A DNA stretch of 64,000 bases, taken from contig CP136069.1 in assembly GCA_032622095.1 (NCBI GenBank), positions 157,967,043 to 158,031,042 on the forward strand. Reading direction: 5' to 3'. Under the pieces are notes generated by a model that was given only the letters and a program-made list of their open reading frames with translations, was not told the origin of the DNA and did not search any database. Made by a program: the position numbers and the translations under genes. Shown here piece by piece: positions 1 to 64,000 of this stretch (within the stretch, counting starts at the first letter, position 1; each line of letters opens with the position of its first letter). Origin of the DNA: Siphonodentalium dalli (lineage: Eukaryota; Mollusca; Scaphopoda; Gadilida; Siphonodentaliidae).

Positions 1-1738
1 ATTTATCCTGGTTGTATTTAAATCTCCATTTTTTACTGTATGAGCTGCATAGGTCACACAAAGTTTGGAGACCAGAAAAAGTTAGAGACAAGAGAGTCAT
101 ATCGTCGGCTTGAGTTGGCGATGCGCAACACGCAGAACCGACGCGCAAACCATGGTGACTGTTTTCAAGTTGGAAAATTAGTTCATCGATGAAGATCATG
201 TAAAATAAGGGGGCGAGTAATATTCCTTGACGTGTTCCCTGTTGTATATCGACGTATCGCGAAATCGAATCATTAAATTGAACAGAGCATTTTATTCCAC
301 TTAAGAGAGAACTGATTATATGCCATATTTTACCAGTGAATCCACGTTGGTAGAGTTTGAGCAGGAGACCGTGAATCCAAACTGTGTCAAATGCTTTACG
401 GACATCTAAAAAACAAGCAAACAGTGGGCTATGATTTTCGGCCGTGAAGGCGATACTTTCCTGGATTATGAAGGACGACGTGAGGTAGCTAACCCCTTTT
501 TGAAATCCATGTTGCAGTGGGTGTACTTTGATGAGATCTGTTGAAAAGTTTTCAAGACGGTTCAAAATAATTTTCTCAAAATTTTTATATAAAACAGGGA
601 GCAATGTGATAGCACGATAACTATCAAATTGTTTTTTGGATTTATTGCCGCCTTTGAAGAGCGGTACCATAAGGCCTATTTTGGCTCGTGCTTGGACGTG
701 GTTGAGTTCAACCATTTTGGACATCAATGTTGCAACTGAGCTCTGCAGGCGCTCTCCACCATAAATTATATGTTCATAATATAAGGCGTCTAAACCAGGC
801 GCCTTGCCTTTCTTGGCATTTTGCAGTACATATTTTACTTCATCAATAGACACATTGAAACATAAATCTGCATCAATGTCGCTATACCCGTGCGACGAGC
901 GTATGTTCTCAATTTCCGCGTTAACATATGAAAAGTGTTTTTCGTCAAAATCGTTAGATTGTAATGGGGAATAGAGGTTCTCATAATAAGATGACCAAGC
1001 TTCAATTACCACCTGTGGGTCTCTAAGTGTGAAACCGTTTACTTCAAATAAACAGTTTGATGCGGTTTGCCGTTGAACTTTCCTTTTGTTGAAAGCCCTA
1101 TAAAAGCTGTTTATGTCAAGTTCGGCCATTTTGTCTAGCTTGTCATCCATTTCTTGGAGATAGAGCTCGTTCGATTTGCGGAATTGTGCACGAAATAGAC
1201 ATTTTGCGTCTTTGTATGCTCTATATGCAATGTGTGATTCCTCCCGTGGTCTCCCGGCAGATATCCACACTTGTCGCATTGATGCCATATTATGATGCAG
1301 TTCTTTTAAGGTATCATTCCAAAAAGGTCTGAGGTGGCGATTGAACCTCCTAGACGGTATGACTTGTTGTGTGGCATTTCTTATGACTGACACAATCTCG
1401 TCATAGTAGCTGTCAAGCTGATCTACGGTTTGAATGCATCGATCAGGTAAGTTGAAATTTATAATGATTGGTATGCGTTGATCAATACAGGGGATACACT
1501 AATGTGTTTCCAATTAACTTTTTTGTTTGCGGCAGGTGTTTTATTGGGGCATGAAATAGTGTCATAACAAATTTGTGCAAAGAGTGGGCGATGATTCGAC
1601 ACATTATTTTCTGAGTCATCTACGACCTCGAAGCGACCAATTCTGTGAAGTTCTGATGTGGGTATGATGATATGGTCGATTATAGTTCCTGGACCCCCAT
1701 TGGCAGGAATAAACGTTGACATGAGTTATAACAAAATT
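1..1738 (-). mobile_element. Non-LTR retrotransposon fragment: endonuclease end plus reverse transcriptase
   Basis: Read on the minus strand, 1722-1459 encodes the end of an APE-type endonuclease (GTIIDHIIIPTSE, then SNHRPLFAQI, the equivalent of the family's SDH motif). From about 1455 to the window edge a second long open frame gives the linker and reverse transcriptase: GKAPGLDALYYEH, then VPLFKGGNKSKKQFDSYRAI, LQHGFQKGV, FLDVRKAFDTVW, QQGTRQGILLAPLFY and the catalytic ADD at about 85-95. One frame break near 1450-1470 separates the two parts; the RT frame has no stop down to position 1. The arrangement is typical of LINE ORF2 in the Jockey/CR1 group, but the clade is not resolved. The 5' end is lost near 1740, consistent with 5' truncation. 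The 3' part lies outside the window. Confidence 0.9.
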
Positions 1739-2013
1739 GTCATATTGTTTAAGTTCTGTGAAATTACATATCAGTAGTGCAAACAGGTGATGTGTAAACC
1801 GGTAATACTGTAAATGATATTGCTATAGTTGGCACAATAACCTTGTTTGTCAAAAATGCAGAACAAACTTCAAGGCTTGGTTACAACTACAAGCCAAATG
1901 TATAATTGAAACCTCTTAGAGCGGTAAGAATAATTGATCGCTAAGCATTATGACACTACATAACTACTTCACATAGCGGTAATACTGATATTAAACATAA
2001 AATAATGGGGGAA
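1739..2013. other. No recognised feature
   Basis: AT-rich sequence between the LINE fragment and the 41-bp satellite. I see no coding signal. Confidence 0.6.
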
Positions 2014-2518
2014 AAGCCTAACATCTCATAGCATCCATAATGATAATGTATGATAAGCCTAACATCTCATAGCATCCACAATGATAATGTATGATAAGCC
2101 TAACATCTCATAGCATCCACAATGATAATGTATGATAAGCCTAACATCTCATAGCATCCACAATGATAATGTATGATAAGCCTAACATCTCATAGCATCC
2201 ACAATGATAATGTATGATAAGCCTAACATCTCATAGCATCCATAATGATAATGTATGATAAGCCTAACATCTCATAGCATCCATAATGATAATGTATGAT
2301 AAGCCTAACATCTCATAGCATCCACAATGATAATGTATGATAATCATAACATCTCATAGCATCCACAATGATAATGTATGATAAGCCTAACATCTCATAG
2401 CATCCATAATGATAATGTATGATAAGCATAACATATCATAGCATCCACAATGATAATGTATGATAAGCCTAACATCTCATAGCATCCATAATGATAATGT
2501 ATGATAAGCCTAACATCT
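2014..2518. repeat. Tandem repeat, 41-bp unit, 12.3 copies
   Basis: Twelve full copies and a 13-base partial copy of a 41-bp unit that begins AAGCCTAACATCTCATAGCA. Copies differ mainly by C/T at one site (CCACAATG versus CCATAATG) and by a few substitutions (AATCATAAC, AAGCATAACAT). Near-identity points to recent amplification. The repeats touch each other with no unique spacers. Confidence 0.97.
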
Positions 2519-2847
2519 ATTGAATTGAGATTGAAAAATTGAAGTTAGATTTGTAATATAAGAGCAAAATAGCAAAACAAAAACTAGTATATTGAATTGA
2601 AATTGGAAAGTTGAAGTTAGAATTGGAATATTGGATTACAATTATGACCCTTTTTACCCTCGATACACGAGTAGCTAAACGTATAGTCAATACTCTCCCC
2701 GTGAGTTATGAATCTCAATATTAGCGAGGTTTCCCAAAACTAACGGGAAACACACAAACCGATATCGACCTATAGCTCCCACAAAGCATGACGAGGAAGC
2801 CCCACAAGTGAGTTCAAATCTAACGATTCGGAGTCGATAATTATGTT
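2519..2847. other. AT-rich spacer with a short duplicated motif
   Basis: ATTGAATTGA-R-ATTG occurs twice (about 2519 and 2592), followed by similar TTGAAGTTAGA text. Nothing else is recognised. Confidence 0.5.
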
Positions 2848-3240
2848 TTAACCCTTTACCCAAACAGAACGGCCCTGTGCCAATGCATTCTCTTATATAT
2901 GCGAGTCGACCATAGGTCGCCTCGCATATATAAGAGAATGCATTGGCTTAACACATTAAAAATTATAAAATTGTTAAAGAATGTAAGAAAAAATGGTAAA
3001 AAGTGTTAAAATAAAGATTTTTTTTAGGCCAATGCATTCTCTTATATATGCGAGGCGACCTATGGTATGCATAGAGAATGCATTGGCACAGGGCATAACT
3101 GTAACCATCACAATGTGGTCAATGAGCCGGTTCCAATGATATCCATATTTGTATGGTTTTATTGAGACAGACCCAAGATAATTTAGGCTGTTCAAGTTTT
3201 ATTTGGCCGTTTTTGGCCGGTTTGTTGGGTAAAGGGTTAA
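2848..3240. mobile_element. TTAA-target MITE, piggyBac-like, copy A
   Basis: A 385-bp element (2852-3236) starts CCCTTTACCCAA and ends TTGGGTAAAGGG, with TTAA directly on both sides (2848-2851, 3237-3240). TTAA duplication with CCC...GGG ends is the hallmark of piggyBac-type cut-and-paste elements. No transposase is encoded. Inside are two long hairpins built on CAATGCATTCTCTTATATAT followed by GCGAG; the second has a damaged right arm. Copy B lies 2.1 kb away in the opposite orientation. Confidence 0.85.
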
Positions 3241-3480
3241 GACGGCGTTTGTCACGAAGTGTTCTTGATTATTATCGGTTTGAGTATTAGCAGTCTGGTT
3301 TAGTGGTATTGGATCTGGTACAGGTTTGCCAATTATGTTGTATATAGAGCTTTATATGATTGAAGTGTACCACTTATGCGGCGTTATGCCCTACATAAAT
3401 CTTTATTTGTCGTCTTTTAGCAAAACAGAAACAGAACAAATGTCATGCTGCGTACATCGACTGATGAGTGCTTTGTCAAT

Positions 3481-5099
3481 CAGGGCCCTGTTTCATGAAG
3501 GATACTTATGACATAGATGGGACTTAAGATGGTCATAAGTTCAGTCATAAGTGCGTTTCACGAACAAAGTCTTAACCTAAGATGGTCTTAACTTTGGTCT
3601 TAACTTTAAGACTGGTGTGAGGTGTCATAAGATTATATTAAAGTTAAGACCTACGTTGTGATCCGCAGTTGGTCCGAAATGTGGATGGGATCTAGTTCAT
3701 GTATATATTATTATAAACACATTTAACTGAATAAATGCTTATGTCAGCTATTATTATTATTATTATTTACTTGCCTTTCTATATTATTATGTTATAATTT
3801 GATTGTAAAATGTATTGTATATGTACCCCGTATATATATCGGCAAGATAATAATACATAATATGTGTTATTTTATTATTATGATGTATATTATCATAATC
3901 TATTAACTATGAAATAAAAAGATATATAGCATGTATATAGTATACAACCGCGCGGGCACATCGGGATCCGCGAAAGAACATATAATATCACTGTGAACTG
4001 GCCCACAGACCCCTGGGGGAATTACTAAAATGCCAATATAGACTATACCAGTGGTATAGTCTATATTGGTATTTTAGTAATGTTCCCCAGGGGCATGTGA
4101 ACCGGCCGTCTGTTCGCGTGTTGTTAATTATAAATGCTCTTTATTAGAAGTCGTTGATTTGGTTTTTATTAAAACATATATGCAGAATGTCGTTCATTAA
4201 CGTAACGTACTTTCGAAGTTCATACGCAGTTTGTTAATTATAACAGGCGTTTAGCACATTTATCAACAGAACCAGAGCAAATGGCATTAACATCATTTAT
4301 ATATGGCTTCTACAAGTATGTCTCAGATTGGAAATAAGTCTATTTGGACCACGATATGAAGTCCTATTCACATTATAGCAATATAAATAAAGAGCTTTTG
4401 TGTTAGTATTCCATGAATGTTGGCAATCAATAAAGAGCGTTTAGCTCAGTGCTTCCATTGTGGTGTATTGTATTAGTATGCCGTCGTGGCGACATATTCG
4501 GTTTCCTGGTATTATAGATGCTTCAAAGACGTATAATGTATTAGAACCTAATATCAGCATTGAAAGGAGCGAACATATGTCTCGCGTCGCCTTAATGACA
4601 TGTTATATGGGTGAAGGTTCACATTCTGAGTTACGATGTATAAGTCCCTTTAATAACTGAAATAATATATTTGAGCTCGTTACGTTTGTATAAAATAGGC
4701 ATTGGAAGCATGCAGCTATGTGTGGATGGGGTCTGATGCGAAAACACAGTTAAAAAGCGCGCTCGTGCAGTTAAGTATGCACCAGTCATTATACTGATTA
4801 TCGCCCTTGCATTAAAATATCATAATTATTCTTAGACACGCCCTAGTATCTGTCAGCAGACACTGCACCTATGCATATAACATACACAGAACAAACATTT
4901 TCTGTGCATAGCTGTAATAAATTGTCGAGAGCCAGTCTAAAAGCGCTCGAACTTAAATTACTACTTAAGTAGGACTTAATCTTGTTTTGTGAAACGCGTT
5001 CTTGAAACGGAAAAGTTACATCATAAGATCCACCATAGATCTTAGATTAAGTCCATCTTAAGATAATCTTATGACATTGCTTCATGAAACAGGCCCCTG
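3481..5099. mobile_element. 1.6-kb inverted-repeat DNA element, non-autonomous
   Basis: The ends are inverted copies of CAGGGSCCTGTTTCATGAAG (3481 and ending 5099). Sub-terminal similarity extends inward (cttatgacat, cgtttcacgaa, aagtccatctt). The interior has no transposase reading frame. I found no convincing target duplication: the flanks TTGTCAAT and GACTCTTG differ. It contains a separate 84-bp hairpin at 4010-4093. The CAGGG ends would fit hAT- or CMC-type elements, but this is not decided. Confidence 0.65.
4010..4093. repeat. 84-bp near-perfect palindrome
   Basis: CCCCTGGGGGAATTACTAAA pairs with the mirrored right arm ending TTCCCCAGGGG around a GGTATACC-like centre. The direct words gtgaactggcc (left) and gtgaaccggcc (right) lie just outside the arms and may be an imperfect target duplication. 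Confidence 0.85.
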
Positions 5100-5284
5100 G
5101 ACTCTTGTATATAAAGCAACCAATTTCCGTCCATAATATTCAGTTGTTTATTCTGCTGTATAGGCTACTATACACGAGGATTCAGCACCACGTGAAGCTG
5201 GTAGTACAGACTTGGGGGGGGGGGGGGTCTCAATGAATACGGGGCATTGGTTGAAAATACTTGAAGATACCAAACACCTTTCGC

Positions 5285-5667
5285 ATAACCCTTTACCCAA
5301 CAAACCGGCCAAAACCGGCCAAATAAAGCTTCAACAGCCTAAAATATCTTCGGTCTGTCTCAATAGAACCATACAAATATGGATACCATTGGAACCGGCT
5401 CCTTGACCACATTGTGATAGTTACAGTTATGCCCTGTGCCAATGCATTCTCTTATATATGCGAGTCGACCATAGGTCGCCTCGCATATATAAGAGAATGC
5501 ATTGGCCTAAAACTTTTTAGCATTTTTTCTTACATTCTTTAACAATTTTATAATTTTTAATGTGTTAAGCCAATGCATTCTCTTATATATGCGAGGCGAC
5601 CTATGGTCGACTCGCATATATAAGAGAATGCATTGGCACAGGGCCGTTCTGTTGGGTAAAGGGATAA
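5285..5667. mobile_element. TTAA-target MITE, piggyBac-like, copy B (inverted)
   Basis: A 375-bp element (5289-5663) with the same ends as copy A, CCCTTTACCCAACA and TGTTGGGTAAAGGG, in the opposite orientation. It is flanked on both sides by ATAA, so a 4-bp target duplication is kept although the site is a variant of TTAA. Both internal hairpins are intact (5439-5505 and about 5572-5637), each with ~26-bp arms around a 16-base loop. Confidence 0.88.
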
Positions 5668-6029
5668 TGAACGACGATAGATAGTTATTACGAATAGCTA
5701 TTTGTTGTATTTTTTTTCGGACGGCCAAAAAACGTTTTCGACGAATGTGAGTCCGTTTGTGAGACAATCGTGCTTGCCACTCACAGTAAGGCTATTGTGG
5801 CTCTGCGTGCCGTGATTATGTTGTACTTAATCGTGTTGTTATCTGGTCATAGCTTAGCGTTTTGTGTTTCTCAAGATTCTGTTTTTTCACGACGGCGAAT
5901 GATTTGATGGCCACTAATAGATAAACATTAAAGCCACATGACATGATGACAATCACAATGTAGGGACATAATCTGAGAGACATCTCCCACATTGAGGAGC
6001 CGGGAACCGATCGAACTTATTACTATATG

Positions 6030-6069
<40 letters not shown>

Positions 6070-7100
6070 ATATTTACATTTACATTTAAAAACGCATTAG
6101 ACAGTAAATTAGTTTCAATGCGCTTTACAATAGAAATACAGTTAAAACAAAGAGATAACACAATATGGATACTAAAAGATATGTGAGTTTAAAAGAGGCC
6201 TAGGAGAATTAAAATACTATCTAAAAACAGCTACGTACACAGCTAAAAAATAACAAATCACAAATCGAGAATATATATGAAAAATTAGTGAATCGAAAAT
6301 AAGTGCGAATAATGTCAATTGAGCAACTGAAAACATTGACGAAAAAGATATGTTTTCAGCAACTTTTAAAGACTTTCTACAGAGTGACAGCGCCTGATGT
6401 TCATTGGCAGTTTGTTCCATAACGCGATGGAAACTTCTTGGAAACATACCTTTCCATGCTTATTGTTCGGTTTGCCGCGGATGGTATTCAGGTGGAATCC
6501 GGTGGTGTTGGACTGAGTTATTCCTCCCGATCTCACCTGAAACATGTCCGTGATATAATCAGTTGTTTCCATGTGGAGAGATTTGAACACAATTACAGCA
6601 CATTAAAACTGAATCCTCAATCTGAATGTCATGATGTGCTCTTGAATTAGAAAATGAGTTATATGATCATATTTACATTTGTTATTCATTAAGCGCACAC
6701 AATTGTTTATTAAAATGTCGATCTTATCCACATTCTCCTGTGTGATGGTAGTAAGTAGAGAGTTAAGACTGTCAATATGTGATACAATCAGCGAAAGCAC
6801 AGCATGTTTTATTGCTTCTTTGGTAAGTTGTGATATGATTCATCTTAAATATCGCAAGTGGAAATAACAGATTTTTAGAATGTTAGACACCATTGTGTCC
6901 ATTGTCATATTGGAATCAAAATAGGCACCTAGGTTTCGAATTTGCTTCGATGAAGAAACGATGCTATCACCAAGTTGAATGTCGAAGCTGGAATCAACAA
7001 AACCATTCACTTCTGCCGAAAGTGCATTAAGGTGATATTTGGAGGCTATGACCAGAACTTCCATGTATTTGTAAGTTTTGTTGAAAACCAAAACCGTAAT
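6030..7100 (-). mobile_element. LINE 3' fragment: end of reverse transcriptase with (TAA)n tail
   Basis: Minus-strand translations spread over several frames match the C-terminal third of a LINE ORF2: KYMEVLVIASKYHLN and RNLGAYFDSNMTMD (7091-6840), then SHIDSLNSLLTT and ILINNCVRLMNN (6800-6603), then SIALWNKLPMNIRRC (6590-6366). These correspond to the family blocks NKTEVLLIGSK, LGV-FDS, SRLDYCNSLL, QN-AARL and LWN-LP-IR. The frame changes mark it as a pseudogene. Downstream on the same strand it ends in an (AAT)n run at 6031-6070, plausibly the element's own simple-repeat tail. It is 5'-truncated near 7100. Confidence 0.8.
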
Positions 7101-7264
7101 CGTAACAACGGATAGGGTAAAGGGACAACGAATGGAAAGAACACAAATTTTAGTGACGTAGTACCCTGTTCGTAATAATTACCTGTTGTCCTTCATTATG
7201 AGAAATTTTGTCAACTCTCATCTTTGTTTTCACCTACTGAGATTATAGTGATATAGCTTGTTCT
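7101..7264. other. No recognised feature
   Basis: Short AT-rich spacer between the LINE relic and the TTGGGTACCC repeat cluster. Confidence 0.5.
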
Positions 7265-7620
7265 TATTACTACAGTTGGGTACCCAGCTTTATATGAGCA
7301 GTCAATCTGCAGTACCTACCGGTATGTCCCATGTATTCAATTCTTCTCCGCTATTATTTGCAAGCATCGTGACGAATAGACATCATAATTCATATGTAAA
7401 CAAGAATTCACAAATTTACCAGGTTCATTTCTCAATCAACTGAGGGCAATCACTAATTAAATCAAGCTCTGTGTGATATTTCATAAAGCTGGGTACCCAA
7501 ATGTAAATTTTATAAAAGTTGGGTACCCAACTGAAAATTAAAAAAAGCTGGGTACCCAGGGGGGGGGGGGGTCGCGCACAAAAATTCCATATATAGGGCG
7601 GGGGTGGGTGGGTCATTTGT
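7265..7620. repeat. TTGGGTACCCA repeat cluster with G13 run
   Basis: GTTGGGTACCCAGCTTTAT (7272 on) and its reverse complement ATAAAGCTGGGTACCCAA (about 7483-7500) form an inverted pair. Two more GGGTACCC words follow (about 7518 and 7550), the last running into 13 G, then TCGCGCAC and a G-rich stretch. A related copy in the opposite orientation is at 9955-10090. Probably part of a DNA element; the family is not recognised. Confidence 0.6.
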
Positions 7621-7749
7621 ACCCGGAAAAATGCGTAAATAACAAAAAATGCAAATTTTTTCCTCCACTTAAAATCACTGTTTTTATTATATGCTTCCCC
7701 ATTAAATAGTGGGAAATTGCCGTGGCGTAGAGCGTTATATCCATCGCCT

Positions 7750-7795
7750 GGACCGACTCGATGGATAACACTGACCGACTCGATGGATAACACAA
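7750..7795. repeat. Two tandem copies of a 22-bp word
   Basis: GACCGACTCGATGGATAACA occurs twice in tandem, separated by CT. Confidence 0.85.
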
Positions 7796-8189
7796 TAGTA
7801 TTACTTTTTCGGAGATTACTTCCGGTTTATAGCGGCGAATCACATTAAGTTTCAAAGCGTATCAATAACAGCCGGACTATTGTTTTAATTATTGATTTTC
7901 ACGGTTCATAAACTGTTATTTAATTGTTATAATGTTAACTCATCTGTTTTAATATATTATTATCACTAAATTATGTATACATTAATTTTCTCGCATCATT
8001 TCAGAATAAAACAATGGGGACTATTTCTTATGGCGGCTATGCTCGATATTTGTCATTCGGTGGTGAGCAAATCAATTGATGGAATGTAAACAAAATGCAA
8101 ATGTCGAAGCTTTCTAACAATTTGAAGTGAACTGTAGGACAAAATTAGCAGTTTTGGTGCGGTTTATAGCGCATATAATAAAAAGAAAA

Positions 8190-8342
8190 CCTACGGGTTT
8201 TGGTTGAATACCCGGATTATCTCATTCGTGGGTGCAAGGAAGTACAGAATTTCCACTCGCGGCTTGCAGCCGCTCGTGGAAATTCTGTACTTCCTTGCAC
8301 CCACTCATGAGATAATTCGGGTATTCAACCAAAACTCGTAGG
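8190..8342. repeat. 153-bp foldback palindrome
   Basis: Two arms of about 74 bases, starting CCTACGGGTTTTGGTTGAAT and mirrored at the right end, meet around a short TTGCA loop flanked by GGC/GCC. There are only a few mismatches. No open frame and no clear target duplication. Confidence 0.9.
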
Positions 8343-9250
8343 TATTCTCTATTTATTCTCATGTAATATGTTAATATCAACCATATCACACACTAGGCTA
8401 TTTAAAACATACTAACCAGAACTAACTACCATTTAGGGGTGTATGTATGCTGATGTATGTCAAAATTAATGTACCAGATTTCGACGGATGAAAGATATAT
8501 TATATATATAAACAAATCATATAACAAACATTAAAACACAAGAACAAACATTTATAATATGCATATCCAAGATAGCCTTTCAATTGGATGTCAAAGTGTA
8601 TGTTATAGCTAAATATATATACACATGTGTATCCCTTTAAGGGTTTGAACAAGATATAAAGCTGAGTTTATATTGATGAATTCTGTGATGAATTTTGCAA
8701 TTACTTTTGACAAATTTGTTTACTGTTATAACATAATTATATGCTCAGACACGATCAGTCGACAATGCTTGCATATAAGCATAATTATGAAATGATTACC
8801 ATCTTCTGTTCTTAATCCACATAATGGATATTATTTGTTATCAAGATAAACTTGATGATACAAACAAAAATAACAATTCCACTATATTCCATTGGTTTAA
8901 AACTATAAAACAAAATAACTCATTAAAAGTTCATACTATTTGGATAACAATATGAAAGCTTAGCCTTTTGTGATATTAATTCAACAGTTATTATTCACAA
9001 AGTCTAAGCAGTTACGTACTGTACAGATACATGTAGTAAGGTAGTATATCTGGAGTTCCAGTTATTTGACTGCCAATACATATACATATGGTATTGTAAT
9101 TATTAGTTGCTTGTTCATTATTGGTTGCTTTGATATTCAATATAGGATATAGCAGAATAGAGCAATGTAACTATAAAAGTAACTTTTGGTATTAAAGTCT
9201 CAACTTATTCCATTTGCAACATAAACCTAGAATATAAACATGATTAATAT
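8343..9250. other. No recognised feature
   Basis: AT-rich intergenic sequence with no coding or repeat signal that I can support. Confidence 0.5.
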
Positions 9251-9304
9251 GAACTTTGTTCTTGAAACTAATTATAAATCATACAAACCTGGATCAAACT
9301 GCAC

Positions 9305-9460
9305 AGGTAATCTATGCAACTCTCTTCATGCGAACTTTCTCAGAGTCACATATCTCAACTGGACAGTCTGATCCAGGATGCTTGTTCTTATAATGGGTTT
9401 CCATGTGATAGTCCAGTAAACCACATTGTACAGGGGGCACCTACATGTATACGGACGGTT
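9305..9460 (-). pseudogene. Possible Cys/His-rich (zinc-finger-like) exon relic
   Basis: On the minus strand, after a candidate acceptor ACATGTAG at about 9445, one frame reads VPPVQCGLLDYHMETHYKNK then HPGSDCPVEICDSEKVRM, ending in TAG near 9324. The H-x3-H-x3-KHPG spacing resembles the second half of a C2H2 finger, and the adjacent frame reads YTCRCPLYN upstream, as if a frame break separated the Cys pair from the His pair. No flanking exon was found. It could be a coincidence or a decayed zinc-finger gene. Confidence 0.25.
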
Positions 9461-9954
9461 TGTACAAGGTGACCGTGGCTTGGATATGATCTCCGCTGGC
9501 TTTAAACTAAACTTTATACTCTGATAATAAGTTAATAATACTACCAATTCTTCACTAATATTGGTATATGTCAATCTGCACACCAACATGACATACATAC
9601 ATGTAATTAGACTGAGCTGCTGTGAGTGACTTTCCTTGGGTCCCATCATACCCATATGCAGATATATATCACAGAAATAGGGGAGATGAAATTTGTTCTA
9701 CCCCTATTACTACAGTATTACTATTGGGCCTTGGCTCTAAAACATCTTATACTATTGTTATATAAAAGAATATGGAGTTATTGAGGATATCAGGACATGT
9801 ATTACTTCATAATTATTATGTTTTATACTAATAGAATTATCTCCCTTTAGAGCAGTTTAGAGGTTTATTAAAATGCTGGGAATAGTATTAAATAATAAGA
9901 AACGGAACAATTCTTTGCTAGGCTATTATTTGGTTTATATTTTATGTAAGATTT

Positions 9955-10090
9955 TGGGGGTGGGTCCCAAAAATTGGGCGGAAAAAAAATTGCAGGTAGA
10001 GGGGTGGTGGGTCCCAGAAAGGGGCAATTTTTTTTTTCGCCCCATATATGTTAATTTTTTCCGCGACCCCCCCCCCCCCTGGGGTACCAA
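9955..10090 (-). repeat. Second copy of the GGGTACC/poly-C element
   Basis: Ends CGCGA, 13 C, TGGGGTACC and has GGGTGGGTCCC and CCCATATATG words matching, in reverse complement, the block at 7547-7620. Suggests one dispersed family with an intrinsic long G/C run. Confidence 0.6.
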
Positions 10091-10623
10091 CATAATTATT
10101 TTTCATATGGTAAACGGTTATTAAACATCCTTCATTGTAAACTAAGGTGTGAATGCAGTAATTTGCAAGCAAATAAACTTCAAAATCATATAGCAAGCAA
10201 TTTCTGCTACATGTAGGTATGGACATTCTGTAGAAAACGCTTTCCACTATTTTTTTGAATTCCACCTACACTTTGAATATACATTCAGTTAAGACATTAT
10301 TTTTTGGGGACAGAACTTAAAACAATTTGAAAATGAAGATATCTTTAAAGCTGTGCAAAATTACTTACGAGATACAACACACGATGAAAACCCTACAAAG
10401 TTCTATTAAGACACTCGCATCAAGATACAAATTGTAAAATGTTATCAACGCACATTGAGGTACATGTGTCACATTTAAAACAGATACTCGATAATAAGAT
10501 TATCGAGTGAGTGGGGTGGGGAGACCACAAATTATACTTCAAATAATATACAATGATATATGTATGCACTTGTAAATATGTTATACCTATTGTGTTGACA
10601 ACCCAAATTATTATATATCATTG
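10091..10623. other. No recognised feature
   Basis: Intergenic; only a small hairpin tactcgataataagattatcgagtga at about 10486. No coding signal. Confidence 0.5.
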
Positions 10624-12814
10624 TAGTCTGGTCGATAAAAGGTTTGACCTAGACAAAATTTGGACTAAGTTGGTTTGTATTCCATTTTGAAGAGGAATAT
10701 ATCCTCTACAACATATCCAAAATCCGCTAAAATCCGCTTTGAGCAATTTCTTTTACAGAGATTTAAAAAAAATGCTCATTTTTCGACATTGTGAAGTACT
10801 TTTTATCCACAATATCACTCATCGGCGACACCAGAACGCATTAATCCTCCATCTGATATATACCAGTTTGTGTAAAAGAGTATAGGGGGCGATTAGAGTG
10901 ACAAGGACATAAAACAATGCAATCGCGGCGATGAAATGGCTGTCAAAATGGCCGCAACTACAATCCTTGCTACGACGAAAGCAACATATTGGATAACCTC
11001 CTATAAGCGAAAATACACATTTGTAATTTACAAGAATGTTGTTATATATCTTTAAAGGTACACATATAATTAAAACAGATCTATCTGAATGATTTATCGA
11101 TCACTGCTACGCACGTTAATCCAGTGATTTACGTTCGGGATTTCTTATTAGAATACATCCAACAGTCGGACCAAAAACAATTATTTCGGGCATGTAACAC
11201 ACGAAGTAATATTTCGTCACACAGTGCGTGGAAGTTTCGTTTTGGAATGATGATTAATTATTGAATATAACGCAGAAACTGAAGTGCCCACCCTATCTGT
11301 AAATACTAGTTATATTTCCGGAATTTCCAACACTCTCCGTGACAATAAACCATACACGTATGTCGTAATGCTGATTATACTGTAAAGAAATGCTTATCTC
11401 TTCAACAGAATAGTACCCTATCTCACTAGATCGGAGAGACTGTACATGGTACATTTTATTTAGTACTAATTTTCATGGTGCTCCCAAACCGGTTTCTTAG
11501 TAGACAATTCTGTTAAAATTACTTCAATCGGCACTTTACAACAGGAATATGTACCACGCAATGTACACTATTATTTGTCAATATCTTGTTGTTTGAAATT
11601 GTGTTACCTTTGCCACCCACATATTTGCGCTAAATATCAGGTCATCAGCGTTTACAGTTATTAGTTCTACGTTTACCATTCACTCAATGTTGCTATTTAT
11701 GGTTTTGTATGCAGCAGATATGTGTAACATTAGGGAGAATGGGTAAACGCGGCGATGCGTTTGCAGAAAATGTCGTACGTTTCGCGTATATGTGGCCTTA
11801 GTGCATTTATGTGCACATAATTTCCAGGTATAAAGACAGTCTCTACCACATAGTATGTAGGAAAATTTGGTTATGTTGAGAATTTATTGAAGATAGTCTA
11901 TTGTAATCCTTTGTATTTTGATAAATTGCGTTCATGGTATACCACCATATATTTGTGTGATAAAAGTGAAATATTTGTGTTTAATCACTTGGCTGGAGGG
12001 AACTATGACTACTATTTTAAGACACGGACAATAGGATCTACACATTTTACCTTGTACCATATGAATAGCTCTCATACTGTTCTATAGTAGTGAATTTTGA
12101 CAGATTGTGTGTTGTAGATTCAAAAATAAATGATTATCGGTCACATTCGTGAGAATGTTTTCATTACATATATTTCTACTTCTAAAAAGGTCACACAATG
12201 AATACATCCCTATTAGATCACATTTATCTGTTTTAATACACATATATTACACGATTCAAGATAAACAGTACAGATAAAACTGTTATTCTACTATTTCTTG
12301 GCGCACAAAAAGTCCACATTTAATCGTATGAGACCTGGCTTTTGGTTGCTCTCTCGCGAGATACATTAGAGAGAAATCTTACATACTATTATTAATAGCT
12401 CCCCTTATATTCTGAAATCATTCTTCCTCGTATAATTCGAGGGCATGTTTGTTCTTGTATGACCGGCTATTCAATTTTCCGCAAATTGTAAATTTCATTC
12501 GATTTTGTCCATTTTGGCGGCCATATTGGACAGACATTCTACCGACATGGTTTACGACTAAGCATTGTTTGTGTAAATTTTATGTTATTACTAATTTGGA
12601 ATTTGTTGGCGCACCTACCACCGAAATTCAGGATTTTTCTATACCAACTGCCATCATGGACGCCATCTTGTATTACAGAAAATGCTCAAAGCGGATTTTA
12701 GCGGATTTTGGATATGTTATAGAGGATATATTCCTCTTCAAAATGGAATAGAAACCAACTTAGTCCAAATTTTTTCTAGGTTGACCCTAAAATTTTAGTT
12801 TATCGACCAGACTA
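10624..12814. mobile_element. TA-flanked 2.2-kb inverted-repeat element (Tc1/mariner-like MITE)
   Basis: The ends GTCTGGTCGATAAA (10626) and TTTATCGACCAGAC (to 12812) are inverted and lie between TA dinucleotides (10624-10625, 12813-12814). A long inner inverted repeat follows: the block around 10670-10745 (CTAAAATCCGCTTTGAGCA) mirrors 12685-12765. TA target use is typical of IS630/Tc1/mariner elements. No transposase frame survives; the inner 1.8 kb shows no coding signal. A fragment of the same arm recurs at about 16487-16570. Confidence 0.75.
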
Positions 12815-13900
12815 TTGTTACAACGGCAATGGACCTTTCCACAGCTGTCAATCAAATATTTATTAGCGGATATTTTCGACCAATCAGCGACTGAGCCGGC
12901 CAATGGCTGCTGTGAAAATTCTGCTGACATCTTTCTTCGCCCTAATTTTGAAATCCATGCATACATTCAGTGTTAAATTGGCTATATTCAAACAACTTTT
13001 TTGTTGTCAAATCATAATATACTGAGATTTATATTTGCGCCATGTTATAAATTTATCCGTGATTATAACAATGTTTTTCATTTAGCATGACACTTGTCAA
13101 ATTTTTCAGATTTAATGGCAAAACGAATGTGTGTTCTCTGGTTTAGATATATTAAAGAGTTCAGGGATCTGTCTGACTGTTCTGGTCTGGTCTGTTCACG
13201 ATTTTTCTTCCGGAGCCTTTGACCGATTTCAACCAATATCTCGCGTGGTGCCTCGGGGTACCCCGAAAGATGTTATAACGGCAGTATTTAGTCCATGAGA
13301 TAGAAAATGGACAATTGACTTTCGTTGCACCCCAGGGGGGGGGGCAAAGATTTTTTGCTGTCTATGGAAAGCTTATAGCAACAGGAACACAATTTGACTT
13401 GTTGGCCTTGACAAAAAGTGTCCGTTTGGCCGCTAGGGGGCGTAATCCAAGATGGTCGCCAAAATTCCCACCAAAATAGGAAATCATAGATAGGAAAAGA
13501 CTGTCAATCAAAAAGGTTTTTGCTGGCAATTGAGTTTCATGAAACATTTTAAAAACATAAACAAACATTTAAAACATTAAAGTGGCACTTTGGGAGTTAA
13601 ATGCTGTAAATAAAGAGCGTTTTATGATTTTATATGACACGAGTTGTTGGGGGTTTTGTGCTTTCTTGCACCTTAATATGATAGTCTGGGGGATTTAACG
13701 TTACACACCCATTTTGTTCCTTATTATGTCCTTCAACTTTTAATGTTAACAAGAACAAAAAGTGGCCGTATAGACTCCAGACAAGATGGCGGCCATGATG
13801 ACCGCCGTTATTCAGACCAGACCCTAAGTCAGTTTGATGCATCTTCTAGAGCAGTTTATTCTGTTTGGAAATGGTTGAGAAATGAGACTTTATTTTGTAT
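12815..13900. other. Unrecognised sequence with AAGATGG words and a G10 run
   Basis: Holds CCAAGATGGTCGCC (about 13448), ACAAGATGGCGGCC (about 13783), a run of 10 G at about 13335 and AAATAAAGAGCGTTT at 13608. No credible reading frame. Confidence 0.5.
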
Positions 13901-13909
13901 TTTATATAT

Positions 13910-14380
13910 TAACTGAGGAGTGACCATATGGTTATGAGTGGGTGTCCATGGTAAGATGTGTAGGTATCCAAGGAGTGATCGTGATCATGTGTGAGGTGAA
14001 ACAGTATGCACGGAGTGACTATGGTGTATGGTTGTAGGTACCCAGTGTGGGTGTACCCGATGTGGCTGTATGTCCATTGGTATGGTGTAGGGACATAACT
14101 AGAGAAGCTATATGGCCATCTGTGTATTGTTCATGTATATACATAGAGTGACTGTAAGGTCATGGATGGGATTATGACAGGTGGGGTGTATATGTAGACA
14201 TGTGCTGTCTGTATATCATGGAGTGTGCGGATAAATCGGGAGCGATTTTATGGTTATGGGCAAATATAGGTGTGCATGGAATGAATGTACGGTCATGATT
14301 GAAGTGTATACATGGAGTAATCTGGATGGTCATTGACTATGCGCGTGGGTATATAGGTATATATTCTGGTAAAGGGTGGG
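13910..14380. repeat. Degenerate GT-rich minisatellite
   Basis: About ten loose repetitions of a 40-60 bp theme containing (C)ATGGAGTGACT, TATGGTCATG and GGGTGTATA. Strongly diverged, strand-asymmetric (G and T rich on plus). No open frame. Confidence 0.6.
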
Positions 14381-15399
14381 ATGTATATTTACGCGCGCCG
14401 CGTGTATAACTGGTGGCGAGATTCTCTTTTCTCGTGGGCGCCGACATTATCAATGGGTGTTTTATTAGTTTTATTTATAGAATGGGAATTTTTGGGATGA
14501 TTAAAAGTCAAACTGCGAGCTGGGGGAGAGTGGCTAAAATGCAAGCTTGGTGCCAAGCTTGGCAGTTTTAAGGCAGATGACTAAAAGACAAGCTTGGCGA
14601 TGTATAGCAATGCATTAAGTAAACTAACAACATAATCACACCTAATTATACCATTCGATTTGCCGCCTCTGTCATACAATGCCGCTTTCTGTCATACAAA
14701 GTCGCCTCTTCGTGAGGCAGTAGGAGTTTCGATCATTAAAAACAGAATGGACAGGTATTAAAATTAAGAGATTCACACTGTACTGTGATTACATAGCCTG
14801 GTCGTGCATTTGAGTATTAACAGCAGAAATAATGCACAACTCATAAAAGTGGACTTCCAAAAGCGTGTGGGTATATGACATTTCCACACACTCCTGCCCA
14901 TTCGAATGGCACGTTTATTCTATTCCACTGACATATCACAAGTCACTGACGATCGTAGTGGATGATAAATGCCCAAAATGAGTCGCCACTCTTGTTTTTC
15001 AATAAACATCGTTATAAACAATGGGAAATTACATATTTATGACGATACTGTGCAGGGGGGGGGGGGGGGGAAATGACAAGGCCGCCCATATGGCGTTGTT
15101 GGCGAGAGTGGCTAAAATGCAAGCTTGGCGCCAAGCTTGGCAGTTTTTAAGGCAGATGACTAAAAGACAAGCTTGGCGGTTTGAATTTTTTTTAAAGCGT
15201 GAATTATGCGGGAATAGCACCAGTTAATTACTTATATGGCCCATTTTCGTAAATTAATCGACAATAGTGGCAGTAATGTATCCGATTGGTTGGTTAATAA
15301 GGGGCGTGGTCACAAATTTCTTGTCGATTTCTCTTTTTAAACACCAGTTGGACTAAGTTTTTTATTCGAAACATGTTGAATGGTTATCATTTATCACTC

Positions 15400-16080
15400 T
15401 GATAGTCGACAATGGCGGTTTTGAACATTATATACGAAGAATTTTTGACTTTTAGATGACCGACCACCGAACCGCCAAGCTCGAATTTTAAATCAAAATA
15501 TGAAGCTGAATTTTTGCCGATTCCTCGTTTCTAAAACAAGTTCCAGCTAGTTTTTATGTAAAAACGTGTAAAATGATTATCATTCTTCACAAATATACTC
15601 GAGCTTGGCGGTTTTGAACATTATATACGAAGAATTTTTGACATTTTTGATGACCGACCACCGAACCGCCAAGCTCGAATTTTAAATCAAAATATAAAGC
15701 TGAATTTTCGCCGATTTCTCGTTTCTAAAACACGTCCCAGCTAGTTTTCATGTAAAAACATGTAAAATGATCATCATTCTTCACAAATATAATCGAGCTT
15801 GGCGGGTTTGAATATTTTATATTAAGAATTTTGGACATTTTTATGACCGATGGCTGGTTAATAGGGGGTGTGTTAACCGAATGAAAACCTCGCTTTTTTG
15901 CGCCGATTTCTTGTCGATTTTTTGTCGATTTCTCTTTTTAAACACCATTTACACATAGTTTGCATCTGAAAACACGTTTAATGATTATCATTTATCACTC
16001 TCATAGTCGAGCTTGGCGGTTTTGAACATTGTATACTGAGAAATTTCGACTTTTAGGTGACCGACCACCGAACCGCCAAA
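15400..16080. repeat. Left-arm subrepeat array (~200-bp unit)
   Basis: GGCGGTTTTGAACATTATAT recurs with variation at about 15415, 15606, 15798 and 16014, each followed by a GACCGACCACCGAACCGCC-type block in most units. Between these lie AAACACGT-CAGCTAGTTTTT blocks. The mirror array is at 17640-18540. Confidence 0.85.
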
Positions 16081-16105
16081 TTCGAATTTAAAATCAAAAA
16101 AGCTT

Positions 16106-17607
16106 TAGTCCCTACTATACAGATATGGGCCTGAACCCAAATTTCAGTTTCAGCATGCAATTTTATCCGTTCTGTTCTGTTGCACATGCAGGCTCCAAAA
16201 TAGCGTGTGTTCCGCCTTCTGCCATAACGAAATAAACCCATAAACTATTCTCTGAACTCTCTAATAATGGCTGACAAAAAAACACACACTTGCTGTATAT
16301 GTTGTCCCACGTGGCAAAAGGGAAGCAATTGTATGGAGTTTGACTGTCAATCAAGACTTGCAGGAATATATACCATTACAAAGGGGACTATCGTTTTTAA
16401 ACCAGATGAATTGGACTTAAGTCCAAATGAATTCACTAATTTGACTTAAGTTCAAATGAATTGGACTTAAGTCCAATAATTTATATATAAAATATCCAAA
16501 ATTTCGCTAAAATCCGCTTTGAGCATTTTTTGGTAATTCAAGATGGCGGCCAAGATGGCTGCCATTTTCTGTTAAGTCAGTTTGATGCAATTTTGGTGTT
16601 ATCTTGTCATAAATGAAGCAAAGCCACCTTTCTATGCACAAGATGGTCGCCAAAAAGGGGCGACCGAAAATGCTACGTTTTTACTGATATCTTTAAGATA
16701 AGAATTTTAATTTTTATCGAAATATGATTTTGCTGCACCACTCCATTTTTTTTAGATCGCTGTTGGTACTCTGTAGATTCCTAAACTCTCAACATTGTTA
16801 CATTTAAGTATGACTGCAAGGTCATTCAAATACACGGTGATCCCTTTTTCTCTTTTTCTTCTGTAAATAACTAAAAAAAAACATTATAATGAAAAACATT
16901 TCCAAGCCGACCCGCCATATAAATACATATACTTTTCAACACCACGTCAAGCTACACTCAGAAGTATTAGTTTTGCAACTCAAACTCTAAATCCCCATTC
17001 AAAATTGGTCTCGTGTACTTGACCCACTCCTTAGTTCACTCTCAGCACAAACAAAAAGAGAATCTTTTCCACACGAGTGACTAAATTGAATGTGCAAATG
17101 TGCAAAAATACAGAAGTATGTAAGATAGCACCATTTCGAAGAACTCTAATTGAATTCTGTTTCTGATTCTCTTCTATTTTGCATATTAATTTTGTATCAT
17201 CTGTATATTATGTTATGTTGGAAATAAAAATATGTTTACAGTAAAAGAAAGAAAAAATGACGTCTCGGGCCCTTTCAAATCCTCCTGGGTCAAATCCCCC
17301 CCCCCCCCCAAAAAAAAACAAATAATAATAATTTAATGTGGATGGAAAATTAAATTATATTACAGTTTGCCCTCTGGAATTCATGTATATTATCATTGTG
17401 ACCGTCCCACACACGACTAACTTATCTTATATATACGTGCCATTTAAATCACAATGCTACATCGAAACAAGAATATAACATAGTTGAACAAGTTTGATTA
17501 GTTGCATGGACGATCATTAATGGGTACACGTTGACAATATTTGGGTGGGTATCATTTTGCCTCGGTTTGGTCTGGGTATCATTTTGCCTTGGCTTGGACA
17601 TGTTTTA
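16106..17607. other. Core of the compound-arm transposon
   Basis: No gene recognised. It holds three 16-bp palindromes (16411-16476), a fragment of the 10.6-12.8 kb element's arm (16487-16570), three AAGATGG words (about 16540-16645) and a run of 14 C followed by 9 A (17296 on). The short open frame at 16267 shows no family features. Confidence 0.6.
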
Positions 17608-17639
17608 GAAACGAGAAATATCAGGAAATTCAGCTTCAT

Positions 17640-18540
17640 ATTTGATTTAAAATTTGAGCTTGGCGGTTCGATGGTCGGTCATCAAATGTCAAAAATTCAT
17701 AATATTAAAATATTCAAAACCGCCAAGCTCGAGTATATTTGTGACGAATGATAATCATTTTACATATTTTTACATAAAAACTAGCTGGAATGTGTTTTAG
17801 AAACGAGAAATCGACGGAAATTCAGCTTCATATTTTGATTTTAAATTCGAGCTTGGCGGTTCGGTGGTCGGTCACCTAAAAGTCGAAAATTCTCAATATA
17901 ATGTTCAAAACCGCCAAGCTCGACTGTGAGAGTGATAAATGATAATCATTAAACGTTTTTTCAGATACAAACTATGTGCAAATGGTGTTTAAGAAGAGAA
18001 ATCGGCCAAAAAATCGACAAGAAATCAGCGTAAAAAAGCGAGGTTTTCATTCGGTTAACACACCCCCTATTAACCCGCCATCGGTCATCAAAATGTCCAA
18101 AATTCTTAATATAAAATATTCAAAGCCGCCAAGCTCGATTATATTTGTGAAGAATGATAATCATTTTACATGTTTTTACATGAAAACTAGCTGGAACGTG
18201 TTTTAGAAACGAGAAATCGGCCGAAATTCAGCTTTATATTTTGATTTAAAATTCGAGCTTGGCGGTTCGGTGGTCGGTCATCAAAATGTCAAATTCTTCG
18301 TATATAATGTTCAAAACCACCAAACTTGAGTATATTTGTGAAGAATGATAATCATTTTACACGTTTTTACATAAAAACTAGCTGGAACGTGTTTTAGAAA
18401 CGAGAAATCGGCGAAAATTCAGCTTCATATTTTGATTTAAAATTCGAGCTTGGCGGTTCGGTGGTCGGTCATCTAAAAGTCAAAACTTCTTCGTATATAA
18501 TGTTCAAAACCGCCAAGCTCGACTATCAGAGTGATAAATG
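17640..18540. repeat. Right-arm subrepeat array (mirror of left arm)
   Basis: Inverted copies of the left-arm units: AAAATTCGAGCTTGGCGGTT with GGTGGTCGGTCATC words at about 17655, 17850, 18255 and 18450, and AACCGCCAAGCTCGA closings between them. Confidence 0.85.
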
Positions 18541-18789
18541 ATAACCATTCAACATGTTTCGAATAAAAAACTTAGCCCAACTGGTGTTTAAAAAGAGAAA
18601 TCGACCAAAAATCGACAATAAATCTGCGTAAAAAGACGATGTTTTTATTTTGTGACCACGCCCCCTATTGACCAACCAATTGGGGACATTACTGCCACTA
18701 TTGTCGATTAATGTACGAAAATGGGCCATATAAGTAATTAACTGGTGCTATTCCCGCATAATTCACGCGAAAACAGCGTTTAAAAGGCT

Positions 18790-19945
18790 TTAAATTGCTT
18801 CACAAACTACAACATTATGGCATCAGAGGCCAGCTGCACAACTGGCTGAGCTCCTTCCTACAAAATCGGAAAATGAAGGTAGTAATCGACGGGAAACAAT
18901 CAGAGGAGGTACATGTAGAATCTGGAGTACCCCAAGGAAAAGTGCTAGGCCCATTGCTATTCCTATGTCATATCAACGACCTACCAAATGACATCGCCTC
19001 TAAAATCTGCCTCTTTGCAGACGACTGCCTATTATACCAAGAAATATCATCGTTTAAGGATCACCTCAAAATGCAGAAAGATTTAAACACACTGAACGAT
19101 TGGGCCAACACCTGGGGGATGAAGTTTAACACCAAGAAATGCCATATCCTATCAATCAAGAAAAAATCCAATTACTACTACACACTAAACAACGAGGTAC
19201 TCGCAGAGGTCAACGAACATCCGTACCTCGGAGTGACACTCACAAATAACATGGATTGGAGTTCCCAGATCAACAACATCTCGAGGAAAGCATCATACAC
19301 CCTTAGCTTCCTCCAACGAAACCTTAAGCACTGCTCAGAAGACCTACGCAAGCTAAGCTACATATCGCTAGTAAGATCAAGTATGGAATATGCAGATATA
19401 ATATGGGACCCATACGAAAAACGAAACATCGATAAACTTGAGAAAATCCAAAGAAGAGGAGCTCGTTTAATCAAAAAAGACTATAGAAGCAGATTTGAGG
19501 GTGCGGTCACAACATGCTAATTGACCTAAAATTCCAACCACTCGAGACCAGGAGGAAAACCAACAGGTTGACATTCTTGCACAAAGTAGTGGACGGGGCC
19601 TTCCCAGCCATTCCCCCCACAAAAGTATGCAAATACTCTCTAAAACGAGTTCGCAAGAAAAACAAACACCTGGAGGGATACGAAACATCCAAATTCCCTC
19701 AGCATCTCATACGAAACCACGAAAGATGCTTCGAACTCCCGCAAACAATAAACACGGAAGAATACAAACATTCAGTGTTTATTAGAGCAAAGATCGATTG
19801 GAACCAGCTGGACGGGAAATTCTTAGATAGCCTGGACTCTACATCATTCCAGGAGTATCTACAGGAAAACATCTAGCGCCTCCACACCCGTCGTAACACG
19901 CCAGAACTGGTTCCTACGACGTAACACTACAGATACAGATACAGA
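18790..19945 (+). mobile_element. LINE 3' fragment nested in the right transposon arm
   Basis: An open frame from 18790 to 19520 gives the second half of a LINE reverse transcriptase: KLQHYGIRGQLHNWLSSFL, VPQGKVLGPLLF, the catalytic FADD (about 19015) and YLGVTLTN, then LVRSSMEYADIIWDPY and QRRGARLI. A one-base loss at about 19510 shifts the frame; the next frame, 19514-19876, gives the family's C-terminus (LKFQPLETRRKTNRL and so on). The match is to Jockey/CR1-type elements. It is 5'-truncated, and its 3' end is a short (ATACAG)n tail at about 19928-19942. The arm sequence resumes at about 19945 (AATTCAAACCGCCAAGC), so the LINE inserted after the DNA transposon. Confidence 0.88.
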
Positions 19946-20536
19946 TTTAAATAAAATTCAAACCGCCAAGCTTGTCTTTTAGTCATCTGCCTTAAAAACT
20001 GCCAAGCTTGGCGCCAAGCTTGCATTTTAGCCACTCTCGTCAACAACGCCATATGGGCGGCCTTGTCATTTTTCCCCCTGCACAGTATCGTCAGAAATAT
20101 GTAATTTCCCATTGTTTATAACGATGTTTATTGAAAAACAAGAGTGGCGACTCATTTTGGGCATTTATCATCCACTAACGTGACGATCGTCAGTGACTTG
20201 TGATATGTCAGTGGAATAGAATAAACGTGCCATTCGAATGGGCAGGAGTGTGTGGAAATGTCATACCCACACGCTTTTGGAAGTCCACTGCTGTTAATAC
20301 TCAAATACACGACCAGGCTATGTAATCACAGTACAGTGTGAATCTCTTAATTTTAATACCTGTCCATTCTGTTTTTAATGATCGAAACTCCTACTGCCTC
20401 ACGAACAAAATAAAAAATTGGCCAAAGAGGCGACTTTGTATGCCAGAAAGCGGCATTGTATGACAGAGGCGGCAAATCGAATGGTATAATTAGGTGTGAT
20501 TATGTTGTTAGTTTACTTAATGCATTGCTATACATC

Positions 20537-20830
20537 ATATAGATAAATCGAAAAACAACTGATTGCATATTCTACAGAAAAGTATACCACATTGACCCCG
20601 AAATGCACGAATTGTGCCTTAGCGGACATACCCCGTCGCCAGCTGCCATCTTGTCTCAAATTTGTCTGCATGATGGTACTCTATCTTCAGCCCCGATTAT
20701 GACGGGGATAAAATGGTAGACAACACACTTATATATATAAATGAAAGCTATTGTATTGAGTGCATACCGAAAATTATCTAACGAGTGACCGACATGGATG
20801 TTCATTTTCTGTTTCTACTCAAAAATAGAG
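20537..20830. other. No recognised feature
   Basis: Unique-looking sequence between the transposon end and the FReD gene 3' region. Confidence 0.5.
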
Positions 20831-20835
20831 ATTTT

Positions 20836-20841
20836 TTTATT
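20836..20841 (-). promoter_or_regulatory. Candidate polyadenylation signal of the FReD gene
   Basis: AATAAA on the minus strand (TTTATT on plus), about 490 bases past the stop codon of the terminal exon; the first exact hexamer I see there. Inference only. Confidence 0.3.
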
Positions 20842-21327
20842 ATACGCGTTTCCTAAGAAAAGTTAAAAACGACACATGATCTCACAATAAATTGGGTGCA
20901 CAAAATACATGATCTCCCAGTCAATCGGGTGCATCAAAGCCGGCAACTGATCTCTGTCAACTTACTGAACATTACTTCCGAATTTCCAAAAAAAATAATA
21001 TAGTTATAAAAGGGAGGATATCTACCGATTTTGAAATATTCCAGCCACCCAATGGTACACACATTAGTCGCTTGCATGTGATATTGTGAAAGTGGATATA
21101 GAACATAATTTATATACGATTTGTGTTACAATTCATTGTTTTAGAGTATAATAAATACATATAAATATATACATATAATTATACCGGATTAGAGAGTGTA
21201 CATGTGTATGGGGTAATAAGATCCCGCTCACCGGTTTCTTAGACGCAACATGGATCAATGACAAAAAGCTATCAATTGTGAACATCCGCCCCAATAGAGA
21301 CCCTCTGTAGTCGCACTGGGTCCACCG

Positions 21328-21971
21328 TCAACTCAATCGCCGGCGGATCATCATGGTCGACTCCATCATGGAATTCGTTCGAAAATTATTATACCATCTC
21401 ATCCCATATGTCCGCGGCAAAGTCGCGGTGGTATTTAGGTACTCTCCGTTCAAGCTACTTAATGAGCAGCATTTATACCACCAGGGGCCGGTCGTTCGTG
21501 TTGTACAAGAAGACAGACACCCACCCCATATATTAGGATTATCGTTTGTCCCGAATTGCATTCCGTCCACGTACGCCAGCGAGTCACCATCGTTGCCAGA
21601 GTAACCGGTCACGTGGATGGCGTAGTTGTTCTCCGATCCGTCAATACTGAATCTGGAGTAATGAGCAAAACCGTCTACGCCCCCTGCTGTTCTCAATTTA
21701 ACCATGAGTTCAGATGTCCCAGTCTGGGTCAGCTGGTGAATATTCTCCAGACCGAGCCAATAATTGCCATTGGTGGCGACATCGCCGAAACCACGTGTGT
21801 AGCTCAGCCAGTTGCGGTAGAATTCAACAGTGCCGTCGCGTCGTTGCTGGAAGACGGTCCAGCCCCCAAAACGTGTGGTCATGTCACACACGACTCTAAT
21901 GTTATTTCCATCCGGGTTGATCGTGTACACACCATCCGTGGATGAGCCAGCCTCTAAAATTGTCTTGAAAT
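21328..21971 (-). CDS. FReD gene, exon 4 (terminal): fibrinogen C-terminal domain
   Basis: This exon carries a complete fibrinogen-related domain, the carbohydrate- or acetyl-group-recognising module of ficolins, tachylectin-5 and invertebrate FREPs, so the protein is likely a secreted recognition lectin. Seen in order: ILEAGSSTDGVYTINPDG, VVCDMTTRFGGWTVFQQRR, EFYRNWLSYTRGFGDV, YWLGLENIHQLTQ, AHYSRFSIDG, VTGYSGNDGDSLAY, GTNDNPNIWGGC (calcium/Cys loop region), GPWWYKCC, LNGEYL and the closing GMRWYNNFRTN. Acceptor ACTTCCGCAG ends at 21972. The first two bases complete an Asp codon from the previous exon (phase 1), and the stop is TGA at 21330-21328. The usual first Cys (family start D-C-x-x-I-L) is Phe here (D-F-K-T-I-L). 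The frame runs open upstream to 22017, but that part is intronic by the splice signal. No frame damage. Confidence 0.9.
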
Positions 21972-22049
21972 CTGCGGAAGTAAATGATATATCTGAGTTA
22001 ACATGTTTATCGCACATCCCATCAACCCTCCGATCCGTGAGGGGTTTTT

Positions 22050-22205
22050 ATGCCAGAGCATAATAATAATCGCTCTTATATAGCGCCCACCCATACAAGG
22101 GGCCTTAAGCGCTTTATATAAATACACAACAAATAGAAACAAGAAAACCGTAGTCAGAAATGGTAACGCCCTCAAGATCACATTAGGCATATATAAAATA
22201 TAGAA
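22050..22205. repeat. Dispersed repeat in intron 3 (GCGCTATATAAG type)
   Basis: Contains CGCTCTTATATAGCGCC, TTAAGCGCTTTATATAA and AGTCAGAAATGGTAACGCC. The last block (about 22130-22205) matches 34215-34290 upstream of exon 1. Repeats of this CGCTATATAAG style are widespread in marine invertebrate genomes; family not assigned. Confidence 0.55.
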
Positions 22206-22239
22206 TACTAGCTGGGGTACCCCGTTGTTGCTCGAGTGC

Positions 22240-22890
22240 GTATTTTATTAGTCGCCCTTCAAGTAATTTAAAATAATTATTAGTCATTTAGGGTAAATAG
22301 AACATATTGAATGACTCTCGGGATAAAGTTGATAATAAACGCTCTTTATTGCTAATTATTAGTGACTCTTTGGGGTCACCATAACATATCCCGTGACATT
22401 CCCCGCGTCATTTTACTTTTGAGCACCAATTTTCCCACATATCGTCTGGGCTGATAATAAAAGCTTTTTAATGATCATATAATTTATTAGTCCCCATTTA
22501 AGTCATATGAGGTCAATCCCCTGGTTAGGTAAACCATTACCGATTTTCCTACATTTCTACCAAGCTGATAATAAACGCTCTTTATTGTTCATATTTGTTC
22601 TTTAAATCGTCTGCGGTCAACGACATGACACTCCAGGGGTCAATTTATCCTCGTTGTTTCAATCTTCACCGATCAGATTACAACCATTTTGGGTACACAA
22701 TTAATGATTTACTTAAAGTAATTATTAGTGTCATTTGAAGACAACACAGATCGACGGGACATATATAATAGTATTCCCCAGGTCAAATTACCCATATGTA
22801 ATAATTTTCAGCTCCGATATATAATATAAAATAATGATTAGTGCTCTTGTAACGCCCTCGGGTCAAATTACCCCTATATACAAATTTTCA
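22240..22890. repeat. Diverged tandem repeat, intron 3
   Basis: Four to six loose copies of a unit of roughly 110-240 bp with GATAATAAACGCTCTTTATT, ATTATTAGT, then GGTCAA/GGTCACC and TTTTCCCACAT/TTTTCCTACAT blocks (starts near 22329, 22459, 22571, 22820). Confidence 0.6.
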
Positions 22891-23035
22891 GCTGATGGTC
22901 AAGCCGTTTGGTCGGTCGCCTATACGCGGACAAACAAATAAACATAAGGACAAGCAAACAAACAAAATTGGTTTCATGAATGCACTACCTCAGAATTCCG
23001 TTAAAACAACTAATCCTTCAAACTAATACAACAAC
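22891..23035. repeat. SINE/LINE-like tail and block shared with exon-1 upstream region
   Basis: GGTCGGTCGCCTATACGCGG followed by (ACAAACAAAT)-type text looks like a retroelement 3' tail. The next block, CTCAGAATTCCGTTAAAA, is repeated at about 34312-34330 upstream of exon 1. Confidence 0.45.
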
Positions 23036-23534
23036 TACGGCTTATCACTGAAGGTTTCTCATTCACCACACCAGAAAGCCTCTAAATGCGGACAAAAAGT
23101 TCTACTATCGGATTGAATACACCTCATACGTCACAATACGATATTCATACTGAGACATACTCCATCCGTAATTTTAGTTGTTATATTATGCATTCTGTTC
23201 CAGAAATATAATCTTCGAGAGTGGCCCAGCCATTGTTCTAACCTAAATATCTAAATCAATTAACATGGCCATACAAGTTACATACTGCATGCACCAATGA
23301 GACATCCGCGAAGACACCCGTGAATACACACATACTGCAAGAAGTCTAACCGGTACGCAATATAGCGAGTACATTTTAATCACAATTACTCCATAGCTCC
23401 TGACATCGCCAGATCAGCATGCCAATATATAACCTAGAGGGCATAGTAATATATGGATAATCAGGTTTTGTTACTACTAGATTTATTTCTATCTTCTACT
23501 GACAATTTGAGTCGGGGTAGCATTGTGGGAAGAA

Positions 23535-23660
23535 ATGAGTTTTCATTTAAACATTGTTGGTGCCGTTGCGTCGTTGCTGGAAGATGGTCCGACCGACATA
23601 TTTACGACACTGACGGTGATGGGGTTGTGAGGGTACAAAGACTATATTTTGTGTAAAAAT
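23535..23660 (-). pseudogene. Degraded FReD exon fragment inside intron 3
   Basis: The plus-strand text GTCGTTGCTGGAAGATGGTC matches the functional exon 4 at 21837-21860. On the minus strand one frame reads VGRTIFQQRRNGTNNV and then a stop, corresponding to FGGWTVFQQRRDGTVEF of exon 4. The sequence on either side no longer aligns and has no splice sites. This is the remnant of a duplicated fibrinogen-domain exon in the same orientation, not a working exon. Confidence 0.7.
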
Positions 23661-25285
23661 CTCCCTCGAGGTAAATATAAATTCATTAAACAATATTTCT
23701 GTTGAATAGTTTGCTTCTGTAGATTTGTATTCGGGTTTGCGGTAAATTTATATCCTGAACCAACAACGGTAACCCAGTCAACGTTGGTGAACATTATACA
23801 CATATCTCATGTAAACACCACAACAGGTAAGTCCCCATCATATAATAACATGTATCTCCTGTGTTATTCATCCGATCACATTGTAATTTTGAACGAATTA
23901 GCACATGGAAATTCAGCACATTGTGAGAGTTTATTTGTTCTACCACCACTTGCAGCATGGTAAGATACATGTAGTAGTGATCATACAAGTTGAACGCATC
24001 TGACTGAATACTGTCATAACATTATTGCTGGAAATTTAACAGCTACAATTAGTAACCACACAATGAAAAAAAAACAGTCGACGTGACAGTGAACAGTTTG
24101 TCCGGTATTCAACGAACTTCGATTAGTCACCAATGACTAACTTTCGAAAAGTTGAGAGCAAAAACGCTATTGAAATAATTCGCTAAACATTGGTAAATGG
24201 TTAGATCTGGGATAACCGACGGACATCGATTGGGTCAATATTCCTGCTTCGTATGAACTGACATATTTTGTCCGTTGTCTGTTTTACGATGATAAACACA
24301 TTTCCGCATATTCTATACAAAAATTAGAAGTGTTGTGAAACTGGAGTAGAGAATTAAGAGGTGGATAAGACATATGGAAAGCGGCGAAGGAAAGCGACGA
24401 AGGGAAGAGGCAGGTTGAGTTATGGACGAGACGTGTTGCGAAACTGCTGTAGTGGGCGAGACACATCATTGAGAGCGAAGGGGGGGGGGGGAGAAGATGT
24501 TGGGCGTTTGCAAGGGTGATTATTGGCGAATGGGCCATGTCTTGTTGAATATGTCATTGTTGAATACCGTGCCCCGTAGCGCAATACATTGTATAACTAT
24601 ATGTATACGACTCCTTATGATGCCATTGCAGCAATTGCAGCAACACACTGCCATTATGCACTTAATGATGCAGTCATGGCTCCGAACCTATTGTGAGGAA
24701 ATCTACCATTGATGTCCAGATTAAGGCACGCAACATATTTCACAAATCGCATTTGACCAACCACCTTTTCCCCCAGAGAAGAACGCAACATCGCATTAAC
24801 CTGGATTTTACAATTTTTTGAAACTGGAGGTCCGAACCCATGAATATATTTGTTACTACTTTAACCACATAAACCTGATATAACCTTTTCTATTCAGCAC
24901 TATAATCTCTTTACTATATTTTAATGAGAGCAAACCAACACGGGGAGAGGATTATCAATAATTGCATAACTTGTACTCCACCCCCTGTAGCCATTCCACA
25001 TGTATAACTATATATTATAGTGTACGAATCAACTACATATGCATGGTACAATACATAATTTATGTTACTACGAATACCACCGCAGCCTAGCTATGCCTTG
25101 GACACATGGCCGTAATGACGGGGGGGGGGGGGGGGTCAATTTTGGTAAAACATTTTCAAACGTTGGAAGTTTCATGCCTGACAGACAGAATATAAGTTGT
25201 AAATATTACATCACAGCTTGAAAATGTTCTGTTTGATTTGGAATAAGTAACTTGCATATGCAATATGATAACTTTCAGATGCATG
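23661..25285. other. Intron 3, no exon recognised
   Basis: Apart from 12 G at 24480-24491 and 16 G at 25120-25135, I see no structured feature. Small frames here have no family features. Confidence 0.5.
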
Positions 25286-25289
25286 TTAA

Positions 25290-25568
25290 TATTTTGCACG
25301 TGCTAGTTAGCTTCAACGCAGAAGCTTCAACGCAGAGAATAATTATTTATTAACTTGCATCTGCGATTTAGCTATCCTGCACCTGTAATTTACTATATTG
25401 CACCTGCAGTTATTATCTTACACCTGCAAGTTATTATCTTGCAACCTGCAAGTTAGTATATTACACATGCAAGTTAGTATATTGCACCTGCAAGTTAGCT
25501 ATATTGCACCTGCAATTTAGCCATCTTGCACCCGAGTGCAAGTTACTATATTGCATCTGCAATACATT
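25290..25568. repeat. 22-bp satellite array i (TTGCACCTGCAAGTTAGCTA orientation)
   Basis: About eleven imperfect units of TTGCACCTGCAAGTTAGTAT type. The unit contains the self-complementary core TTGCASSTGCAA. Opposite orientation to array ii. Confidence 0.85.
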
Positions 25569-25675
25569 CGACCCCCCACCCATCGGAAACATGAATTATA
25601 AAAAATGCTATTCATTTTAGTCCATTCCAAAGTTTATAAACGAGGTATTACTCGTATTACTCCTAAGAGAGCTGA
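25569..25675. repeat. Single copy of the GGAAACATGAATTATTAAAA repeat
   Basis: CCCACCCATCGGAAACATGA through ACGAGGTATTACTCGTATTA is a copy of the unit that is tandemly repeated at 28065-28435. It is the spacer between inverted arrays i and ii. Confidence 0.8.
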
Positions 25676-26100
25676 CTTGCAGGTGCAAGATAGTTAACTT
25701 GCAGATGCAAGATAGTTAACTTGCAGGTGCACGATAGCTAACTTGCATGTTCACTATATCTAACTTGCATGTTCACTATATCTAACTTGCATGTTCACGA
25801 TATCTAACTTGCAGGTGCAAGATAGCTAACTTGCAGGTGCAAATTAGCTAACTTACAGGTGCAAGATAGCTATCATGCATGTTTGGGTTCCGGTACTTCT
25901 CTTCCCTATCTCCCGACGTCGGCGCGTTTATACAACCATATATAGCTAACTTGCAGGCGCAATATAACAAACTTGCAGCTGCAAGTTATTAGCCGACTTG
26001 CATTTGCAAGATAATAACTTGCACCTGCAAGTATTTTGCAGGAGCAAGTAAGTTATCTTTCAGGTGCAAGTTAGTTATCCTGCATGATTGTGCATGTTAA
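25676..26100. repeat. 22-bp satellite arrays ii and iii (inverted relative to i)
   Basis: AACTTGCAGGTGCAAGATAG units at 25676-25880, then a break with unique sequence, then a mixed-orientation stretch at 25940-26095 (AACTTGCACCTGCAAG and CAGGTGCAAGTTAG both occur). Confidence 0.85.
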
Positions 26101-26570
26101 TAAATAAATTTTCTTGGCGCTAAACCAGCCACCGCACATCTTGAAAACAAAATGATGCAGTTATATTCTACTCGATGTACAGTTTCGTGATGATGGCATT
26201 ATATATACGTGCACGCGTATCTGATATAATGGACGATTAAGAACTGAAACTATCATCAGATACAAGACTTTTGCGAAATTGTTTTGCCAGTTTGGCATTC
26301 GAGCAGCACAGTGTGCGAATTTAAAGTGCGCGAATTGAAAACCGATCGAACATTGTACTGCGCGAAATTAAAACGATTAAGGTATTGTAAATTAAAGAAG
26401 GAAGCACACTATCACCACAATGTACGTATAATTGTATATAATGTTATTTGATAACTGTAGAATGTTAGAACACCATAGTCAATACAATACTACAATGACG
26501 CTACTACGACAAAGGACACTGCGCATTGGTATTTAACAACGGTGGTATGTCAGCTGCAACATAAACAGTA
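26101..26570. other. Intron 3 segment, nothing recognised
   Basis: Unique-looking AT-rich sequence between the satellite arrays and the duplicated exon block. Confidence 0.5.
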
Positions 26571-26919
26571 GAATAATATAGTCTACTATTCCAAAAGACA
26601 CCAGTACCTACAACGCACCAACTGTAACATGGTAGAGTACCCCAGTACAGTTATATGGTACCATGGTAGTACCATGCTAAATATCAGTTTACGGTCGTTC
26701 ACTAGTTGCTTTTATATGGGTGGACCTGATAACTAATTACGGGCTTCAAAATGGCCGATGACAAATTTGGCCACGGACATCGAGTACAATATATCTCATA
26801 CACGATACTGAATGATGTAATAGTCTTACCGTGAGTTGGAGATAGTGCGCTAGGTTCTGGCGTAGATGGAGTCATAGGTTCTGGCGTGGATGGATTCCGA
26901 CTTTGCAGCAGTTGTCCAT
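26571..26919. repeat. Duplicated exon block, copy 1
   Basis: AATATAGTCTACTATTCCAA through the exon-3 sequence is a direct copy of 29272-29680: about 350 bp, including intron text (TGGTACCATGGTAGTACCAT), the splice donor and exon coding sequence. Confidence 0.88.
26830..26919 (-). CDS. FReD gene, exon 3: short Pro/Ser/Thr-rich linker
   Basis: A 90-nt exon coding a 30-residue linker, DGQLLQSRNPSTPEPMTPST and so on, ending SALSPTH. The acceptor TTATTATCTTGCAG lies just above 26919 and the donor ACG|GTAAGAC just below 26830. Phase 1 at both ends, so including or skipping it keeps the frame. It is a partial copy of the 3' third of exon 2 (same CAACTGCTGCAAAGTC and ACTCACG|GTAAGAC) with an internal 24-base duplication that yields two STPEP motifs. 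Its acceptor falls in the first unit of satellite array iv rather than in sequence shared with exon 2. It probably acts as a flexible, possibly O-glycosylated hinge before the FReD. Splicing is inferred, not observed. Confidence 0.7.
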
Positions 26920-27340
26920 CTGCAAGATAATAAATGCAAGTTAATATTTTGCATGTCCAGTTAGAATATTGCATCAGCATGTTATTATCTTGCAACAGCA
27001 AGTTGGCTTGAACGACAAGAATATTTATGTATTAATTTGCACCCGCAATTTAGCTATCTTGCACATGCAAGTTATATATTGCGCCTACAATTTATTATCT
27101 TGCGCCTGCAAGATATTACCTTGCGTTTACAAGTTATCTTGCGCCTGCAAGTTATTGACGTGTGTCTGCAAGTTATTATCTTACACCTGCAGGTTATTAA
27201 CTTACACATGCAAGTTATTATCTTACACATGCAAGTTATTATCTTACACATGCAAGTTATTATCTTCCACCAGCAAGTTATCTATCTGCAAAGTTATTAT
27301 ATTGCACCTGCAATCTAGATATCGTGCACCTGCAAGTTAC
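26920..27340. repeat. 22-bp satellite array iv (exon 3 acceptor side)
   Basis: About eighteen units of TTACACATGCAAGTTATTAT type on plus; on the minus (sense) strand they read GATAATAACTTGCAGGTGCA. Translations of the array (CKLLSYTCKLLSYT and the like) are repeat artefacts. The unit nearest exon 3 provides its CAG acceptor. Confidence 0.88.
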
Positions 27341-28064
27341 GAATGACTCATAATATAGGCTACAGTCACCGATTTGGCAAAAGGGGTGGTAGGGGTCAGT
27401 ACGAATATAGAGAACTTTTGGGAATTCAAGTGGGTTTCGCTGGTCTTTTCGTACTATCTGCTAGTATTTTGGCGAGTGGGTGCAGGATTTGTGTTCTGGA
27501 CCTTCTATTCTCAATCTCGCTATTGCCCCCCCCCCCCCCGTGTCGAAATGGGTCGATAAATAAATGGAAATGCCTTTATACGGACATTATACGTCCCCGA
27601 AAGACGCATATAGAAGTCAAGAAAAATACGTTGAACGCGGTGTTTGGTCCCAAACAAACCACAGCCATGTACACGGCATGAAACAGAAAAGACCGTTACT
27701 TGTTAGTCTATTCATAATATTGTAGAAATAACGATCATTTGTTTCATTTCTGTGAAATTTAAAGAATCTGGAAAATGGATGTGACCATGGTAAGTATTTT
27801 TCAGAGCACATGAAGCCGGTATATCAATATTTCGTGTGTTTGTCAACCTATTGTATGACTCCTTCCAAATTACGTAGACCACATTTGGACGCTCGAATGA
27901 GCCATGCGTTTGAGCAATTGGACAATTCAAATGGAGAAACTCCACAACCACCAGGACATAAAACCCATACGTCTTTTCACCAACAGATTGGGATAAGTTA
28001 CCACACAAAAAAATCACTGAAACGTTTTTGTAAACAATTCCAAAAATATGACTTTTTCTGATTC
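27341..28064. other. Intron 2 segment, nothing recognised
   Basis: Contains a run of 14 C at about 27526. Short frames on both strands lack family features or splice-site support. Confidence 0.5.
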
Positions 28065-28435
28065 TGAAACAAAACGCTCTGCATTGGCCCGTCCTCTTCT
28101 CATTTCATGAACGAGGTACTATTCCGTATGAATTTCAACACTCATATAATTATCAGATTCTTAGATTATATCCACGGTTTCCACTGAACTATACCCACCC
28201 CTTGGAAACATGAATTATTCCGAGCCCAAAATGATCTGCATTGCACCACCCACTTCAAGAACGAGGTACTATTCCTTATAATCGGCGACACTCATCAGTA
28301 TCAGGCTGCGAGATGGTCCCCACTACATTCGCCCACCCGTCGGAAACATGAATTATTAAAAAATGCTCTTCATTGTCCAGTCCACACGGAAGTTTATGAA
28401 CGAGGTATTATTCCTCTTATTCCTAGATAAGAACT
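28065..28435. repeat. Tandem repeat, about 130-bp unit, three copies
   Basis: Units share GGAAACATGAATTATT, a CATTG-CC-GTCC block and GAACGAGGTACTATTCCTTA. A fourth copy sits at 25569-25675 between satellite arrays i and ii. Confidence 0.8.
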
Positions 28436-28837
28436 TTCACGTCCAAAATAACTTGCCTTGTCCGACCCACTGGTTAAACAATTATCATGGTTCTCCGCTG
28501 GCCTCATCCACATATCCATATTCCACATGCTTGTACTTTACATACCATATCATAAACTGAGCGATGAACGGTGAACGACAAACGAATTATACTAGTATTT
28601 ATTAAAAAAAACAGACATTTATATACCAATGTTTAAAGTTAACAAGACAAAACCTAGATAAATTAAAATTATTATTACATGTATAGTTATATTACTTTTC
28701 AACGGGGACGGCAGGTAGACAACCTTCTTGGTTATGCTGTCCCCGATAGCTCATTGAATGTTATACTATTACACTGTGTATATAATTGTATATATCATAT
28801 GAATGAGTTATGAATAAATAATCATAGTCATAGTCAT

Positions 28838-29271
28838 AGCTACTTGCAGGTGCAAGATAGTTAACTTGCAGGTGCACACAACTAACTTGCAGGTGCAAGA
28901 TAGCTAACATACAGGTGCAATATAGCTAACCTGCAGGTGCAAGATAGCTAACACGCAGGTGCAAGATAGCTAACATGCAGGTGCAAGATAGCTAACATGC
29001 ATGTGCAAGATAGCTAACATGCATGTGCAAGATAGCTAACATGCATGTGCAAGATAGCTAACCTGCATGTGCAAGATAGCTAACCTGCAGGTGCAATATA
29101 GCCAACATGCAGGTGCAATATAGATAACCTGCAGGTGTAATACAGCTAACCTGCAGGTGCAAGATAGCTAACATGCATGTGCGAGATAGCCAACATGCAT
29201 GTGCAATATAGCTAACCTGCATGTGCAATATAGCTAACATGCAGGTGCAAGATGGCTAACCTGCAGGTTAA
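28838..29271. repeat. 22-bp satellite array v
   Basis: About nineteen units of GCAAGATAGCTAACATGCAG with GTGCAATATAGC variants, in the orientation opposite to array iv. The right end joins directly to the duplicated exon block at 29272. Confidence 0.92.
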
Positions 29272-29690
29272 TATAGTCTACTATTCCAAAAGACTCCTGT
29301 CCTTACAACCGCAATAACTGTAACTTGGTAGAGTACCATAGTGTAGTTCAATGGTACCATGGTGGTACCATGCTAAATATCAGTTTACTGTCGTTTACTA
29401 GTTGTTTTATATGGGAGTACTTGATAACTAGTTAAGGGCTTCATGCATGGATGGTTGATGATAATTTGAGAGGTGATTGCTGAATATAGCCTTGAAACTT
29501 GTTGGCCAAAAAGTTTGGTGAAATTTCCTTTGCTCCGCTCATTTTCCAAAAGCAAAATGGCCGATGTGAACTATGTACCTAATCCACGAAACTGAATGAT
29601 GCAATGGTCTTACCGTGAGTTTGATATAGTGGGCTAGGTTCTGTCACGGATGGATTCAGACTTTGCAGCAGTTGCTTCACAACTTCACAG
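29272..29690. repeat. Duplicated exon block, copy 2
   Basis: Direct copy of 26571-26919, extending into exon 2. The left boundary coincides with the end of satellite array v. Confidence 0.85.
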
Positions 29691-29892
29691 AAATTCCCAA
29701 ACTGGTCTGATATAGTTTGGGCATGGGACCTAACTCGGTCGAGATCCAATCTTGTGTTCCTTATGCTCTTGACCAATTCCTGAAGACCCCGGCGTACCAC
29801 GTTACCATCTCCTTGTTCAGTTTGTCGCTCATGCGCCAGGCAAGTCTTGATAATCTTCCGAGATCCCCGCAGTGGACGAGGAAGCCTCGGCT
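29614..29892 (-). CDS. FReD gene, exon 2: coiled-coil linker
   Basis: A 279-nt exon with acceptor CCTTTGACAG above 29892 and donor ACG|GTAAGAC below 29614, phase 1 at both ends. It encodes about 93 residues: a basic start (KPRLPRPLRGSRKIIKTC), then heptad-like hydrophobics (GLQELVKSIRNTRLDLDRVR, SDQFGNFCEVVKQLLQSL) that suggest a coiled coil for chain assembly, as in other fibrinogen-domain proteins, and a Pro/Ser end (NPSVTEPSPLYQTH). Two Cys could make interchain bonds. The 3' third is duplicated as exon 3. An hAT-like element lies immediately upstream, leaving only 18 nt of original intron plus the 8-bp target copy before the exon. No database family is recognised for this segment. Confidence 0.72.
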
Positions 29893-29910
29893 CTGTCAAA
29901 GGTTATTTGA

Positions 29911-30181
29911 GTTATTAGCAAGCCTTGAAATACTGTGCCTGTCATTTGCAGAATGAGGTCCCCAGAGGGTGAATTTAGTGATGCTAACCCCGCATAGTGG
30001 GCTAGCATCACCAAATTCACCCTCTGGGGACCTCATTCTGCTTACACCTCAGCAGAATGAGGTTCCCAGCGGGTGAATTTGGTGATGCTAGCCCGCTATG
30101 TGGGGTAGCATCACTAAATTCACCCTCTGTGGACCTCATTCTGCAAATGACAAACACACTATTTCAAGGCTTGGTTATTAG
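29911..30181. mobile_element. hAT-like foldback MITE with nested palindromes
   Basis: A 255-bp element (29919-30173) between perfect 8-bp direct repeats GTTATTAG (29911-29918 and 30174-30181). Ends are inverted CAAGCCTTGAAATA. An 8-bp duplication is typical of hAT transposons. The whole element is one palindrome (about 125-base arms), and each half is itself a palindrome of about 93 bases built on GCAGAATGAGGTCC and GGGTGAATTTAGTGATGCTA. Confidence 0.9.
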
Positions 30182-32900
30182 TTGAGCCGATTGAGATAAT
30201 AAAATGGAGCTTTTTGTTATATCTTCAACATTATGCTTCCGAATTTATACTAGAACGTTCGTTTCTCCACAAATTGTGCAAAATGAGCTCCCGTTGAGAC
30301 CTCAGACAAGGAACTTGTGCGTTTCTGACGAATCTCCATGTCACTCCGCCTACCAACCAGATCATTTTCAAAGAGCTAATATAGACGAATCCCACGTCTT
30401 GATGTTCTTGTCCCTATGTACTTGTAGGTTATTTGCATATCATTGTGTAAAAACGGGGCACAAACATGCGAGTGTACAGTACAAGTGTTACTGTCTAGGG
30501 TTACTGTTCTTCGGCTACAGTTAATAAGTTATTAACACGTTGTTAAATTAAAAAAAAATTACATGCGTAAGTATCCAAAAATACATATAACTGGGTCAAC
30601 AATATATAGTACACATTACTTGGTATGTACGGCGCAATACAAATATTTTATTGAACATACATCGACGTTTGATTTTGAACAGACTTGTACATTTGTGTTC
30701 ACGGCAAGTGCACAACATCCGATTTCAAGTGAACCGTATCAAGGGGCGTGCTATCGTCAGTCCAGGACTATTTTTTAGACAGAAAAAAAAACGTCCGTCT
30801 CATTTATCGAATTTTTTTTAATGCGAAAGCAATTTTAAAACTGTTTTATTTCAGTAAATGGACTCGCGACTGGACATTCCGAACTAAATATTCGGTGCCT
30901 CGACATCTATAGTTACGCCCTATGAGTGTTTACTGTTGGGCTGAACTGGCCGTGACGATGGAGCTATGGGGATATCTCGCAGAACACCACATTTCGGGTT
31001 TCACGTGATGCGAGCCATTTTATGAATTTGTAGTAGAACGAAGATTATGTCCTATTCCCACAAAATAACACAAAAGGTGACATCCAATGTTTTTTTCTGG
31101 GGATAGATTAGTAATATAACTAAGACATCGGGTATCATTTGCAGATGATGTAATTTAATTTCGGCAAATATGCAACAAACTTTTATCCGCTACGCCAAAT
31201 ATTACGACAAATAAAAAAGCTGAACGATGGTAAACAGTAACGGAAACAACTTCGATAAAAACGATTAATCAAAAATGTCTGATGTTGCATATATGATATA
31301 TACCGTATAATAATATATAACAGTAAAATACATGTATTGTATTTGCAATGTATTTTATTAACTTTTTTCTGTTTGCATATTCGTTACTTATATTATTGTT
31401 CACTAATAACATAAAAAAAACAAAAGCAAACAAAATAAGAATTATGGGGCATCTTTGATTAATAACGCATATTTCGTACCGTTACACTTTTTTCAAGATG
31501 TAAGTATTCGCATATGTATCACCGCGGATGTTTCATCTCTCTCTCGTATTTATTGAAAAAATCGGTTTCATAAACCCGGAAGCAAATTTAAATTTTCCAA
31601 ACCAGCCATTTTGAAAAAATATTGTAAGTAAGCTGAAATGACGTAACACTAATTTGTCATTGGCCAAATGTAAATCAAATATATGACGAAGAAGTAATGA
31701 ATATACGCTCTAAATATTTATGAAGTTATATTTTTGTCCATATGTATGTTTTCAAATCGGAATTCGTGTCAATTCAATGTGTATTTATTTCACTTTTTGC
31801 GTCAGACATCATGTACTCATAACCTGAGTTTTTCTGAACCGATTTTTACAAGGGACATATCAAATGGAAGAGTAATAAAATATCGTTCTACCTATTTATG
31901 AGGCATGTATGTAACCAAAATTATTTTTGTGTATTTTAAACCTGTTTGTGGACTTTTGAACAAATGATAAAAAAATTATGCCCGGCCAAGTTGGATACAT
32001 TTCTATAGGATTAAGTGCTATTGTGGTGGGTAATTTTTTGTTCTGGGGACCTGTGATGTTGACCGCCATCTTTGTTTTATCGCGATTTCTCAAATCCCCC
32101 CCCCCCCCCCAAGGCTGACACCAGGTCAGCCAGTGGATTCTTCAATTCTTCAGGGGGGACTCTAAGAGAAAAAAAACTTAATAGGCGAAAACACTCATTA
32201 CCCCAAAATCGGGGACTGCATGGAACCATTTATATAGCAACATGTTCGCACGGATATGGGGAATATGAACACTGAGTTAGTCAGAAATAAAAATATTTTC
32301 GTTAATAAATTCAGTTAAAATTGGAATACAGCTCAATAAACAAAATATCACTATATCTATGGTTTGAAACTCATAAACGGTAAAGTATATGGTCCTGTTC
32401 ACGTGTTTTAATACAATCTTTTTGGGGTAATTAAATGCTCTGTGGTTCATTTTGGGGTAAAATCACAGAGGAGTTATTAAGATAAATTTAAAAGCCAAAA
32501 CATCAGTATTTCATATCGGAAAATGGAAATAAACTTAAAATTGAATAGACAGATTAAGAAAAAGATCTTGGCATCACATTTGACGTCGAAATGAAATTTG
32601 AGAAACATAACATCCAAAGCCTTTAATTACCTAGATGCAGTGTGTGCACGCTTCAGCAGAAAAGCAATAAACGAGAGCACAACGTTATGGGGTGGGGGGG
32701 GGGGGGGGTTGTACCGTTTATAATTCCTTCCATCAAACCGTGATAAGCGGAACACAACCAACATAAATTATCGCGGTAGTGTTAGCGGTTGATGTTGGTG
32801 AATCGAAACCTGAAGTTAACCGCTCTCTGCCAATCTGAATTCCGTCTATCGACAAACATCCTGCAAACATCACACTTTAATTACGATACCTTATACTGGC
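30182..32900. other. Intron 1, mostly unrecognised
   Basis: AT-rich, with a run of 14 C at about 32097 and G runs at about 32694-32708. Short plus-strand frames (for example at 30204 and 30563) have no family features or splice context. Confidence 0.5.
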
Positions 32901-32907
32901 ATATAAT

Positions 32908-33560
32908 TTCTCAGTCTGGAGTAAACTAAATATATACACACATATAAAATAGTGGGTCTGATGACCTTTCATAGATTTTGCATATCGCAACCCCGGGATC
33001 CCACGTCAGTAACGCCAATCCGAACTCACCAAGGTAAATTATCTTAAGGAATCCAATCGAAACAATTAAAGTGATGTGAAACACTCCCAGTAGGGCGATC
33101 AAATAGAAATGGAGGTTAATCTTACTCAAAGTCGTTATTTTTATCAATCTTAAATAAAAACTGACAACAGACACCGGCATTATTATATATTAATTGAATT
33201 CAATGACTCTCGATAGTGAAATCGTTTTCGTTACTTTATCGCTCATAGTTGCGTCCCGAGTCGAGAAGTAAATATTTACAATTGAGCGTAGTTCATATGG
33301 TGTTTTCTATGGAGCGGTAAGGTGGATTGTCTTGAGATTTTCGGCGATGTAGTATGCTACAATCCTCCAGTTGACATACTTCCTGAATACTAACAGTTTA
33401 AAGAACCCGAACAAGTCCGTAACATGTCTAACGTATAGCGCGATATGACGTAATTCGAGGGAATACCGCAAACCTTCACAGAAATGAAAAGTTGGCGGGA
33501 ATAAAATAGACTCATTATCCGTATAAATCTGAGTATGTTTACAAACACTGATGATTTCTA
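32908..33560. repeat. Dispersed repeat family, copy 1
   Basis: AGTCTGGAGTAAACTA, ATAGTGGGTCTGATGACCTT, AAGTAAATATTTACAATTGA and AGAAATGAAAAGTTG blocks recur at 46011-46990 (same orientation) and 44420-44725 (inverted, middle part only). Probably an old transposon; ends not defined. Confidence 0.65.
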
Positions 33561-33806
33561 AGAGTTTGCTGAAATTATTATCTGAACATTTAGTACAAAT
33601 GAATAGAATCCTTCTGCACTTGTATTATTTTGTTCATACTTTTATTGTCTCCTTGAAATGAATGATAAGACCATCCAAATATGCACTTTTTATAACTGAG
33701 GGAAGAATCTATTTAGTAAAGAAGGGGTTAATGCCAACGCAAAACAAGGTAAAAAAGGGCAACGATAAATTGATGTATATATTAATTTGTACCAATCTTT
33801 ACTCAC

Positions 33807-34188
33807 TGCCAAAGAAGTGCTCATCGTAACGGTTGATTTTTGCTATATGTGCAGCAACGTCCGCGAAGTATATCTCCATATCCCCGCACATATCACCAAA
33901 CAATTCCCCGGCTCTCTTTAGATAGTAGCCATCGTTTGGGTCGATGCTGGAGTACTCCGATTTTACATTGTCGACCAGATCATCGATCGTTCGTCGGTAG
34001 TTGTTAACTTCTGGTTCCTCTGTATCGTTTCGCGCCTGCGCACAAGCTTCAATCAGTAGCACCACCGGTTCGATGTGAGATGCGCTGAATAAGTCGCTGA
34101 GACTGCGAATCATCTGCAGATCCACCCCAATCTCAGCTTGCGAGGCTGCGACCAATAAAACGAGGAACACTGCTCTGATCATCTCCAT
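33807..34188 (-). CDS. FReD gene, exon 1: signal peptide and novel N-terminal region
   Basis: From ATG at 34188 the frame gives a clear secretory signal, MEMIRAVFLVLLVAASQA, with likely cleavage after SQA, then about 109 residues, acidic and largely helical in appearance (VDLQMIRSLSDLFSASHIEP, RRTIDDLVDNVKSEY, AGELFGDMCGDMEIYFADVA), with two Cys. The exon ends in a strong donor, GGCA|GTGAGT, at 33807, phase 1, matching the phase of exon 2; the frame would stop two codons into the intron. A second Met at codon 3 is possible. CCCAATTCAG just before the ATG could be an acceptor, so a 5' UTR exon may lie further up. I do not recognise the domain. Joining it to the FReD exons rests on strand, phase and the lack of a competing partner. 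Confidence 0.68.
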
Positions 34189-34194
34189 CTCTGA

Positions 34195-34345
34195 ATTGGG
34201 ATAGAAAAGGACACTGTATTACAAGAAAACCAAAGTCAGAAATGGTAACACCTCAAGATAATATATTATATAGATTGTAATTATAGAATATATTGGTTTT
34301 GCGAATGACCAACTCAGAATTCCGTTAAAATAACAATAACAACCA
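34195..34345. repeat. Upstream block shared with intron 3
   Basis: ACAAGAAAACCAAAGTCAGA and AACTCAGAATTCCGTTAAAA match 22130-22170 and 22985-23005. The match stops at about 34335, where the LINE seems to begin. Confidence 0.6.
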
Positions 34346-34474
34346 GCACCTAATTAACGAACCGGTGGTCGACTCGGTCGTCTCCGACCACATGAACCCA
34401 TTTCACTGTTCAAAGTTAATGAGCCTTTGACTGGTTCTGTAACATCCGAAAATACAAGCTGTGGCTTCAACAAG

Positions 34475-36870
34475 ATGAATAATGCAAATTATCACAATCC
34501 TTTTAACGAATCCGCTTATAACTGCGATTCCCCAGCTAGTAGTGGTACCACGAATCCAATGCATATGGTATCCGATATTCTGACTAAAACACGTCAGCTT
34601 CTTGATTACCATTCAGACGTGGAATACATAGAGTCCCCAAAACTTGAACGTCCACACGTGAACGAGTTGCATGCACATGTACGTGACACTGTTAGTTATT
34701 CATCTGTCTATGCATTATGTGATGATGACTATTTTGAATCTGCAAATAATTTATTGTCCGGAGATCATGTAGTAGAAAATACGGCACATCATATTAACCC
34801 ATATCTAACGAAACTCTCCGATAACTCGCATATACATTCTAACCCAGATTCTAAAATGCACGACTATGAAGCCACTTATGCTAGGATAAAAAACTATGCA
34901 ACAACAACACCGTCAAATACGACTACTAGTATGTACTTACCATACCTAACAGACTGCGATGAAAATAATCTCCAAACTCAGAACATAAACAAGGGAAGTG
35001 AATTTATATCTCGCCCGATAAACTTAGACATACAAGGTATCACCACCGCCATCACCCCTGAATACATCTCGAATACAGCCAACATACACAATGGCATTTC
35101 GATATTGACACTAAATGTATGTGGATTGCGCAAAAAGCTTCTATGTCTGGAGTTCCAAGAGTACTGTAAACAGTTTGACATACTGTGTTTCTTGGATACA
35201 AAAACAGACGACTGTGACACTATTGAACTAGACGAATTTAATTTCTTTATGAAAAATAGAACAAAATTATCTAGAATAAGATCCGGTGGCATTGTTCTTG
35301 GAATTAATGCAAGAATACAACAACACGCGAATGTGATAGCGACAGATTGCCCATTTGTTCACTGGGTTGAACTTAACCAGCACCATAGTTCGAATAATAA
35401 CAAACTTGTTATTGGGGCCATATATATTCCACCAGAAGGTAGTAAATATACTTCCCCCAATGCGCTGGAACAGATCAGTGTAGAGTATCGATCGCTGAGC
35501 CACCGCTTTAACACGGACACATTTCTTTTAACCGGCGACTTCAACGCCCGGACCGCATCAGACGACGATTTTATTGAAGATGAACATGATCAGAACTCAG
35601 ATTATGACATGTACCTCCTAGCCAATTCAGAATTCTCTAAAACGCGACAAAACACAGATAGAATCAAAAATAGTTTCGGACGCTCTCTTTTAGATTTTTG
35701 TAAACACATATGCAGCGAATTTTTCATTATAAACGGTAGATTCGGTGTCGATAAAAACAAAGGTTCACTTACATGTTGCGATGCATCAACTATTGACTAT
35801 TCTGTCTGTTCCGCTCCACTTTTGCATATGATTAAAGATTTCGAGGTAGATAAGTTTAATTATCTTTTCAGTGATGTGCACTGCCCGATAATAACTAGAT
35901 TAAACCTAACACTGACCCAAACATCTGAGCCAAATGATACACACACAAATATAAACCAAACCACGCGAGTCAAACGGTGGGACATTAGCAAGGCTTCAGA
36001 GTTCATAGCATCGATCAATTGGAGCACCATGACAAAATTAAAAAACGAACTGAAATCTGTTTCACCACAGAACATTACAAAATCGGATATAAATTACATT
36101 GTTAACGGAATATCCGAATTAATGACCGACTCAGCAAGATATACTTTTGGCACATATACAACCACTAAAGTTAAGGTAAACAGACGCAGAAATGGTGGAA
36201 ATAAACCTTGGTTTGATGGTACCTGCAGAGACGCGCGTAAAACATACCGAAAAGCTAGACGCGTTGATGCTGCAATAAGTACCGATTCCTCAAAATCACG
36301 ATTAAGACTAGCTGCGAGAGAATACAAGCGTGCGGTCAACCGAGCAATGAGAATCCACAGAGAGAATATATCACGGGAAGTTTCAAAGTTGAAATACGAA
36401 AACCCGAAACAATTTTGGAAGAAAATCGGTAGTGGTCGGAAAACGACGACTACACCGATCAGCCTTGAATCGTTATATATTTATTTTAAAAATCTGAATG
36501 CGTTTGAGCACAGCGAAGATGGGACATTCCTCCAACCAATTAACCTCAACTCTGATGAGGATAACACAGAGCTCAATAAACCAATTAATGAAGAAGAAAT
36601 AAAGTCTGCTATCCGAAGTCTTAGAAATAATAAATCGTGTGGGGAAGATGAAGTATTAAATGAATATATCCGTGCATCAGCCGGAAGTATCATTGATATT
36701 CTAGTTTGCCTGTTCAACCTTATATTAGACACAGGTTACATACCCGATTCGTGGACTATTGGAACGATTGTACCGATTTATAAAAATAAGGGAGATAAGT
36801 CAGACCCAAAAAATTATAGGCCAATAACAATTTTAAGTTGTTTTGGAAAGGTTTTTTTACCAAAGTATTG
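34475..36870 (+). CDS. LINE polyprotein part 1: N-terminal region, endonuclease, start of RT
   Basis: The open frame begins after a stop at 34352. The first in-frame ATG is 34475 (798 codons); the frame is open above it but without ATG. Residues up to about 205 are polar and unrecognised. An apurinic-type endonuclease follows: ILTLNVCGLRKKLL, FLDTKTDD (usual E replaced by D), GAIYIPPEGS, LLTGDFNARTA, TIDYSVCSAPL and FSDVHCPII. This domain nicks the target DNA for target-primed reverse transcription. Then comes a basic connector (GGNKPWFDGTCRDARKTYRK) and the first RT blocks (SLRNNKSCGEDEVLNEYI, GTIVPIYKNKGDKSDPKNYR). The frame ends with TGA at 36869, right after a T7 run that shifts it off the rest of the RT. 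Confidence 0.88.
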
Positions 36871-38547
36871 ACGATTCGTCTAACAGACTTCACAACAAAG
36901 AACGGTATTATGTCTGAAACACAAGCAGGATTCAGACATGGCTATTCAACGTTAGATAACATATTTGCAATACACTTATTGGCCAAAATGACAGGAATGC
37001 TGAAAACAAGACTTTATTGCGCATTCATAGATTTCGAAAAAGCGTTCGATAAAGTTTGGAGAAAAGGCCTTTGGCATAAATTGATAAAATCTAGAATAAC
37101 TGGAAAAACTCTCAGAGTAATAACTAATCTGTATAATGATATCAAGTCGTGCGTGCAACACCAAGGTGCTAAATCCCAATATTTTGAGTGCCTCTCAGGG
37201 GTTAGACAGGGCGAAAACCTCTCACCCCTTCTTTTTTCCATCTACCTTAATGACCTGGACACTTTTCTCGCCGAACAAGGCACGAAAGGTCTTCGTACCA
37301 TCTCAGATGAAATTTCCGCGAAACTACACACATATGTTCAATTATTTGTCCTTCTATACGCAGACGACACAGTAGTTATGGCAGAGACAGCGGGAAAACT
37401 GAAAAAGCAGCTTTTATCATTTGAAAGATATTGTGATATCTGGAAATTAACAGTAAACGCAGACAAAACAAAAATTGTAATGTTCTCTAAACACGGTTTA
37501 CCAAAAAATGCACAATTTAAACTCGATGGTAAAAGTATCGAAGTGGTTAAAAACTTCAATTATCTCGGAATTATTCTCTCGAAGACGGGAAAATTTGGAG
37601 AAGCCAAGAAAAATTTGGCTTCTAAAGGCATGAAAGCAATGTACTCTGTTATATCGAAAGCCCGTAAACACTGCTTGAGTATAAAAAACCAATTCGAATT
37701 ATTTGATGCACAAGTAGTGCCAGTACTCCTCTATGGGTGTGAGGTGTGGGGCCATGAAAATTGTGCTATTATTGAGAATGTTCACCGACAATTTATGAAG
37801 CACTTATTGCGACTAAAACCTTCGACGGCTGACTACATGGTTTATGCAGAAACTGGCCGAATGCCATTAGAAATTTTAATTAAAACACGAATGATTAAAT
37901 ATTGGTGTAGAGTAGTTAACATGGATGAAAAGCGATATTCTAAAGTACTATATCAGTTATCACGCACGTTATCAGACGATTCAAATCACATCAGTTGGCT
38001 GAGTTCCATTCGTCACACCTTAGAGTCATGCTCCCAAGCTCATATATTTGATAGCGACATTGCGACAAATGTAGACCAACTTATCGAGTACGTGAAATGT
38101 AGTCTGATTAGCAAATTCAGATCGAACTGGGAAGCAGATCTGCAAAAATCTAGCCGGGGGAAAATATATCAGATATTCAAACATGATATCTCATATGAAA
38201 GCTATCTAGACACTCCAAATGAATTTAATAGAACGATATTATGTAAATTTAGAACATCAAATCACCATTTGCCAGTGGAAACCGGTCGCTGGAATGGTAC
38301 AGATCTAAGGGAACGAACATGCCCGCTATGTAGATATAACAGACTAGGAGACGAATTCCATTACCTATTTGAATGTGAAGCGCTTGAGCGCGAGAGAAAA
38401 TGTCATATATCAAAAGAATACCTGAATAGACCAAACATTACAACAATGGATGAACTTCTCAATGTACAAAACCCATGCCAAATACGGCGTCTATGCAAAT
38501 TTATACATACCATTTTTAAGAGGTTCGACGAAAATCCGCCTGGTTGA
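36838..38547 (+). CDS. LINE polyprotein part 2: RT catalytic core, thumb, zinc knuckle
   Basis: In the -1 frame relative to part 1, and intact to TGA at 38547. It continues the RT without gap: ETQAGFRHGYSTLDNIFAIH, CAFIDFEKAFDKVWRKGLWH, GVRQGENLSPLLFSIYLNDL, then the catalytic LYADDTVVMAE (about 37355), NYLGIILSKTGKF, VVPVLLYGCEVWG and TGRMPLEILIKTRM. The C-terminus has a Cys-Cys-His-Cys knuckle, CPLCRYNRLGDEFHYLFEC (about 38320-38377). It probably uses no start of its own; it is the rest of the same protein. All catalytic residues are present, so the element is young or recently mobile apart from the single frame break. Clade not resolved. Confidence 0.9.
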   Translation: MFWKGFFTKVLTIRLTDFTTKNGIMSETQAGFRHGYSTLDNIFAIHLLAKMTGMLKTRLYCAFIDFEKAFDKVWRKGLWHKLIKSRITGKTLRVITNLYNDIKSCVQHQGAKSQYFECLSGVRQGENLSPLLFSIYLNDLDTFLAEQGTKGLRTISDEISAKLHTYVQLFVLLYADDTVVMAETAGKLKKQLLSFERYCDIWKLTVNADKTKIVMFSKHGLPKNAQFKLDGKSIEVVKNFNYLGIILSKTGKFGEAKKNLASKGMKAMYSVISKARKHCLSIKNQFELFDAQVVPVLLYGCEVWGHENCAIIENVHRQFMKHLLRLKPSTADYMVYAETGRMPLEILIKTRMIKYWCRVVNMDEKRYSKVLYQLSRTLSDDSNHISWLSSIRHTLESCSQAHIFDSDIATNVDQLIEYVKCSLISKFRSNWEADLQKSSRGKIYQIFKHDISYESYLDTPNEFNRTILCKFRTSNHHLPVETGRWNGTDLRERTCPLCRYNRLGDEFHYLFECEALERERKCHISKEYLNRPNITTMDELLNVQNPCQIRRLCKFIHTIFKRFDENPPG

Positions 38548-39059
38548 CATATACCATCTGAACTATTTAGTATTTGATACGTATTAAACATTTCGAGTAC
38601 ATATAATATTCTAATCGTAACTACATGATCTCCAATGCCGCCATACATTTGTACATATTGTATATATATATACTTGTTACCAATTTTTGTATATAAGTTA
38701 TGTTAATCTCCATACGCATCTGTCATGTGTCATGAGAATAAATCATTGCCCAGTGGGCTGCAGAACGAGAAATGTCTATAAAAGTTGAAATATAAAACTT
38801 ACAAATTATCTTTTTTATCTCTTTTATTTGTAATTGGCATAGCTTATCACAAACCAAAAATCAACATTATTTAACGACAATAAACGAAATTGAAATTCCC
38901 AACTACACCTTTTACCGGACTCGGCCTCCGGTCGCAGTTCGACTTTTAATCCTCCCAAACATTCCCATTCTATAAATAAAACACCTATGCACCCATGCGA
39001 AACAAGAATCTCTACATTAGTATACACCTAAATAATTAACCATTTCATGCAACATTAAA

Positions 39060-39235
39060 TATCCCATGCCAGTGCATTCTCTTGTATATGCGAGTCTCCC
39101 GCGGAGATCCTCGCATATTTAAGATAACGCACACGCGTACAATATAACGGTAAATAGTGTTAGGCCAATGCATTCTCTTATAAATATATAGACTCGCATA
39201 AATAAGGTATATCAGAGAATGCATTGGCACAGAGT
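39060..39235. repeat. Decayed copy of the hairpin core of the TTAA MITE
   Basis: GCCAGTGCATTCTCTTGTAT and GCCAATGCATTCTCTTATAA with mirrored arms, and GTGTTAGGCC between, match the hairpin pair inside 2852-3236 and 5289-5663. The CCCTTTACCC ends are missing and the arms are mutated. Confidence 0.75.
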
Positions 39236-39845
39236 TTTCGCCAAATTCCAGGAAGCTCCAGTCATGAAAGGGTAGAGTTCACCCTAATATGTCGGGTGCC
39301 TTTTATCCAAAAAAATATATATCTGTCACATGTATTCTATATTTGAAAACTAATCCACCATGTGAATGATGGCCACGTCATTATTGGGCGTGAAGGAATA
39401 GCATTTTCTAATTTGGAGCAGATAACGATAAATATTCGAATAAGAATGACGTTGAGCATAATTAACTTCTTCGTATGTGTCGCGTTCCGGGAATCAAAAT
39501 AGAATGTTTCCTGGAGAGAAAACAAGCTGTTAAATTTACATTATTAAGGACTTTGCCAACACAAATTAAATGTTCCCCAAGTTTGATTGAGTCAAAATAA
39601 ATGATTATGTTCACTTTTATTAGTAATCTATGGAAGCGTATTAGTGCCACCTAACACAAAATAATATCTCCTAATTAGGAGATAGTAGATAATATAGATA
39701 TAAAGAACTCAACCCCAGTTAGCGGTCATTTTCATTCCCATTCATCGCTCAGAGTCGCCACCCAGAGAAAGGACGTGCCCCTTTGAGAGACGGTTGATTT
39801 TTCTGTCGGGCTTGGCTGGATATGGTTAGCTAAAAAGAGGACTGT

Positions 39846-40160
39846 ACACTAAATTCGACCATTTGTGTGACCATCTCCGTTTATACTCAACAGAATTTAT
39901 GCAACAAATGAATGAATTTGAGACATGTATTAGTGCAAAATACACCCATGTGCTCTATGAACGAATAAAACAGCATAGTAATTATAATGAAATTTATTTA
40001 TGACTCCAGCCGTTTATTAATTTTCATTATAATTACCATGTTGTTTGCATCATTCGTAGAGCACACGAGTGTACTTCGCACTCATCCATGGCTCAAATTC
40101 ATTCATTCATATATATTCTGTTGAGTATAAAAGGAGATTTAGTGTTCAGTACAGTACAGT
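39846..40160. repeat. 315-bp imperfect foldback
   Basis: Arms include CTCCGTTTATACTCAACAGA (left) versus TCTGTTGAGTATAAAAGGAG (right), ATGAATGAATTTGAG versus CTCAAATTCATTCAT, and AGTAATTATAATGAAA versus TTTCATTATAATTACC, around a 25-base loop. Confidence 0.85.
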
Positions 40161-41136
40161 ACGTACCCCTTTAATCCCCAGCCAAGCCTCGCACGAGGTG
40201 AACTCTTTCCAGTCGGTGCATCGTGTTCATTGACCAATCAGGACCATATGTACAAATGCAGGCTGGCTTGAAGTGGCTTTGCAGTAACAGGTCAACCAGT
40301 AACAACAGTTACTGGAAGTGGCCTGATAGGCTATGATATACCCCTGGTAGGACCGACAGGAAACCACCCTCGTGGGCCATCAAGACCACTCGAGGGAAGA
40401 AGAAACAGAACAAGTGAAACACAGAAACAGTATACAGGATTAAGAGAAAAAGTAGAAGTAAAAAAAAGTTTAGATCATTTTCCCATCATTTTTCATTGTT
40501 ATATCACCATTTATAACATCATTCCTAAGTGGAGCGTGGGGGGAGGATATACTGCCCTTCCAAATCCTACCGGGCCCCCATCCCAAATTCCCAATAAACG
40601 GTTCGCGGTCATTTAGACCGACTCACATAATTATTGTATTCATTCGTTTGCTATGAATGAAGCATTGCAACTCTACTTCAGTTTGGAGCAGAGTTATAAA
40701 TACATCGTCCAATGTTTGTCTAATTTACACGGAATTTGCACCTATCTCTACGTACTGTTAAGCGTAAACTGAAAATGAAATGAAATTATTTTGGCATATA
40801 AACAGGTGTCCTCAAATTATCCCTGGATAGTCACTGGTATATACATATACTCTATGCCGTGGATTAATTACATGTATATGGTACACATACCTGGCCCTTC
40901 AACAGAACCTTGTGATATAATAAAATGACAGCGGCGGATTGGGGTATGGATTGGCTAACCCCGGGATTCTCGAAAGGGCCCATAGGTCCTTTCCCTAGCC
41001 CCTCATTTTAAGCCTTTAATTTAGAAAACAAGGGGGAAAGGCATGAGAACGAACGGAGCGATGCGACCGTCCGCCGAGTGATCCGGAGACGATATGAATA
41101 TGACCACGAACATGTTGAGTTCTTTATAGCTGTGTT

Positions 41137-41345
41137 ATCTCCTAATTAGGAGATAATATCTCCTAATTAGGAGATTAATATCTCCTAATTAGGAGATACT
41201 AAGTCCTAATTAGGAGATACTAAGTCCTAATTAGGAGATACTATCTCCTACTTAGGAGATACTAAGTCCTAATTAGGAGATAATATCTCCTAATTAGGAT
41301 ATACTAAGTCCTAACAAGGAAATAATATCTCCTAATTAGGAGATA
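41137..41345. repeat. Palindromic minisatellite, TCTCCTAATTAGGAGA
   Basis: About nine units of 21-22 bp, each a 16-bp palindrome TCTCCTAATTAGGAGA or the variant AGTCCTAATTAGGAGA, joined by TAATA, TACTA or similar. One more unit is in the opposite end of the same element (about 39667-39682). Confidence 0.93.
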
Positions 41346-41561
41346 CTATTTTTTGTTAGGTGGCACTAATACGATTCCATAGTAATCCCAGCAACAAAAC
41401 CCATATGGTTATATACTGTCACAAGCTTGCCTGCTTTCGTGGTAAAATTGATTTCGTGTCTAGTTGCAGCCACTATGTTCCCAATAGAAACAACTGCGCC
41501 GACCAGCCAGCTAAGTACTTTGAGTTCATGAATGTTGGGTTTATTGAGCAACACGGTTAGT

Positions 41562-41640
41562 GCATATTCTCAACTTTTGCTGGGGAGATTTGCATGTAAA
41601 TCCCCATTCAAAATGTTTCACTTCACCTCCCCTTTAAACA
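41562..41640. repeat. Short dispersed repeat (with 45668-45750)
   Basis: TTTGCATGTAAATCCCCATT and TTCACTTcacctccccttta recur at 45705-45750. Partial copy of an unassigned family. Confidence 0.5.
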
Positions 41641-43369
41641 CGATTCACATACTTATACTCAAAAGAGTAATAACAAATTATGTCAACGGTTCCGTGCATA
41701 GAATTCGGTTAAACACATTTTATTTTACAACATTGATGGGACTAAAGCACGATATGTATTCATTTAATTGTGTATTATTTACTTTCTGGCTTAATTCTCC
41801 GGTATACGGATATGTCAATGTTTCAAAAGGACAGGTCTGGCTTCAAAGTCGGGATCAGGATTTATCTTAAAACTAGAAAACTATAACATGCATACACGAG
41901 GATTCACTCAACTGGTTTTCAAACTACCTGTTTTCAAACTACACCGTGATTAAACAAAGTGTGCATATACTTCCAGTTTATTACAACATTCTTTTGGGAC
42001 TGCAGCGGGGCTCAACATGGATATTTATGGGGCCCGATTTTTTCATATACTGTACTATAGTAATAAAGGACACAGCTAATACATTTATATGAAATTGCGA
42101 ATACGACTTTACGCCGACGACGCCTGTGAAATGTTTTCTAGATTTTGACATATCTAGAAACAAGCTCTAGATGCATAAAGCTAATCAATTAAATCAGTTT
42201 AATAAATTAACTTTTTTGTTTCACAAAGCTTATATTTATGCAAATTGGAAAAGTGAATAACTTTTAAAATTCTCAGACATTATCGTTCCTATAAAAAACA
42301 ATCGCTGAATCAACTTCATGCATATTTAAGAAATGAATGTAGTTGGTGTGTGTTATTGGGGATATACGGTACGGGTCGTTTTGTGGTACATTCACGGTTT
42401 ACAATAAATGAGCCCCAAAAACCATAGCGCCGTATCCCTAAATCACAGACACCCACTACATACATTTCATATATTTATATAGCTTGTTGATGATTTGTTC
42501 CCATAAAAAAGCTGAGTATTCTTATTTATTTTCACAAAATCTGCCGATAACTTGATACTAGCCCACGCAGCACATTAAGTCGGCCAGATAAAGATTTCCA
42601 AACTCTTAGCTACCAGCTACCATGTGATCGGATTAAATAACTGGCTTCAGATGCAATTCGGCTGAACTTTGAAAAGCACGCCCAATAATTCTGCTGACCG
42701 CTATTAGTAATTAGGTCAGATTATGTTACAATTTGTAACTTCCTGTTCGTGTTGCACTCCAGATATCTCAGTATTATTGGGATTTAAACGGGGTAACCCA
42801 AATTGGCAGGTGCCATGTTAATATTTTGAGATTAAACCCCGTCTTCATAAATTTGAGTACGGAATCTATGATTATATCTTCGTGTAATTCGTAACCCCAT
42901 CTAGTGGCACGGTCTCGTCGCTTTTTGTTGTGGAAAAAACGTACCCAGTATCGAAATATCACACTTCAAAACAGATTATGAGCAAGACAAATTGGGAAAG
43001 TGCTGTAAGCCATTTGGGGAGTTACCGTACCTGTGTTGAGAAATGTGCATTTTTACGATTTGAAAATACAACTAACGGGCTCAATTAAATAATCGCTTGT
43101 TGAGTAATATGGCATTGTTTTCATAAGCGACCGCGCCAAAATGTTTACGAAAAAAACACATTGTTTACGTGAACATGTACAAGCTATGGAATAAACATAT
43201 CACTCCGTCGAAATATATACCATTTTAAAGAATGCAACCACATAACATGTAATAATTATATATGTCAAATACTTACACCAGATGACAGAAAAACTACAGC
43301 TCGCCAATATTAAATGTGTATGTTATCGATCTTGTTTAATATGCGTAATGGAGCAACCACGCGGGTGCT
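41641..43369. other. No recognised feature
   Basis: AT-rich intergenic sequence. None of the short frames carries recognisable motifs. Confidence 0.5.
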
Positions 43370-43800
43370 GTGTTCGAATTTGCTTCTTTATCGGCGACAT
43401 CTTGTTATGGATTAAGCAATCTTATCTGGATTCTGGCCCGTAAAGTCAAAACTGACGTAATTGACGCCATGGACCCTGCCAGGACATCTTCGCTTGTTTT
43501 TATTAGGCTAACCAAAGAAATTGGTCTAAACGACATTAATAGGCCTAAATCACATGAGTATTCTTCGTAAGTTGTGAAGTAGCCAATTTCATTTTCACCA
43601 GGATGGTCCATTCCCAATTCCGCGCCTTGGCAGTCTCCACACAGCTGGTAATCGGAAGTCACGAGACAATTTATCCAAAATCCATACCCGCGATATTTGA
43701 AAAATCACGGGTGGATACAGAAACAAAATATGACGTCATTCACCTGCGCCTAAGGTATAAACAACCACGCGGGCCTGAGGCACGCTGGTGGTTGCTATAA
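43370..43800. repeat. Diverged dispersed repeat (with 52190-52560)
   Basis: TCTGGATTCTGGCCCG, AAGTTGTGAAGTAG, CGGAAGTCACG and ACGTCA blocks appear in the same order at 52215-52530. Similarity is patchy. Open frames here are not supported as genes. Confidence 0.55.
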
Positions 43801-43805
43801 TACCG

Positions 43806-43815
43806 ACCACGTGAT
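43806..43815. promoter_or_regulatory. E-box CACGTG upstream of a candidate first exon
   Basis: ACCACGTGAT, a canonical CACGTG bHLH site, about 180 bases before the ATG at 43991. Position fits a promoter; function is inference. Confidence 0.3.
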
Positions 43816-43990
43816 GGACATTTGTCGTATTGACGTACCGGCGGTTGTTTCAAGCGAATAAATTGGTGACAGTTTGATCGGCAAGTAATCGATTTATTAC
43901 TAAAATATAGTATATACGTTTGTGTTAGATATACATCCGAAAGTTATTGACGATCGCTTCTTTGATCTACACCTACATCTGAAGATTGAA

Positions 43991-44064
43991 ATGGGAATTT
44001 CAAGTTTGTTTTCCTCTGGCTCCAATTTCCAGCCGAAATCGAAACTCGCGACGAAAGCTAAATA
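43991..44064 (+). CDS. Candidate first coding exon of an unidentified gene
   Basis: ATG at 43991 opens 24 codons, MGISSLFSSGSNFQPKSKLA then TKAK, ending in TA|GTAAGTA at 44064, a near-ideal splice donor (phase 2; the split codon would be Tyr if the next exon starts with a pyrimidine). Without splicing the frame stops at once. Gly at position 2 with nearby Ser would allow N-myristoylation, though the match is not perfect. The exon lies in a unique-looking stretch between two repeats. I found no convincing second exon in the remaining sequence, so this may be chance. Confidence 0.35.
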
Positions 44065-44419
44065 GTAAGTATTAAAAGCCGTTTCGTTGTGTGCATGATG
44101 TTATGGACTGTACATCTTTGCGTATATGCAGTATTGATATTAAAGTGGTGGTCCATATATTTCTCAAATAGTTATTGCAAATGTATGTCTTTTTGTGTGG
44201 TTTGTTTATATATACTAAGTTCAAATGTACATGTTGATGCCTCCTGTTGGATATTTTATACTCTCACAGGAGATGATTTTCGTCTCAAACGTTTTTGTTT
44301 GCTTTGACGACCAAATGCATTTTTTTTGTGAATGCCAAATTTATTTCTTATTAGAGCATACTTATCCTTTGATTAAAGACATATTATGGACTTATTTGGG
44401 TGCGTGAAACTGATAAGTA

Positions 44420-44725
44420 GTACTCAGGCGCTATACCAACCTGGAGAATGTAGCATTCTACTAACATCGCTGAACATTTCAAAGAAATCGACCATACCAC
44501 TCCATGGAAAACATCGTCTGAACTGCGCTGAATTGTAAATATTTACATCTGGATTCGGGACGCAACTGTCGACGATAAACGAACATAAATTATATCGCCA
44601 TCGAGAGTAATTTCATTTAATTAATATCTCAGAATTACGGTGTGTGTGTTTTAAATTCGTATCAGATTATTCTCCATTTCTATTTAACCACCCTACCGGA
44701 GTGTTTCACATCACTTTAATATATT
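44420..44725. repeat. Dispersed repeat family, copy 2 (inverted)
   Basis: Reverse complement aligns with 33090-33380: TTAAATAGAAATGGAG, AGTTGCGTCCCGAAT, GTAAATATTTACAATTCAGC and GTGTTTCACATCACTTTAA (plus) matching 33070-33090. Confidence 0.65.
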
Positions 44726-45384
44726 ATGTCTATGAATAAATCTATTTTTAATTGTTTGGTCATTTAAAACAAATAGATGGATCTCAACCGTCCCCATTTC
44801 TGGAATTGTTCCACTTTACATTCTTCTTAAATTGAGCAAGGAGTTTAATCTAAAAACTTTTATTTATTTTAAAATTTACTTACAATTTTTTTATTATCAA
44901 AATTGTAGTTAGTCATTTCACACCTGGCACACCATTATAGTTTAAAATTTCACACCAACAATAGGAAATTGTTCTCGAGGTTTTATTTTCCAGCAATTTA
45001 TTAGTGGAGAATTTGTTGTTTTTAGACAAACATTTACATATATTCCTACTTTCGGTCCAATTTTTGGACTGAAATGGTCATTAGTTGGAAATTGTCCAAG
45101 CTTAGGGGATGTCAGGTTGGAAACTTCCAACAATTGGAAAGCAAGGCCAGTCTAGATGCAAGGATGTTGCCACGTCCATGCAGACAGTGCACTGCACAAA
45201 ATTTCGGAACGGTTCCAGAAACACTATCATGTGATCTGTTAATCATCCACTTAAGGAATATAGAGTCTCAAATTTATAAAAGTTTACCTAACCGCTAAAC
45301 AAGCAGAGTTGGTCATTATAAATACATATTAGACGTCATAGCACGCGCTGATATTACACGTATGTCTTATCGATAATTAAGGGG
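44726..45384. other. No recognised feature
   Basis: Intergenic; small inverted TTGGAAATT words only. Confidence 0.45.
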
Positions 45385-45389
45385 AGGGG

Positions 45390-45710
45390 ATTCTCATGCA
45401 AAAGTTACAGAGTTGCACATATTTCTGAGTGTGACTTGATGTGGTATTGGAAACAACAGGTATTTATCTGGCGGGTCCGTTTGAAACTTGTTCCATTATA
45501 ATGTTGGTGTATTCAATTTTTCATTTTTCATTGATTTTTCAAATGTAGGTAAAGTGATGTAATTCCAGAAAATAATTCTTAAACAAATATTGTAAAATTT
45601 TATAATATACTAAGCGGAACCACCAGATAAGTACCTGTTGTTTCCGATACCACATCAATTCACACTCATTAGTATATGCAACTCTAACTTTTGCTCCGCA
45701 TATTTGCATG
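45390..45710. mobile_element. 320-bp inverted-repeat element (MITE-like)
   Basis: The left arm, CAAAAGTTACAGAGTTGCAC through TTGATGTGGTATTGGAAACA and ACAGGTATTTATCTGG, mirrors the right arm, CCAGATAAGTACCTGTTGTT through GCAACTCTAACTTTTG. No coding capacity; target duplication not determined. Confidence 0.7.
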
Positions 45711-46010
45711 TAAATCCCCATTAAATATTGTTCACTTGACATCCCCCTTAGAGGATGAATGCGTTTCTACTTTTCCGGAAGTTTTTCAGTTTGGCCGAGA
45801 TGACCCGCCAGTTCTTCGAGAAAAGACTCCTCGAAGGACAAGAACGTCCAATCTTTAGGGCCAAATTCCGTCTTGTTATTAGATAATCGGAGCCCTCTAT
45901 AGAATCGGTGTCGGAAATAAAAAGTCGATTTCTGTACATTTAGAAATTATTTTTCAACGTTTTGTTACACATAATGGTGTCCAGTGACTATAGTTTCACG
46001 GTAGCTCTAT

Positions 46011-46990
46011 GCACAGTCTGGAGTAAACTACATACCCACATATAAAAAATAGTGGGTCTGACGACCTTTCGTTCAGTTTTCATTTCCCAAACCCGGGATT
46101 CCTTGTAATTACCGCCAATCAAAACTTAGCTCCAAGAAATGTGTGCCCCAATAAAAAACTAGTAACATGTCACGTGCTCTCGGTGTGGCTAAATGTTGTT
46201 AAAATAGTATCCATGACGTCATGTTATACCGGAAGAGAAATTCACAAATCGACAAATAAAGTAGATTGTTGACGAGCGGTCGAAAGTTTAAAATCAAGAA
46301 TCACCGGAATTTGGATTGCAGGCAACTGTAATTAGGGTACAACTGGCCAATCTTCGGAGCTAATAATACGGCTGTGTAAGACCGGGAGGGTTTCGGTGGG
46401 GTTGGTGGTAGAATTGTGTTGTTATTCGCTCGTTTTGGCTGCGGTGGTACTACTGCCGGTACTGGGGAACCGATAGATCGTTTTGTTATGTCATTTAACT
46501 TTTTTTTAGTTCTGTAGTTGTTTTAGCAGATAATCCCGACATTCATGTATTTTTGATTCGTGGCCGTTGATTTGTGTTATTTTTTGACATGGGCGACAAA
46601 TCGCCTGGCCAATCTAAAACATAATTCGTTCTGAGTCCAAGAGATCCACATAAATTGACATTTTGTATAATTTCAAGAAGATCTGTCTTAGTTATTGTAC
46701 ATATTATTTTGGATCCCGGAAGCTAGCTGTTTCCCTTAATTTTCAGTAAAACAACCGCCGAACGAAAAGTCACAAACCCTGCAACTATTAATTCCGATTC
46801 TTAGAATCGGCTTCACAGGGTTGAAGCTGCCATGACGGCACTGGCACGTGACCATGTTTACGCCTGTCAATCACAACTAATTTCAGATTTATATTTAGTG
46901 TGGTGTGACGTAATTTGGGGGAAGCCCACAACCGTTCAGAAATGAAAAGTTGATGGGAATGCAATAGACTCAGTGTCAGTATGAATCTGA
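46011..46990. repeat. Dispersed repeat family, copy 3
   Basis: Same orientation as 32908-33560: CAGTCTGGAGTAAACTACAT, AATAGTGGGTCTGACGACCT, CAGAAATGAAAAGTTG and GTATGAATCTGAGTGTATGT. About 350 bp longer than copy 1 and lacking copy 1's middle part, which is instead found inverted at 44420-44725. Confidence 0.6.
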
Positions 46991-48720
46991 GTGTATGTTT
47001 ACATAGACTGCTCTATGCATATCGGGAACACTGTTATAATGTTGCTGTTGTCGACGATTTATGCCGCCGGTGACTCAATGGAGAATAGGAATTCTCTCTC
47101 AAAATACAACCGAAATTCCGCACAGAACCAAAATCGCCAGAAGTAGTCCCCATGACCTGACGACAGTGGTTATAGTATAACAGAAGGGCACAAAGATTAA
47201 AAGAGTTTAGACCCCCTACCCACATCCTTGGATATAGAAGAAATTGTACACTTACTTTCACAAAACGTAGCCGGGCGCTGTCAAAATGATGGCAAGACCA
47301 GAGCAAACGAACAATCAGAATAGATGAGGCTTTGTCAGGACACAAACAATCGAGAATATCATCACACGGCCGTCTGACTGGTCACGTGATGACCTGATGA
47401 TTGGGATATTAGTGCTGGTTTGCTGTCAACAATCACTTCGCACGTGGCGTTCCACGAGCGTATAATCTTTTGGCGACATTGCTTTGGGCGGATCTCTGTG
47501 TAAATTTAAAGATGGCCAGTCCGTTTTGACACCATAGAACCACCATATGTACGTTGAATCTACCACGATATAACTAGATCGGACCCATGAATCCATTAGT
47601 GGGAGGTTCTAATGGTCAGATATCGCCTTTCAAAGGCGAAGTGTTAGCACGGTTTGATTCTTGTTATCACTCCAGCAACAATGATTTACAAATGATCGAC
47701 TCTTATAAAGAGCTGCAATGCTATTGTCGCTCAAACCCGTTAAAACCGACATAAACATAATGAATTTAAAATATAGACGAGTTTGTTCTTATACCAATCA
47801 TAAACAACGCGTAAATAGTATGTTATTGTCAAGTGTGTACGCTTTGTTACTGTAAACAAAAGTTAAAATGTTACATGCCTGGTTTTTGTTTACATATAAC
47901 ACAGTGCACGAACTTGTCAATAGCATACTCTTTACGCGATATTTATGATTGGTATAAGAACAAAATATATCTATATTTTGATAGTGTTTTGTTTGTGGCA
48001 GATTTAACAGATGTGACTATTTATACAGCATACCCACCGCGAAGACCATTCATGCCTTTAATGTTGTTTTGCCTGGTGGGCGGAAAATTGCCTTTAAACG
48101 GTATGACATTATTTGGTGTCAAATCGGATCGTGAATTTTAATTTAAGGATAAAACATTATTGGATTACACGTGTTTGCCAACGTTTTCGTTTTAGAAATT
48201 GTAATTTTCCAAGCTAATATTCAGCCTCCTGTCGGCCATTTTAGAAGATAAAGAAAAATTTATTAACAGATACGCCCACTCGCGGCCGATGTCAAAAGAG
48301 TTACATAAATAAAATTTTATTATAAGTATAATAACATAAATATATTAATGTTCAATGTTTGGTGATTCACACCGTTTATATTTACACACTAAGTGTTGTC
48401 ATCACTAAATCCAGCATTCTGATTGGTCGGCGCCCACGTGGCTAGTTGCAGTTATTTCTCGGTGAATGCGTAACGCCTCATAAAACCAAGCTAATAACAC
48501 CATCGATACGTCATTAGGTTTGGAAAGACGAACGCGTAATGCTTTGGGCGCATTTTGACTCGCGCAGGATTGACTTAATACATCATCGGGTTTCAACATG
48601 AAGAGAAATTGTTCCTATTAACTTTTGCCAAGGGTGCTATTGGGTATTTTGGGCTGATCTTGTCACGATACACTTTTCGATTTAAATATATTTACAAAAG
48701 CGGCTTTTTCGCTAAATGTA
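46991..48720. other. No recognised feature
   Basis: Intergenic. Short frames (for example 47833-48141) have no family features. A CCACGTGG word lies at about 48434. Confidence 0.5.
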
Positions 48721-48726
48721 TATAAA

Positions 48727-48889
48727 TATAAGGATTAACTGTCATGTGGACTATTTTTATGGAGATGTAACGGTGAGGTAAGTGGACATAACTTGTATGT
48801 AAAACCCTTCGGGTTTTACACAAGTTATGTCCACTTACCTCACCTTACATCTCCATAAAAACAGTCCACATGACAGTTAATCCTTATAT
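48727..48889. repeat. 163-bp foldback palindrome
   Basis: Arms of about 75 bases (ATAAGGATTAACTGTCATGT to GGTAAGTGGACATAACTTGT and mirror) around AAACCCTTCGGGTTTT. Few mismatches; no target duplication seen. Confidence 0.92.
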
Positions 48890-48989
48890 GTAGAAACAGT
48901 TGGACCATGTTACAGATGATATTACATGTTTTGGGTTCATCATTTCTCAAGACGATTAAGCATTTCTGTTGGTCAGCCACATTATTAAA

Positions 48990-49634
48990 GGTCTGAATGT
49001 TGTCGCTTATTTCCGGAAATAAACGTTTCTTAGATTTTTATAAATGGGGCATCGCATAATGAGGTGTTCTTCTGTTTCTACCCCAAATCCACATTTTTTG
49101 CAAATTCTCTCATCAGCGGCTACTTTAGGTCGTTTGTGTCTGCCTTTCACAATTTCCAAAGTATGGTTGCTGATCCTAAGCTTTGTGAAAGATAATCTGA
49201 CGGAGAAAGTTTTAACGAGGTTCAAATATGGTTCTATCTGGTATTTTATTTTCGCCCTTCTATAGGTTCGCAACTTGTTTTTACCTGATGGTTTTTCGTC
49301 GTTGAATATATCTTGTCTGAAACAGCATACATGATCAATTTTTAAGTTATCACAATTTTGTCTAATTGATTTCAAGGCATTATCACCACTATCGAAGAGT
49401 TCATTATATTTGAGGACTTCCGAGTCAAACTACCATGTATCTGGTATAATACGATCTTCTGATATGTTAGCAGATTTGTAAATAAGAGATTCTTGGTCTG
49501 TGGTCGATGACTTTATTGCAAATTTAACTGCACGAGATATGGCATCATAGACAATAGATATCTATCAAGTTCTGCTTGCTCTGCGTGCTTCGATGCCATA
49601 CGATTTACCCCAAGCGCATATTTACAAAAACGTA
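48990..49634 (-). mobile_element. LINE fragment, C-terminal part (below the insertion)
   Basis: Minus-strand frames give RFCKYALGVNRMASKHAEQA next to the insertion, then (after a stop) 49375-49007: KNKLRTYRRAKIKYQIEPYL, KLRISNHTLEIVKGRHKRPK and the knuckle CKKCGFGVETEEHLIMRC. These are the C-terminal blocks of an APE LINE, continuing the RT thumb found at 53365-53620 across the inserted transposon. Confidence 0.85.
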
Positions 49635-50802
49635 CACTGTTAGAAAATACTGTCGGTTCGACGGTTTCGGGCCGTCATAATCGACGGTCCCATACCGTTT
49701 CATCAGTTTGACGGTTTTGTACCGTTATTTTATGTGCCCATGAAAATTGTCTACATTAAATATTTTCGTGACTCAAAGTCATGCCGTCAAAATCCAATAG
49801 TATATTTATCGGCGACCATAATATATACGGCAATGACTCCATACAGTATGACTGAATCTTACTCTGCTGATATTTAATATGTATTATTAATCCGGCATTC
49901 GTTCTGTGTTATGCGATTCGGTACGAATATTCATGAGTATGTTATTCTCATTCCGGGCTTAAGTTCCCGCTTTAGCACTCACATCATTTATTCGCCATTT
50001 ATCGTTGGCGTTGTGTATTTGATGGCAAGCTATTGTTTTTTTGGGGGGAAACTGTTACCTTTTCGATTGTTGACAGTTGTTAAGACGGTCTGATTTCCGG
50101 TTTCTTTGATAACAGGACAAGTTTCAATTCTGCGAAAACCAGCTTAATCATTGACAATTTCCACTAAATTCAAGAGTAGACATTCATGGCATGATCCGGG
50201 GTCTGACTTCATTCGACTCAGTGCTGATGTTGAAATTGACAGTGTTGTTGCTATTACTATTAGAATGTTGACAATCCAGTTGACAGTGTTCTGAATCTGA
50301 TTGTTTCAAAGCACATGCATGTACATTTACAAGAGAGGATATACATGTACATGTACTGTACGCACCAGTGTAATTCACAAGAGCTTCAATGTCAACAACA
50401 CACCGTAAACAATGAACTGACGCCGAGCAGTGACGGATGATCACATATCTACAATTCCATCTTTACAATTACACGGACCAATTCATCCAGTGTTCATTAA
50501 TTTTCATTGAAACGTGTGGATATGAGACATTGTCATCATTCGCCATGTTATGGTCAAGTTATTACGACAATTTATCGGGAGTACACTATTGGTTGGATGT
50601 TCTTATCAAACTATCTTTGGCTGACTCACTGATATTGATACTAAGTGTTGTGATACAAGTATACAGTTTGATGCATCATGCTTTAAAATTTCATAGAAAA
50701 TGTGCGACTACAGGAGAACATTGTCGCCAAGTCATTGCGCACAGTTATTATGGGATCTGCTGTTGTCTTGAAGGTTCCAATCCCACCTAGCTGTTATTGA
50801 TA

Positions 50803-51298
50803 TACAGTACAAAAAGAAGTGGTATATTAAGCGCGCTATTTTCGCGGCCAATATCGCAATAATATTGCAAGTGTAAACGCTTATAAGCATGTCGCTTGTG
50901 ATATTATTGCAATATTTTGTGCTTAATATCTCAATATTTTGCGCTTAATATTGCGATATCTTGCGCTCAAAATTTAAATCAAATTATTGCTTCTTCTATA
51001 TTGTTTATTGTATAAATAGAGACAATGTTTTAGACATGCATATAATTATAGTTGTAAATGTTATATGTACGCTATATGTACACTATATGCACAGTATTTA
51101 TCTAATATAAATATAACACTATCGGGTCTGTATGAAATTTAGCGCGCTTAGTAACGCAATATTTTGCTTCAATTTTGCAATAATAAGCACGACAGATTTT
51201 TGGTATTGTGCTATAATCACGCCTTTTTCTAAATTAAGCACGCTCAATATCGCAATAAGGGTGCGCCTAAAATACCACTTCTTCTGACTGGTACTGTA
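50803..51298. mobile_element. 492-bp TA-flanked MITE (Tc1/mariner-like)
   Basis: Ends CAGTAC...GTACTG lie between TA dinucleotides. The inverted repeat extends through AGAAGTGGTAT (left) and ATACCACTTCT (right). The interior is rich in AATATTGC-type words. Nested in the 49635-53362 element. Confidence 0.82.
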
Positions 51299-51690
51299 TT
51301 GTCATGATGTACGGATTCACCTGTTAAAACAAAAACTGTGTTTACAAGTGACTGGACAATTTCACGCCTTACATGTTACCAAAAAGTATGCCATTAAGAT
51401 ATTTTACTTTTAGATGTACATAAATTTGAGTTTTAACTGTGAAACATGTAGCTTTGTTCTTTTTATGGCTTAAAAGGGCATGCCGATTCATGTTTTAGAA
51501 TGGTCGAAATTAGTATTACTCATAACTGAATAGTGATGGGTTGGCTTATCAGCTAATATAATATGATAATATGCAAGGCATATAAATAACGACCCCGACA
51601 TAATAGTAAGATGACGGACAATGCAAATGATCGTGCAATTAGTCGTGGAACTATATGCATATAGGCCTATATATTAGGCCTATACGAATG

Positions 51691-52029
51691 TCAGCGACGC
51701 GAATGCTTGATTGTTAGTGCAGATCGTGTTGGATGATAGTGGACTTCAATAACATGTGGGATAAATATTGATAGATCGGGTCTGTTTTTATACGTAATAG
51801 TGTCTCTTGTGTAAATACCAACACCACCCCTACCATCATCGTGATCAGGCCTTGATGTACATTCTATGGGATGATAACCGGAGAGTTTAAAGTCCGATGC
51901 TTGGTGTATTTTAAATGTTTCGGTTAGCGCTATTATATCAAGATTGTTGTCATTGATTTTCATGTCACATAAAAGATTTTGTAAATTTTCAAAATTTGCA
52001 TTGATGCTTCTGCAGTTAAGACAAAACAT
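51691..52029 (-). mobile_element. LINE endonuclease N-terminal fragment
   Basis: A 112-codon minus-strand frame: FCLNCRSINANFENLQNLL, LDIIALTETFKIHQASDFKL, GYHPIECTSRPDHDDGRGGV, YKNRPDLSIFIPHVIEV. This is the start of an APE endonuclease from a Jockey/CR1-type element, ending in a stop in the middle of the domain. The rest of the LINE is absent nearby. Confidence 0.8.
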
Positions 52030-52539
52030 TGACAGTTTATTCTTCTTGTTGAGAATATCTTTTGCTTGTAAAGTTAAGAAGTAACGGCAATTAATATAGC
52101 TTATCGGCCTTTGATAATAAAAGCCTCTATATTGTAATGTATATAGTGAATGTTATAGACTACAATGTACGTCGCTGCGATTAAGCGAAGACGACACAAT
52201 GCGTCCATTCATGTCTGGATTCTGGCCCGCAGAGACAAATGACGTTTTGGCGTCACGACGCCGTAACTGCCTTCATTTAGCTAACAAATGAAACTGATCT
52301 AATATTAACCTTTGCATGACATATTCATAACAACTTACTGTTTATAAATAAATACTTCAGTTGTCCATTGCCACATATCGGAAGTTGTGAAGTAGTAAAT
52401 TCGTTTCATTGCTGATTCCGCGATTTTGTGAAACCACTGCCGGAAGTCACGTGATTTTTCCACGAAAATGTTGTGTGAATAAAAATTTCTCCTCAAGGTA
52501 TACTGTAATTTATGTGTGACGTCAAAAGTACGCGCGCCC

Positions 52540-52605
52540 ATCTGTTACCTATACACGACCCAGCTCGAGCGCGAAAGCGCACCGAGCGGGGTCGTTATTA
52601 CTAGT
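52540..52605. repeat. Short GC-rich hairpin
   Basis: ACGACCCAGCTCGAGCGCG and GCGCACCGAGCGGGGTCGT are imperfectly self-complementary around AAA. Stands out as GC-rich in AT-rich surroundings. Confidence 0.6.
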
Positions 52606-53364
52606 ATCGTTTTTAATTTACAGCCATATTTATACAGTAGTTAGTGAAAGGCAGATAACAAGCTTGATCCTCTGCAAACTGCAAAGTTTCATAATTATTG
52701 TCTATCACTTTATGCATTGAGGATTTACATGTCATCAAATCTATGATCGTTACATAAGAATTAAGATGTATTTTTCAGTTACAAATAATACTAGTTTCGA
52801 CCATTCAAAAACATATGAATCATAATGCCTACCGGTAAATCATATTGTCACCATGGGAACCTGGCTAATTATATGGTAAATTAGCAAATTAAGAGCAAAA
52901 CATTGGTGTTGACCCATGAAACATATCATTGGTCTGACGCTCTTTAAAAACACTTCTTCGAATATTTCCGTTATTTCGTCAAAACCTCCTCTTCAAATAT
53001 TTCCGTTATTTCGTCAAAAACACTTCTTCTCATACAAATCACCGTTATTTAGTAAATTAACATTCTTTATAGAGTTATTGCCCTTCTTATTAAATATGAA
53101 GCTAACATGCAGGATTAGCTATACATGTCTTCATTTAGTGGACAACCCCAAGCTCGCGTGCCACGCGTGGTTGGATTGTCCATTTATTAATGACCATTTT
53201 AGGTAAGGATTGTCCGTTTATAAGTGGACAATCCTTAAAGAATTGCCTGAAACGGTTTTATACCGTGGAACATGCTACGGCCTGACCGTATGTTTAACGG
53301 TCAAATGTTGGCAGCGATGTTGCGCGGTCTCAGACCGTTAAAGCGACTTTTTTCTAACTATGTA

Positions 53365-53620
53365 TGCGAGTTGTTTCCAGATTGTTGAGATTCATGTCGG
53401 AGGCCCATACTTCACAACCATAAAGTGCAATTGGTTTGATGAGCTTATCGAAGAGCGTGTTCCAAACGCTGATTGAATATATATAATTTTGTCTTAAAGA
53501 TTTAATCAGTGCATACATTGCCTTCATGCTTTTATTATGGACATCAAGTTGCGCCTTTTTAAATGATCCATTGGCACAAAATGTTATGCCCAGGTATGCT
53601 TTTTGATTTGACTTTCAGCT
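53365..53620 (-). mobile_element. LINE fragment, RT thumb (above the insertion)
   Basis: The minus strand reads KAYLGITFCANGSFKKAQLD, NKSMKAMYALIKSLRQNYIY and KPIALYGCEVWASDMNLNNL, the YLGI and LLYGCEVW blocks of a LINE RT. The frame stops just upstream (TGA at about 53628), so the copy is dead and 5'-truncated. It resumes at 49634. Confidence 0.87.
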
Positions 53621-54355
53621 GGTATTTGTGTTACAGAAGAATCACGAACGGCGCATAACCTGATTTCGACAATTATCATATAAAGAAAACTGATATTTCT
53701 AACAATTTGGTAATACATACAGTAACACGACGATGCACCGAAAGCCATAATACGTGGTTAATTTTCGGAAGTGGGTCATACAACATATTGGACCTATATG
53801 TCTCGGGCATGTATTGTACCAAAAATATTTACTGATTTAGTGTTAATCTGACCGATTGGACAAACATGCTAGACGATCACTTAAAATGTATGCATTTCTG
53901 ATTTGACTATTTCTGATAGCTATATACGGATGGAAAGTGCGTTCAATGGCCGATCGAATGGCATTGGATTTGTGTATTACTTTTTAAAGGGCCACTAATG
54001 GGTTCTTTGTTCATGTCATCGTGGATCATGAAATACAAATGGGTGTCTTACTCGATAAGCCGGGATAGTATGTTACTAACATCGAACATTTAAATGTAAG
54101 CTGTATAATATATTCAATTATTGAGTCATTAACTTCTGAACTACCATCGCAGAACACCCGGGCCAAAATGGGGCCCCGTGGCCGGATTTGCTCGACAATC
54201 GGATAACTAAGTACCGGGTGAAAATAGTCAGCTACATGTAAAAGAGCACCCGACAAATACAATGAACAGTTACATTAGTATTGTGAAAGGAAATGGAAAT
54301 AGAGGAGTGCCCTTTAAATGAGCCTTAACAAGAGGTATGTTGTGTTGTGTGAGAT
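53621..54355. other. No recognised feature
   Basis: Intergenic; the frame at 54026-54262 has no family features. Confidence 0.5.
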
Positions 54356-55690
54356 ATAAATTCGAGCACGCTCGAGTCAGAAACTTATCGCATGGAGTTC
54401 CGGAACGCCCACTTCTATAGACTTCTATAGTGCTCCTTGCTCTATGTGGTCGTGAAACTTAGGTCTTCGTTGGAATCAATTGGGGCCACAAAAGCATCGG
54501 GAATAATCGTTACACCTGATAGCTGCTGACACGAGAGGTGAGGGCATAGCAGGGTACCCACGACAGATTGTTCGAATAACGAACACAAACCTTAACCATT
54601 AATCTGTCCAATTGGTGCTCATCACATGACATACATGATGTCGTACGATACTCGATCAACTTACTCTGAACTCACATGAATTCATGTAAACACAAACAAA
54701 ACCGCTTTATGGCGAAATTCGTTTCTGTGAGCAAACGACTCGAGTACATCTAAGTCAGAACTATTTATCATATTGACTCCCGAATGCTTCCTTAGAATAA
54801 AGTTGCCTTTTTTCAGCCGAGAAACTTTCGTCCTCAGTTAATTATCAGTCTTCAACCCATTCGATATATATTGCTCATGACATTCGTGTACAGAAATCAT
54901 GTTTTGTTTTGTTTGCTTTTTTCTGTTTGTCATGCTTGGTTACAAACGCATATTTGAATTTGAATCTGAAAAATTTGAATCAATTGGGGGTTTAAAAGTC
55001 TCAAGAACATGCCACTTGATATCTATTGATGCACAGCATTGTTTGAAAATGAAAAACCACTAACCTTACATAACTTTGTTTAACTTAAATGTTATGTTGT
55101 GTCGTGCTATACTTGTGATATTCAGACGAGAAACACCCGCCCTCGGTGGAATCAATTGAAGCCTTATATGTCTCGTGAACTTGTCAATTGATAGCTGATG
55201 ATGCCAGAGGTTGTTCGAGAAATAAGTCAATGTTAACCATGTTGATTTCTGTTCAATTGGTGCTCACCACAAAACAACGATGGCTTACTCGTCGAACTTT
55301 TCACCGACAGATCATTAATTCATATAAACCACTTTATTGCGAGGTTCTGTTCTGTTAGAAAAACGATTCGAGCACATCCGAGTCAGAATATTATCTCATA
55401 GACTTCCGCATGCACCCTAGAAAAAAGTTGATGTGTGTCTCTTGTTGTAGTCAGTCGAGAAACTCCTATCCTTAGTGGAGTCAATCGAAATCTTGTTTGG
55501 CTCGAGAACATGTCACTAGATATTGTTTGGAATATGAAAAATACACTACCGTGTCAAGTACTCTGTCGTGCTTCTTGTGCTTTTCAGACAAGAAACTCCG
55601 ATCAAGATAATCAATTGGGGCTTAAAAGACACGAGAACATGCCACATGATAGCTGACGCACAACATTGTTTGGAAAATGAGACACCACTA
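54356..55690. repeat. Diverged tandem duplications
   Basis: Blocks recur three to five times: CGAGAAACTCC-TCCT-AGTGGA, AATCAATTGGGGCTTAAAAG, GAACATGCCAC-TGATAGCTG, ACGATTCGAGCACATCCGAG and TGTCCAATTGGTGCTCA. The order is broadly kept (for example 54365-54780 versus 55250-55440), implying an old duplicated module of about 0.5-0.9 kb with internal repeats. Confidence 0.65.
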
Positions 55691-56990
55691 AAAGCACATA
55701 AATCGTTTAAGACGATATTAACAGATTATCTCGGAGTTAACACTATAGACAGGCCGACAATATGAAGAACATTAATTTCTGAATATGTGAAATTAAGTTT
55801 ATCTAAAATAAAAAATATATAAATTTAATTACACGTTCATGGAACCAATTGGAATATATTCTCAATCGGTTACCCGTGAAACCAAATAATGCAAAATTCC
55901 ACTTGACTCAATCATCTAAGTAAGATTTAACTATATTATTATGCACTCCAATGATCACCATGAACATCGTAGATATCTCTGTGTCACATGAACGGCGTTG
56001 TCCGTGAAAATGATACAGGACCTGTCGAACCATGCAATATTTACAATATTTACAATACGGTCTCAATGTGGTTAAATTTACTAATTAAACTGTTTATGTT
56101 AACTTCAGAACTTAAATCAATTAAAGCTGCACATAGTGTTTGGAACATTGAATCTGCAAACCTTAAATATTGCACACCATCGACCACTTTAGCCGGTTAA
56201 TAAGGGAAATTAAAGTTATTCTGAAGACAAACAAATAATCTATTGTTTTTTATCACCATTGTTGTTGCTAAAGAAAGTCCATTTCAAGCAAAAATATATC
56301 AAGGTAGTACCCAGTATCGGTTATTGGTCTTGCATTCAAGTTGAACGATGATGTTAAAATTGTCCTAACACATTGTGTGGCTCTAAATATTTTCTAATTG
56401 CACGTCACAGGTGAGAAAGTAGACCAGGACATGGAAGAGCGAAACTCTTCCATCTCTTGGACTGAGAGCATGAATGAGTGAATGTATTTTGTCTCTTTCT
56501 TTGTTATTATTCTTCTTTATCAATACAAAAAAATTTAAAAAATATATGATACAGGACTGTCGCAACCACCCACTGATCAATCAAAAATAGAATTTTAGTA
56601 TTATATTAAAGGAGGTCTGATCAAGCTCACAACACATGACTTGAAACATATTTTATTTGCATAATATACAAAAGGGATTGGGGCACAAGTTTTTGCAACG
56701 TATGAAGCCCATCTCCTAATACAATATAATAACAGACATGTGATCAAGATGACGGTACAAACGTATTTACACGGTGATAAGTTATGAGAGATATACGGCT
56801 GAAATCTGGTCTCAGGTCTAGACCACCCTAATAATCACGGTGTTCCGTGTCAGGACTTGGTCTCGCGAAACCACCTGGTCGCAAGCTGGAATCGGCGCAT
56901 TGTTGTACAATCAACGACAATCACAGACAATCTATGGACAAACGCGTGCTGAGCGCTGCATCGAGATTGGTGTGTTGGTGTCTCCAAACC
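55691..56990. other. No recognised feature
   Basis: AT-rich; nothing supported on either strand. Confidence 0.5.
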
Positions 56991-57345
56991 TGAGCACGTG
57001 AATGCGGCTTATATCCGGGTTGTATAGCGGTATCTGTATGCCGTCGCCGTTCGACGGGGATCACGGGGCAAGGGTGGTGCGGATTTCTCACCCCCTATGC
57101 GGAAGTCACGACGTTGTCAGTTTTCCGAGTGGAGGAAAGTCTACGCCGCAGATAGTAAATTCACCGAGAAACACCGTGTGTAGAAATACCGACCCCGGAA
57201 AGGGACCGACTAACTTTCACAGATACACGAATAAGATTATCCTCACTTAGAGTGGATCGCGAATCCGCGCTTGTCGGCATTCGAACCAGCGTCGTCAGCG
57301 CTAGATGGCAAAATGGCGGCATAATGCCCCGAGCATTCTACCGAC
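56990..57345. other. Locally CpG-rich segment
   Basis: GC and CpG content are clearly above the surroundings (TATGCCGTCGCCGTTCGACG, GCGCTAGATGGCAAAATGGC). It could be a promoter or an exon of an unseen gene. The 82-codon frame at 57002 has no recognisable motif. Confidence 0.3.
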
Positions 57346-57703
57346 GGGACCACCGGCATCCTTAACAATCAATGTATAGTGTAAAATATTGTTTGTTCAG
57401 ATCAAGAATCAACTATATATTGTTCAACTTTGCGTCAAAATATTACACATAAATTACATTCATCTCTTGAAAACATTTCGAACCATTATTATAGGGAATA
57501 TCAGGTGGCAATTTCCAACTGGAAATAGTGAGGTACTTGTTGGAATTTTTCAACAATTCATTGGGGTGAGGGGGTGACATGTGCAATGTAATTTCGCGGA
57601 CTTGGGAATTTGCAATAAGTAGAACATTTAGAAAGATTCTAAATTACTATCGCCGTGATTGAAGTTATTGAAAATAATTTTCCAGAAAATGTAATGGTCC
57701 CAA
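57346..57703. other. No recognised feature
   Basis: AT-rich spacer before the G runs. Confidence 0.45.
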
Positions 57704-57747
57704 GGGGGGGGGGGGGGGGGTGGTGGTGTGGGGGGGGGGGGGGGGGG
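57704..57747 (+). repeat. Double poly-G tract (17 G and 18 G)
   Basis: Seventeen G, TGGTGGTGT, then eighteen G. Strong G-quadruplex potential. The small frame across it encodes a meaningless Gly/Trp run. Confidence 0.95.
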
Positions 57748-60700
57748 TATCGGAAAACATCGAGATTGGTGCGTTGTATCACACTCCCGATAGCAGATAT
57801 TTCCATGCCAGGTAATTTTTTTCCAAATCCATGTTTAAAAATAAATTATGACAAATAAACAATTTGAAATGTCAAGGCTTAAGAAACTGGACCAAATAAA
57901 TCATTAATCAAGAGCAGGGGTCCCATGCATTTAATTTAATTTAATCGGACATTTCCTTATTTTGAACCACAATATTTCGTTCCGTATTAATATAATTTTG
58001 AGAGTTTTTGCTGTTATATTGTATATCCAGTCCAGCAATAATTTATTCTCAAATGATGAATTGGTACTATCAAAACTAGCTCCGACCTCAATTCATTTCA
58101 AGAAACACGGAACGAAAGACACCCGCATTGGATTACGTTCCGATTGCAAAACTACTATCATACCGTATTTATCCGTGTCAACCACCGTGTCAACCCATCG
58201 ATAACATATTAGAAATAATAGCACGAAAATCTGACTTAATCCATCTAACGGTAATATGCTTTCAAACACGGCAAGGATGTTACAAATAAAACTCCACTGT
58301 AAAGACAGATAAACGCACGCATGATTTACAATCAAATTACCAATCTGTATCGTTACTGCGAAAACAGAAAAAGGTATCTCGTCTCAGGTTCAAGTCTCGG
58401 TTTATACAAAAATCTCAGACCAGGGGGGTACTAGGTCTCAGTTGTAGACTATTACCAGTCCTATAACACACATAATTATCGATTATATTACATTTTGTCA
58501 AGTTCATATATTATTATAATCTTTCTTCTACACGGCATATCAATAAAACACAATTCCTATTTGGTTAACATAAAGATAAATGTTTCCAAAAAATACATTT
58601 CTGTTACCAGAACTTGTACGTTACCACATGGTTCGAATTATAAACAGACCGACACAGGCTTGAATGACAATAAGAAGGCAAACCATGGTTTACGTAAACC
58701 TGAGTTTCAAAAAGACGAGAATACGGACCAGTGCTGACCAATAATCCCAGTTTACTCGCCTCGAAGCTGGGTAACACATGGCGATCATCGTGATTTCGGC
58801 CTGGTCTAGACTATAGTTTACATGAAACCCTGGTCTAGACCAGGGACCAGAATTCGGCCGATAGTGTGTAGCACCTTCCAGAGATGGTTTGACATGAGGT
58901 TGTTTCTTAGCTGTGAGAAAATTTGTATTTAATGAATGTCACTACATTATGAATTTTCGTATGATTGACAAGTGCCAATATATTATCTATTCTTAGTACC
59001 CTTATGTTGGCTGTAAAATATAATGGTACACTTGATTTGTTTTCTATTTTGTTATTGTTGTGCTCTGGAAGGCAATACAGATAATACATCAGAATGAGAT
59101 GCTTGAATGGGAGGTTTGTCCACTTGTGAGGTAAAAGTTGAGATTCCGGAAGCAAATTTTTTTTTTAAGTATAGATTCGCAAATAAAATAAATATAATCA
59201 TTTGGGGTCGAAACGCTTAGTCGCTGCAATATATTGCTGTGTGTTGGTAAATAGTTTCATATTTTTTTTGGGACGGGATATAAGGTATTCCACACATGAG
59301 TTCTGAAATATTGCTTATTTTGAGATTTTTGCGGGTTAGTTTCTCAAAGAAAACCGAGCGATCACGTTGGCACATAAAGGGATATAGCAATGAATGATGA
59401 TTGCCCACTGTTTTTATCGATTAATCTATACTTGTCAAACACGAGAGTATGATTTGTATGATCTTTTGAGCAGAACAATGGTATTTTATGGCATCAATTA
59501 CCAACAAGGAAAAACTGTCATTTCTGATGGAAATCGCAATAACAAATTGACTCTGTGTAGTCCTCTGGAGAGTTGGATTCAGCTTTGTTCGAATGCTGCC
59601 ACCCAGTCAAATAGGGGATGAACCAAAAGTCGTAACTCGCCTTCTCACAAATAATGCTAGAAACATAGAACATCCGCTATGAAACCATTAACCATATGTG
59701 ACCATACCTAATTTTAGAAACCTTGTGTGACTGGGATTCAGATCTGGTAACGACATTCAATGGTCAAAAGGGGCAGATCTAGGAGACACACTTGTTCGTT
59801 AACAAATTCACCGAAAGTTCTAAAAGCTTCTTCAAAGAATTGACCGCAGCGATTCATCTGACATTTGGTTCAACTATCTTTGATTTAGCGATTGAGATTA
59901 TGATTTGGTCCACTGGAGACAGTTGGTCGTAAACGGGTTGTGGTATGGAATTGAACACATTGCCCAATCCAAAACATAATCTAAAATACGATATAATGTT
60001 AAACCATTTGAATCGTTCAATATTGATATATCAGACTAAGGGAGACACCAATTATGTACAACTTACATCACTTCAATGTATTATGTTGCCTGGCTTAGAC
60101 CCATGGTGTTACATGTATATTGAGGGGGTGAGGACTTTGAAATCAAATTAAAACTCACGTTTAGGCTGAGTTGATGGATGCACTGAGCATGAGTGTTCAT
60201 TGCTTTAATTTTCGTGAATACAGTCTCATTAGTCAGGATGAGCTACACATACGTGTAACTTGTAACGTGTGTTACTAAGGTGTTGCTATGCATATGCACT
60301 TTGCGGGAAAAGTCATGTGATTTTACGGCGCCAAAGCTACACGTTTTGAGATACTAGACACCTTTCACAAAATTACTATTACGAGTACACATATAGGATC
60401 TATTGTTCTAGTAGGGTGGACACCATCACAACTTACATACGATGGTTAATTGTTATGGCAGCATATGCCCCATTATATCCAGTTACACTTATATTTGATG
60501 GAAAAAGTAATTTGTCTCCTGCAGATCCCATGTGCTTGTCGTGTATAACACATGTTAGAGCGTCATCAAGCAGGACCGGTGGCACATTCTTGACACATCT
60601 GCACATAGTTAAACTAAGTAGGGTATATTTCGTCTCGCATAAGAACCATCGGGCGTAAAGCTCGAATTGTTGGCCGTATACTGGCTGGATATTTCCATAT

Positions 60701-60960
60701 CCGTAATCGTAATCGCGATTTTGCGAAAGGTCTCTATTGGCCCAACTCGTAGCAAAACAAACAATAATCGGGTGGCAGAGAGAGACATGCCCACAGTGGG
60801 ACCGCCAATATGCTCAATTAGCTTCAATCAAAACATAGTCTGATCGCACAGATACAGTCCAGTCGCCTGCTGTATGAATGGCGTTAGCTGCTAACTATCC
60901 AGAAAATCTTTCATTCGCACATAAGCGAAGTAATTCTTTGTTGAAATTCTATAATGTTAG
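57748..60960. other. No recognised gene; scattered CTAGACC words
   Basis: GGTCTAGACCAGG and related words occur at about 58802-58850, with a similar word at 56815. Otherwise no supported feature; short frames have no family motifs. Confidence 0.45.
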
Positions 60961-61039
60961 CACAAAAGGCAATTAATTTTGGTGAAATTTGATACCAGGT
61001 TGTTCAAAATATTTAATACTAGCTGATATGCCTGACTTG

Positions 61040-61345
61040 GTCCGGGCGGACCGAATCATGCCTATATGAGGGTATATGAGCGATGTCAATGCGAAGGACA
61101 CGGCTGCACGTGAAATTGGACCCACCCATATTGTTCTCGGGATCAAAGTAGGCCTACATACCAAATTTGAGTCGGATCGGTCAAGGTCCAGAAACATGCC
61201 TATATGGTCAAGGCCACAGTCGCGCGTGAAATTGGACCCGCCCTGTTACCCGTATCAAAGTAGGCCTACATAACAAATTTGACTCGGATCGGTTGAGCAG
61301 TTTTCTAGACTATAACACACACAGTCACATACAGACAGGAGTTCC
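61040..61345. repeat. Two tandem copies of a ~130-bp repeat ending in a retroelement-like tail
   Basis: CGTGAAATTGGACCCRCCC and ATCAAAGTAGGCCTACATA then AAATTTGASTCGGATCGGT occur twice (61108-61180, 61218-61298). After copy 2 comes GAGCAGTTTTCTAGACTATA and ACACACACAGTCACATACAG, resembling the 3' end of RTE-type LINEs or their SINEs. Family assignment is tentative. Confidence 0.6.
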
Positions 61346-61726
61346 AAAATATATAGTAGATTATTTTGCCGACTGCTCATTTAGTACGAATTATAAGAAT
61401 GTAAGCCACAATCTACCTCCCAAACAAATGGCAAGAACGTATGTATGATCAACGTGTGAAAAAATAGATTATCCATTTTGTGTCGTCCTCTTGACCGTCA
61501 TCTTTAGCAGAAACTATCACATTCCTACCAAAACGTATAGTATATTGTTATTACGCAATGCACATATAAACGTCCCTATATATATCACAAGATATGTTCC
61601 TTAAAAATTCAGATCAAACTCACGCCATCTTGTCTGGTTTCTACTTAGCCACCGTTTGTTCAAGAAAACATTTCCTAAAGGTATATGTATATATATATGT
61701 CACAATGCAAAATTAAGTGGGTTATT

Positions 61727-62673
61727 TTAAGGGCTTTGTGGACCCAATTTTTTCTAAATTTCCGAATAAAGGATTCTGTTCATGTATTGTAGTAATAATA
61801 GAAACCATGCCCATTGATGCAACATTTTGAGAGTATACGTCATGGTGGATTATGTTAGAAATACAAAATGCGACATTTATTGAGATTTAAAAAAATAAAA
61901 TTTACAGGCAATGGTCCAAGAAAAACAAAGTCCATATCTAAGAATCAAATATGGGAATATGTACTAAACACTGTGATGAATGATGTACTACAAAAAAAAT
62001 ATTATATTTCTTGAGTGTTCTTTGATAAAATTACTTTGAACCAGTTGTTGACAAATGATATACTATCTTCATAATATGGTTGACTGAGAGGCAGCAGTTC
62101 ATGGTTCAACCTTTCATGGCTGATGTCCAGTCCAGTGTGAATGACTCTTACCAGTGTCAACTTCCACATGAGTGATTACCCTGAGTCAGTGGTGACCTAC
62201 TTACTAGAATTAGTGTGGTGATCTGGCAGGGGTTTGATTGAGGATTAGCATTCTATTGTCAACAGAGTCCAGAGCAGTTACAATGGCCAGCTGTTAACCC
62301 GTGCCTGCTACCACCCACATAGCCAATGTTTAAGCAAGTATATATCATTTGTCAACAACCGGTTCAAAGTAATTTTATCTAAGAACACTCAAGAATTATA
62401 ATATTTTTTGTAGTACATCATTCATCACCGTGTTCAGTACTTATTCCCATATTTGATTCTTAGATATGGACTTTGTTCTTCTTGGACCATCTTAAATCTC
62501 AATAAAGTTCACATTTTGTATTTCTAACATAATCCACCATGACGTATACTCTCAAAATGTTGCATCAATGGGCATGGTTTCTATTATTACTAATATACAT
62601 GAACAGAATCCTTTATTTGGACTCTATAAAATTTTGGGAAATTTTTGAAAAATTGGGTCCACAAAGCCCTTAA
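61727..62673. mobile_element. 939-bp foldback element flanked by TTAA
   Basis: GGGCTTTGTGGACCCAATTT (61731) and mirror (to 62669) lie between TTAA words (61727-61730, 62670-62673). Arms of about 340 bases are inverted almost throughout (for example AACCATGCCCATTGATGCAA and TTGCATCAATGGGCATGGTT; CAAAGTAATTTTATC). The 260-bp centre (62076-62335) is unique with no reading frame. TTAA flanks suggest piggyBac-type mobilisation. It does not share ends with the MITEs at 2852 and 5289. Confidence 0.85.
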
Positions 62674-64000
62674 ATTATGACTGGGTTCATTGTATCTGCT
62701 CCGACACTAAGTGTGCGAACGAATAATAAAACGCCGATAAGTAAGTTCCTGTTCTATTTTGTTTTTCATATTCAGCGGGAAATCAGAAATAAACAAATCT
62801 GCCAAGATACACGCCACAAATCCGCGCGCATCGAGTTTAGAACCAGCTTCCCCATGACTGGACGGCTTATATCCCCCCATAATGCAGCATGCACCTTGTC
62901 AACTGGTCCACCGCCCATGGCACATAAAAAAAAACACACAGTAGCGTTGTGACGTCAAATAGAATGGAGCATCGTTCTTGCACGTGTATGGATCGGCACC
63001 ATTACGACAGGGCCACACGGGCGCTAAATCACAGCTCGCTTCATGCTGTACGCTTTATCAATATTTAACCATTGAGAAAAATTCTAACTATAATTCATTA
63101 ACAATAGCAAACGAGAAGGTTGGTTATTTGTAGATGCACGGAGTGTATATAGCATGACAACAACCAGCCTCTTGATGGGTATAGGACGCGAACTGGCACC
63201 GTGTATATATGTCCACTGAGTATTGGTATCCGAGAGTCACTATATCAATAAACACTTTCGTGAACAGAACCAGAACATTGGTGAGTAGATATTAGCATAA
63301 CATTTCCTGTCTTCTCATGTTTCAGTATGCATTTGAAAATGTCTTTTAAAGTGTTTTCTCGTTGGACTATTCTGACATTGACATGGTACGCACATCATGG
63401 GATCGGGGTAGCCAGGAGTCGATACTATGAACATATCTACAACTAATAGGGAATTTCTTTCCGAAATTTTACCTATGCCTGTATACCAGAATCAACACCG
63501 TTTGGTCGTACGAATCCACAAATCCGGACGATTATTTGTAACATAATACTTCATTAAATTTCCAAAGCGGGTAAATTGGCGAGTAACAATTGGTCGTCCC
63601 ATAGGAGTAACATGTAGTTTTTCCAGCAGAAAATAACCATAGTCCAATTCGACTTATTGGGAGGAAAAATTCCACATTCGACATGCTGACATACAGTGTG
63701 TATAATTCTTAGTATATGAATGTTTAATCGTTTGTAATTACAAGAAAGGCATGCTACATGTATCTCTGTGACCGACTATCGATTTACCTTAATTGACATG
63801 CCTTCAGCATAATGATCAGGCGACTGGCCACTGAGCTATTCGCATATTATAATGGACAATCAATGATTTCGTTTTGTAATGTGACTTTTCGAACATTCTA
63901 CCACTAATCGTAGACACGTGAGCTGGGGTGATAACATCACTATAATTCTTAATAACGTTTATCAGCAAAGATTACTTTCATTCTGGTGCTAACCGCTAAC
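62674..64000. other. No recognised feature
   Basis: The 91-codon frame at 62677 has no family features. Nothing else is supported to the right edge. Confidence 0.5.

Follow-up and report, generated by a model that had tools for sequence, protein, structure and literature searches.

Gene parts at the locus

The window, by which we mean the whole 64,000-nucleotide stretch of DNA analysed here, corresponds to C9:157967043–158031042 of a 2.23-Gb genome in 9 contigs. Its minus strand carries two coding exons, a putative third one, and an exon encoding a FReD, a fibrinogen C domain that scores 170 bits against a Pfam cut-off of 22 (Table 1). For exons 1 and 2, Pfam gives no family at E 0.01; exon 1 reads as a signal peptide followed by a helical N-terminus. 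A crude signal-peptide scan of the minus strand between 22.0 and 35.0 kb gave two hits, exon 1 and a 47-residue frame just upstream of the FReD exon, of which exon 1 appears to be the only convincing signal-peptide start on this strand of the interval. A four-exon FReD gene of an immune-lectin-like kind is plausible because of this hit and because phase 1 is possible at all junctions (GGCA/GTGAGT, CACG/GTAAGA, GCAG/ATGG, CACG/GTAAGA, and CGCAG/ATTTC).

Table 1. Features of the window discussed in the text; slashes mark exon–intron boundaries
Feature	Position	Strand	Basis or detail
Exon 1, coding part from ATG	33807–34188	minus	sequence; phase-1 donor GGCA/GTGAGT
Exon 2, 279 bp, phase 1-1	29614–29892	minus	sequence; donor CACG/GTAAGA
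Putative exon 3, 90 bp, phase 1-1, truncated copy of exon 2's end	26830–26919	minus	sequence and alignment
Candidate 3′ splice site TATTAACTTGCATTTATTATCTTGCAG	26920–26946	minus	branch-point-like TATTAAC without intervening AG; 8.3 bits
FReD exon (PF00147)	21328–21971	minus	Pfam E 8.8e-50; phase-1 acceptor TTTACTTCCGCAG/ATTTCAAG
Duplicated segment X1 (exon 3 and the intron after it)	26574–26914		alignment
Duplicated segment X2 (end of exon 2 and the following intron)	29269–29674		alignment
Element 2, transposon fragment between X1 and X2	26920–29275		TRF, element comparison
Element 2, outer satellite units			
Element 2, inner motif	~27004–27040		
Element 2, array A	to 27339		
Element 2, spacer	27340–28835		
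Element 2, array B	28836–29268		
Element 1, second element copy	25243–26134		arrays in both orientations
AATATAG, common to array B units and the duplicated segment	29270–29276		direct reading

All 22 candidate relatives of exons 1 and 2 were scored, and the close paralogues lie at C4:117.05M, C4:117.00M, and C5:168.13M, with 81–83% protein identity in exon 1. Between the window copy and these three, dN/dS is 0.17–0.22 for exon 1 and 0.21–0.25 for exon 2; for the FReD exon it is 0.24 against the nearest relative, a 74% match at C9:36.45M. With dN/dS thus at 0.17–0.25 throughout, exons 1, 2, and the FReD exon are constrained.

Several further observations concern the surroundings of these exons. 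The FReD family of this genome is very large, with 677 first-look candidates, of which 150 were scored and all 150 exceeded the Pfam cut-off. A short FReD remnant, KYVGRTIFQQRRNGT (23559–23603, minus strand; protein E 0.2–0.4), lies between the FReD exon and exon 3, and the nearest FReD relative shares 84% identity over 43 bp with DNA close to it. A 256-bp palindromic repeat at 29919–30173, 91% identical to its own reverse complement, ends 27 bp upstream of the first base of exon 2, and a related copy is found in intron 1 of the C5 paralogue. Long frames at 34358–38544 (plus), 18762–19873 (plus), and 2–1498 (minus) presumably encode LINE endonuclease and reverse transcriptase, as which they read to us. 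Distant exon 1 relatives (~35%), each with a long tandemly repeated frame, occur in two very similar stretches, C6:57763600–57783599 and C6:55796900–55816899; neither of these 20-kb stretches, which represent two of the three weak C6 hits, contains a FReD match.

A local duplication joined to a satellite-bearing transposon

X1 and X2 are homologous in the same orientation, from CAACTGCTGC in the exon, across the donor, and into the intron. Identity is 87% between 26574–26748 and 29269–29443, an intron divergence of ~13%, and 82% between 26786–26874 and 29570–29658; the segments differ in length by ~90 bp of intron. From 26914 downward, exon 3 shares homology with the 3′ end of exon 2, including the donor, CACG/GTAAGA in both, which bears out the original prediction that exon 3 is a truncated copy of the end of exon 2. 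The predicted phase 1-1 holds as well, with the open frame DGQLLQSRNPSTPEPMTPSTPEPSALSPTH. The local segmental duplication is mostly intron, and exon 3 is its exon end. Exon 3 also carries an internal 24-bp duplication, and its first five bases, ATGGA, do not come from exon 2; since satellite units elsewhere read TTGCAGATG, the ATG at its start may be satellite-derived too.

The duplication breakpoint runs through an interspersed repeat of ~310 bp (26383–26693) that has many copies in the genome: at least 56 matches were found with 40 of 212 candidates scored, nearly all of them in the first 149 bases of the query. This repeat is continuous across 26574, the start of X1, but cut at 29269 in X2, which gives the order of events and marks X1 as the copy continuous with the old intron. 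Among the best 40 of 212 candidates, no copy of exon 3 was found other than exon 2 itself. At the junction, the shared AATATAG is a possible microhomology.

Arrays of 21–22-bp units were found by TRF at 25355–25562, 25665–25879, 27030–27339, and 28836–29268, with smaller ones at 25940–26084, and satellite-like units extend from the array at 27030–27339 to the edge of exon 3. Satellite arrays occur on all 9 contigs, with at least 104 matches after scoring 40 of 216 candidates. Ten of these loci, chosen for good scores and mostly with several matches, were examined closely, and all ten contain runs of at least two units in both orientations. Portions of the spacer's first 180 bp (27348–27519) likewise recur in all ten, and a 37–50-bp end motif is present in nine, being absent from L024. 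Terminal repeats like CGGTGGCTGGTTAGCGCCAAG are found, with small variants, in L040, L042, L043, L044, and L045, and in reverse at window position 26134, where the right terminal repeat of element 1 ends in ...CCAGCCACCG. The 20-base terminal repeat pattern GGTGGCTGGTTAGCGCCAAG has 43 sites at two or fewer mismatches, as against 0 for a reversed-pattern control, and by our own count these sites include 4 facing pairs within 3 kb. TA stands on both flanks of L029, the one complete copy read. Because the arrays are dispersed, occur in both orientations, and are accompanied by facing terminal repeats, the satellite is part of a dispersed DNA transposon family with foldback-like satellite arms, and the idea of an independent minisatellite was rejected. 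Precise insertion with a long target-site duplication was also considered and rejected, since element 2 lacks terminal inverted repeats on both sides.

The segment 26900–27060 has 29 other matches. Four of these start at 26917–26921, i.e. at the exon edge (C3:184526681 and C5:200600355, and more weakly C1:258616494 and C7:125599220), and thereby place the splice site in element-derived sequence, as in transposon exonisation; in the other 25, similarity starts only at 26932 or later. The satellite units are much alike, which leaves the exact end of the element soft. Within this softness of the satellite alignments, element-like sequence appears to meet the exon copy at the acceptor.

The candidate acceptor and the possible use of exon 3

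Acceptors were scored at 6037 AGs on both strands with a metazoan matrix not trained on this species. The matrix separates poorly, because the acceptor of exon 2 itself scores only 3.3 bits (86.5th percentile). On this scale the site at 26919 reaches 8.3 bits, the 99.1st percentile, and the FReD acceptor 9.0 bits, the 99.5th. The branch-point-like TATTAAC lies ~22 bases upstream of the 26919 acceptor, with no AG between. The bases preceding exon 3 are TTATTATCTTGCAG on the gene strand, in an orientation opposite to that of the adjacent array A, which reads GATAATAACTTGCAGGTGCAA on the same strand; this opposite orientation probably makes the acceptor unit T-rich. The claim that the exon edge is bounded by a unit of the satellite thus holds in that satellite-like DNA ends in TTATTATCTTGCAG there, but equating this unit with those of the adjacent array mixes strands.

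The arrays had further been proposed to form a ladder of potential acceptors. On the gene strand, AGs of at least 5 bits number 1 of 22 in array A (26920–27345), 1 of 22 and 1 of 33 in the arrays of element 1, and 7 of 26 in array B, between exons 2 and 3; outside the arrays they number 349 of 5815, or 2.8 per kb per strand. The ladder was therefore rejected for array A, fails in three of the four arrays including this adjacent one, and survives in array B, where two sites (29150 and 28930, 9.1 bits each) are stronger than that at 26919.

Four other element copies were compared at the position aligned with 26919. L040 has GATATTAACTTGCTCATGATTATCTTGCAG, at 8.8 bits; L024 has a CAG at 5.5 bits, preceded by an insertion of seven bases; and an AG is missing there from two of the four, L038 and L041. 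Since the L040 site, the one close case among the four copies, is equally good, the acceptor motif may have come with the element and be older than the rearrangement.

In gene order, exon 2 and the X2 start of its intron are followed by the transposon fragment and then by X1, a truncated exon 2 end with the same intron start. One rearrangement would have duplicated ~0.35–0.4 kb and put ~2.35 kb of transposon at the junction, most simply through a repair template switch guided by microhomology between the arrays and the duplicated segment; a series of separate events would fit as well. The copied piece of exon would have kept its frame and donor but not its acceptor. At its end, the transposon fragment has a satellite unit that, on the gene strand, resembles a good 3′ splice site (TATTAAC, T-rich tract, CAG), and with it the piece could serve as a 30-codon cassette exon that preserves the reading frame. 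Observed in this account are the duplication itself, the satellite's membership of a transposon, and the sequence and score of the splice site; for the joint origin as a whole, in which duplication, transposon junction, and acceptor-like site belong together, we estimate a probability of about 0.7.

Whether exon 3 is used is a separate matter. It may be a dead by-product, a pseudo-exon fragment of a long intron that is always skipped while exons 1 and 2 join the FReD exon directly, as phase 1 allows, and we regard this outcome as slightly better than an even bet. Over 60 bases, exons 2 and 3 show 7 differences, all nonsynonymous, or 8 with one synonymous, according to which half of the 24-bp duplication is disregarded; over so short a comparison, divergence is about that of the intron (13%) and no constraint is visible, though 60 bases give little power. 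In a neutral simulation at 0.072 substitutions per site (substitutions only, no indels), the frame and splice dinucleotides survived with a frequency of 0.65, and none of the three paralogues of exons 1 and 2 searched contains a copy of exon 3. Against the by-product reading, a pseudo-exon scan for acceptors of at least 8.27 bits with donors of at least 7/9 at 50–250 bp, a threshold set by exon 3 itself, found 17 acceptor–donor pairs in the window, of which 7 were symmetric and one, exon 3, was both symmetric and open. Chance pairs of this quality are not rare, however, since 30 first-order Markov sequences gave a mean of 0.33 per window. At lower thresholds symmetric open pairs are about as common as in random sequence (3 observed vs 1.2 at 7 bits, 4 vs 2.3 at 6, 5 vs 4.1 at 5, and 9 vs 8.3 at 3.3 bits, the score of exon 2), which again favours a by-product. 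True exonisation, in which the satellite unit would provide the acceptor and exon 3 a 30-residue Ser/Thr/Pro-rich linker ahead of the FReD, is possible but falls short of probable, and steady inclusion of exon 3 in transcripts is to be held just as tentatively. The 8.3-bit site, the conserved donor, and the equally good site in L040 speak for it; the competing acceptors of array B and the lack of visible purifying selection over the 60 bases speak against. The original observation is partly confirmed, and its interpretation as exonisation driven by a minisatellite is supported in part: satellite-derived DNA does provide a strong-looking 3′ splice site at the cut edge, but exon 3 owes its body, frame, and donor to the segmental duplication of a real exon, the satellite is a fragment of a transposon, the adjacent array is no ladder, and coding constraint is not seen. 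Exon 3 is thus best described as a truncated exon copy with a potential, transposon-supplied acceptor, its exonisation unproven.

Independently of both these readings, the four-exon model could itself be wrong, with exons 1 and 2 representing the duplicated 5′ end of a gene of the TSP1/EGF/IgGFc-binding type and the FReD belonging to another transcript. No FReD was found near the three paralogues in 28-kb stretches reaching 26–27 kb downstream of exon 1 (best E 2.5, chance level). Same-strand frames there instead contain TSP1 (C4b and C5), EGF-like (C4a and C4b), and IgGFc_binding (C5) domains; Pfam assignments cover the C5 frames only, and the other domains were assigned by similarity or reading. 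Likewise, the nearest FReD relative, at C9:36.45M, has no match to exon 1 or 2 within 17.9 kb upstream, and by our own reading is preceded by a different exon, which we take to be PAN-like. On the other side, no TSP1, EGF-like, or IgGFc_binding domain was found in the window (best E 0.8), exon 1 is the one convincing signal-peptide start of the crude scan, and exons 1 and 2 are still constrained. We consider this alternative unlikely. Because exons 1 and 2 of the paralogues precede exons of these other types and not a FReD, the host gene may be a chimaera that combines an N-terminal module and a FReD of different families, or else two unrelated pieces; the arrangement suggests domain shuffling of exons 1 and 2 with a FReD in the window.

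Significance and known parallels

If exon 3 is spliced, the locus would be a clean case of a repeat-bearing transposon that, at the break of an exon copy, replaces the acceptor that the break removed. Such a case would illustrate a way in which cassette exons can arise from exon fragments in genomes rich in satellites. A skipped exon 3 would be a useful warning that a splice site at a duplication edge may look strong without making an exon. With regard to the large FReD family of this genome, the host gene, possibly a chimaera, deserves attention in its own right. More broadly, a foldback-like transposon family might carry a ready-made branch point and CAG acceptor in its near-end satellite units, such that rearrangements at the arrays could truncate host exons and supply what is left of them with a working acceptor. 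Breakage of satellite transposons would then be one way in which an expanded immune gene family gains new cassette exons; we put this forward as a conjecture that is, on present grounds, improbable.

Partial tandem exon duplication is a known kind of event. Here too homology runs from exon into intron in one orientation, and the truncated copy retains a duplicated donor and intron start; the difference is the 2.35-kb transposon fragment at the junction. A search of titles and the beginnings of abstracts found no minisatellite-derived acceptor at a duplicated exon.

The Foldback/Galileo elements of Drosophila are outlined as DNA transposons with long, internally repetitive inverted repeats and structurally variable copies (PMC3573991). 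The present family shares internally repetitive inverted repeats and copies that vary in structure; terminal inverted repeats with internal tandem arrays are found in the family, not in element 2. The likeness is one of structure alone, and the flanks here are TA (L029). The Cg_HINE elements of the Pacific oyster are described as satellite-carrying, non-autonomous Helentrons whose arrays form central repeats (PMC7492417). In both cases a mobile element spreads short satellite-like arrays through a genome, but here terminal inverted repeats enclose arrays of both orientations. Finally, mobile-element sequence acting as a splice site is of a general kind already known, for example from the transposon-derived exon that AluSz6 provides in ACTR8 (PMC7275561). 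As there, a mobile element offers a splice site, here a candidate one; in contrast, a host exon is the source of the exon body at this locus, and the element would have contributed no more than the acceptor and five bases.
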